Assembly (NCBI GenBank): GCA_028286885.1
Contig: JAQBQS010000002.1
Coordinates: forward strand, 1-34,545
Reading direction: 5' to 3'
DNA length: 34,545 nucleotides
From: Patescibacteria group bacterium
Lineage (GTDB): Bacteria; Patescibacteriota; Minisyncoccia; Phycocordibacterales; UBA1006
The translations under genes and the position numbers were made by a program. The notes below the pieces were generated by a model. It made no database searches and was not told the DNA's origin. It worked only from the letters and a program-made list of their open reading frames with translations. Positions within the stretch are counted from its first letter, which is position 1, and each line of letters begins with the position of its first letter. Of the stretch, positions 1-34,545 are shown piece after piece.

Positions 1-740
1 TCCAGTGTGTAAATCCAATCTTCCTCTTCATCAGGATTTTGCTTCTTCTGTTCGAGAAGCCACTGCAGATATCCTTTGTCGGTCGCAGCGACATCGGCGA
101 CTTTCTTGCCGACATGCTTGCCGAACATGAAAGTCGTGACCATCGAAGGCTTCGACGAAATCTCGAACATCTTTTCCAAAACTTTCGGATCGCAACAGGT
201 ATCATCCTCCGCAACTTCGATACCGAGCTCCTTGGCCATGGATTTGTACAGGCGAGGGAAGAGCTCGCACAAAACCTTGATGTCGCCGAGAGCGTCATGC
301 GCCTGGGCGTCGATTTCCATTTCCAAGAAGTAGCGCAAGAACTGCAGATTGTACCTTGGGATTTTTCCGTCGGCATCCAAATAACGAGCAACCTTCAATG
401 TACAAATATAATTCTTTGAATGAATATTTTCATGAGCAAGCATTCCCAAGTCGAACTTGGCATTATGCGCAACCATGACAGAATTTTCTTGTTCCAATAA
501 ATCTTTGATGCGTAAAAAATCATCGCAATCTTTGAAAGCGGGCTTATCGTCAACCATTTTATTGGTGATATGCGTCACAGCCGACGCCTCAGGCGGAATT
601 TTTCTGCCCGGATTAAAGAGCTCATTGTACGTTTCAATGATTTCTCCGTCGACTTTTGAAATGAACGCCAATTGGCACAGCCGGTCATCTTGGCCAATGC
701 CGGTTGTTTCGGTGTCGAGGAAAATAAGAGTCGTTTTCAT
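1..740 (-). CDS. DEDDh 3'-5' exonuclease (DnaQ/ExoX-like), C-terminus cut by window edge
   Basis: Not in the ORF track because it runs off the left edge; I read it on the minus strand from ATG 740. The N-terminus MKTTLIFLDTETTGIGQDDR holds the ExoI motif (DTETTG). Further on are VAHNAKFDLGML (ExoII) and an HDALGDIKVL block (ExoIII, His and Asp), giving the DEDDh set. After the nuclease domain a segment like KPSMVTTFMFGKHVGKKVADV followed by GYLQWLLEQ resembles the small C-terminal domain seen in exodeoxyribonuclease X-type proteins. Such enzymes trim 3' ends in repair or proofreading. A -10 TAGAAT preceded by TGT (748-756) lies 7 nt before the ATG, so the mRNA is probably leaderless. The exact subfamily is inferred. 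Confidence 0.88.
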   Translation of the reverse strand, partial: MKTTLIFLDTETTGIGQDDRLCQLAFISKVDGEIIETYNELFNPGRKIPPEASAVTHITNKMVDDKPAFKDCDDFLRIKDLLEQENSVMVAHNAKFDLGMLAHENIHSKNYICTLKVARYLDADGKIPRYNLQFLRYFLEMEIDAQAHDALGDIKVLCELFPRLYKSMAKELGIEVAEDDTCCDPKVLEKMFEISSKPSMVTTFMFGKHVGKKVADVAATDKGYLQWLLEQKKQNPDEEEDWIYTL

Positions 741-767
741 AAAAGGTATTCTAACATATAAATTTAT

Positions 768-795
768 TTGACAGGCGGGCTTTTTCCAGTATTCT
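768..795 (+). promoter_or_regulatory. Sigma70-type promoter TTGACA-N16-TATTCT
   Basis: TTGACA at 768-773 and TATTCT at 790-795 are separated by 16 nt. Transcription would start near 802, about 19 nt before the small ORF at 821. It is back to back with the leaderless promoter of the exonuclease gene. Confidence 0.6.
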
Positions 796-820
796 TGAAC
801 TAAATCTAAAAAGAAAAGTT

Positions 821-991
821 ATGAGTAAAAGCAGAGTCAGATTCGTAATATTAGACGGCAAGGTAATCTATCCTAGGATGCTCCATTCCCAAGAAGTCAG
901 CTGCGTACCAGGAGCTTTCGCAGAAACGGTTGCGCCGATGGGAAACCTGAGAAATCCCGAATCCCTCAGGGTGGCTGCGCTCGTCATTTAA
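821..991 (+). CDS. Small hypothetical protein (56 aa)
   Basis: This ORF is too short for the track. It starts MSKSRVRFVILDGKVIYPRM and ends RVAALVI. I do not recognise the family; no membrane segment or metal motif is visible. Support comes from its surroundings: a near-consensus promoter at 768-795, a purine-rich stretch (AAGAAAAG) just before the ATG, and a hairpin terminator directly after the TAA. The transcript would be only about 220 nt, so a non-coding RNA with a chance ORF is the main alternative. Confidence 0.5.
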   Translation: MSKSRVRFVILDGKVIYPRMLHSQEVSCVPGAFAETVAPMGNLRNPESLRVAALVI

Positions 992-1022
992 AAACAGGAC
1001 CTTTGCGTCCTTTTTCTTTTTT
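992..1022 (+). terminator. Intrinsic terminator after the 56-aa ORF
   Basis: AGGAC (996-1000), a six-base loop, then GTCCT (1007-1011) followed by a long T-rich tract. Confidence 0.6.
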
Positions 1023-1047
1023 TAAAAAATTGGTATAGTATCGCCAT

Positions 1048-1500
1048 ATGTCACTCCAAACACAGATCAAAGACTCACTCAAGGAAGCGATGAAAAACAA
1101 GGATGCCGTCAGGTTATCAGTCGTTCGCGGATTGTCATCAGCGTTCATGAACGAGCTCGTAGCAACGAGCCGAATGCCTCAGGACGAATTGTCTGATGAG
1201 GAAGTCATCGCAGTCATCACGCGCGAAGCAAAGCGACGCAAGGATTCAATTAACCAGTATGTCGAAGGAAGCCGCGAAGAACTCGCCGAAGACGAAAAGG
1301 CCGAACTTGCCATCTTGCAAGAATATCTGCCGACCATGATGACGCAGGACGAGATCCGACCATTGGCTGAAGCAAAGATTGCAGAAATGGGAGCTGACAA
1401 AACCAAGGCCGGCCAGATCACAGGTGCGTTGATGAAGGATTTGAAAGGCAAGGCTGACGGAACTGATGTGAAGGCTGTTATTGATTCATTACTCGCGTAA
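1048..1500 (+). CDS. GatB/YqeY domain protein
   Basis: 150 aa, full length for stand-alone YqeY proteins. The helical N-terminal part (SLQTQIKDSLKEAMKNKD, then VVRGLSSAFMNE) and the C-terminal tail-like domain (KAGQITGALMKDLKGKADGTDVKAVIDSLL) match the family; the latter half is homologous to the C-terminal domain of GatB that contacts tRNA. Its role is not settled, but a link to tRNA-dependent amidation is usual. TATAGT (1034-1039), extended by TGG, is 8 nt before the ATG and there is no SD, so the mRNA is probably leaderless. The next gene follows after 11 nt, so the two are likely co-transcribed. Confidence 0.92.
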   Translation: MSLQTQIKDSLKEAMKNKDAVRLSVVRGLSSAFMNELVATSRMPQDELSDEEVIAVITREAKRRKDSINQYVEGSREELAEDEKAELAILQEYLPTMMTQDEIRPLAEAKIAEMGADKTKAGQITGALMKDLKGKADGTDVKAVIDSLLA

Positions 1501-1511
1501 TTTAAACACCT

Positions 1512-1859
1512 ATGTTCATTATTAAAGCAATTGTTCGATGGCTTGTACTCTCGGGCGCAGTCGTGCTCGCGGAGGTATTGGTTCCGGGAATTCATCTCTC
1601 TGGTACCGTTTGGATTACAGCGCTTGCCGTAGGCCTCGTTCTCGGACTTATTAACGCGCTCGTAAAGCCGATTCTCTCGATCGTTTCGATTCCGATCAAC
1701 CTGATCACGCTCGGACTGTTCAGCTTCATCCTAAACGCGCTCCTGTTTTGGGCGACGTCATACTTTGTTCCGGCGTTCACGATCACGGGATTCCTCCCGG
1801 CACTTCTCGGATCGATCGTCGTATCAATCGTGATGTGGATCGAGCATTTGATTTTTTAA
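1512..1859 (+). CDS. Phage holin family 4 (YvlD-like) membrane protein
   Basis: 115 aa with four hydrophobic helices: about residues 3-24, 32-50, 58-80 and 88-112. The motif block GLVLGLINALVKPIL followed by P-rich SIPINLITLGLFSFILNALLFW is characteristic of the four-TM holin superfamily IV/YvlD proteins, which are chromosomal in many bacteria and are not evidence of a prophage. Function is unclear, probably envelope related. It lies 11 nt after yqeY with no SD; AAACACCT immediately precedes the ATG. Transcription ends at the hairpin 1873-1900. Confidence 0.88.
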   Translation: MFIIKAIVRWLVLSGAVVLAEVLVPGIHLSGTVWITALAVGLVLGLINALVKPILSIVSIPINLITLGLFSFILNALLFWATSYFVPAFTITGFLPALLGSIVVSIVMWIEHLIF

Positions 1860-1872
1860 TTTTTAAGAATGC

Positions 1873-1900
1873 AAAACCGCACCTTAGTTGGTGCGGTTTT
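1873..1900. terminator. Bidirectional terminator holding a stop codon in its loop
   Basis: Perfect 11-bp arms AAAACCGCACC (1873-1883) and GGTGCGGTTTT (1890-1900) with a 6-nt loop. The minus-strand stop of the next gene (1884-1886) occupies the loop, so the hairpin encodes that protein's last residues. Confidence 0.85.
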
Positions 1901-2351
1901 CGTGCGAGAGGCTGTTGAGATTTGTCCGAAAAATCAAATAATCGGCAGGATGCTTGTCATCAAAGTTTTTAGCCCACGTTCCGATTTCCTGATCCAGCTC
2001 GTCAATGCGACGCGATATTGCATCGTAGGAATCAATAGCTTCGTGCGATTTTGGAACGTAGGCAATCTCAAGCTGTTTCTCATCTAAAAATTCATGGACC
2101 GATCCTTTGATTTTTGAGAGAGATTGAAGCTTCTGATTGAGTCTGGCCTTCTCCTTGAAGAGAACAAGAACGTTATTCAATTCGATCATCACTTCATGAT
2201 CTGATGACTCATCAAGCGTCATTGTTTTCAAATAATCTTCGATATAGGCGATTTCTCGCCGCATATCGTCGATATTCATAGCCTCAAATGCGAGCGTATC
2301 ATGCAAATGCTCCATTTCAGGCGAAACGTGGTTGAATTTAGGTGTTTCCAT
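1884..2351 (-). CDS. Hypothetical acidic helical/coiled-coil protein
   Basis: 155 aa, no signal peptide or membrane segment. Most of the sequence is predicted-helical and charged (MRREIAYIEDYLKTM, then KEKARLNQKLQSLSKIK, then AISRRIDELDQEIGTW), with heptad-like spacing suggesting a coiled coil. I do not recognise a family. TATTCT (2359-2364 on the minus strand, extended by TGG) sits 7 nt before the ATG, predicting a leaderless mRNA. The C-terminal ENRTN and the stop lie within the terminator hairpin shared with the convergent gene. Confidence 0.75.
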   Translation of the reverse strand: METPKFNHVSPEMEHLHDTLAFEAMNIDDMRREIAYIEDYLKTMTLDESSDHEVMIELNNVLVLFKEKARLNQKLQSLSKIKGSVHEFLDEKQLEIAYVPKSHEAIDSYDAISRRIDELDQEIGTWAKNFDDKHPADYLIFRTNLNSLSHENRTN

Positions 2352-2372
2352 ATATCCAAGAATACCACAATC

Positions 2373-2391
2373 AAAAATCCCCGAAAGGGGA
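2373..2391 (-). terminator. Terminator of the secreted PG-binding gene
   Basis: On the minus strand TCCCC-TTTC-GGGGA is followed by a T run, 14 nt after the stop codon at 2405. Confidence 0.65.
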
Positions 2392-2404
2392 CTTGGATTT
2401 CAGA

Positions 2405-3100
2405 TTATTGCTGCGCCTGCGCGACCAGCCACTGATTAATGACGTTGCGCGAACCGCTGCCGATAACGCCGTCAGCTGTTACATTTTGCGCAAGCTGGAA
2501 CTTGATGACGCCGACAAGCATCGGAATATCAAATGTCGTACTTGCAGAATTCGTCATGTATCCGTGCGCGACGAGAAACTTTTTCAGAATCAGAACATCG
2601 GGAGTCTTTGCCTGAAACGAAAGATTTTTTGTGATCGTCGGAACCGTTGACTGATCCAGTTTTGTCGAGAATAAGAATGCCGGCATGTCGTACTTGATAT
2701 AAATCGCCGTGCACGGAGTATCGGTAATGCACTGACGGATTGCCCGATAGCCGAGCCACACGGCGTACTTCTGATTTGATTTCAAACCTGTGATGGAAAT
2801 AGGGCGGAGCGGATTCGTATCAAGCGTATATTCGAAAGGGATTTCTTTTTCCATTCCATTGATCGCAGGTTTTGATCCCTCAGATGAAGATACTGCGCGG
2901 TACTTGATCCGGATTGCCTGGCGGCTCTGAATGCCGGGAGTGTACTGGTCATCGCCGACACTGATGGCAACCGTCGCGCTCGTTTGCGTGATATTTTGAA
3001 ACTGAAGCGTGGTAGGGCCTGTTGTAAAATCTGCACTGGCAAAGGGAGCTGCTGAAAAACAAATAATGGGAACGAGGAGAAATGGAATTAGCTTTTTCAT
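2405..3100 (-). CDS. Secreted protein with Fn3-like and peptidoglycan-binding-like domains
   Basis: 231 aa. Residues 1-23 form a signal peptide (MKKLIPFLLVPIICFSAAPF, then ASA before the cut). Residues about 25-145 look like a beta-sandwich: TTLQFQNITQTSATVAISV and SITGLKSNQKYAVWLGYR are typical of fibronectin type III strands. Residues about 165-226 (VLILKKFLVAHGYM, VIKFQLAQNVTADGVIGSGSRNVIN) match the PG_binding_1 fold, in which the TADGVIG segment is typical. It probably sits outside the membrane bound to the cell wall. TATACT, 8 nt before its ATG, is shared with the divergent MYG1 gene. Confidence 0.82.
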   Translation of the reverse strand: MKKLIPFLLVPIICFSAAPFASADFTTGPTTLQFQNITQTSATVAISVGDDQYTPGIQSRQAIRIKYRAVSSSEGSKPAINGMEKEIPFEYTLDTNPLRPISITGLKSNQKYAVWLGYRAIRQCITDTPCTAIYIKYDMPAFLFSTKLDQSTVPTITKNLSFQAKTPDVLILKKFLVAHGYMTNSASTTFDIPMLVGVIKFQLAQNVTADGVIGSGSRNVINQWLVAQAQQ

Positions 3101-3124
3101 ACGGAATCAGTATACTCGATGGAT
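3101..3124. promoter_or_regulatory. Minimal bidirectional promoter with palindromic -10 (AGTATACT)
   Basis: AGTATACT at 3109-3116 reads the same on both strands. The plus TATACT (3111-3116) is 8 nt from ATG 3125 and the minus TATACT (3114-3109) is 8 nt from ATG 3100. The whole space between the two starts is 24 bp, so both mRNAs should be leaderless and only one polymerase can occupy the site at a time. Confidence 0.7.
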
Positions 3125-4045
3125 ATGAAAAAACTAGTCACGCACAGCCAAGGATTCCACGCGGACGACGTTGTCGCGTACGCGATCCTCAAAGAAGTCC
3201 TGACCAAGCGCGGGGACACGTGGACACTGGAGCGTTCGCGCGACCGGGCGGTTATCGACGCCGCGGACATCGCGTTCGACATCGGCGAAGAATATGATCC
3301 ATCAAGAAACCGATACGATCATCACCAGCGCGGACGGGCAGGTGCGCGCGAGAACGGCGTACTTTACGCATCAGCCGGATTAATATGGAAGCACTTCGGC
3401 CGCGAATTATGTCCCGACACCAAAACATGGGCTGCGGTAGATCGCAATGTCATCCAGGAATTCGACGCGGGCGACAATGGCCAGGCGTACCTGGGAGGAC
3501 TCGTTTTTCCAAATTCAGGATATACGGATCTCGCAATCCACATTGCATATTTTGAGCCAACCATGTTCGAGAAAAAGACGCCCGAGATCCTTGCCGATGC
3601 ATTCGAGGAAGCTTCCGAATTCGCCCGGGGAATCATTGTTCGCGCAATTCATAACGAAGCGGCGCTCGAGAGAGCGTTTGCTGAAGCAACCGAGGTTTAT
3701 AAAAATTCCAAAGACAAGAAGATTCTGATTTTCAAGAAAAATTATGAACGGCCCATATGGCGTCAGATGGCCGCCTATCCAGAACCAATATTCATTATTT
3801 ATTTGAATGAAAAAGGAGGCCGAACTGACGATTGGAGAGTCGAGGCAGTTCCTGTCAGTTTTCGAAATTTCGCATCGAGAAAATATGCACCCGAATCGTG
3901 GAGAGGATTGCCCGAAGAAAGCGAGGAACTTCGCGCAGTAACGGGCGTTCCCGACGTTCGGTTTTGCCATCCGTCCGGATTCCTGTTTGGCGCGAAAAGT
4001 TTCGAAGGCGCATTAAAGCTTGCCAAGATGGCATTAGCTGATTAA
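3125..4045 (+). CDS. MYG1 family (UPF0160) putative metal-dependent hydrolase, copy 1
   Basis: 306 aa. The N-terminal GFHADDVVAYAIL, AFDIGEEYD and NRYDHHQRGRAGAREN blocks carry the metal-binding HxDD, D and DHH residues of the MYG1 family, related to DHH phosphoesterases; eukaryotic MYG1 is a 3'-5' RNA exonuclease. The C-terminal WRVEAVPVS and FCHPSGFLFGAKSFEGALKLAK blocks are also family signatures. The track start at 3119 lies 2 nt behind the -10 box; ATG 3125 is the better start, since it fits the promoter spacing and aligns with the paralog's MKKLVTH. The second copy follows after 8 nt. Bacterial function is not established. Confidence 0.9.
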   Translation: MKKLVTHSQGFHADDVVAYAILKEVLTKRGDTWTLERSRDRAVIDAADIAFDIGEEYDPSRNRYDHHQRGRAGARENGVLYASAGLIWKHFGRELCPDTKTWAAVDRNVIQEFDAGDNGQAYLGGLVFPNSGYTDLAIHIAYFEPTMFEKKTPEILADAFEEASEFARGIIVRAIHNEAALERAFAEATEVYKNSKDKKILIFKKNYERPIWRQMAAYPEPIFIIYLNEKGGRTDDWRVEAVPVSFRNFASRKYAPESWRGLPEESEELRAVTGVPDVRFCHPSGFLFGAKSFEGALKLAKMALAD

Positions 4046-4053
4046 AAAATATT

Positions 4054-4959
4054 ATGAAAAAACTTGTAACTCACAACCAAGGATTCCATGCTGACGACGT
4101 GATGGCGTACGCCATTTTGAAAGAAGTTTTAACCAAGCGTGGCGAATCCTGGGAAATTGTTCGCAGCCGTGACCAGGCTGTCGTTGAATCGGCTGATATT
4201 GCATTTGATATCGGATACGAATACGATGTAGTAAGAAACCGATATGACCATCACCAAACCGGTCGTGCAGGAGCCCGTCCTAACGGTGTCCTGTATGCAT
4301 CCGCAGGTTTGATATGGAACCATTTCGGCCGGGAGCTTTGTCCATCAGAACATGTGTGGGGGGAGATTGACAAATGCTTAATCCAAGAAATCGATGCCAT
4401 CGACAGCGGACAGGATTACATGGGCCAATTTAAATTTTCAGACTTCGGATATACAAGCCTGACAATTCATATTGCGCGATTTGAATCCATGATCATCGGT
4501 GAAAAAACGCCCGAAGTTCTATTGAAAAGTTTTGAGGAAGCTTCTGAATTCGCGCGCGGCATCCTCGTTCGTGCAATTAAGGATGGTGAAAAACTCGCAC
4601 AGGCGTTTGCAGAAGCGTCTGAAATTTACAAAAATTCCGCAGATAAGCAGCTTCCTATATTCAAGAAAAACTACGGGCGCCCCGTATGGAAATTGCTTTC
4701 TGAATTCCCGGAAATGATCTTTACGGTTTACTTTAATGAGAAAAATGACGATTGGCGCGTCGAGGCGATTCCATTGTCTCCGATACTTTTGGAGGCTCGA
4801 AAATACGCACCCGAACCATGGCGAGGTTTGCAGTTCGACGAGCTCCAGACTGTCTCTGGAGTAAGCGACGCAACATTTTGCCATCCTTCGGGATTTCTCT
4901 TCGGGGCAAAAAGTTTCGAGGGCGCGATGACCCTTGCCAAAAAAGCACTTTTAATGTAA
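4054..4959 (+). CDS. MYG1 family (UPF0160) putative metal-dependent hydrolase, copy 2
   Basis: 301 aa, collinear with copy 1 from the first residue (MKKLVTHNQGFHADDVMAYA) to the last block (FCHPSGFLFGAKSFEGA). All metal ligands are kept (HADD, FDIGYEYD, RYDHHQTGRAGAR). The divergence between copies is spread along the length and both are intact, so this is an old tandem duplication and not an assembly repeat. It lies 8 nt behind copy 1 with no SD, so it probably depends on the same transcript. The stop codon lies in the terminator hairpin 4939-4969. Confidence 0.9.
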   Translation: MKKLVTHNQGFHADDVMAYAILKEVLTKRGESWEIVRSRDQAVVESADIAFDIGYEYDVVRNRYDHHQTGRAGARPNGVLYASAGLIWNHFGRELCPSEHVWGEIDKCLIQEIDAIDSGQDYMGQFKFSDFGYTSLTIHIARFESMIIGEKTPEVLLKSFEEASEFARGILVRAIKDGEKLAQAFAEASEIYKNSADKQLPIFKKNYGRPVWKLLSEFPEMIFTVYFNEKNDDWRVEAIPLSPILLEARKYAPEPWRGLQFDELQTVSGVSDATFCHPSGFLFGAKSFEGAMTLAKKALLM

Positions 4960-4969
4960 AGTGCTTTTT
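4939..4969 (+). terminator. Terminator overlapping the end of MYG1 copy 2
   Basis: A/T-flanked perfect stem AAAAGCACTTT (4941-4951) / AAAGTGCTTTT (4958-4968) with loop TAATGT. The stop TAA at 4957-4959 spans the loop and right arm. The hairpin ends only 7 nt before the obg ATG. Confidence 0.75.
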
Positions 4970-4975
4970 ACATTT

Positions 4976-5956
4976 ATGGCACTTCTCGATGAAATTACAA
5001 TTTATGTAAAGGCCGGAAAGGGTGGCGAAGGCGTCGTCCGTTGGCGACAGGAAAAAGGAAAGCCTCTCTCTGGTCCAGGCGGCGGCAATGGCGGAAAAGG
5101 AGGCGACGTCTTTGCAGAAGCGGTACCTGATATCGCGTTTTTGGATTTCTACCGGCAATCAAAAAAATTCGCGGCGAAAAACGGCGACGCCGGATCAAAT
5201 TTCGGCAAGAAGGGCGCTGACGGCGAATCGCTCACGCTCAAGTTTCCCGTAGGATCAATTATCAAGAACCGCGAAACAGGCGAGGAATTTTCACTTGAAA
5301 AAGTCGGGGATGAAAAATTGATCCTCAAGGGTGGCCGCGGCGGACTTGGCAATGAATATTTCAAGTCATCACGAAATACGACACCCAAGGAATCAACGCC
5401 TGGGGCGATCGGCGAAGACGCAACATTTGATATCGAACTTCGATTGGTTGCGGACATCGGACTTGTCGGGCTTCCTTCCGCAGGAAAGTCGTCTATTTTG
5501 AACGCTCTCACGAATGCCAAATCAAAAGTCGCAGCATACCACTTCACGACGCTCGACCCGCATCTTGGCGCATTCTACGATTACATCATCGCGGACATTC
5601 CGGGAATCATCGAGGGCGCATCAGACGGAAAGGGACTTGGTACCAAGTTCTTGCGACACGTTTCGCGAACGCGCGTACTCGCACACGTTATGTCTTTGGA
5701 ATCAAACGACATGTCTGCGGATTACGAAACGATCCGGACTGAAATTAAAAAATACGGAAACGAACTCGATACGAAAGACGAGCTTGTCATCTTGTCGAAA
5801 AGCGATCTCGTTGACGAGAATGAACTCAAGGAAAAACTCAAAGAATTAAAAACAATTCTGAAGGGCAAAACATATTTCGTCGTCTCGATCGAGGATGCGG
5901 ATTCCATTAAGGAACTCCGAGACGGGCTTGTAAAATATTTGAATGGGAAGAAATAA
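4976..5956 (+). CDS. obgE: Obg family GTPase (ObgE/CgtA)
   Basis: 326 aa. The glycine-rich Obg domain (residues 1-155; VKAGKGGEGVVRWRQEKGKP, GGGNGGKGGDV) precedes a GTPase domain: G1 GLPSAGKSS, G2 region FTTLDPHLG, G3 DIPGIIEGA, G5-like VVSIED. G4 reads SKSD in place of the usual NKxD. Obg GTPases bind the 50S subunit and act in late ribosome assembly and stress control. There is no extra C-terminal domain. I chose ATG 4976 (MALLDEITIYVK) over 4961 because family members begin just before DEV/DEI and 4961 would lie in the upstream terminator. Confidence 0.95.
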   Translation: MALLDEITIYVKAGKGGEGVVRWRQEKGKPLSGPGGGNGGKGGDVFAEAVPDIAFLDFYRQSKKFAAKNGDAGSNFGKKGADGESLTLKFPVGSIIKNRETGEEFSLEKVGDEKLILKGGRGGLGNEYFKSSRNTTPKESTPGAIGEDATFDIELRLVADIGLVGLPSAGKSSILNALTNAKSKVAAYHFTTLDPHLGAFYDYIIADIPGIIEGASDGKGLGTKFLRHVSRTRVLAHVMSLESNDMSADYETIRTEIKKYGNELDTKDELVILSKSDLVDENELKEKLKELKTILKGKTYFVVSIEDADSIKELRDGLVKYLNGKK

Positions 5957-5980
5957 AAAACGGCCTCACAGGGCCGTTTT
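5957..5980. terminator. Bidirectional terminator between obgE and the receiver-like gene
   Basis: AAAACGGCC (5957-5965) and GGCCGTTTT (5972-5980) with a 6-nt loop. It begins right after the obgE stop, and the minus-strand stop TGA (5966-5968) is in its loop. Confidence 0.85.
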
Positions 5981-6352
5981 GAGAACAAACATTTCAATTG
6001 ATTTATACAGCCTGTCCTTGAAATCGTCTGCGAGGGCATTGCTTACCACGGATCGTACTCCCGCCATGTCGAAACTCTGGCTTTCACCCGAGCAGACAAT
6101 GATGAGAACTTGTGGATTTTTTTCCTTCGCATTTTTGACCAGTACAGGAAGACCGTCCAGTTCGCCGCGTTCTATGGACTTCCGAATATAAGGTGCGGCG
6201 ATTACAAGACAGGCATCTTCTTCTGGAACCTTATCAACCGCGTCGAGGGCACTTCTAGAATATCTGACTGTGAAATCGGGAAATTTTTCCTCCAGAGGCT
6301 TCTTGAGTTCTTTGAAAAATATTTTTCGGTCATCGCATATGATTACTTCCAT
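5966..6352 (-). CDS. Degenerate response-regulator receiver-like protein
   Basis: 128 aa, a single receiver-sized domain. The start MEVIICDDRKIF gives the first beta strand with the acidic DD pair, and VLIIVCSGES gives the strand with the conserved Ser/Thr. The strand that should end in the phosphoacceptor Asp reads ACLVIAAP, so Ala replaces Asp. It may be a pseudo-receiver working without phosphorylation. No output domain and no histidine kinase gene is nearby. The receiver assignment is inferred from the pattern and length. Its last codons (KTAL, stop) lie in the shared terminator. Confidence 0.6.
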   Translation of the reverse strand: MEVIICDDRKIFFKELKKPLEEKFPDFTVRYSRSALDAVDKVPEEDACLVIAAPYIRKSIERGELDGLPVLVKNAKEKNPQVLIIVCSGESQSFDMAGVRSVVSNALADDFKDRLYKSIEMFVLKTAL

Positions 6353-6418
6353 ATTGTATTGTTTTTAGAAACATTAGCATTATCGGGAGAAAGAGCAAGT
6401 TGTGAGAATGGTGAGAAA

Positions 6419-6448
6419 TAAAAAAGCAGCTCATCTGAGCTGCTTTTT
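6419..6448. terminator. Terminator of the small lipoprotein gene
   Basis: AAAAAGCAGCTCA and TGAGCTGCTTTTT flank a two-base centre, with A and T runs on both sides. It terminates the minus-strand gene ending at 6454; no plus-strand gene ends here. Confidence 0.75.
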
Positions 6449-6453
6449 GAAAT

Positions 6454-6792
6454 TTATTTTTTCTGATATCTGCATGAAATGTAACGCCTGTGCTGATATT
6501 CCCATCCTGCGGTGTCAACTACTTCGACGGCAACCCATAAAATGCTGTCGTGCGAAATATAAAGCGATTTCAGGGTATCGTTTAGATGCATCTCGGAAGA
6601 ACTTACGGCGGAGACTTTTTCTATCGCTCCGCTAGGATATTGGAAATAAAAGTCGACATATGTTCCATTGCTACGGATTTCTTTTAGCAGGCTCATGACT
6701 GGGTACTCGCGCACAAAATAATCTGTATGCCTGCATGAGTTGAGAAAAGTCAGCATGGCAATGCATATAGTTAGAATCATGATTTTCTTCAT
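6454..6792 (-). CDS. Hypothetical lipoprotein
   Basis: 112 aa. MKKIMILTICIAMLTFLNSC is a lipoprotein signal with lipobox LNSC, so the mature chain of about 93 residues should be lipid-anchored outside the membrane. The mature part alternates short polar and aromatic stretches (TYVDFYFQYPSG, SILWVAVEVVD) suggestive of a beta-rich domain, but I recognise no family. Upstream is very AT-rich, with a possible TATAAT about 23 nt before the ATG and no SD. The gene is transcribed away from gatB and is flanked by its own terminator. Confidence 0.75.
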   Translation of the reverse strand: MKKIMILTICIAMLTFLNSCRHTDYFVREYPVMSLLKEIRSNGTYVDFYFQYPSGAIEKVSAVSSSEMHLNDTLKSLYISHDSILWVAVEVVDTAGWEYQHRRYISCRYQKK

Positions 6793-6884
6793 ATTTTATT
6801 TTTAATTTGATTTACATTATATTATTATTTAATTTTAACTTTGTCAAGTATCTCAAAACCCCTTATTTTGATATCATAATCGGC

Positions 6885-8303
6885 ATGTCTGACACTAAAT
6901 ACTATCCAACTATCGGTTTGGAAATCCACGCGGAACTTTCGACGGAAACGAAGATGTTCTGCTCATGCAAGAATGATTCCGACGAGGAACGTCCGAACGT
7001 AAACACATGTCCAGTGTGCATGGCGCATCCGGGAACGCTTCCGGTGCCAAATGAGAAAGCTATTGAGAATGTGGTAAAGGTTGGACTCGCTGTTGGTGGC
7101 GAGATCGCAAACTTTTCAGAATTTGATCGCAAGAATTATTTTTATCCCGACATCCCGAAAGGCTACCAGATCTCGCAGTACAAATACCCAATCGTTTCCG
7201 GCGGCGAACTTGCCGGCGTGAAATTGACACGAATCCATTTGGAAGAAGACACGGCGAACTCGAAACATGACCGAGGAAATTTCTCGCTCGTTGATTTCAA
7301 TCGCGCAGGAGTCCCACTCATGGAGCTTGTAACGGAACCTGTCATCCATGATGCGGAAACCGCGATGAAATTCGCGAAGGAATTTCGACTCTTGCTTCAA
7401 ACACTCGGCGTATCGCATGGCAACTTGGAAAAGGGCGAAATGCGCGTGGAACTTAACATTTCAATTTCTCCTGATCCGAATGTATTCGGAACGAAAGTCG
7501 AGGTAAAAAACATCGGTTCATTTTCTGCTGTAGGCAAAGCTGCGGCATTTGAAATCGAACGTATGATCGATTTATATGAAGCCGGACGCCAGGATGAAAT
7601 TGTCCAGGAAACGCGCGGATGGGACGACGTGAAGCAGGGAACGTATTCCCAACGAAAAAAGGAGAACAGCAACGACTACCGATATTTCCCTGATCCTGAC
7701 ATTCCGAAGTTCCAGTTGCATGACATGTTCAACTTGGACGAGATGAAGAAAAATCTTCCGGAGCTTCCTTGGCAAAAACGTGATCGTTACAAAAAGGATT
7801 ACGGAATCAAGGACGAGGATATCGAAAGTTATGTTGTCGACCAGACGCTTGGTAACTTCTTCGAATCGGTTTGTAAGATTCTCGGCAACCCTGAATCAAT
7901 CAAGATTGCATCCAACTACGTCACGTCGGACATGGTGGGACTTCTCGCAAAAGATGAAGCTCTCAAGATGCCAAGTCCTGAAACATTTGCAAAACTGATT
8001 GCAATGAACGCGGATGCAAAATTGAACTCTCGAGGAACGAAGGACATCTTGGCTATGATTCTCGCAGCAGATTCTGATCCTGAAGCAATTGCAAATGAGA
8101 AAGGCCTGATCCAGCAGAACGACGAAGGCGCACTCCGCGCAGCCGCGCAGAAAGCCGTGGATGCGAATCCAAATGTCGTCGCCGAATACAAGGCTGGCAA
8201 GGAATCACTTCTCATGTTTTTCGTCGGTCAGGTAATGAAGGAGACGAAGGGAAGCGCAAACCCGGCTTTGGTTCAGACGATCTTGAAAGAGTTGTTGAAA
8301 TAG
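6885..8303 (+). CDS. gatB: Aspartyl/glutamyl-tRNA amidotransferase subunit B
   Basis: 472 aa. It begins YYPTIGLEIHAELSTETKMF, followed by the Cys cluster (CSCKND, NVNTCPVC), the catalytic-core blocks GTLPVPNEKAIENVVKVGLA, FDRKNYFYPDIPKGYQISQY and LMELVTEPVI, and the C-terminal YqeY-like helices. GatB activates Glu-tRNA(Gln)/Asp-tRNA(Asn) as the kinase/transamidase partner of GatA and GatC, which are not in this window. The track start at 6807 adds 26 residues foreign to the family and would start upstream of the promoter; ATG 6885 follows TATCAT (extended by TGA) by 7 nt, a leaderless arrangement. Confidence 0.96.
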   Translation: MSDTKYYPTIGLEIHAELSTETKMFCSCKNDSDEERPNVNTCPVCMAHPGTLPVPNEKAIENVVKVGLAVGGEIANFSEFDRKNYFYPDIPKGYQISQYKYPIVSGGELAGVKLTRIHLEEDTANSKHDRGNFSLVDFNRAGVPLMELVTEPVIHDAETAMKFAKEFRLLLQTLGVSHGNLEKGEMRVELNISISPDPNVFGTKVEVKNIGSFSAVGKAAAFEIERMIDLYEAGRQDEIVQETRGWDDVKQGTYSQRKKENSNDYRYFPDPDIPKFQLHDMFNLDEMKKNLPELPWQKRDRYKKDYGIKDEDIESYVVDQTLGNFFESVCKILGNPESIKIASNYVTSDMVGLLAKDEALKMPSPETFAKLIAMNADAKLNSRGTKDILAMILAADSDPEAIANEKGLIQQNDEGALRAAAQKAVDANPNVVAEYKAGKESLLMFFVGQVMKETKGSANPALVQTILKELLK

Positions 8304-8311
8304 AGAAATAA

Positions 8312-8341
8312 AAAAGCCTTTCCAGTCTTGGAAGGGCTTTT
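8312..8341. terminator. Terminator after gatB
   Basis: AAAAGCCTTTCCA / TGGAAGGGCTTTT with one wobble pair and a 4-nt loop. It may also stop the convergent small membrane gene that ends at 8349. Confidence 0.8.
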
Positions 8342-8348
8342 GAATTGC

Positions 8349-8642
8349 TTAGGTCATCGTACGTTCGGGTTCGGACATGCAATGCCACGCAATATTCCAA
8401 GGCGTTCCTGAAATGATGCCGATGAGCAAAATAAATCCAGACCCGTTATGAAAATAATAAACGATTCCTGCAACTGCCAGGCATCCGAGAATCTTGGCCA
8501 AGCTTTTCCATTTAAGGGAGGGATCGTCGAACCGTTTCCAATAGGTCATTGCCATCATGATTACAAGTGAAGCGATGATCGCGAAGAGCTTGGGATTCCA
8601 TTCCAAGACGTTTCTGGGGATAGAGATAATGTTAAGGAGCAT
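8349..8642 (-). CDS. Small membrane protein, unknown
   Basis: 97 aa with two or three hydrophobic helices: about residues 17-35 (KLFAIIASLVIMMAMTYW), 48-64 (ILGCLAVAGIVYYF) and 67-82 (GSGFILLIGIISGTPW). I recognise no family. TTGACT (8683-8688) and TATAGT (8660-8665) on the minus strand with a 17-nt spacer form a strong promoter. The leader is about 10 nt, with ATCAACAGC before the ATG and no SD. Confidence 0.65.
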   Translation of the reverse strand: MLLNIISIPRNVLEWNPKLFAIIASLVIMMAMTYWKRFDDPSLKWKSLAKILGCLAVAGIVYYFHNGSGFILLIGIISGTPWNIAWHCMSEPERTMT

Positions 8643-8725
8643 GCTGTTGATTTTTGCCTACTATAAACATTTTTATATTAAAAGTCAAGTTCGAAAAACG
8701 TTATAAATAAGGTATGATTCGCCAT

Positions 8726-9433
8726 ATGAATTCCGAAACCAAGGGAACGCTCCATCCGATTACGCTCGTCACGAACGATATCGTGCGCATTTTCTCCGAA
8801 CTTGGTTTCGAGGTCGCCATCGGTCCGGAAATGGAAACCGAATACTACAATTTCGACGCCTTGAACGTCCCAAAGGACCATCCTGCGCGCGATATGCAGG
8901 ACACGTTCTGGATCAAGAACGTCCCGCAGACATTGCTCCGCACCCAGACATCGGGAATGCAGATTCGCTACATGGAGGAGCTCTTGAAGAAAGAACAGAA
9001 GCCGCCGTTTGCAATTATCGTTCCCGGAAAAGTATTCCGCAACGAGGCGACGGATGCGACGCATGAGGCGCAGTTTCATCAGCTGGAAGGCCTCATGGTT
9101 GGGAAGGATATTTCGGCGGCGAATTTGAAAGCGGTGCTTCTTGAATTCTTGAAACAGCTCTTCGGCGCGGATGCGCAGATCCGGTTGCGGCCGAGCTTCT
9201 TTCCGTTCGTTGAACCGGGATTTGAGGTGGACGTTTGGACGGGGAAGAAATGGATCGAGATTCTCGGTGCCGGCATGGTTCACCCGGAGGTTTTGAAAAA
9301 GGGAGGAATTGATCCGCTGGAATATTCAGGTTTCGCATTCGGCATCGGCATTGAACGGCTCGTGATGCTCAAATACGGAGTGACCGATTTGCGAGTGTTG
9401 TTCCAGGGAGACGTGAGATTGAATCAGTTTTAA
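8726..9433 (+). CDS. pheS: Phenylalanyl-tRNA synthetase alpha subunit, short form
   Basis: 235 aa against roughly 330-350 in most bacteria. The class II core is intact: [23 protein letters not shown], motif 2 ([20 protein letters not shown]), Phe-pocket region [13 protein letters not shown], and motif 3 ([17 protein letters not shown]). What is missing is the N-terminal coiled-coil arm that holds tRNA(Phe). TATGAT (8713-8718), with a plausible TTCGAA 17 nt upstream, lies 7 nt before ATG 8726, so the track's ATG at 8714 is inside the -10 box and I reject it. It heads an operon with a 100-aa ORF and pheT. Confidence 0.95.
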
Positions 9434-9434
9434 T

Positions 9435-9737
9435 ATGAACAAAGTCATACTCAAAAATGACAAATTCAAGAAAACGCGCGGCGGGAATTCTCGACTTTTA
9501 AATATCTCATGCCAGAAATGTGGAGATGCGATTTGCCTTTATCAGAAAGACGGACCGGGCGCCTTGCGAAGAATGTATCTCGACAGGATTTCTGAACCGA
9601 ATGTTTCAATTTCACAGAAGGACTTGTCATGCTCGAAGGGACATTTGATTGGTATAAAAACTATCTACGAGAAAGAAGATCGGCCCGCATTTAGATTGTT
9701 TGTCGATTCCGTGTCGAAGAAAATTGTTAAACCATAA
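9435..9737 (+). CDS. Small Cys-rich protein inserted between pheS and pheT
   Basis: 100 aa, not a known PheRS part. It has a CQKC pair (residues 26-29) and a later CSKGH (66-70), a possible CxxC...CxxxH zinc site, with beta-like stretches around them and basic ends. The ATG is 1 nt behind the pheS stop and the TAA is 2 nt before the pheT ATG, so it is translationally embedded in the operon. Its role is unknown. One guess is that it supplies RNA contact lost from the shortened PheS and PheT; that is inference only. Confidence 0.7.
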   Translation: MNKVILKNDKFKKTRGGNSRLLNISCQKCGDAICLYQKDGPGALRRMYLDRISEPNVSISQKDLSCSKGHLIGIKTIYEKEDRPAFRLFVDSVSKKIVKP

Positions 9738-9739
9738 TT

Positions 9740-11560
9740 ATGAAAATATCCTACAACTGGCTCCAATCCTGTATAGAAGAACCGCTTCCGAAGCCGGAAG
9801 AACTTGCCGAGAAAATTATTTTCGGCGCCTTTGAAGTGGAAGACCAGGAAACGCTCGCACCCGGCGATGTGATTTTCGATATCAAGGTCCTCCCTGATCG
9901 CGCACATGACTGCTTGTCGCATTACGGAATCGCCAAGGAAGTCTGCGGCCTTCTCGGTTTAACAATGAAGCCCTTCGCGTTCCGCGAGCATGAATTCGTC
10001 GAAACATATGCAAAAGTTTCAGTCGAGTCCGATATCTGCAGGCGCTATATTGCCAGGTGCATTCTTGACGTAAAAATCGGAGATTCTCCCGCATGGCTTG
10101 CGGAGCGGCTCGAATCAATCGGACAGCGCAGCATCAATAATATCGTCGATCTGACGAACTTTGTCATGTTCGGAATCGGACAGCCAGCCCACGCATTTGA
10201 TTACGACAAGATAGAGGGCAAGATCATCATTCGAAACGCATTTGAAGATGAGCAAATCATAACCCTCGATGGAAAGGAAATTAATCTCGACCCGAGCATC
10301 GCCGTCATTGCCGACGAGAAAAAAGTCCTCGCGATCGCCGGCGTAAAGGGAGGAAAGGCTGCCGAGGTTACGTCAGAGACAAAAAATATCATCGTCGAGG
10401 TCGCGAACTTCGATCCTGTTTCCGTGCGCAAAACTGCACGAAAACTTGGACTATTAACTGATTCCGCAAAACGATTTGAAAATGAATTGACGCCGCATTT
10501 GGCAGGAACAGCGATCCACATGCTTACCGACTTGATTCAGAACATTGCAGGCGGGCAACCAGAGGCTATTATTGATGAATACAGGCAAGTAGCGACGCAG
10601 AATACTGTTATCTTCTCAGCGGACTACATCAACAAGATGCTTGGCACGGATATTTCTCATTCTGAGATCAAAGATATCTTGAACCGATATTCATATGTTT
10701 TCGAAGAGGAATCGGAACTGTTCAAGGTTTTAATTCCATACGAACGAATTGATATCGCGGGACCTCACGATATGGTCGAGGAAATCGGCCGGGCCTATGG
10801 ATATGAAAAAATTATTCCCGTTCTTCCGCAGATTGATTTCAAGCCTCGTCATGACGAACTCTTTGCAAAAACATCTGCCGTCCGCCTTGATCTGATTTCG
10901 AAAGGATACAACGAGGTGATGACCTACACGTTCACCAAGAAAGGAGATTTTGAAATTGCGCGCGGACCCGTTGGAAAATCTTCGCTTCGAACCAATTTGT
11001 CTGATGGCTTGAAAACATCATATGAGCTTAACAAGCAGAATGCAGACCTTCTTGGCATTTCAGAAATGAAAATCTTTGAAATCGGAACCGTCTTTCCAAA
11101 ATCCGGAGAGGTTGTTCATGTCGCGTTCGCTGACAAAAAGGGAATTATTGAAATGACACTGGACGAATATGTTTCCAAGAATTCAATAGGAAATCCAGGT
11201 GCCGCTGACCCTCTCCTCGCAGAGGAGAGGGTGGACGTCGTAGGCGGCCGGGAGAGGTCTGGCGCTGGCGAGGTCTTCAAAATGTGGTCCGAGTTCCCGT
11301 TTATCACGCGCGATATCGCACTTTGGATTCCTTCGGAAACAAACCCTGATGACGTATTTGATCTCTTGAAAGAAAATGCGGGAGTGCTTCTCGTCCGCGA
11401 TCCGAAGCTCTTCGATACATTTTCAAAAGACGGCAAAACGTCAGTTGCGTTCCGTCTCGTTTTCCAATCGTTCGATCGAACGCTGACGAATGAAGAAGTG
11501 GATGCCATCATGGCGAACGTTTATGAAAAGGTGAAAGAAAAAAATTGGGAAGTAAGATAA
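9740..11560 (+). CDS. pheT: Phenylalanyl-tRNA synthetase beta subunit, reduced form
   Basis: 606 aa against about 800 in E. coli. It starts MKISYNWLQSCIEE and runs directly into FDIKVLPDRAHDCLSHYGIAKE, so the EMAP/OB-type tRNA-binding insert of canonical PheT is absent. The B3/B4 editing-type region (RRYIARCILDVKIGDSPAWL, INNIVDLTNFVM), B5 (INKMLGTDISHSEIKDILNR, VLIPYERIDIAGPHDMVEEIGR), the catalytic-like core (SLRTNLSDGLKTSYELNKQN) and a C-terminal FDX-ACB domain (FPFITRDIALWIP, FQSFDRTLTNEEVDAIMANV) follow. An in-frame palindromic stretch (11208-11232) lies in the linker before FDX-ACB. AAACCATAATT precedes the ATG; no SD. Confidence 0.95.
   Translation: MKISYNWLQSCIEEPLPKPEELAEKIIFGAFEVEDQETLAPGDVIFDIKVLPDRAHDCLSHYGIAKEVCGLLGLTMKPFAFREHEFVETYAKVSVESDICRRYIARCILDVKIGDSPAWLAERLESIGQRSINNIVDLTNFVMFGIGQPAHAFDYDKIEGKIIIRNAFEDEQIITLDGKEINLDPSIAVIADEKKVLAIAGVKGGKAAEVTSETKNIIVEVANFDPVSVRKTARKLGLLTDSAKRFENELTPHLAGTAIHMLTDLIQNIAGGQPEAIIDEYRQVATQNTVIFSADYINKMLGTDISHSEIKDILNRYSYVFEEESELFKVLIPYERIDIAGPHDMVEEIGRAYGYEKIIPVLPQIDFKPRHDELFAKTSAVRLDLISKGYNEVMTYTFTKKGDFEIARGPVGKSSLRTNLSDGLKTSYELNKQNADLLGISEMKIFEIGTVFPKSGEVVHVAFADKKGIIEMTLDEYVSKNSIGNPGAADPLLAEERVDVVGGRERSGAGEVFKMWSEFPFITRDIALWIPSETNPDDVFDLLKENAGVLLVRDPKLFDTFSKDGKTSVAFRLVFQSFDRTLTNEEVDAIMANVYEKVKEKNWEVR
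11208..11232. repeat. In-frame palindrome inside pheT
   Basis: ACCCTCTCCTC and GAGGAGAGGGT form perfect 11-bp arms around GCA. The neighbouring DNA to about 11270 contains a further, looser inverted copy (GGGAGAGGTCTGG). It encodes a Gly/Ala/Arg/Glu-rich linker between two pheT domains, resembling a palindromic repeat inserted in frame. Confidence 0.7.
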
Positions 11561-11562
11561 AT

Positions 11563-11585
11563 AAAAATCCCTCGGAGGGATTTTT
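11563..11585 (+). terminator. Terminator after pheT
   Basis: AAAAATCCCT / AGGGATTTTT with a 3-nt loop, starting 2 nt after the stop. Confidence 0.85.
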
Positions 11586-11591
11586 ATGCGT

Positions 11592-11618
11592 AAAAAAGCA
11601 GCAGGGGATTCCTGCTGC
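11592..11618 (-). terminator. Terminator of the orphan operon
   Basis: On the minus strand GCAGCAGG-AATCC-CCTGCTGC is followed by TTTTTT, 24 nt after the stop at 11643. Confidence 0.8.
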
Positions 11619-11642
11619 GTAATAGGGACATGTAAGTATCAG

Positions 11643-13406
11643 CTATTCTGTTTTCTCTCCGACTATCTCGGCATCGGTGATGTTTGAGACGAAACTGCTC
11701 GGTATGGCATTCATCACCTTAATCTTGAAGAGCTTCTGCACATTGTCCTTGCCGAGGAACCTTTTAAACGTTAGTTTTTCAAGACATGTAGCGACAATGG
11801 CCGGATTTTCCTTCGACGACAATGCCAGTACGAGAGAGATGTGATTCGGTACGAGCGAAGGCTCTATGGCGATTTTTTCCTCTTCGAGCATTTCAAACCA
11901 TTCCCTGAGTTCCTTGATAGGAATCGCCTGGCAAATAAACTGCATAAACGTCTTAAGGTAAACCCTCGGACCCATCTTTGTAGCTTTTTCTTTGGCGGTT
12001 TTTTCCCTTGTCAGTATATTCAATGATACGCCGAAGACTTTCCCGGTTTCCCAGTATGACTTCACGACATCAATGGGAGATACTTTCTCAGAAAACTGCT
12101 TTAGGTATGACGTGTAGAGCGAGAGAAATCTGCCGCTAAGCTCGTTTTTGAGCGCATAGCCCTGGGCAGAATCATGAACGATCATTCTCAGGCAATGCTC
12201 CTCATTGAACCAGACCAAAAGATGGTGGTTCGCTCTCACGGCATCATACACCTCTTCAACTCTTCGTTCCGACAGAAAGGAATTGATCCACTTGTAGGAA
12301 AGAGTCGTCGCAATCGATTCGCTGGAGGTGAGCTTCAGAGCTCTTATGCTCGCGTGCCGAACGGCGTTTTGGAACGCCTTTGCAAGGCTTCCGAGAACTT
12401 TCGTGTCGCTTAATGAAAGAGACACGTATCTGTTGTTGATCGAACCTCGCTGGGTGAAATAAAACACATTCTGATTGATTGGATTTCCAAGATCTTTCAT
12501 GAGAGTTTTCATCCTTTTCTGCTCGAAGATGATATCGGTCGTTTCTTGGCCGACTACTTGGGCAAGCTTCGCTCGCAATCCATTCTTCCAGCCAATGTAC
12601 GATGTTGACACCTTGTCAAAGAAAAGATTCAGCTCGTCGAGCGTAAATTCGTTCTTGTGCAGATCGAGAGTGAATGCGATGCATATTTGAGCGAACACCC
12701 GGTCCTGGCTCCATTGAGGAAAATCAAGATGGTCAAACATGAGCCGAAATGCTCCCGACGTCGTAGGATTGCAGATCAAGAGATCGACAATCTTCATCCA
12801 TCCGAACATTTCGGCAACGGCCTCCTTGAAAGCTTCAATTTTCACAAAAACTTCTCCGTTGCTTGTCCTCTTGGAAAGCTCAAAGAGAGTTCGGTACTTG
12901 AGGTCCAGGCCGGACTGCTTCAGTATCATAATGCGACGCAAAGGACGATCATTAAGCCAATTTTCAACATTGAGAAGGCCGGTGACTTTCCTAAGATACT
13001 CGATGACATGATCTGCCGTTTTAAACGTCCTAAGAGCCCTGTGTTCGAGCTCTGCCGCATTTGCAAGCAATCGTATGATCCGTACCGCTTCATTTTTAAC
13101 ATCTTTTTGAGATATTACCGTCGACTTGCCACGATATTTTTTCGTGACAAGATAAACAAAATAAAGCTGTATGAGCCGGACAATATGCTCTTTGAGATGA
13201 GGATCGAACTCATCCGTAATTGTTCCGATGGCTTCTCCTTGCAAAGGAGCTATCACCATCGGAAGCTTTTTCGGTCTTTCTTTGGGAATCCTTTTGGGAC
13301 GCTCCTCTTTCGGTGCAGCAGCTTTTTTCTTAGCTTTCTTTTTTGGAGAAGGCTTTTTTGTTGCTGCTGGTTTTTTTTCTTTTTTTTCTGACTTTTCGTT
13401 ACTCAT
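11643..13406 (-). CDS. Large unknown cytoplasmic protein with Lys/Pro/Ala-rich N-terminus
   Basis: 587 aa. Residues 1-50 are low complexity and very basic (KKPAATKKPSPKKKAKKKAA), like tails that bind nucleic acid or ribosomes. The rest is long and mostly helical (HIVRLIQLYFVYLV, HRALRTFKTADHVIEYLRK, LREWFEMLEEEKIAIEP) with no signal peptide, membrane helix or Walker motif. I do not recognise the family. It is the second gene of an operon, 27 nt after the 393-aa gene, and has ACTAACCAAGA before its ATG and no SD. A helical scaffold or RNA-associated protein is a guess only. Confidence 0.7.
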   Translation of the reverse strand: MSNEKSEKKEKKPAATKKPSPKKKAKKKAAAPKEERPKRIPKERPKKLPMVIAPLQGEAIGTITDEFDPHLKEHIVRLIQLYFVYLVTKKYRGKSTVISQKDVKNEAVRIIRLLANAAELEHRALRTFKTADHVIEYLRKVTGLLNVENWLNDRPLRRIMILKQSGLDLKYRTLFELSKRTSNGEVFVKIEAFKEAVAEMFGWMKIVDLLICNPTTSGAFRLMFDHLDFPQWSQDRVFAQICIAFTLDLHKNEFTLDELNLFFDKVSTSYIGWKNGLRAKLAQVVGQETTDIIFEQKRMKTLMKDLGNPINQNVFYFTQRGSINNRYVSLSLSDTKVLGSLAKAFQNAVRHASIRALKLTSSESIATTLSYKWINSFLSERRVEEVYDAVRANHHLLVWFNEEHCLRMIVHDSAQGYALKNELSGRFLSLYTSYLKQFSEKVSPIDVVKSYWETGKVFGVSLNILTREKTAKEKATKMGPRVYLKTFMQFICQAIPIKELREWFEMLEEEKIAIEPSLVPNHISLVLALSSKENPAIVATCLEKLTFKRFLGKDNVQKLFKIKVMNAIPSSFVSNITDAEIVGEKTE

Positions 13407-13433
13407 TCTTGGTTAGTTTTTTTGTTTTCAAAA

Positions 13434-14615
13434 TTAGTCGGCATCAATCAACCCGCTTAGCAAACCGTCAGTCTCATTTTGCTCATCCATGAATTTTCTC
13501 AAGAGATCTCCGGATACGACAAGTTCGCGCAGCCTGTGCTCTCTTGCATAATCAGGAAGATTAATGGAATTTCTGGTCTTGACTGACGAAAGGGTGGGAA
13601 ACATGTCAGTATCCATATCGGACGGATTGGCAAGCTGCCGGGTCCGCTGATCGTAGAAACTGTTCCTTCTCTCGTCATACAGAGGATTAAAGATAGATGA
13701 AACAAGCTCATTGAAGAACTCAGGATAAACTTCCTGAAGAAACTTGAGAAAAGGCAACTCCTGGGGTACAAGATCGCCCGAACGGACAGCTATCAGAAAC
13801 TCCACGCCATTTTCAGAGATGGAATTTCCTGCGAAGTAATTTTTAAGCTCTTCGACAGCTATCAGATACCAGACTTTGAAATCCGCAGAATTCGTGAGGA
13901 AGTCCAGCACCACATCGTGGGGAACAAACTCCAAGAATCTTACGAGCTTCTCGCCGGTATCGTAATCAAGATTCACATAACGCACCGAGTAGTCGTTGCT
14001 AAGCGGAGGGTTAAGCGAATGAGCGGAGATGAACGTTCTGAAGACAAGGCTTGAGCTGACTTTCAGGCCGGATTGGCCTTCATGGTCGTACAAGATGTCG
14101 AGAAAATTCATATCGAATGTTTCGCCGAGATTGGTAACGCATATCGCATACTTTAATTTTGCGCTGCAGCTTTTCCAGATCTCGATGGCCATCTCAGAAT
14201 TTGTCGAGAAGGTGGATACCATGCAGTTTTTTATGACTGCGGCGATATCTTCGTGAGAAAGAGTCTTTTCGCCTCCCAGCGCCATTTCGAGATGACGCAT
14301 AGTTATCGTGCGAACCGTTGAAACGGATTTCGTTCCAGCGCGCACCTTCAGCTTTCCTCTTTCTACGTAATACTCCTTTTTCTTCGCGACTTTTTCTACG
14401 CGATACAGGCTCTTGATATCCGAAATGAGCTCAATGACTTTTTGAGGGTCTTTGAGATCGTCCGGGGTGTACTTTCCGGCGAGAACCTTGAGCGCACCCA
14501 AGGTAATCGCCGGAATATTCTCAGGAAGCTCGTCTTCCATCTGAAGTTCGAGTTCATCGAAGATCTCGTCGATCGACGGGTTTTTTTGGGGCAATTGCTG
14601 TTGCTTTTTTGACAT
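13434..14615 (-). CDS. Unknown acidic protein, first gene of the orphan operon
   Basis: 393 aa with an acidic N-terminal region (SIDEIFDELELQMEDELPEN), then alternating helical segments (VIELISDIKSLYRVEKVAKK, RHLEMALGGEKTLSHEDIAAVIKN, PHDVVLDFLTNSADFKVWYL). It has no signal peptide, transmembrane helix or catalytic motif that I can name. It is driven by a near-consensus promoter (TTGACA-N17-TATACT) with a leader of about 43 nt that ends in AAACCAACATT before ATG and lacks SD. The acidic start of this protein and the basic tail of its partner could let the two bind each other, which is inference. Confidence 0.7.
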   Translation of the reverse strand: MSKKQQQLPQKNPSIDEIFDELELQMEDELPENIPAITLGALKVLAGKYTPDDLKDPQKVIELISDIKSLYRVEKVAKKKEYYVERGKLKVRAGTKSVSTVRTITMRHLEMALGGEKTLSHEDIAAVIKNCMVSTFSTNSEMAIEIWKSCSAKLKYAICVTNLGETFDMNFLDILYDHEGQSGLKVSSSLVFRTFISAHSLNPPLSNDYSVRYVNLDYDTGEKLVRFLEFVPHDVVLDFLTNSADFKVWYLIAVEELKNYFAGNSISENGVEFLIAVRSGDLVPQELPFLKFLQEVYPEFFNELVSSIFNPLYDERRNSFYDQRTRQLANPSDMDTDMFPTLSSVKTRNSINLPDYAREHRLRELVVSGDLLRKFMDEQNETDGLLSGLIDAD

Positions 14616-14664
14616 AATGTTGGTTTTTATTTTTTTATCAATGTAATAATATAATTTCGTCAGC

Positions 14665-14693
14665 AGTATATATTATAATGTATGAAATGTCAA
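14665..14693 (-). promoter_or_regulatory. Strong promoter TTGACA-N17-TATACT of the orphan operon
   Basis: TTGACA is at 14693-14688 and TATACT at 14670-14665 on the minus strand, spacer 17 nt. Predicted start near 14658, giving an AT-rich leader of about 43 nt. Confidence 0.7.
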
Positions 14694-14736
14694 TAGCCCT
14701 TATTCACAGAAAGAGCCTATTTTCAAAGCTTAAAAC

Positions 14737-14765
14737 TTGCATAAAAATCGAAAATAGTGTAGAGT
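14737..14765 (+). promoter_or_regulatory. Promoter TTGCAT-N17-TAGAGT of rplY (leaderless)
   Basis: The -35 TTGCAT (14737-14742) and -10 TAGAGT (14760-14765) are 17 nt apart. The ATG is 9 nt after the -10, so transcription should start at or next to the start codon. Confidence 0.65.
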
Positions 14766-14774
14766 TTCCGAACT

Positions 14775-15419
14775 ATGACAACACTTTCAGCTACAACTCG
14801 AACCGGCGGATCTGCCGCGAATCTGCGCGCCGAGGGCGCTATCCCTGCCGTCATTTACGGAAAGGGCGTAAAGGAAACGATTTCAATTGCCCTTGACCGA
14901 GAATCGTTCAAGAAAGCTTGGACCGCTGCGGGATCTTCCACGGCTGTTACCATTACGGGACTTGATCATGAATATGACGTCATTATCCATGACTTCCAGA
15001 TCGATCCTGCAACTGACATGGTCATCCATGCAGACTTGCTCGCGCTTGATAAGAATACCAAGGTAACCGTTCACGTTGAGCTCGAGTTCACAGGAACAGC
15101 GCCTGCCGTTAAATCAGGACTCGGAATTCTCGAGAAAGTGCTCCACGAAGTTGAAGTCGAGGCATTGCCCGCAAACCTTCCGAAGTCTCTCGTCGTTTCA
15201 ATCGACGGACTTGAGGAAGTCGGATCAGCCATTCATGTCAAAGACCTCGCGCTTCCGAAGGGAGTCGAGCTCAAAGGACACGAGGGAGACGATGTTGTCG
15301 CTGTCATCTCGGCCATCAAGGAAGAGAAGGAAGAGGACGCAACTCCGATCGACTTCGCAGCCATCGAAGTATCCGCACAGAAAGGAAAGAAAGCTGAGGA
15401 AGAAGTTCCCGCTGAATAA
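14775..15419 (+). CDS. rplY: 50S ribosomal protein bL25 (Ctc/TL5 form)
   Basis: 214 aa. The N-terminal 5S-rRNA-binding domain (about 1-92) shows RTGGSAANLRAEGAIPAVIYG and the DFQIDPATDMVIHADLLAL block; the C-terminal TL5 domain (93-185) shows GTAPAVKSGLGILEKVLHEVEVEALPANLP-type sequence. The end is a charged tail (KGKKAEEEVPAE). It sits on the 50S subunit at 5S rRNA. The mRNA is predicted leaderless. A terminator follows. Confidence 0.95.
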   Translation: MTTLSATTRTGGSAANLRAEGAIPAVIYGKGVKETISIALDRESFKKAWTAAGSSTAVTITGLDHEYDVIIHDFQIDPATDMVIHADLLALDKNTKVTVHVELEFTGTAPAVKSGLGILEKVLHEVEVEALPANLPKSLVVSIDGLEEVGSAIHVKDLALPKGVELKGHEGDDVVAVISAIKEEKEEDATPIDFAAIEVSAQKGKKAEEEVPAE

Positions 15420-15427
15420 TCCACACG

Positions 15428-15453
15428 AAACTACCCAGCCGGGTGGTTTTTTG
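15428..15453 (+). terminator. Terminator after rplY
   Basis: ACTACCC-AGCC-GGGTGGT plus TTTTT. It abuts the -10 (TATAAT, 15455-15460) of the next gene. Confidence 0.8.
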
Positions 15454-15474
15454 TTATAATTTATTTCTTAGAAA

Positions 15475-16863
15475 ATGCTCAAGAAAACACTTACAATACT
15501 TTTGATAGCCGCATTCGCATCGTCAGCTTTTTTCATGCTTCCTTTTTCAGCGTCGGCCGATTGCTTGTCCCTTGACCTTAATGGCCGAAGCGATGCAGAG
15601 CTCCGGGCATTCTTGGCGCAGTGCAATGCCGAAGCCGCACAGACACAGACGGAACTGAACGCACAGAAAGCAAAGTCTTCATCCCTTGCAAGCGACGTGG
15701 CACTTCTTGATTCCTTGATCAAGAAGGCCGCGCAGCAAATCACTATCAAGGACCAAATTATCAAGCAGCTGGGAAACCAGATCGGACAGAAGCAGAAAAC
15801 AATTGAGACCCTGACGGAGAAACTCGGCCGTGAAAACGATTCTCTCGGGCAAATTTTGCGCAAGAAAAATGAGATCGATACCATGACCCTGACGGAAATG
15901 CTGCTATCGAATACGAGAATTTCGGATTTTTTCCTCGATGCTGATAATTTTGAAACCGTGAACAAGCATTTGCAGGAATCCTTGAATCTGGTGCAGGGAA
16001 CCAAGCAGGAAACGTCCACCGAGAAAGCAAACCTTGAAACTCAAAAACTTGAACAAGCCAACCTTCGTAACCAGATCGTAACCCAGAAAAATCAGACAAA
16101 GGCACAGCAAGATGCGAAAAATGAACTTCTCGCATCGAGCAAATCACAGGAAAAAAGCTATGCGCAAATTTTGGCGCAGAAGCAAGCGCAAGCTTCCAAA
16201 ATTTCTGCAGCGCTCTTCAAATTCGCCGGAGGCTCAAAAGCCATTCCATTCGGAGATGCCTACCGATTTGCAAAGGTTGCCTCTGCGAAAACAGGCGTGA
16301 GCCCGGCTTTCATTCTTGCCATCTTGAAACAAGAATCGAATCTTGGAACTGATCAGGGGGGATGCTATGTCACCAATCTTTCAACAGGTACTGGATCACG
16401 CGCTAAAAACGGCGAGGTTATCGCAACGGTGATGAAGGCGCCACGCGACACTGTTCCGTATCAGAAGATACTTTCGGCGCTCGGCCTTACGATTGCAAAC
16501 ACCCAGGTATCATGCCCTGTGAAATACAGCGGCTCGTATTCGGGATATGGAGGAGCTATGGGACCTACGCAGTTCATTCCTTCGACATGGATCGGAGTTG
16601 CCGACCGCGTTGCGGCAGCGCTTGGCGAAAGCGCAGCGAACCCCTGGGATCCGCAGGATGCCGTCATGGCGACCGCAATCTTTACCAAGGATCTCGGAGC
16701 AGCAGCCGGAGGCGATGCCGCTGAAAAATCCGCTGCATGCAAATATTACTCGGGACGGGCATGCGGTGCGGTTACAGGATCATCATCTTACGGAGCCTCG
16801 GTTATGAAGATCAAGGCTTCGATCCAGGCGGACATGGCGATTATCGACGCGGCCGGAGGCTAA
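15475..16863 (+). CDS. Exported coiled-coil lytic transglycosylase (MltB/SLT-like)
   Basis: 462 aa. A signal peptide (about 1-28, ending SASA) is followed by a long coiled coil (about 50-245; KAAQQITIKDQIIKQLGNQI, EKANLETQKLEQANLRNQIV) of the EnvC/PcsB type. The C-terminal domain (about 255-460) is a lytic transglycosylase: FILAILKQESNLG holds the likely catalytic Glu and GYGGAMGPTQFIPSTWIG is the second signature. It would cleave the glycan strands of peptidoglycan outside the membrane, with the coiled coil acting as a partner or regulatory arm as in division hydrolases (inference). TATAAT with TGT extension lies 14 nt before ATG; no SD. Confidence 0.88.
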   Translation: MLKKTLTILLIAAFASSAFFMLPFSASADCLSLDLNGRSDAELRAFLAQCNAEAAQTQTELNAQKAKSSSLASDVALLDSLIKKAAQQITIKDQIIKQLGNQIGQKQKTIETLTEKLGRENDSLGQILRKKNEIDTMTLTEMLLSNTRISDFFLDADNFETVNKHLQESLNLVQGTKQETSTEKANLETQKLEQANLRNQIVTQKNQTKAQQDAKNELLASSKSQEKSYAQILAQKQAQASKISAALFKFAGGSKAIPFGDAYRFAKVASAKTGVSPAFILAILKQESNLGTDQGGCYVTNLSTGTGSRAKNGEVIATVMKAPRDTVPYQKILSALGLTIANTQVSCPVKYSGSYSGYGGAMGPTQFIPSTWIGVADRVAAALGESAANPWDPQDAVMATAIFTKDLGAAAGGDAAEKSAACKYYSGRACGAVTGSSSYGASVMKIKASIQADMAIIDAAGG

Positions 16864-16866
16864 GGC

Positions 16867-16894
16867 TTGCAAAATTCCGGTAATGTGATAAGAT
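16867..16894 (+). promoter_or_regulatory. Promoter TTGCAA-N16-TAAGAT of rpmE2 (leaderless)
   Basis: TTGCAA (16867-16872) and TAAGAT (16889-16894) lie 16 nt apart and the ATG is 9 nt after the -10. The -35 starts 3 nt after the stop of the transglycosylase gene. Confidence 0.6.
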
Positions 16895-16903
16895 TCAACG
16901 ACT

Positions 16904-17167
16904 ATGAAAACCGACATTCATCACCCAAATTACCGCATGGTGATCTTCAAGGACATCACGACAGGAGCTACGTTCCTCATCGGATCGACTGTTGCATCAA
17001 AGGAAACCATGAAGTGGACCGACGGAAACGAGTACCCGGTCTTCGAGGTGGAAATCTCGAGCCAGTCGCACCCGTTCTACACGGGCCAGGACAAGCAGCT
17101 CGACACAGCCGGACGAGCCGAGAAATTCAAGGCACGTGCTGCAAAGAAGACGGTTGCGAAGAAATAA
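16904..17167 (+). CDS. rpmE2: 50S ribosomal protein bL31, type B (zinc-free)
   Basis: 87 aa. [20 protein letters not shown], then [11 protein letters not shown], then [20 protein letters not shown] are the bL31 landmarks. None of the four zinc-binding Cys of type A is present, so this is the Zn-independent type B form. A basic tail ([14 protein letters not shown]) contacts rRNA. The mRNA is predicted leaderless. Confidence 0.95.
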
Positions 17168-17180
17168 CTTTGAAAGGGAA

Positions 17181-17203
17181 CCCAGCTTTGTGCTGGCTTT
17201 TCT
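17181..17203 (+). terminator. Short terminator after rpmE2
   Basis: CCAGC-TTTGT-GCTGG followed by CTTTTCTT. The following -10 of prfA (TATACT, 17206-17211) is immediately downstream. Confidence 0.55.
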
Positions 17204-17218
17204 TGTATACTTGATTTT

Positions 17219-18181
17219 ATGAACATCGGCGAACTCAAAAAAAATCCTCGCACGCATTATCAAGCTCTTGAGCTTGAGCGTTTGACTGCAAGGGAACTTG
17301 AAACAACGTCTCTTGCCCAAGAAGAAGGAATGGCAGAACTTGCCGCCGAAGAATTAAAAGCCATTGCAGCCGAGCGCGACGTCGTCGAACTCCAGATCAA
17401 GGAAATTTTGGACAAGGAAAAAGAAGAGGAAGAGTTTCCAAACGAGCTCGTGCTCGAAGTCCGCGCAGGAGCCGGGGGTGATGAAGCCGCGCTCTTTGCT
17501 GCGAACTTGGCGGAAATGTACGAGCGTTATGCCGAGAAAATGGGCTGGTCATGGAAAACCATTGATGCAAGCATGAACGATCTCGGCGGATACAAGGAAG
17601 CATCATTTGAGATAAAAGGAAAAGATTGCTTCAAGCTCTTGCAGTTTGAAACGGGCGTCCACCGCGTACAGCGCGTGCCTGCGACCGAGAAACAGGGACG
17701 CATCCACACATCAACTGCCTCCGTTGCAATCATGCCGATCCGTCAGAAATTCACCGTCGAGCTCAATCCAGCTGATTTGGAATTTGAAACATCGCGCGCA
17801 GGAGGCGCGGGAGGACAAAACGTCAACAAAGTGGAGTCAGCGGTCCGCGTCATCCACAAGCCGACGGGCATCTCGTTTCGTTCGACGGTCGAACGATCGC
17901 AGCTTGCCAACAAGGAACGCGTGCTCGGCCTCTTGAAATCGAAACTGCAACAAATTCGCGACGAGGAGGAAGCCGCCAAAGACGATGCATCTCGAAAGGG
18001 ACAAATCGGTTCAGCTGATCGTTCTGAAAAAATTCGCACCTACAATTATCCTCAGGATCGCGTTACCGATCACCGCATCAAGCAGTCCTGGTCGAACATC
18101 CCGGGATTCATGATCGGCAACATCGACAAGATGCTCGCAGCCCTTGCTGAAGGTTCTGTTGGCGATTCAGACGAGGAATAA
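17219..18181 (+). CDS. prfA: Peptide chain release factor 1, short N-terminus
   Basis: 320 aa against about 355-360 usually. [21 protein letters not shown], the stop-codon-reading PAT tripeptide in [20 protein letters not shown] (RF1 type, reads UAA/UAG) and the peptidyl-tRNA hydrolysis motif GGQ in [20 protein letters not shown] are all present. The shortfall is about 33 residues in domain 1. TATACT (17206-17211) is 7 nt before the ATG, so the start is well supported and the mRNA is likely leaderless. The stop codons used in the window (TAA, TAG, TGA) are standard; RF2 is not present here. Confidence 0.95.
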
Positions 18182-18186
18182 GCGCC

Positions 18187-18215
18187 TTGATATTTCAGGG
18201 AAAATCTGATAAGAT
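18187..18215 (+). promoter_or_regulatory. tRNA promoter TTGATA-N17-TAAGAT overlapped by an inverted repeat
   Basis: TTGATA (18187-18192) and TAAGAT (18210-18215) are spaced by 17 nt, 11 nt before the tRNA. GGAAAATC / GATTTTCC (18199-18220) is a perfect 8-bp inverted repeat covering the -10. It could be an operator, a terminator remnant for prfA, or chance. Confidence 0.6.
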
Positions 18216-18226
18216 TTTCCCCACAT

Positions 18227-18302
18227 GCGCGTGTAGCTCAGTTGGTAGAGCATTCGACTGATACTCGAAAGGTCCTTGGTTCGACCCCAAGCACGCGCAC
18301 CA
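18227..18302 (+). tRNA. tRNA-Ile (GAU)
   Basis: Full cloverleaf: acceptor GCGCGTG / CACGCGC, D arm GCTC...GAGC with AGTTGGTA loop, anticodon stem TTCGA/TCGAA with loop CTGATAC (anticodon GAT), T arm CTTGG-TTCGACC-CCAAG, discriminator A. The 3' CCA is encoded (18300-18302). Confidence 0.96.
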
Positions 18303-18306
18303 CTTC

Positions 18307-18342
18307 GCAAAAATCCCATCGTTTAAACGATGGGATTTTTGC
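18307..18342 (+). terminator. Terminator after tRNA-Ile
   Basis: A fully palindromic 36-nt sequence with 18-bp arms (GCAAAAATCCCATCGTTT and its complement) starting 4 nt after the tRNA. Confidence 0.85.
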
Positions 18343-18379
18343 TTCGCGGCGCAAAGCACTTATGTTATAGTAATCTCAT

Positions 18380-19126
18380 ATGAACAACACATCATTTTCG
18401 TTCGGCGGCATGATTTCGTCCGGATGGGCAACCTTTAAAAAGCACTGGAAGTTTATTATCTTGGCATCAATTGCAACGGCTATCATTCAGATTGCGCTCC
18501 AAGTCCTGCAGCGAGGATCGGAACGGGGCGGATCAATCCTGGTGCTGGTTATGGCGATCATTGTCACCCTCATCGGCATCGTCATCGCGCTCGGATGGGC
18601 GCGCGTAATCCTGTCGCTTAACCGTCATGACAAGGCTGATTTCGAAACATTCAAAACATCTGCACCGACATGGCTTCGATTGATAAAAACGGCTATCTGG
18701 TACGTGCTTTATTTCTTGATGTATGCCGTCATCTGCGTACTGCCATTCGCAATCATCACACTGATCGGCGTCCTCACGGCAGTTGATGCTGTCACGATCG
18801 TGGGCGTCATCCTGGCGAGCGCGGCGTTCGTACTCCTCGCATGCTACTTCGGACTCAAGTACCAGTTTATTTATTTCACCGTTCTTGATTATCCGAACCT
18901 GCGATCAAAGGCAATCTTCAAGAAGGCAGGCGAGATTACGAAGGGTAGCCTGCTGAATCTTCTCGGATTCGGAGTCGTCACAGGACTTCTTAACATCCTC
19001 GGACTCGTGTGCCTTGTCGTCGGGCTTGCCGTAACGATTCCTGTTACGAAACTCGCGCAGGCGAAGGTGTATGACTTTTTGAAAGAGAAGCATGAACACG
19101 GAACTCATCACGCGAAAGCAGAATAA
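18380..19126 (+). CDS. Polytopic membrane protein, unknown
   Basis: 248 aa with about six hydrophobic helices: near residues 24-44, 54-78, 108-130, 131-158, 192-212 and 213-232. An amphipathic N-terminus (GGMISSGWATFKKHWKFI) precedes the first helix. The overall pattern resembles the glycerophosphodiester phosphodiesterase-type membrane domain and related permease-like proteins, but I do not see a diagnostic motif. The C-terminus is charged (KEKHEHGTHHAKAE). TATAGT (18366-18371, extended by TGT) is 8 nt before the ATG: leaderless. Confidence 0.8.
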   Translation: MNNTSFSFGGMISSGWATFKKHWKFIILASIATAIIQIALQVLQRGSERGGSILVLVMAIIVTLIGIVIALGWARVILSLNRHDKADFETFKTSAPTWLRLIKTAIWYVLYFLMYAVICVLPFAIITLIGVLTAVDAVTIVGVILASAAFVLLACYFGLKYQFIYFTVLDYPNLRSKAIFKKAGEITKGSLLNLLGFGVVTGLLNILGLVCLVVGLAVTIPVTKLAQAKVYDFLKEKHEHGTHHAKAE

Positions 19127-19134
19127 TTCCAAAT

Positions 19135-19165
19135 AAAAAACCGCTTCCGAAAGGAGGCGATTTTT
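19135..19165. terminator. Bidirectional imperfect terminator
   Basis: AAAAACCGCTTCC-GAAA-GGAGGCGATTTTT, with one mismatch and one wobble. It lies between convergent genes. Confidence 0.65.
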
Positions 19166-19170
19166 AGAAA

Positions 19171-19551
19171 TCAAAAATTGTAGCCGATTTTTACATAATT
19201 ACATATATGCTTTAAATCCTTATCAATACTATCAAGAACTTCTTTTATATCTTGCTTGATTTCTTTTTCTGATTTGTCCGCGAGAAAAATATCTCCATGG
19301 TCTTTTGACCGGTTTGCCTCCAGAAAATCGACACGAATGAACATCGTATTTTTTGTCCTGATCGGCTCCAAAGGAGCAGACTTATCGCGCTGGAAAGTTA
19401 CAACTCGCGACAAGGTAGGGACAAAGCAAATGAAAATGTGTCCTGCTAAAGAAAGTTTTTTGTCAGCCAGAAGTTTTTGAATTCTAAAAGAAATATCATC
19501 CTGTACCGCTTTTCCAAAAGGATCGCAAGAAAATACTGTTACTTGTATCAT
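19171..19551 (-). CDS. Hypothetical protein (126 aa)
   Basis: Soluble, no signal peptide. MIQVTVFSCDPFGKAVQDDI then LAGHIFICFVPTLSRVVTFQ suggests an alpha/beta N-terminal part, and the C-terminal half is a charged helix (EKEIKQDIKEVLDSIDKDLK). I recognise no family. On the minus strand TTGACA (19607-19602) and TAAATA (19584-19579) with a 17-nt spacer form the promoter, giving a leader of about 20 nt without SD. It diverges from trhO. Confidence 0.65.
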   Translation of the reverse strand: MIQVTVFSCDPFGKAVQDDISFRIQKLLADKKLSLAGHIFICFVPTLSRVVTFQRDKSAPLEPIRTKNTMFIRVDFLEANRSKDHGDIFLADKSEKEIKQDIKEVLDSIDKDLKHICNYVKIGYNF

Positions 19552-19615
19552 ATATATATTTGTTTTTAAGTTTGATACTATTTATCATATTTAAAGTAAA
19601 ATGTCAATTGCCTCC

Positions 19616-19643
19616 TTGAAAAAGTTGCAATTCCTGCTATAAT
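19616..19643 (+). promoter_or_regulatory. Promoter TTGAAA-N16-TATAAT of trhO
   Basis: TTGAAA (19616-19621) and TATAAT (19638-19643). The ATG is 12 nt after the -10, so the leader is at most about 5 nt. Confidence 0.65.
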
Positions 19644-19655
19644 CCCATCCTGTTT

Positions 19656-20609
19656 ATGCAAATTTCATTCGAATCAAAACCTCAAATCCGCGACTGGGAC
19701 TTCGTCGTTCTCTTGTTTTACAAGTATGTGAAAATCGAGAATCCGACTGAATTCTTGGAGAATCATCGCGCGCTCTGCGAATCCCTGAACATCAAGGGAC
19801 GTTTTATCATTGCGCACGAAGGCATCAATGGCACCTGCGAAGGAACGCCGGAAGACGTAAATGAATACGTTAAAACCGTTACGAAGGATCCAAATTTTGC
19901 TGACATGCATATCAAGTATTCACAGGGAACCGGAACCTCGTTTCCGAAATTGAAAATGAAAGTCAGACCTGAAATTGTCTCTCTCGGACTTGGACAAGAT
20001 GACATCGATCCTAACCAGATTACAGGAACGCACCTCAAACCCTCTGAGCTGCATTCTTGGTTTGAAAACAAAGAGGAATTCGAGATTATCGACATGCGCA
20101 ATGATTACGAACATGCGGTCGGTCATTTTCCGAATTCTGTTTTGCCAAAGCTGAAGAATTTTAGAGATTTGCCAAAGGAAATTAAAAATCTGGAACATTT
20201 GAAAGACAAAAAAATCCTGACGGTATGTACTGGAGGCGTCCGATGCGAGAAGGCGAGCGGCTACTTGAAATCGCAAGGATTTAAGGATGTCTATCAGCTG
20301 GACGGCGGAATGGTTTCCTATATGGAACAGTTTCCGGGACAGAACTTTAATGGCGCCATGTATTCGTTCGACGGACGAAATGTCATCGACTACGATGGCA
20401 AGAGTCACGAGATTGTCGGCACCTGCCGCAATTGCGGACAAAAGACGGAGAATTTCACCGATTGCAAAAACAATTCCTGCCACGGACAATTTTTGGAATG
20501 CAAGGACTGTTTAATCAAATATGGGAAAATCTACTGCAAAGATCGCTGTGACGCGCATCTGAATCCTTTTTCCAGACTTTTCAAACGCATTATTCGTTTT
20601 CTTGCATAA
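19656..20609 (+). CDS. trhO: tRNA uridine-34 hydroxylase (TrhO/YceA, rhodanese domain)
   Basis: 317 aa. The N-terminal acylphosphatase-like part (LFYKYVKIENPTEF, IKGRFIIAHEGINGTCEGTP) is followed by a rhodanese domain (about 125-225) whose active loop CTGGVRCEKASG holds the reactive Cys, then a Cys-rich C-terminus (CRNCGQ, CHGQFLECKDC, YCKDRC) likely to bind zinc. This order is that of TrhO, which makes 5-hydroxyuridine at tRNA position 34 with oxygen. Confidence 0.92.
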   Translation: MQISFESKPQIRDWDFVVLLFYKYVKIENPTEFLENHRALCESLNIKGRFIIAHEGINGTCEGTPEDVNEYVKTVTKDPNFADMHIKYSQGTGTSFPKLKMKVRPEIVSLGLGQDDIDPNQITGTHLKPSELHSWFENKEEFEIIDMRNDYEHAVGHFPNSVLPKLKNFRDLPKEIKNLEHLKDKKILTVCTGGVRCEKASGYLKSQGFKDVYQLDGGMVSYMEQFPGQNFNGAMYSFDGRNVIDYDGKSHEIVGTCRNCGQKTENFTDCKNNSCHGQFLECKDCLIKYGKIYCKDRCDAHLNPFSRLFKRIIRFLA

Positions 20610-20684
20610 AAATCTTAAGATGGTATAATACTAACCGAATAGTATAATTGTTTTTTCATACATCAAATATAAAGGAGATCAGCA

Positions 20685-21401
20685 ATGGTTCATGAAGAAC
20701 TCACCAAGGAGGATTTCTTGGTTATCAAACAAACGCTCGAGGAATGGGGTTTCGAATCTTATTCCAAATACCACTTTCAAAAAACATTTCGGCGGCTTGG
20801 AATTATTCCCCCTCGCATGCTAGTCGGACGCGAAGAAGGATTTATCTTTCGAGGCGAACGCTATAATGCGATGGTCTGGGTAAGCTGGGTCGAGAGTCTC
20901 GGCCGATTTCGCACCAAAGAAGACGGAGGCGATTGCGGCTGGGTGCTCATCCGAGAAGGCGATCGGAAAAAATATTTTTCCAAGCCGATTTACCGCGTAC
21001 CCAGCAGTTTTGTCGAAGAAATTCTAAGCAAAGCATGGATTGCGCGCTATCGGGTGCTTTTTCCGCCGCATTGCAAATGCTGCGATGCCGTTATGGACAT
21101 CCATGAAAAGTACAAGAATGGGGAACCGACAGGGCAAATGATGTGGGCCTGCTTCAAGGAAGAATTCCATCCCGACCAAAGGCCTCGCTTCACGGGCTGG
21201 GATAAAATCGGTCCCGAGGGAACGCTGCCAAAAAAGGCGCAAGCCTACGTTGACGAGCGAAGGAAGCGCGTTGCCAATTACAAAAAGCGGAACGAGAAAT
21301 TGGGCATTACTCCCGTACCTCGTCGCAAGACACGGAAAAAGTGGAAGGTTACAAAACCCCAGAATCTTATTCCTCAATTATTTACAAGACCTCAGAAATG
21401 A
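20685..21401 (+). CDS. Unknown basic protein with Cys motif; only strong SD in the window
   Basis: 238 aa. The N-terminal part (MVHEELTKEDFLVIKQTLEE, YHFQKTFRRLGIIPPRML) is helical; the middle holds aromatic-rich beta-like sequence (YNAMVWVSWVESLGRF). CKCC at about residues 126-129 with a later C (MMWACF) could bind zinc. The C-terminal 60 residues are strongly basic (YVDERRKRVANYKKR, PRRKTRKKWKVTKP), suggesting RNA or DNA binding. AAAGGAG lies 7 nt before the ATG, a canonical SD unlike any neighbour. Two -10-like TATAAT boxes (20624-20629, 20643-20648) lie upstream. The stop TGA is in the terminator stem. Confidence 0.72.
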   Translation: MVHEELTKEDFLVIKQTLEEWGFESYSKYHFQKTFRRLGIIPPRMLVGREEGFIFRGERYNAMVWVSWVESLGRFRTKEDGGDCGWVLIREGDRKKYFSKPIYRVPSSFVEEILSKAWIARYRVLFPPHCKCCDAVMDIHEKYKNGEPTGQMMWACFKEEFHPDQRPRFTGWDKIGPEGTLPKKAQAYVDERRKRVANYKKRNEKLGITPVPRRKTRKKWKVTKPQNLIPQLFTRPQK

Positions 21402-21411
21402 GGTCTTTTTT
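21386..21411 (+). terminator. Terminator overlapping the 3' end of the 238-aa gene
   Basis: AAGACCTCA (21386-21394), loop GAAA, TGAGGTCTT (21399-21407), then T run. The stop TGA is the first triplet of the right arm, so TRPQ is encoded by the left arm and loop. Confidence 0.8.
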
Positions 21412-21513
21412 ATTTCTCAAAATATCTGTGCATAATTGCTTGCCTAGGATAATGAGGGGAGTATACTAAAAGTGCAGTCGAGGTTTAACAGCAAGTAATT
21501 TATTTTTTAACTT

Positions 21514-21666
21514 ATGCTTATAGCAATTGGCGTTATCCTTCTTATTCTCTGGCTCCTTGGAATTATCGGAGTCTATACTATCGGGTGGTATATCCATATC
21601 CTTCTTGTTGTCGCAATTATCGTATTCTTGATCCGCATCATCCAGGGACGAAATCCCGTAGCGTAA
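21514..21666 (+). CDS. lmo0937-like mini membrane protein (50 aa)
   Basis: Missing from the track because of its length. MLIAIGVILLILWLLGIIGV is followed by a GWYIHILLVVAIIVFLIRII segment and a basic tail (QGRNPVA). This two-helix layout with a central GG/GW-IHILLVIA block and terminal RxxQGRxP is typical of the lmo0937 family. Function is unknown; family members are often stress induced. TTGCCT-N16-TATACT (about 21454-21476) is a plausible promoter with a leader of about 30 nt. No SD. Confidence 0.8.
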   Translation: MLIAIGVILLILWLLGIIGVYTIGWYIHILLVVAIIVFLIRIIQGRNPVA

Positions 21667-21713
21667 CTCTTGTTTAAATTTTTACAGATCGATTTATCAT
21701 AAGACCCCAAGCG

Positions 21714-21733
21714 CGCCGGAATCGGCGTTTTTT
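21714..21733 (+). terminator. Terminator after the mini membrane protein
   Basis: CGCCG-GAAT-CGGCG followed by six T. Confidence 0.75.
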
Positions 21734-21738
21734 GGTAC

Positions 21739-21786
21739 ACCCCCACACCAATTGCAAATCCATGGAGTTGCAAGTGGTGTGGGGGT
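21739..21786. repeat. Long imperfect inverted repeat (19-bp arms)
   Basis: The left arm 21739-21757 and right arm 21768-21786 pair over 19 bp with one mismatch around a 10-nt loop (ATCCATGGAG). The arms are C-rich/G-rich, and the right arm is followed by A and T runs. It is not explained by a gene. Confidence 0.75.
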
Positions 21787-21801
21787 AAAAATTTTACAAA
21801 A

Positions 21802-21839
21802 AAATAGCTCATTCCTCTCTCTTAGAGAATGAGCTATTT
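21802..21839. repeat. Inverted repeat with 13-bp arms
   Basis: AAATAGCTCATTC (21802-21814) and GAATGAGCTATTT (21827-21839) are perfect arms around 12 nt. Confidence 0.75.
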
Positions 21840-21841
21840 GG

Positions 21842-21866
21842 GGGAGCTTCAATTGCAGAAGCTCCC
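21842..21866 (-). terminator. Hairpin at the end of the small secreted-protein gene
   Basis: GGGAGCTTC / GAAGCTCCC with a 7-nt loop directly behind the minus-strand stop (21866-21868). It lacks a good T run, so it may be processed RNA or part of a compound terminator. Confidence 0.5.
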
Positions 21867-22138
21867 TAGCTTCGGGGCACTTTCCATCGAAGATGGCGGT
21901 TTAGATACACCGAAGCAGAAGGAGAGATCTCTTTAAATCGTCCGTCAATCGTTGCCAATGCATAAGATCTTGAAAAGAAATATGCATGATTGGGAACAAT
22001 GACCGTCTTTGCGGGAATCGCATATTCTCGCAGAACGAAAATAAAATGATACTTATAAGGGGACGGGTGAAGTTCTGTTTTGACAACAGGAGCCTTCTGC
22101 CCGAACGCAAACGCGAAAAGGATCAGAAGGTGCTTCAT
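21866..22138 (-). CDS. Small probable exported protein (90 aa)
   Basis: MKHLLILFAFAFGQKAP looks like a short signal peptide. The rest (VVKTELHPSPYKYHFIFVLR, IPAKTVIVPNHAYFFSRSYA) is beta-like and rich in Tyr, Phe and His. No family recognised. TTGACT (22191-22186) and TACTAT (22168-22163) on the minus strand are 17 nt apart and form a good promoter. The leader contains AAACCAACC and no SD. The promoter overlaps that of the divergent EVE gene. Confidence 0.6.
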   Translation of the reverse strand: MKHLLILFAFAFGQKAPVVKTELHPSPYKYHFIFVLREYAIPAKTVIVPNHAYFFSRSYALATIDGRFKEISPSASVYLNRHLRWKVPRS

Positions 22139-22162
22139 AGAACTGGGGGTTGGTTTGAAAAG

Positions 22163-22210
22163 ATAGTATCAGATCCTCAGTTTTAAGTCAAGCGGCATTC
22201 TTGATATAAT
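22163..22210. promoter_or_regulatory. Overlapping divergent promoters (EVE gene and small secreted protein)
   Basis: Minus strand: TTGACT 22191-22186, N17, TACTAT 22168-22163. Plus strand: TTTAAG 22182-22187, N17, TATAAT 22205-22210, then ATG after 6 nt. The two -35 elements overlap by 2 bp. Confidence 0.6.
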
Positions 22211-22216
22211 GAAATC

Positions 22217-22684
22217 ATGAACTACTGGCTCATGAAATCCGAAGCTGATTGCTACTCAATCGACGACTTGAAACGCGACAAGAAAACGTCGTGGACCGGC
22301 GTGCGCAATTACCAGGCACGCAATTTTATGCGCGACAACATGCAGCTAGATGACCTAATTTTGTTCTATCATTCTGGCGGAACAAAAACAGAACCGACGG
22401 GCGTTTACGGCGTTGCCAAGATTACATCAAAATCCAAGCCGGACGAAACGCAGTTCGACAAGAAGTCAGAGTATTTTGAACCGAGAGCAACAAAAGAAAA
22501 TGCTGTCTGGTTCTGTCCTGAAATTTCATTCGTTAAAAAATTCAAGAATCCAGTTACGTTATCAGATATCAAATTCGAGAATTCACTGTCAGGGATCATG
22601 GTCGCACAGAAGGGAAGCCGTCTGTCGGTACAGCCGGTGAGCGAGAAGCATTTTAGAATTATTGAAGAAATGAATCAAAAATAA
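22217..22684 (+). CDS. EVE domain protein
   Basis: 155 aa, a single EVE domain (PUA-like fold). MNYWLMKSEADCYSIDDLKR, WTGVRNYQARNFMRDNM and DLILFYHSGG followed by GVYGVAKI are the family landmarks, as in human THYN1. EVE domains bind modified bases in DNA or RNA. TATAAT (22205-22210) is 6 nt before the ATG, so the mRNA is leaderless. A perfect palindromic terminator begins inside the stop codon. Confidence 0.9.
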   Translation: MNYWLMKSEADCYSIDDLKRDKKTSWTGVRNYQARNFMRDNMQLDDLILFYHSGGTKTEPTGVYGVAKITSKSKPDETQFDKKSEYFEPRATKENAVWFCPEISFVKKFKNPVTLSDIKFENSLSGIMVAQKGSRLSVQPVSEKHFRIIEEMNQK

Positions 22685-22706
22685 AAAACCACTTAAGTGG
22701 TTTTTT
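22683..22706 (+). terminator. Terminator of the EVE gene
   Basis: A perfect 24-nt palindrome, AAAAAACCACTT / AAGTGGTTTTTT, sharing two bases with the stop codon. Confidence 0.85.
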
Positions 22707-22838
22707 ATTAAGCGAGGCATTACTTTTCTTGCGTTATCTTTTTAATAGCAAATCATCCGTTTTTTCTGTATAGAAATTCTCATTAAAATCAAACCTCAAT
22801 AAGCCAGTAATTTTTGCTCAGTTCCTCATAACTTGTAT

Positions 22839-23117
22839 TTATACTGCACTAACCACACATACTAGACTTCCATCGGACTTATGACAGTTATTTTTCCAAT
22901 GTAGAACTCGAAGATTAACCAATTTTGTCATACCTCCTTTAGAAACAGGAATGATGTGGTCAACTTCCCATCCATAATTGCTATTTCTATTGCCGTAGTC
23001 CTCGAATTTTACCCAAGCACCACAAGCATCTTTCTTGAGATTAATCGGTTGACCGAGAACTGGTCGAAGTTTGCCCCATATTGTTAAGAGGTCATTTTTT
23101 GTAAAGCTTGAAGACAT
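22839..23117 (-). CDS. Small HNH endonuclease
   Basis: 92 aa. GWEVDHIIPVSKGGMTKLVN, LRVLHWKNNCHKSDG gives the HNH set (DH, N, H). There is no second domain. Such small HNH proteins cut DNA in restriction, mobile-element or repair settings. The DNA around it is AT-rich compared with flanking housekeeping genes, suggesting acquisition. It faces the EVE gene, with 154 nt between them that holds no ORF I can support. No SD is seen. Confidence 0.85.
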   Translation of the reverse strand: MSSSFTKNDLLTIWGKLRPVLGQPINLKKDACGAWVKFEDYGNRNSNYGWEVDHIIPVSKGGMTKLVNLRVLHWKNNCHKSDGSLVCVVSAV

Positions 23118-23252
23118 AATTTATGTTTAAAACACCTGTTTAACGAGCTCGACTTACCCTGGGTGAATGCATATTGTACCATGAATTTGGCATAATATTA
23201 TTGGAAACTTTCTCATTTGCCGACACACCTTCCATTTTTGTCAAAAATAGTG

Positions 23253-23258
23253 TATGAT
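23253..23258 (+). promoter_or_regulatory. -10 box of the ABC-F gene (leaderless)
   Basis: TATGAT followed by 8 nt and the ATG. The sequence 17 nt upstream (TTCCAT) is a weak -35. Confidence 0.5.
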
Positions 23259-23266
23259 TCTCGTTC

Positions 23267-24736
23267 ATGTCAAAAAACGAAACAATCGTCCGCTTCGACG
23301 ATGTCACATTCGAATACAATGCCAACAAGCCTATTTTGGAAGAGACATCTTTTTCCCTTCGCAAAGGAGCCAAGATCACGATCATGGGACAAAACGGCGC
23401 AGGAAAATCGACTATCTTCGGACTCATCACCGGATCGCTTGAACCGGTTGAAGGTGAGATCCACCTCGACAAGGGATCGACCATCGCCATCGCACGCCAA
23501 GTCATCCCTCGCCCGGAACTTGAACTGACCGTTCGGGAATTTTTTGAAAAATGCTTCAAAGCGAAAGTCTATGATATCGATCCCAAGATCGACGCCGTTT
23601 TGGACGTCGTAAATTTGCACGCGCCGCATGACCGGATCATTAAGACGTTTTCCGGCGGCCAGCAGGCGCGGCTTCTTCTCGCGTCAGCGTTGATCCAAAA
23701 TCCCGACATTTTGCTCTTGGACGAGCCGACGAACAATCTCGACCACGCGGGCATCGAGCATCTCACGGACTTCTTGAAAAATTACAAGAATACCGTTGTG
23801 GTCATTTCCCACGATGCTGAATTCTTGAATTCCTTCACGGAAGGCGTCTTGTATCTGGATATTTATACGCGAAAGGTTGAGCAGTATGTCGGAAACTACT
23901 CGAACGTACTTAAAGACATTACGGCCCGCGTAGAGCGCGAGAATATGAAGAACGCGCAGCTTGCCAAGCAGATCCAAGCGAAAAAAGAGAAGGCGAACAT
24001 GTTCGCCTACAAGGGAGGCCAGATGCGATTGGTCGCAAAGCGCATGCGCGAAATGGCCGAGGAACTCGAAGAAGACATCGTCGACGTTCGAAAGGAGGAC
24101 AAGACAATTCGCCAGTTTGAAATTCCTGCGCAAGAAAACACGGGCGGCGACATCGTAACCATTACGAGCCTGTCGATCATGGATCCGAAAACGCACAAGC
24201 CGAAAAATAAAAAAGTTGAGCTCAAATTGCGCAAGAACCAGCATTTGCTCTTGAAAGGTCCGAACGGAATCGGGAAATCAACTCTTCTTGAACGGCTTGC
24301 GTCAAATCAATCCGAAGGAGCCATCATCGCAGAAGACATTCGCATCGGTTACTACCGGCAGGATTTCTCGACGCTTGATTTCAACGAAACGCCGCGAGAG
24401 GCGCTCTCGAAAATCGTTATCGCTGTCGAAGGCAAATTGGACGAAGAGAAGATGCGGGCAGTCGCAGGAAGCTTTCTCATTTCCGGCGAGATCATCAATA
24501 CGAAAATCGGCGCGTTATCCGAAGGGCAAAAAGGCCTGGTCGCATTCGCAAGCTTGGTACTGCTCAAACCGGGACTTATGATTTTGGACGAGCCGACCAA
24601 CCACATCAATTTCCGTCATATTCCCGTCATTGCGGAAGCGCTGAACCGCTATAAAGGCGCCATGATCATTGTCTCGCACGTACCGGAGTTCGTCGCAAAA
24701 ATCCGCATCGACGAAACGCTCGACCTTGGAACATAA
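23267..24736 (+). CDS. ABC-F family ATPase
   Basis: 489 aa with two ABC domains and no membrane segment. Domain 1: Walker A GQNGAGKST, signature FSGGQQARL, Walker B ILLLDEPTNNLD. The linker (about 215-275; MKNAQLAKQIQAKKEKAN) is helical and basic. Domain 2: GPNGIGKST, signature LSEGQKGLV, Walker B LMILDEPTNHINF. ABC-F proteins act on the ribosome E site, in translation quality control or antibiotic protection; which one cannot be told here. The flavoprotein gene follows after 1 nt. Confidence 0.93.
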   Translation: MSKNETIVRFDDVTFEYNANKPILEETSFSLRKGAKITIMGQNGAGKSTIFGLITGSLEPVEGEIHLDKGSTIAIARQVIPRPELELTVREFFEKCFKAKVYDIDPKIDAVLDVVNLHAPHDRIIKTFSGGQQARLLLASALIQNPDILLLDEPTNNLDHAGIEHLTDFLKNYKNTVVVISHDAEFLNSFTEGVLYLDIYTRKVEQYVGNYSNVLKDITARVERENMKNAQLAKQIQAKKEKANMFAYKGGQMRLVAKRMREMAEELEEDIVDVRKEDKTIRQFEIPAQENTGGDIVTITSLSIMDPKTHKPKNKKVELKLRKNQHLLLKGPNGIGKSTLLERLASNQSEGAIIAEDIRIGYYRQDFSTLDFNETPREALSKIVIAVEGKLDEEKMRAVAGSFLISGEIINTKIGALSEGQKGLVAFASLVLLKPGLMILDEPTNHINFRHIPVIAEALNRYKGAMIIVSHVPEFVAKIRIDETLDLGT

Positions 24737-24737
24737 T

Positions 24738-25970
24738 ATGAATTATGACGTTATCGTAATTGGAGGGGGAGCGTCAGGTATGTTTGCTGCAACCATTGCG
24801 TCCGCGCGCGGAAAGCGCGTTTTGATCTTGGAAAAAAATAAAAAGCTTGGCGAGAAGCTGAAAATTTCAGGAGGAGGGAGGTGTAATATTACGAATGCAG
24901 AACCTGACCTTCGAAAATACCTTGCAAGATACGAACCTAACGACAAGTTTTTATTTTCAGCTTTTTCCGAGTTTTCAAACCTCGACACGTTTGAATATTT
25001 CAAAGAACTAAATCTTCCTTTGGAAATTGAGGCAAATGGCCGTGCGTTTCCATATACTCGAAAAGCAATCGACGTATTTAATGTATTAGAAAAAGAGTTA
25101 ATTAAAAACGATGTTGAAATAGTAACAAATTCTCCTGTTACAAAATTCAATCACTCCAAAGGAGTTATCAATTCCGTTATTTCACATGGGGAAGAGTATT
25201 TTGCAAACTCTTTTATTCTAGCAACGGGCGGACTGTCGCATCCGGAAACGGGTTCAACCGGTGACGGATTTGTCTGGCTTGCCGAACTTGGCCATACGAT
25301 TTCCGATCCAACACCCTCCATCGTACCGCTTGCTGTTGCTGATTCTTGGATCAAGTCGCTTTCGGGAACGAGTTTTGAGAATGCCAAGATTATTTTCTTT
25401 GTCGACGGCGCGAAATCATTTGTAAAAAAAGGAAAGATCCTCTGTACGCATTTTGGGCTTTCAGGTCCGACAATTTTGAATTCAGCAAAGCAGGTCGGCG
25501 AATTGCTGCATGAGGGAGAAGTAACGGCAACGATCGATATCTTTCCCGAACTTGACCATGGCACGCTTGAGAAAAAGATCATTTCTATTTTTGACGAAAA
25601 TAAAAACAAGATGCTCAAGAATATCTTCAGTGAGATTGTTCCGCCGGGAACTGCATCTGCTATCTCTTCATTGCTTTCTGAAATCGACTTCGAAACGAAA
25701 GTCCACAGCGTTTCAAAGGAGGACCGCAAGAAAATGGTGAAGATGCTGAAGGAGCTTCCCGTAACGATTACGGGACTCATGGGATTCGACCGCGCAGTCG
25801 TCGCTGATGGAGGCGTACCGCTTGAGGAAATAGACACAAAAACGTTCCGTTCCAAGAAAGTTTCGAACCTGTTCGTCACAGGCGACTTGCTGCACATCAA
25901 CCGCCCATCGGGAGGATTTTCTCTTCAATTGTGCTGGACGACAGGCTTTATTGCAGGCAAGAACGCCTAG
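24738..25970 (+). CDS. BaiN/HI0933-like NAD(P)/FAD-dependent oxidoreductase
   Basis: 410 aa. DVIVIGGGASGMFAATIASA is the FAD-binding Rossmann motif and KLGEKLKISGGGRCNITNAE is the family signature; FILATGGLSHPETGSTGDGF, THFGLSGPTILN and FVTGDLLHINRPSGGFSLQL follow. Substrates are unknown for most members. The track start at 24669 overlaps the ABC-F end; ATG 24738 begins the FAD motif and lies 1 nt after the ABC-F stop, so the two genes are translationally linked. Confidence 0.93.
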   Translation: MNYDVIVIGGGASGMFAATIASARGKRVLILEKNKKLGEKLKISGGGRCNITNAEPDLRKYLARYEPNDKFLFSAFSEFSNLDTFEYFKELNLPLEIEANGRAFPYTRKAIDVFNVLEKELIKNDVEIVTNSPVTKFNHSKGVINSVISHGEEYFANSFILATGGLSHPETGSTGDGFVWLAELGHTISDPTPSIVPLAVADSWIKSLSGTSFENAKIIFFVDGAKSFVKKGKILCTHFGLSGPTILNSAKQVGELLHEGEVTATIDIFPELDHGTLEKKIISIFDENKNKMLKNIFSEIVPPGTASAISSLLSEIDFETKVHSVSKEDRKKMVKMLKELPVTITGLMGFDRAVVADGGVPLEEIDTKTFRSKKVSNLFVTGDLLHINRPSGGFSLQLCWTTGFIAGKNA

Positions 25971-25990
25971 CAATTTGGTATAATAAAAAC

Positions 25991-26779
25991 ATGAAGGCAC
26001 CGCGAACTATTCTCAACAGCGAATTTTTCAGCCGCAAAACGCATCTTGTCGCCAAGGATCTGCTTGGAAAATTTCTGGTACGGAAAACAGGCAAAGGAGA
26101 AATTATCTCGATGATCACCGAAGTCGAAATCTACGACGGCTTTCTCGACAAGGCAAGCCATGCGCACAAGGGAATTACTCCGCGAACAAAAATAATGTAT
26201 GGAGAACCGGGGAATTGGTATGTGTATTTTACGTACGGCATGCATTGGATGCTGAACGTCGTCACGCGCGAACGCGGCTATCCGGCGGCAATTCTGATTC
26301 GCGGAACCGAGAATGTAAAAGGTCCGGGCAGGCTCACGAAATATTTTCACATCAACGGCGCATTAAATGGTTTACCTGCCGATAAAAAATCCGGCCTTTG
26401 GATCGAAGATCGTGGCATCAGGATCAAGTCAAAAGATATCGAGAAAACGCCGCGCATCGGAATTGCATATGCACAGGATTGGATTGAGAAGCCCCTGCGT
26501 TTTTCGTTGTTAAAAAGCGCTGAGACGAGTATACTTGGAAATAATATGAAATCATCGAAGACGAAAAAACCAAGGCACCGCGACGCGCCCGGCAGAGTCG
26601 AGCGCGCAAAACAAGGCAAGGTGTGGGAAGAATACAAAGCCAAGGTCATGGGCAAGGGGCCTTTTTCACCTGACAAATTGGAACGCGCTATCACGAACTT
26701 CAAACAAGGCGGCCCCAAGATCGAGAATACCCGCGCGTTCAAGCCAAGCGGCAAGAAGCCGATCAGCCGTCCGAAATAA
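25991..26779 (+). CDS. mpg: 3-methyladenine DNA glycosylase (Mpg) with basic C-terminal extension
   Basis: 262 aa; the Mpg/AAG domain takes about residues 1-180 (LVAKDLLGKFLVRK, ITEVEIYDGFLDKASHAHKG, YVYFTYGMHWMLNVV, RGTENVKGPGRLTKYF, TPRIGIAYAQDWIEKPLRF). It removes alkylated purines by base flipping. Bacterial Mpg usually ends soon after the RF block; here a Lys/Arg-rich 77-residue segment beginning MKSSKTKKPRHRD follows in frame. The start at 25991 is backed by TATAAT (25979-25984, extended by TGG) 6 nt upstream; the track start at 25931 lies within the previous gene. Confidence 0.92.
   Translation: MKAPRTILNSEFFSRKTHLVAKDLLGKFLVRKTGKGEIISMITEVEIYDGFLDKASHAHKGITPRTKIMYGEPGNWYVYFTYGMHWMLNVVTRERGYPAAILIRGTENVKGPGRLTKYFHINGALNGLPADKKSGLWIEDRGIRIKSKDIEKTPRIGIAYAQDWIEKPLRFSLLKSAETSILGNNMKSSKTKKPRHRDAPGRVERAKQGKVWEEYKAKVMGKGPFSPDKLERAITNFKQGGPKIENTRAFKPSGKKPISRPK
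26507..26535 (+). promoter_or_regulatory. Internal promoter inside mpg (TTGTTA-N17-TATACT)
   Basis: TTGTTA (26507-26512), 17 nt, TATACT (26530-26535), then 10 nt to ATG 26546, which is in the mpg frame. Both boxes and the leaderless spacing match the other promoters of this window. Confidence 0.55.
26546..26779 (+). CDS. Possible separately expressed 77-aa basic protein (C-terminus of mpg frame)
   Basis: In the same frame as mpg and sharing its stop. It begins MKSSKTKKPRHRDAPGRVER and continues with KVWEEYKAKVMGKGPFSPDK and a basic tail. It sits directly behind an internal leaderless promoter and at the edge of the Mpg domain, so it looks like a once separate small gene fused by loss of the mpg stop. 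No family recognised. Confidence 0.45.
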   Translation: MKSSKTKKPRHRDAPGRVERAKQGKVWEEYKAKVMGKGPFSPDKLERAITNFKQGGPKIENTRAFKPSGKKPISRPK

Positions 26780-26787
26780 TTTCAAAT

Positions 26788-26816
26788 AAAAAACCGTCCT
26801 GTTACCAGGGCGGTTT
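26788..26816. terminator. Bidirectional terminator with a stop codon in its loop
   Basis: AAACCG-T-CCT and AGG-G-CGGTTT with loop GTTACC. The minus-strand stop TAA (26802-26804) is in the loop. Confidence 0.75.
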
Positions 26817-27311
26817 AAATTTTTCTCTGATGTCTTTTTGTTTTGCGAATACCTTTTCGATGAGCGGCGTCCTCTTGGGAACGACCGATTTCACGATCGG
26901 TTCGTCAAAAATTATGCGGAGAGATTCCTCTATTTCGGGAAGATCAAGCTTGAGCATCCTGATGTCGATCTCGCGTATGAGACCGTCATACAGAAAATGA
27001 TCCGAACCTTTTTGAATTCCCTCGTGATGCGGGTCATGAACGATGAGCATCGGAGTATCATGAACTAACTTTTCAGCCATCACACCGAGCATGTGCATCA
27101 CCAATGTCCGTCCCATCGAATGATCTACGATCATAATTCCTTTAGCCTGTTCTTCAGGCTTGAAATCAATGAGAAAGCGATCAGGATTATTCTTATCTTG
27201 GTTCACAATGTGCTGTGTAAGACGGAGCTGCCGAGTATTCAAAGAGGGAAGTAAAAAATCAAAGTCGGGATCGAGATGTTGTGATTCTAATTGGTTTTCA
27301 TCTTCATTCAT
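26802..27311 (-). CDS. Hypothetical protein (169 aa)
   Basis: Soluble, acidic N-terminus (MNEDENQLESQHLDPDFDFL), then KGIMIVDHSMGRTLVMHMLG and HDTPMLIVHDPHHEG, which look like alpha/beta strands with several His and Asp. No family recognised. The track start at 27341 is a GTG inside the promoter (TTGACT 27360-27355, N17, TACTTT 27337-27332 on the minus strand); ATG 27311 leaves a leader of about 13 nt and is preferred. The C-terminal FKPPW and stop are encoded by the terminator hairpin. Confidence 0.68.
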   Translation of the reverse strand: MNEDENQLESQHLDPDFDFLLPSLNTRQLRLTQHIVNQDKNNPDRFLIDFKPEEQAKGIMIVDHSMGRTLVMHMLGVMAEKLVHDTPMLIVHDPHHEGIQKGSDHFLYDGLIREIDIRMLKLDLPEIEESLRIIFDEPIVKSVVPKRTPLIEKVFAKQKDIREKFKPPW

Positions 27312-27389
27312 AGTAAAATGTGCTTTTTTATAAAGTATCACATAATATATATTTAGTCAAGAAGGCCTCTGGCATGATATGCTCATCAT

Positions 27390-27641
27390 ATGAAATCCCA
27401 GCCAGTTGAACATCCGAATAACCCTCTCCAAGGCAAAACTCTCGAGGTAATCCTTAACGAACTCGTTGCACATTACGGCTGGACCGAACTTGGCGAATCG
27501 ATCACAATCAAGTGCTTTCAAGTAGATCCGAGTATCAAGTCGAGCTTAATTTTCCTGCGTAAAACGCCATGGGCGCGCAAAAAAGTCGAAGATCTGTATA
27601 CCCATACAAACTGGAAGCTTCCTAAAAAGGGTTCCGCGTAG
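27390..27641 (+). CDS. VF530 family (DUF2132) DNA-binding protein
   Basis: 83 aa. [59 protein letters not shown] is the complete VF530 signature. The fold is a small helical DNA-binding domain; its role is not known. TATGCT (27378-27383, extended by TGA) is 6 nt before the ATG: leaderless. The GIY-YIG gene follows after 4 nt. Confidence 0.92.
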
Positions 27642-27645
27642 CGCT

Positions 27646-27891
27646 ATGTTTTACGCCTATATTTTAAAATGCAATGACGGCACATTTTACTGCGGCTCGA
27701 CGAATGACTTGCCCAAGCGCCTGCACGCCCACAACAACCTCAAATCCGGCGCTCACTATACCAAGATAAGGAGGCCTGTTGTTTTGGTGTATTCAGAGGA
27801 ATGTGAGGATTACGCAAGCGCGAGGAGAAAAGAGGGAAAGATGAAAAGGTTGACAAAAAAGCAAAAAGATTTTCTAATTTCTCTGAAATAG
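27646..27891 (+). CDS. GIY-YIG nuclease domain protein (UPF0213-like)
   Basis: 81 aa, a single GIY-YIG domain: FYAYILKCNDGTFYCGSTND is the GIY/YIG pair (YIL, YCG), RLHAHNN the Arg helix, and EGKMKRLTKKQK the end, with the catalytic Glu in RRKEGKMK. Stand-alone members may act in DNA repair. It is co-transcribed with VF530. Confidence 0.92.
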   Translation: MFYAYILKCNDGTFYCGSTNDLPKRLHAHNNLKSGAHYTKIRRPVVLVYSEECEDYASARRKEGKMKRLTKKQKDFLISLK

Positions 27892-27933
27892 AGCTGGACT
27901 TAAGGTTGAAAATCAAATAATATATAATTACAT

Positions 27934-28725
27934 ATGAACGAATTAAACCCCTGGATAGAATTAAGTATAGAGTACGCAAATCAGCGTAGCTATTTGGATG
28001 ACTTGTTTCAAGTTTATCCTACTATTCCAGACGGTATACGAGAAATGAATGAATCTCATTGGGAGGAGATAGAAACCGCATTCCAGGAGAAAAATAATAT
28101 TGCCTTAATTAAAGGACTTATTAAATTGAATTTATTTCCTATCAAAGATTCTTACGTTGCCTTTTTAAAAAAGGATAAAAAAGCAATAGAACGTAACCCT
28201 GCAACAGTTGCGAGAATTTCTGGCAGATTATATGATATGGGGATTAAAATGATACGCGAACGCAGCTCTGAACCAAAAGAAACAAATCGACAAATTGGAC
28301 CGCTTTTTAAAAGATGGATCAATAAAAAAGCATTGGGTGTCGATTCTTTAAAGATGGCAGACTTTCTTAAAACTACGGAAAATGCAATTTTAGATGCAAG
28401 TGATACAGAGATGATGAATTTTGCACGAGAGCACCTTAATTATAATCGCAATAAAGGATTAGACTTCGTTGCCAGGTTTAATGGAAAGTATGTTATCGGA
28501 GAAGCAAAATTCCTAACTGATTTTGGAGGTCATCAGAACGCTCAGTTTGATGACGCAATGAAATTAATTGAAGACAAAGATGTAAAAGCTATAAAAATTG
28601 CAATCCTCGATGGGATCATTTATGTAAAAGGCGGAAATAAGATGTATAAAAATCTTATAGGTAAATACAAGAATGAAAATATTATGAGTGCTTTGGTCTT
28701 AAGAGAATTTTTGTATCAGATCTAA
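27934..28725 (+). CDS. Type II restriction endonuclease (PD-(D/E)xK)
   Basis: 263 aa. GLDFVARFNGKYVIGEAKFL gives the Asp and E-x-K of the PD-(D/E)xK nuclease, followed by GGHQNAQFDDA. EPKETNRQIGPLFKRWINKK is a conserved-looking block often seen in type II enzymes. An RER triplet (MIRERSSE) recalls the R-(D/E)R motif of CCGG-type enzymes such as BsaWI, but the site cannot be told from sequence. TATAAT is 5 nt before the ATG. The methyltransferase follows after 7 nt. The DNA is clearly AT-rich and uses ATA, AGA and TTA codons unlike its neighbours. Confidence 0.82.
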   Translation: MNELNPWIELSIEYANQRSYLDDLFQVYPTIPDGIREMNESHWEEIETAFQEKNNIALIKGLIKLNLFPIKDSYVAFLKKDKKAIERNPATVARISGRLYDMGIKMIRERSSEPKETNRQIGPLFKRWINKKALGVDSLKMADFLKTTENAILDASDTEMMNFAREHLNYNRNKGLDFVARFNGKYVIGEAKFLTDFGGHQNAQFDDAMKLIEDKDVKAIKIAILDGIIYVKGGNKMYKNLIGKYKNENIMSALVLREFLYQI

Positions 28726-28732
28726 AATAGAT

Positions 28733-29851
28733 ATGTTAATAGTCTACGATAAAAAAAAATCAGAAAAAGATATTTTAGAAAAAACACAATCTGCAAAGCT
28801 TGGTGTTTTTAGTAATGAGAATCCAAAAAATAAACTTATTTTTGGTGACAATCTATCAGTCCTCAAAACTCTTCTTAAGAATTATAAAGGTAAAATTGAT
28901 TTAATTTATATTGATCCTCCTTTTGCCACTAATACTCACTTTAAAATTAATAAAGAGCGAACTAGCACAATTAGTAGCAGTAATGATGATGATATTGCAT
29001 ATAGTGATACTATCGTAGGGGATGATTTTCTAGAATTTTTACGAGAAAGACTTATTTTTTTAAGAGAACTTCTATCTGAAAACGGCTCAATCTATCTTCA
29101 TATAGATTATAAAATAGGCCATTATGTGAAAATAATAATGGATGAGATTTTTGGACAATCAATGTTCCATAATGATATTTCTCGAATCAAATGCAACCCA
29201 AAAAATTTCCATCGAAAGGCATACGGAAACGTAAAAGATATGATTTTGTTTTATTCTAAATCAAATAATCATATATGGAATAATCCCACATTTTCCTTTT
29301 CTGAAAAAGATAAGGACAGATTGTTTAAGAAAACTGATGCAGCTGGAAGACGATATACGACGATTCCTCTACATGCACCAGGGGAAACTACGAATGGCGA
29401 GACTGGAAAAGAATGGAATGGTGTCAAGCCTCCTAAGGGCAGACATTGGCGAACAGATCCTAAAGTCTTAGAGGAATGGGATAAACAAGGCTTAATAGAA
29501 TGGTCTAATAACAATGTTCCTCGAAAGAAAATTTTTTTAGATGAAAAAAATGGTAAAAAATCTCAGGATATTTGGGAATTTAAAGATCCCCAATATCCCC
29601 AATATCCAACAGAAAAAAATCTAGAATTACTTAAATTCATCATCCGGTCTTCCTCCAACGAAGGAAGTTTAGTATTAGATTGCTTTGCCGGCTCAGGAAC
29701 TACATTGGTTGCGGCGCAGTCTCTCAACAGAAACTGGATCGGTATTGATAAATCAGAATTCTCAATCAATATCATAAAAAAAAGACTCGATGATCTTAAG
29801 AATGACAATTCAGCTTCGAACTTTGATTATGAGTTACTTGGAGAAAGTTAA
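28733..29851 (+). CDS. DNA methyltransferase (beta-class N6-A/N4-C)
   Basis: 372 aa. Motif IV (DLIYIDPPFATNTHF) precedes motif I (LDCFAGSGTTLVAAQSLNRN), the circular order of beta-class amino-methyltransferases. FGDNLSVLKTLLKNYKGKID and ENGSIYLHIDYKIGHYVKII are further family blocks; the target recognition region is about 150-290. It should protect the site cut by the upstream nuclease. Strong AT bias is shared with that gene, so the pair was probably gained together. Confidence 0.93.
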   Translation: MLIVYDKKKSEKDILEKTQSAKLGVFSNENPKNKLIFGDNLSVLKTLLKNYKGKIDLIYIDPPFATNTHFKINKERTSTISSSNDDDIAYSDTIVGDDFLEFLRERLIFLRELLSENGSIYLHIDYKIGHYVKIIMDEIFGQSMFHNDISRIKCNPKNFHRKAYGNVKDMILFYSKSNNHIWNNPTFSFSEKDKDRLFKKTDAAGRRYTTIPLHAPGETTNGETGKEWNGVKPPKGRHWRTDPKVLEEWDKQGLIEWSNNNVPRKKIFLDEKNGKKSQDIWEFKDPQYPQYPTEKNLELLKFIIRSSSNEGSLVLDCFAGSGTTLVAAQSLNRNWIGIDKSEFSINIIKKRLDDLKNDNSASNFDYELLGES

Positions 29852-29862
29852 TACGAAACCAT

Positions 29863-30483
29863 ATGACCCTCACCAAACTCGAACAATCCGCCTTTATCCT
29901 CGAAACCTCGACAGGGTTCCGACTTGGCATGGACATTGCGAAATATACTCCGGTTGAAAAGCTGGAAGGCGTGCACGTCGACGCGATGATCGTCTCGCAC
30001 ATCCATGGCGACCATTTTTCGCTGGAGCAGATCAGAAAACTGAATCCAAAGACACTGTACATCAACCAAGAATGCCTCGAGGAAATCGGCGAGGAAACTG
30101 TGCCGTTCGAAATTATTGTCGTGAAAGCCGGCGATACAGTATCAATCGGCAATGCGACCGTTCACATTTTTAATGTCGATCACGGACCGAACGTCTCGGC
30201 GCCGATCAAGGAGAATTTCGGATTTTTGATCGAAGCTGACGGGCTGAACATTTATTTCGCAGGCGATATGTTTTATCCTTCAGGCATCGATGTCGCCGGC
30301 TTGTCAGTCGACTATGCGCTCATTCCCGTCGGAGGACACTATACGTTCGGACCGAACGAGGCGCTTGAATTTGCGAAAACGTTCAAGCACATCGCGATGC
30401 TTCTGCCCATGCATTACGAGAATAATCCCGGAGCGCATCAGGAATTTATCAACTTAGCCAAGAATGCTTTCAACCTTATTTAA
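29863..30483 (+). CDS. MBL-fold metal-dependent hydrolase (UlaG/YtkL-like)
   Basis: 206 aa. VDAMIVSHIHGDHFSLEQIR is the HxHxDH zinc motif; NVDHGPN, IYFAGDMFYP and LLPMHYENNPG give the remaining metal ligands. Substrate unknown; this subgroup is often annotated as L-ascorbate lactonase-like, but that is not secure. GAAACCAT immediately precedes ATG and no SD is present. Base composition returns to the window average here, marking the right edge of the AT-rich island. Confidence 0.9.
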   Translation: MTLTKLEQSAFILETSTGFRLGMDIAKYTPVEKLEGVHVDAMIVSHIHGDHFSLEQIRKLNPKTLYINQECLEEIGEETVPFEIIVVKAGDTVSIGNATVHIFNVDHGPNVSAPIKENFGFLIEADGLNIYFAGDMFYPSGIDVAGLSVDYALIPVGGHYTFGPNEALEFAKTFKHIAMLLPMHYENNPGAHQEFINLAKNAFNLI

Positions 30484-30487
30484 TTCT

Positions 30488-30907
30488 ATGCACAAGCAAA
30501 TTTTCGTAAACCTGGCCGTGAAGGACTTGTCCAAGTCCAAAGCGTTTTTCAAGAGCCTGGGATATTCGTTTAATCCGCAATTTACAAATAACGCCGCAGC
30601 ATGCTTGGTACTTGGCGAGAATATTTTTGCAATGCTTACAACCGAAGAATTCTTGAGCACATTTACCAAGAAACCGATTGCCGATGCGCATGCCACGACG
30701 GAAACCATTCTTGCCCTATCAGTTAATAGTCGAGAAGAAGTCGATGCAATCATTGAAAAAGGAGTCTCCGCGGGAGGCAAGGAATACCGAGATGCGGATG
30801 ACCATGGCTGGATGTACCTGCGCGTCCTTGAAGACTTGGACGGCCATCAGTGGGAATTCGGATACATGGATTTCGCCAATGCTCCCGCAAATCCGCCGCA
30901 GACATAA
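30488..30907 (+). CDS. VOC (glyoxalase/bleomycin resistance) family protein
   Basis: 139 aa. IFVNLAVKDLSKSKAFFKSL is the first beta-alpha unit, and DGHQWEFGYMD the C-terminal metal-site Glu region; the two half-repeats span 1-60 and 70-135. Substrate unknown. I used ATG 30488, not 30464, because MHKQIFVNLAV is the normal family start and the longer form overlaps the MBL gene. Confidence 0.88.
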   Translation: MHKQIFVNLAVKDLSKSKAFFKSLGYSFNPQFTNNAAACLVLGENIFAMLTTEEFLSTFTKKPIADAHATTETILALSVNSREEVDAIIEKGVSAGGKEYRDADDHGWMYLRVLEDLDGHQWEFGYMDFANAPANPPQT

Positions 30908-30928
30908 GCCGCATGGTATGATACGGAT

Positions 30929-31663
30929 ATGAAAAAGACCTTTGTTTGGATTCTTGGCATTCTTGTCGTTGCCGCAATCGCTGTCGGTATATATTTTGCC
31001 GTTATTAAAAATAACGGCGCCGAGATTGCTGCTCCTGTCGCGGAAAATCCTCCCGTCGCACAACCAATCGGCATGTGCTATTCGTACGCCGCGCCGGGCA
31101 AATACGGTACTGATCGTGCGTGGCTGCAGATGGAAATTACTGACGGAACTGAAGTAATCGGCGAATACCGGAATCTGCCTGCAGGGATCGACAGCAATGT
31201 CGGCACGATCGCGGGAACGGCCGGACCGATGAATCCGGCAACATCCTCGCGCATCGCGAACGTCATCTGGGATGCACATGTCGAAGGAACAAATGAAAAA
31301 CGAGAGCTGAAAATCGAATTCGGCGAAGGAAGTGCGCATGTCCTCTTCGGAGAATTGGAAGAGCGCGCGGACGGCGTGTACGTTTACAAGAAAGACGCAA
31401 CCTTTACTTCAGGATTTCAGATGTCGCAAACAGACTGCGAGACCCTGATGGATCGCGTCATCGTGGAAAGGTACGTCCGCGATAACATCGCAATGATTGT
31501 AACGGAAAAGCCCGTTCTGGGCGGAATGTGGTACGCGACAGCAGTAACGGTTGATCCTGCAACCAAATCCGGAACCGTATCGTATGAGGACGGACATGTC
31601 CAAGGAAAAGTAACGTTTTCATACATCCGAAACGGAGATGCCGTAACTATTACGAAATTATAA
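30929..31663 (+). CDS. N-terminally anchored envelope protein, unknown
   Basis: 244 aa. One N-terminal membrane helix (about 5-25; FVWILGILVVAAIAVGIYFA) with a Pro/Ala linker, then an exported domain of about 195 residues containing two Cys (MCYSYA, TDCETL) and beta-type sequence (RELKIEFGEGSAHVLFGELE, GTVSYEDGHVQGKVTFSYIR). No family recognised. TATGAT (30917-30922, extended by TGG) is 6 nt before the ATG: leaderless. Confidence 0.78.
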   Translation: MKKTFVWILGILVVAAIAVGIYFAVIKNNGAEIAAPVAENPPVAQPIGMCYSYAAPGKYGTDRAWLQMEITDGTEVIGEYRNLPAGIDSNVGTIAGTAGPMNPATSSRIANVIWDAHVEGTNEKRELKIEFGEGSAHVLFGELEERADGVYVYKKDATFTSGFQMSQTDCETLMDRVIVERYVRDNIAMIVTEKPVLGGMWYATAVTVDPATKSGTVSYEDGHVQGKVTFSYIRNGDAVTITKL

Positions 31664-31682
31664 CTTTATTCTTATTTTATCT

Positions 31683-32201
31683 ATGTCTCGAAATTCAAAA
31701 CTCGCGCTTGCCATCTTGATCCTCGTCATTATTATCGTCGTCGGATTCTTTGCGACAAGAAAACAAATGCCTGCGCCCGTTGCGCCGGAAAACATTTCTC
31801 CCGTGACGGAAACTCCTGCATCGCCAAAGATGCCTGCTGGAACGCCAGCCAACGGAAATGTTTCTGGATTGACCGCGTACGCTTGGTATTGGCAGCGAAC
31901 GGCAATGACCAATGATGCAAATACAAATCCGAAACCTCCCGTAAAATTTATTCTCAAATTCGGAAGTGACGGGCACATGTCGTCATCCACTGATTGCAAC
32001 GGCATCTCAGGAACGTACCATGTGGACGGCGAGAAGCTGACGTTTGGTCCGTTTATGAGCACGCTTATGTACTGCGAAGGATCGCAGGAATCGATCTACA
32101 CGACGCAACTTACCAATGTCGAACGCTATGAGACGAATCAGGACGGCGGACTGACGCTCTTTCTGAAGGACAATTCCGGATATATGGTTTTTACGAAGTA
32201 G
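31683..32201 (+). CDS. Anchored META (HslJ-like) domain protein
   Basis: 172 aa. An N-terminal membrane helix (about 7-24) and Pro/Ala-rich linker precede a META domain (about 63-170): AYAWYWQRT, FILKFGSDGHMSSSTDCNGI, GTYHVDGEKLTFGPFMSTLM, YCEGSQESIY. META domains occur in HslJ and other envelope stress proteins; the Cys pair is typical. It lies 19 nt after the preceding anchored protein and is probably co-transcribed. Confidence 0.87.
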   Translation: MSRNSKLALAILILVIIIVVGFFATRKQMPAPVAPENISPVTETPASPKMPAGTPANGNVSGLTAYAWYWQRTAMTNDANTNPKPPVKFILKFGSDGHMSSSTDCNGISGTYHVDGEKLTFGPFMSTLMYCEGSQESIYTTQLTNVERYETNQDGGLTLFLKDNSGYMVFTK

Positions 32202-32212
32202 TACCTGGTGAT

Positions 32213-32218
32213 ATAATA
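32213..32218 (+). promoter_or_regulatory. -10 TATAAT of the SHOCT gene
   Basis: TATAAT with TTTACG 16 nt upstream. It gives a leader of about 40 nt containing AACCTAACCAAACC ahead of the ATG. Confidence 0.5.
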
Positions 32219-32264
32219 GGAACGCAGGCCCGTCGGCTGCCAAACCTAACCAAACCTTTCAATT

Positions 32265-32510
32265 ATGATGTATTCACTGTTCGGAATCGGATTTCTCTAT
32301 ACGTTCCTCCATGTCATTGGATGGATTCTCGGCATTTGGCTGATCATCTGGATCGTCCGCACGATCTTCGGACATCCCGGACACCGCCACCACCGCGCGT
32401 GGATGGGAGGACCCATGATGGACCATTCGCATTCGATCCTGCGGGAACGATATGCCAAGGGCGAAATCACCAAAGAAGAGTTTGACAAGATGACCAAGGA
32501 CCTCGGATAA
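32265..32510 (+). CDS. Small membrane protein with C-terminal SHOCT motif
   Basis: 81 aa. One long hydrophobic helix (about 8-37; FLYTFLHVIGWILGIWLIIW), a His-rich linker (GHPGHRHHRAW, MMDHSHS), then ILRERYAKGEITKEEFDKMTKDL, the SHOCT motif. SHOCT segments are thought to mediate oligomerisation. It might use ATG 32265 or the next one, 32268. No SD; the leader has an AACC repeat. Confidence 0.87.
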   Translation: MMYSLFGIGFLYTFLHVIGWILGIWLIIWIVRTIFGHPGHRHHRAWMGGPMMDHSHSILRERYAKGEITKEEFDKMTKDLG

Positions 32511-32549
32511 TATTCTGGGGAAAAGATGGCTTTTTGCCGCAATATGGTG

Positions 32550-32555
32550 TATAGT
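32550..32555 (+). promoter_or_regulatory. -10 TATAGT of the 42-aa basic protein gene (leaderless)
   Basis: TATAGT followed by 9 nt and the ATG. Confidence 0.5.
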
Positions 32556-32564
32556 ATCCGCACT

Positions 32565-32693
32565 ATGGCAAAACGATTATCACAGGACATCAAGAACAAA
32601 GCTTCTCATTCCAAGAAGACCAAGAAGCGCCTCGCGATCAAGCACGCGGCAAAGGCAGTCTTGTTCGCGACGAAGAAGCGAAAGTCTACGTAA
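32565..32693 (+). CDS. Very basic 42-aa protein, unknown
   Basis: Too short for the track. MAKRLSQDIKNKASHSKKTK, then KRLAIKHAAKAVLFATKKRK, ST. About 40 percent of residues are Lys or Arg, resembling small ribosomal or nucleoid proteins, but it matches no ribosomal protein I know. The ORF has its own leaderless -10 box and a terminator 7 nt after the stop, which argue that it is real. Confidence 0.65.
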   Translation: MAKRLSQDIKNKASHSKKTKKRLAIKHAAKAVLFATKKRKST

Positions 32694-32700
32694 TTCTTAT

Positions 32701-32728
32701 AAAAAACCTCCCTTAAGGAAGGTTTTTT
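32701..32728. terminator. Bidirectional terminator between the basic protein gene and lexA
   Basis: AAAAAACCTCCCTT / AAGGAAGGTTTTTT, one mismatch. The lexA stop (32727-32729) overlaps its edge. Confidence 0.8.
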
Positions 32729-33308
32729 ATTTATATTTTCTCACAACGCCCTTCACGACTGCCACAATGTCCAAGTTATTTTCAGGATAGATATTCTTGA
32801 ACTTCTTGTTCGCCGGCTCGAGCCAGATCTTGTTTGGATTCTTGGCATCACGGCGGAGATATTTCATCGTAAACTCTCCATCGACGTTTGCGATCACGAT
32901 CTGGCCGTCGCGCGCCGTGTTCGTCCTCTCGGCGATGACGAGGTCGCCGTCAGCAATGTGCGCGTCGATCATGGAATCTCCGTCAACAGTCATGAGATAC
33001 GTCTCACCCCGTTTCTGGATCAGCAAGTCGTTCAGGTTAACCGTATCATCAATCAAAGCCTCGTCAGTTGCAGATGGAAGTCCGGCTTTGACTGAACCGA
33101 GCATCGGAATTTCTGAAAACATATTCGTCGGAATGAGGCGGCCCATGGAATCCTTCGCGACGGTTCCCGCGTCAAGAAGTTTCTGGACCAGGCGATAGAC
33201 GGCATTCTTGGACTTGAAGCCGAAAAGCTCCGCCATTTCGGAGTAGCTCGGCATCCTCTTGTTGTCCGCATGGAATGCGATCAGTTTTTGGATAGGATCG
33301 TTCTGCAT
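32727..33308 (-). CDS. lexA: LexA repressor
   Basis: 193 aa. The N-terminal winged helix (about 1-60; RMPSYSEMAELFGFKSKNAV, YRLVQKLLDAG) is followed by the autocleavage site (GSVKAGLPS, Ala-Gly) and the S24 peptidase core with Ser (DGDSMIDAHI) and Lys (GEFTMKYLRR). It represses SOS genes until RecA-stimulated self-cleavage. The gene is second in an operon behind a 66-aa ORF, with 3 nt between; CTAACCT precedes its ATG and there is no SD. The operator 33571-33590 lies in the operon promoter, so it is autoregulated. Confidence 0.95.
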   Translation of the reverse strand: MQNDPIQKLIAFHADNKRMPSYSEMAELFGFKSKNAVYRLVQKLLDAGTVAKDSMGRLIPTNMFSEIPMLGSVKAGLPSATDEALIDDTVNLNDLLIQKRGETYLMTVDGDSMIDAHIADGDLVIAERTNTARDGQIVIANVDGEFTMKYLRRDAKNPNKIWLEPANKKFKNIYPENNLDIVAVVKGVVRKYK

Positions 33309-33311
33309 AGG

Positions 33312-33512
33312 TTAGGCGTATTCTCGATGGAAGACTGATGACAGTCTATCAAAAATTCCGGGGTTGCGGTGCTTTCGAAACTTCGAGACAAGGGCTCGGT
33401 GCTTGCGAGCCTCGAGGCGGTAGCTGCGCCCAATCATGATCTTTCGGTCGATGATGAGGTTGAGGCGCTTGATCTGGTCTTGCAAGGTCTTCATGTATTG
33501 GTCTTTTGACAT
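33312..33512 (-). CDS. Small basic helical protein in the lexA operon
   Basis: 66 aa. MSKDQYMKTLQDQIKRLNLI, IDRKIMIGRSYRLEARKHRA, LVSKFRKHRNPGIFDRLSSV: one helix with heptad character and many Arg/Lys. No family recognised. As first gene of the lexA operon it would be SOS induced. The leader is about 45 nt with AATCCACCATT before the ATG and no SD. Confidence 0.7.
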   Translation of the reverse strand: MSKDQYMKTLQDQIKRLNLIIDRKIMIGRSYRLEARKHRALVSKFRKHRNPGIFDRLSSVFHREYA

Positions 33513-33565
33513 AATGGTGGATTAGATTAATGGGGAACTAAATGCCATCTCGCGGTGGTATGATT

Positions 33566-33594
33566 AGTATATGTGAACGATCGTTCACATGCAA
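33566..33594 (-). promoter_or_regulatory. SOS-controlled promoter of the 66-aa ORF and lexA
   Basis: On the minus strand TTGCAT (33594-33589), a 17-nt spacer and TATACT (33571-33566). The spacer is almost entirely the LexA operator. Confidence 0.8.
33571..33590. promoter_or_regulatory. LexA operator (SOS box)
   Basis: ATGTGAACGATCGTTCACAT is a perfect 20-bp palindrome with the GAAC-N4-GTTC core of the Gram-positive type SOS box. Binding would block both promoter elements. Confidence 0.85.
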
Positions 33595-33681
33595 CTAACT
33601 TGGAAGTATTTTCTTGTGGATAACGAAATAGGACATGAATAAATTTTTTATCAAGAAGGCCCGCCGTATTCTTGTCTATGC

Positions 33682-33687
33682 TATAAT
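33682..33687 (+). promoter_or_regulatory. Extended -10 (TGC-TATAAT) of the DinB-like gene
   Basis: TATAAT preceded by TGC. It gives a leader of about 26 nt ending CAACCTATTCCA before the ATG. The 207-nt gap 33513-33719 otherwise holds the lexA promoter and one DnaA-box-like TGTGGATAA (33615-33623). Confidence 0.5.
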
Positions 33688-33719
33688 CCTTTTCTTAATT
33701 CTAATTTCAACCTATTCCA

Positions 33720-34196
33720 ATGATTTCAAAAGACCAATTTGTCCAATCGCTCCTCAACGAAACGCGCATCGTAAAACATCTCTTTACCAAGATTCCCGAC
33801 AACACCTACGACTACCGCCCGACGCCGGGACAACGAAGCACGCTTGAATTGTTACAGTACATCGCACTGATCATCGGAAGCGCGATCGAACTGACCTCCG
33901 GCAAGGAGAATGCGTTCGATGATTTTGAAGCTCGCAAGGCTGCTGTAACGAAGGAAAATTTTATTGAGACGCTCGAAGCAGAGGAAAAGAAGATCGCCGA
34001 GAATATCGCAGCATTCACCGAGGAACAACTTGCTGAGACGACCATGCAGTGGGGAGCAAGCCAGACGCGCGCAATGCACCTCCTCGGACTCCTCAAGATC
34101 GCTGCCGCGTACAAGACGCAGCTCTTCCTGTACATCAAGGCGAACGGGGTGACGAATATCGGAACGTCGAACTTGTGGGGAGGGATGGATATGTAA
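33720..34196 (+). CDS. DinB-like four-helix protein with reduced metal site
   Basis: 158 aa. SKDQFVQSLLNETRIVKHLF, then YDYRPTPGQRSTLELLQYIA, then HLLGLLKIAAAYKTQLFLYI follow the helix order of the DinB/YfiT fold. Of the three His that normally bind metal, the first (VKHLF) is kept, but the sites usually reading HI and HHRGQL read QYI and AYKTQL. It may therefore be non-catalytic. Function unknown. No SOS box in its own promoter. Confidence 0.75.
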   Translation: MISKDQFVQSLLNETRIVKHLFTKIPDNTYDYRPTPGQRSTLELLQYIALIIGSAIELTSGKENAFDDFEARKAAVTKENFIETLEAEEKKIAENIAAFTEEQLAETTMQWGASQTRAMHLLGLLKIAAAYKTQLFLYIKANGVTNIGTSNLWGGMDM

Positions 34197-34220
34197 TTGA
34201 CTTAATTCAGGATCAAAATA

Positions 34221-34249
34221 AAAACCCTTCTTATTAAAAGAAGGGTTTT
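34221..34249. terminator. Bidirectional terminator
   Basis: AAAACCCTTCTT (34221-34232) and AAGAAGGGTTTT (34238-34249) are perfect 12-bp arms between convergent genes. Confidence 0.85.
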
Positions 34250-34257
34250 GAATTGGG

Positions 34258-34545
34258 TTACTTTACAAGATCGTTCATTTTTTTAAAGAATAAATCTCTA
34301 TCTCCAAAAAACGAATGATTCCATATGCATTCCATGAAGAACGGAGTTGGTTTTTCCAAAGCTCCCATGATCTCTAAGATTCGTTTTTTAAACAACTGTT
34401 CAAATTTTTCAAAATTCTTCTTCTTAGTCATTTCTCGCAAAAAATTACAGTTTTCTTCCTTAGAAATGAGGTTAGCAAGGATGTCTTCCCATCCTGGCAT
34501 TTCAAGACATTGATTATTCCATTCCACTCCAATTTGGAGGCTTTG
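34258..34545 (-). CDS. Hypothetical protein, N-terminus cut by window edge
   Basis: The frame stays open to the right edge (…SLQIG before VEWNNQCLEMPGWEDI), so the track's GTG start at 34527 is probably internal. At least 95 aa; helical and charged (KNFEKFEQLFKKRILEIMGA, FFGDRDLFFKKMNDLVK). No family recognised. The DNA is more AT-rich than the flanking genes. Confidence 0.6.
   Translation of the reverse strand, partial: QSLQIGVEWNNQCLEMPGWEDILANLISKEENCNFLREMTKKKNFEKFEQLFKKRILEIMGALEKPTPFFMECIWNHSFFGDRDLFFKKMNDLVK

What the first reader, a model, noticed from the sequence alone, without database searches (positions are those of the whole stretch)
26480..26779. Mpg fused in frame to a small basic protein that keeps its own promoter
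The Mpg domain ends near residue 180. Across the junction lie TTGTTA, 17 nt, TATACT, 10 nt and an in-frame ATG, the same leaderless layout as true promoters here. It looks like a former separate gene whose upstream neighbour lost its stop; the cell could make both a long glycosylase with a basic DNA-gripping tail and the 77-aa tail alone.
Basis: partly seen in the sequence, partly recalled or inferred. Interest (0 to 1): 0.7.

Follow-up and report, generated by a model that had tools for sequence, protein, structure and literature searches.

The report
Repair enzyme fused to small gene
In one lake-type Patescibacteria genome a DNA repair gene runs into the small basic-protein gene behind it, which stands alone in three sister genomes; a slipped letter run is the likeliest cause, and whether it is real or an assembly error is open.

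Summary
One open frame (25991-26779, 262 aa) joins a complete Mpg (AAG-type 3-methyladenine DNA glycosylase, PF02245) to a 77-aa basic segment, with TTGTTA-17-TATACT-10-ATG across the junction. In two it has its own leaderless promoter; in one it sits in the same neighbourhood without Mpg. In 80 related Mpgs the protein ends up to 37 aa (median 5) after the last conserved Arg-Phe; here 91 aa follow. The tail family was found only in this genus.

New point: the join probably came from a frame change, not a mutated stop codon. After Arg-Phe the in-frame residues (SLL) score below all 80 homologues, while another frame, past a TTTTT run (26500-26504), reads (F)VVKKR-stop, a canonical Mpg ending, with TGA at 26521-26523, 22 nt before the tail's ATG. 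The change looks recent. No second genome or read set could tell a real mutation from a consensus error, though 70 compared genes show no other frameshift. The "DNA-gripping" role is untested; the internal promoter is plausible but weaker than typical here.

The parts
25979..25990 (+). promoter -10 (TATAAT, with TGG before it) and 6-nt spacer of the Mpg gene, leaderless type
   Evidence: read directly; 14.0 bits with the genome's own leaderless -10 model
25991..26779 (+). fused open reading frame, 262 aa: Mpg + linker + basic tail
25991..26518 (+). Mpg core (residues 1-176), conserved through R170-F171; pocket residues E46, Y48, H57, Y82, N89, R104 kept
   Evidence: PF02245 8e-48; solved human AAG relatives; invariant or near-invariant columns in 40 Mpgs; model pLDDT above 90 over nearly all of the core
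26500..26504 (+). TTTTT run where the reading frame appears to have changed
   Evidence: the frame before it fits Mpg to R170-F171; after it another frame fits better
26503..26523 (+). out-of-frame reading TTC GTT GTT AAA AAG CGC TGA = FVVKKR-stop: likely the old end of Mpg
26507..26535 (+). candidate internal promoter TTGTTA-17-TATACT
26519..26545 (+). linker read from former gene end and promoter DNA (residues AETSILGNN)
   Evidence: absent from Mpgs and from stand-alone tails
26546..26779 (+). 77-aa basic tail, a genus-restricted small gene; ATG is the orthologous start codon
   Evidence: 74, 50 and 49% identity to stand-alone genes in G002, G003, G004; dN 0.24, dS 1.99 against G002
26791..26816 (+). 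terminator-like hairpin after the tail

Best explanation
Two adjacent separate genes, a leaderless Mpg gene and a genus-specific 77-aa basic-protein gene with its own promoter 22 nt behind, were put in one frame by a small length change in a TTTTT run just after Mpg's last conserved Arg-Phe. The old Mpg end and stop survive out of frame, so the change is recent. If it is real in the cells, the Mpg promoter yields a 262-aa glycosylase with a basic two-helix tail, and the internal promoter can still yield the 77-aa protein alone, which is probably why the lineage tolerates the fusion. Shown: separate origin of the two parts, exact start match, uniqueness of the extension, surviving out-of-frame ending. 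Inferred: frame change as the cause, recency, internal transcription, active enzyme. Not shown: presence in living cells; any function of the tail.
For: Stand-alone tail gene in 3 of 3 other genomes of the genus with the start at the same Met. G003 and G004 carry TATACT/TATAGT 6 nt before that ATG. G002 has the same surroundings, HI0933 81-86%, VF530 96% and GIY-YIG 79% identical, with the tail after a DUF2177 gene and no Mpg found. 80 Mpgs end 37 or fewer residues after RF, median 5, against 91 here. In-frame SLL scores -2.9 bits, below all homologues (lowest -1.0); the other frame's VVK scores 5.5 bits (73rd percentile), chance 0.0009 per out-of-frame position, 0.00035 with a stop in range. 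No frameshift in 70 genes (19,567 aligned residues) of this genome against G002, which speaks against a generally error-prone consensus.
Against: A single genome carries the fusion. The in-frame end RFSLLKS is not impossible: one homologue (L038) ends RFALLKK. An untouched out-of-frame ending is also what a consensus error would leave. The internal promoter is weaker than typical ones here.
Confidence: 0.55

Rival explanations
1. Consensus or assembly error, or a minority variant picked by the assembler, in the T run: in the cell Mpg and the tail are separate genes.
For: The complete out-of-frame Mpg ending and stop survive unchanged; fusion seen in one genome only; a run-length difference is the classic error type.
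Against: 0 frameshifts in 70 genes of this genome compared with G002; the run is only 5 bases; the best-fitting old ending (RFVVKKR) differs by two bases rather than one (71-call scores: VVK 5.5 against FVV -0.6 bits), less usual for a sequencing error.
Confidence: 0.32
2. Stop-codon substitution or small deletion in the same frame, perhaps old and kept by selection as a DNA-binding tail.
For: A homologue ends RFALLKK (L038), close to the in-frame RFSLLKS; the tail is basic and under purifying constraint.
Against: Does not explain the out-of-frame VVKKR-stop; constraint on the tail is equally expected of a stand-alone protein; no relative shares the fusion.
Confidence: 0.1
3. Dual output by slippage: ribosome or RNA polymerase slipping on the T run makes some short Mpg from this same sequence, beside the fusion.
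For: A -1 shift on the Phe codon within TTTTT would read FVVKKR-stop (sequence).
Against: Five T is short for polymerase slippage, the site is not a canonical tandem-slip heptamer, and no stimulatory element was tested.
Confidence: 0.03

Closest known systems
Mpg / AAG family DNA-3-methyladenine glycosylase (PF02245, TIGR00567; human AAG 1bnk, 1ewn)
   Same: whole core and pocket residues; TIGR00567 over its cut-off (139.9 against 116.35 bits); PF02245 far over cut-off
   Different: short bacterial core plus a C-terminal 86-aa extension found in none of 80 related Mpgs
Eukaryotic DNA glycosylases with disordered basic tails (human AAG and UNG2 N-termini; from general knowledge, not tested here)
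   Same: a basic, partly disordered appendage on a glycosylase
   Different: C-terminal, of separate-gene origin, recent, no DNA-binding evidence
Natural fusion of neighbouring bacterial genes through loss of the frame's stop
   Same: adjacent same-strand genes joined, downstream gene free-standing in relatives
   Different: old stop still present out of frame, downstream promoter and start apparently kept

Membership tests
Mpg/AAG glycosylase (PF02245) | profile match above curated cut-off over the domain | tested here: met
   162.6 bits against 27; TIGR00567 139.9 against 116.35
Mpg/AAG glycosylase (PF02245) | catalytic and pocket residues (E, Y, H, Y, N, R of human AAG) | tested here: met
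   E46, Y48, Y82, N89, R104 invariant and H57 nearly invariant in 40 Mpgs; alignment to 1bnk; residue roles from general knowledge
Mpg/AAG glycosylase (PF02245) | excision of alkylated purines | not testable with these tools
   needs an enzyme assay
gene fusion | both parts exist as separate genes in relatives | tested here: met
   tail alone in G002-G004; Mpg alone in 80 relatives
gene fusion | joined open frame confirmed in reads or a second isolate | not testable with these tools
leaderless internal promoter | -10 box at the genome's usual spacing before the ATG | tested here: inconclusive
   top 1% of internal ATGs, but no TGn and 10-nt spacing against a mode of 6
leaderless internal promoter | transcription start mapped at the ATG | not testable with these tools
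   needs TSS mapping

The most novel reading that the evidence does not exclude
One locus gives three products: full glycosylase-tail fusion, short Mpg by slippage on the T run, and the 77-aa tail from its own leaderless promoter; an early-stage new repair protein caught just after birth, its old stop and old promoter still readable.
Probability: 0.05. Interest if true: 0.7.

Novelty: new variant of a known kind. Interest (0 to 1): 0.33.

Why it matters
If real, it is a clear snapshot of a domain fusion in progress: both parent genes, the neighbourhood without Mpg, the old stop and the retained promoter can all be named. Leaderless downstream genes with promoters inside their neighbour would make such fusions cheap, since the free protein is still made. 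If it is an error, it is a caution: domain-architecture searches in metagenome-assembled genomes should check the alternative frame at a junction before a fusion is claimed.

Tried and rejected
Family searches of the tail in Pfam, NCBIfam, PHROGs and PDB found nothing usable. Tail profile in 297 genomes of the order, 380 of the phylum, GTDB r220 and IMG/VR: nothing outside the genus except a 25-residue marginal hit (E 0.007, G541), taken as chance. Mpg tree: no supported nearest relative, so no donor is claimed. Aligning the fusion with Mpgs and tails together put the tails at the wrong end, so the full-length fold used Mpg rows only. The apparent G004 match with stops over residues 123-262 is only the stand-alone tail plus upstream noise. 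In-hit stops were judged by eye to lie upstream of true starts or on antisense frames. No fold search was run with the tail model (pLDDT 70, pTM 0.39) because its matches would mean little.

Full report
What is there. The frame 25991-26779 encodes 262 residues. Residues 1-176 are a complete Mpg: PF02245 E=8e-48, TIGR00567 above its cut-off, human AAG the nearest solved structures, pocket residues kept. Residues 186-262 are the basic 77-aa segment (pI 10.8).

The tail was a separate gene. In all three other genomes of the genus it stands alone: G002 74%, G003 50%, G004 49% identical, each starting at the Met that corresponds to window ATG 26546. These are two lake metagenome genomes and one named Candidatus Nomurabacteria. 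G003 and G004 have TGCTATACT and TGGTATAGT 6 nt before the ATG. In G002 the tail follows a DUF2177 gene closely, and the surroundings are those of the window: HI0933-like gene on one side, VF530 and GIY-YIG genes on the other. No Mpg was found in G002, G003 or G004 (all are 88-91% complete drafts). The profile finds nothing credible in 297 genomes of the order, 380 of the phylum, GTDB r220 or IMG/VR. Against G002 the tail has dN 0.24 and dS 1.99, so it is a constrained protein.

The extension is unique. Of 297 genomes in the order 86 carry Mpg. In 80 of these proteins the stop comes a median of 5 and at most 37 residues after the last conserved Arg-Phe. Here 91 residues follow.

How the join arose. 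After R170-F171 the window reads S-L-L-K-S in frame. S is never seen at that place in 80 homologues, and SLL scores below all of them. One other frame, reached within the TTTTT run at 26500-26504, reads (F)V-V-K-K-R-stop, with TGA at 26521-26523. VVK scores 5.5 bits, better than 73% of the homologues. Out-of-frame DNA of this genome reaches that score in 0.0009 of positions, and in 0.00035 with a stop in range; with a few frames and offsets allowed, the chance is of the order of 0.001-0.004. So the older state was most likely Mpg ending at that TGA, 22 nt before the ATG of the next gene, whose -35 overlaps the end of Mpg. Caveat: L038 ends RFALLKK, so the in-frame ending is not absurd.

Real or error. 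The ending being intact means the change is recent, or is not in the cells at all. Comparison of 219 kb of this genome with 469 kb of G002 gave 70 matched ORFs and 19,567 aligned residues without a frameshift in this genome; some of these ORFs are antisense readings, so the true number of genes is lower. That argues against an error-prone consensus but cannot clear one site that was picked for being odd. No reads or second genome of the species could be reached.

The promoter. In 219 kb, a -10 (TATAAT with at most one mismatch) stands 4-12 nt before the start of about a quarter of genes, most often at 6 nt and usually as TGnTATAAT. The junction site lies in the top 1% of 792 internal ATGs but below the usual strength. 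A promoter that once worked is the simplest reading, helped by the homologous start and by the promoters of the G003 and G004 orthologues. Whether it still fires is unknown.

The protein. The tail alone is modelled as two helices (17-35, 42-53) between loose basic ends at modest confidence. In the full-length model the same helices (202-219, 227-238) follow a confident Mpg core and a linker under 50 pLDDT, as expected for two independent parts. No function can be assigned; the invariant RxFKPxGKKPxxRPK end fits nucleic-acid binding in general.

Verdict. Observation confirmed; separate-gene origin confirmed; mechanism revised to a recent frame change; existence in the cell and function of the fusion open.

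Noticed in passing
26546-26779; L003:1498-1734; L005:57-278; L006:1678-1896: A genus-restricted small basic protein family, present in all four genomes of the genus, without any match in Pfam, NCBIfam or PHROGs; invariant C-terminal motif RxFKPxGKKPxxRPK.
   Followed up: yes
27934-29851: Tsp45I-type restriction enzyme (PF06300, E 6e-121) next to an N6/N4 DNA methylase: a type II restriction-modification pair.
   Followed up: no
26802-27341 (-): Minus-strand ORF convergent with the fusion, weak DUF900 alpha/beta-hydrolase hint (below cut-off), not seen in the syntenic G002 contig, where PspC and a small secreted protein lie instead.
   Followed up: partly
G000:C13:6827-7201 (L099): A DUF2177 gene (41% identical to the one upstream of the tail in G002) lies elsewhere in this genome; in G002 and G004 DUF2177 neighbours the tail gene.
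   Followed up: partly
window and L100-L109: Leaderless extended -10 promoters (TGnTATAAT, 6-8 nt before ATG) are common in this genome.
   Followed up: yes
G016:C1:50717-51256 (L004, L011): The only other Mpg in the family is a distant long-type protein (about 37-45% identical), so the window's short-type Mpg is sporadic in the family; origin by transfer or loss not resolved.
   Followed up: partly
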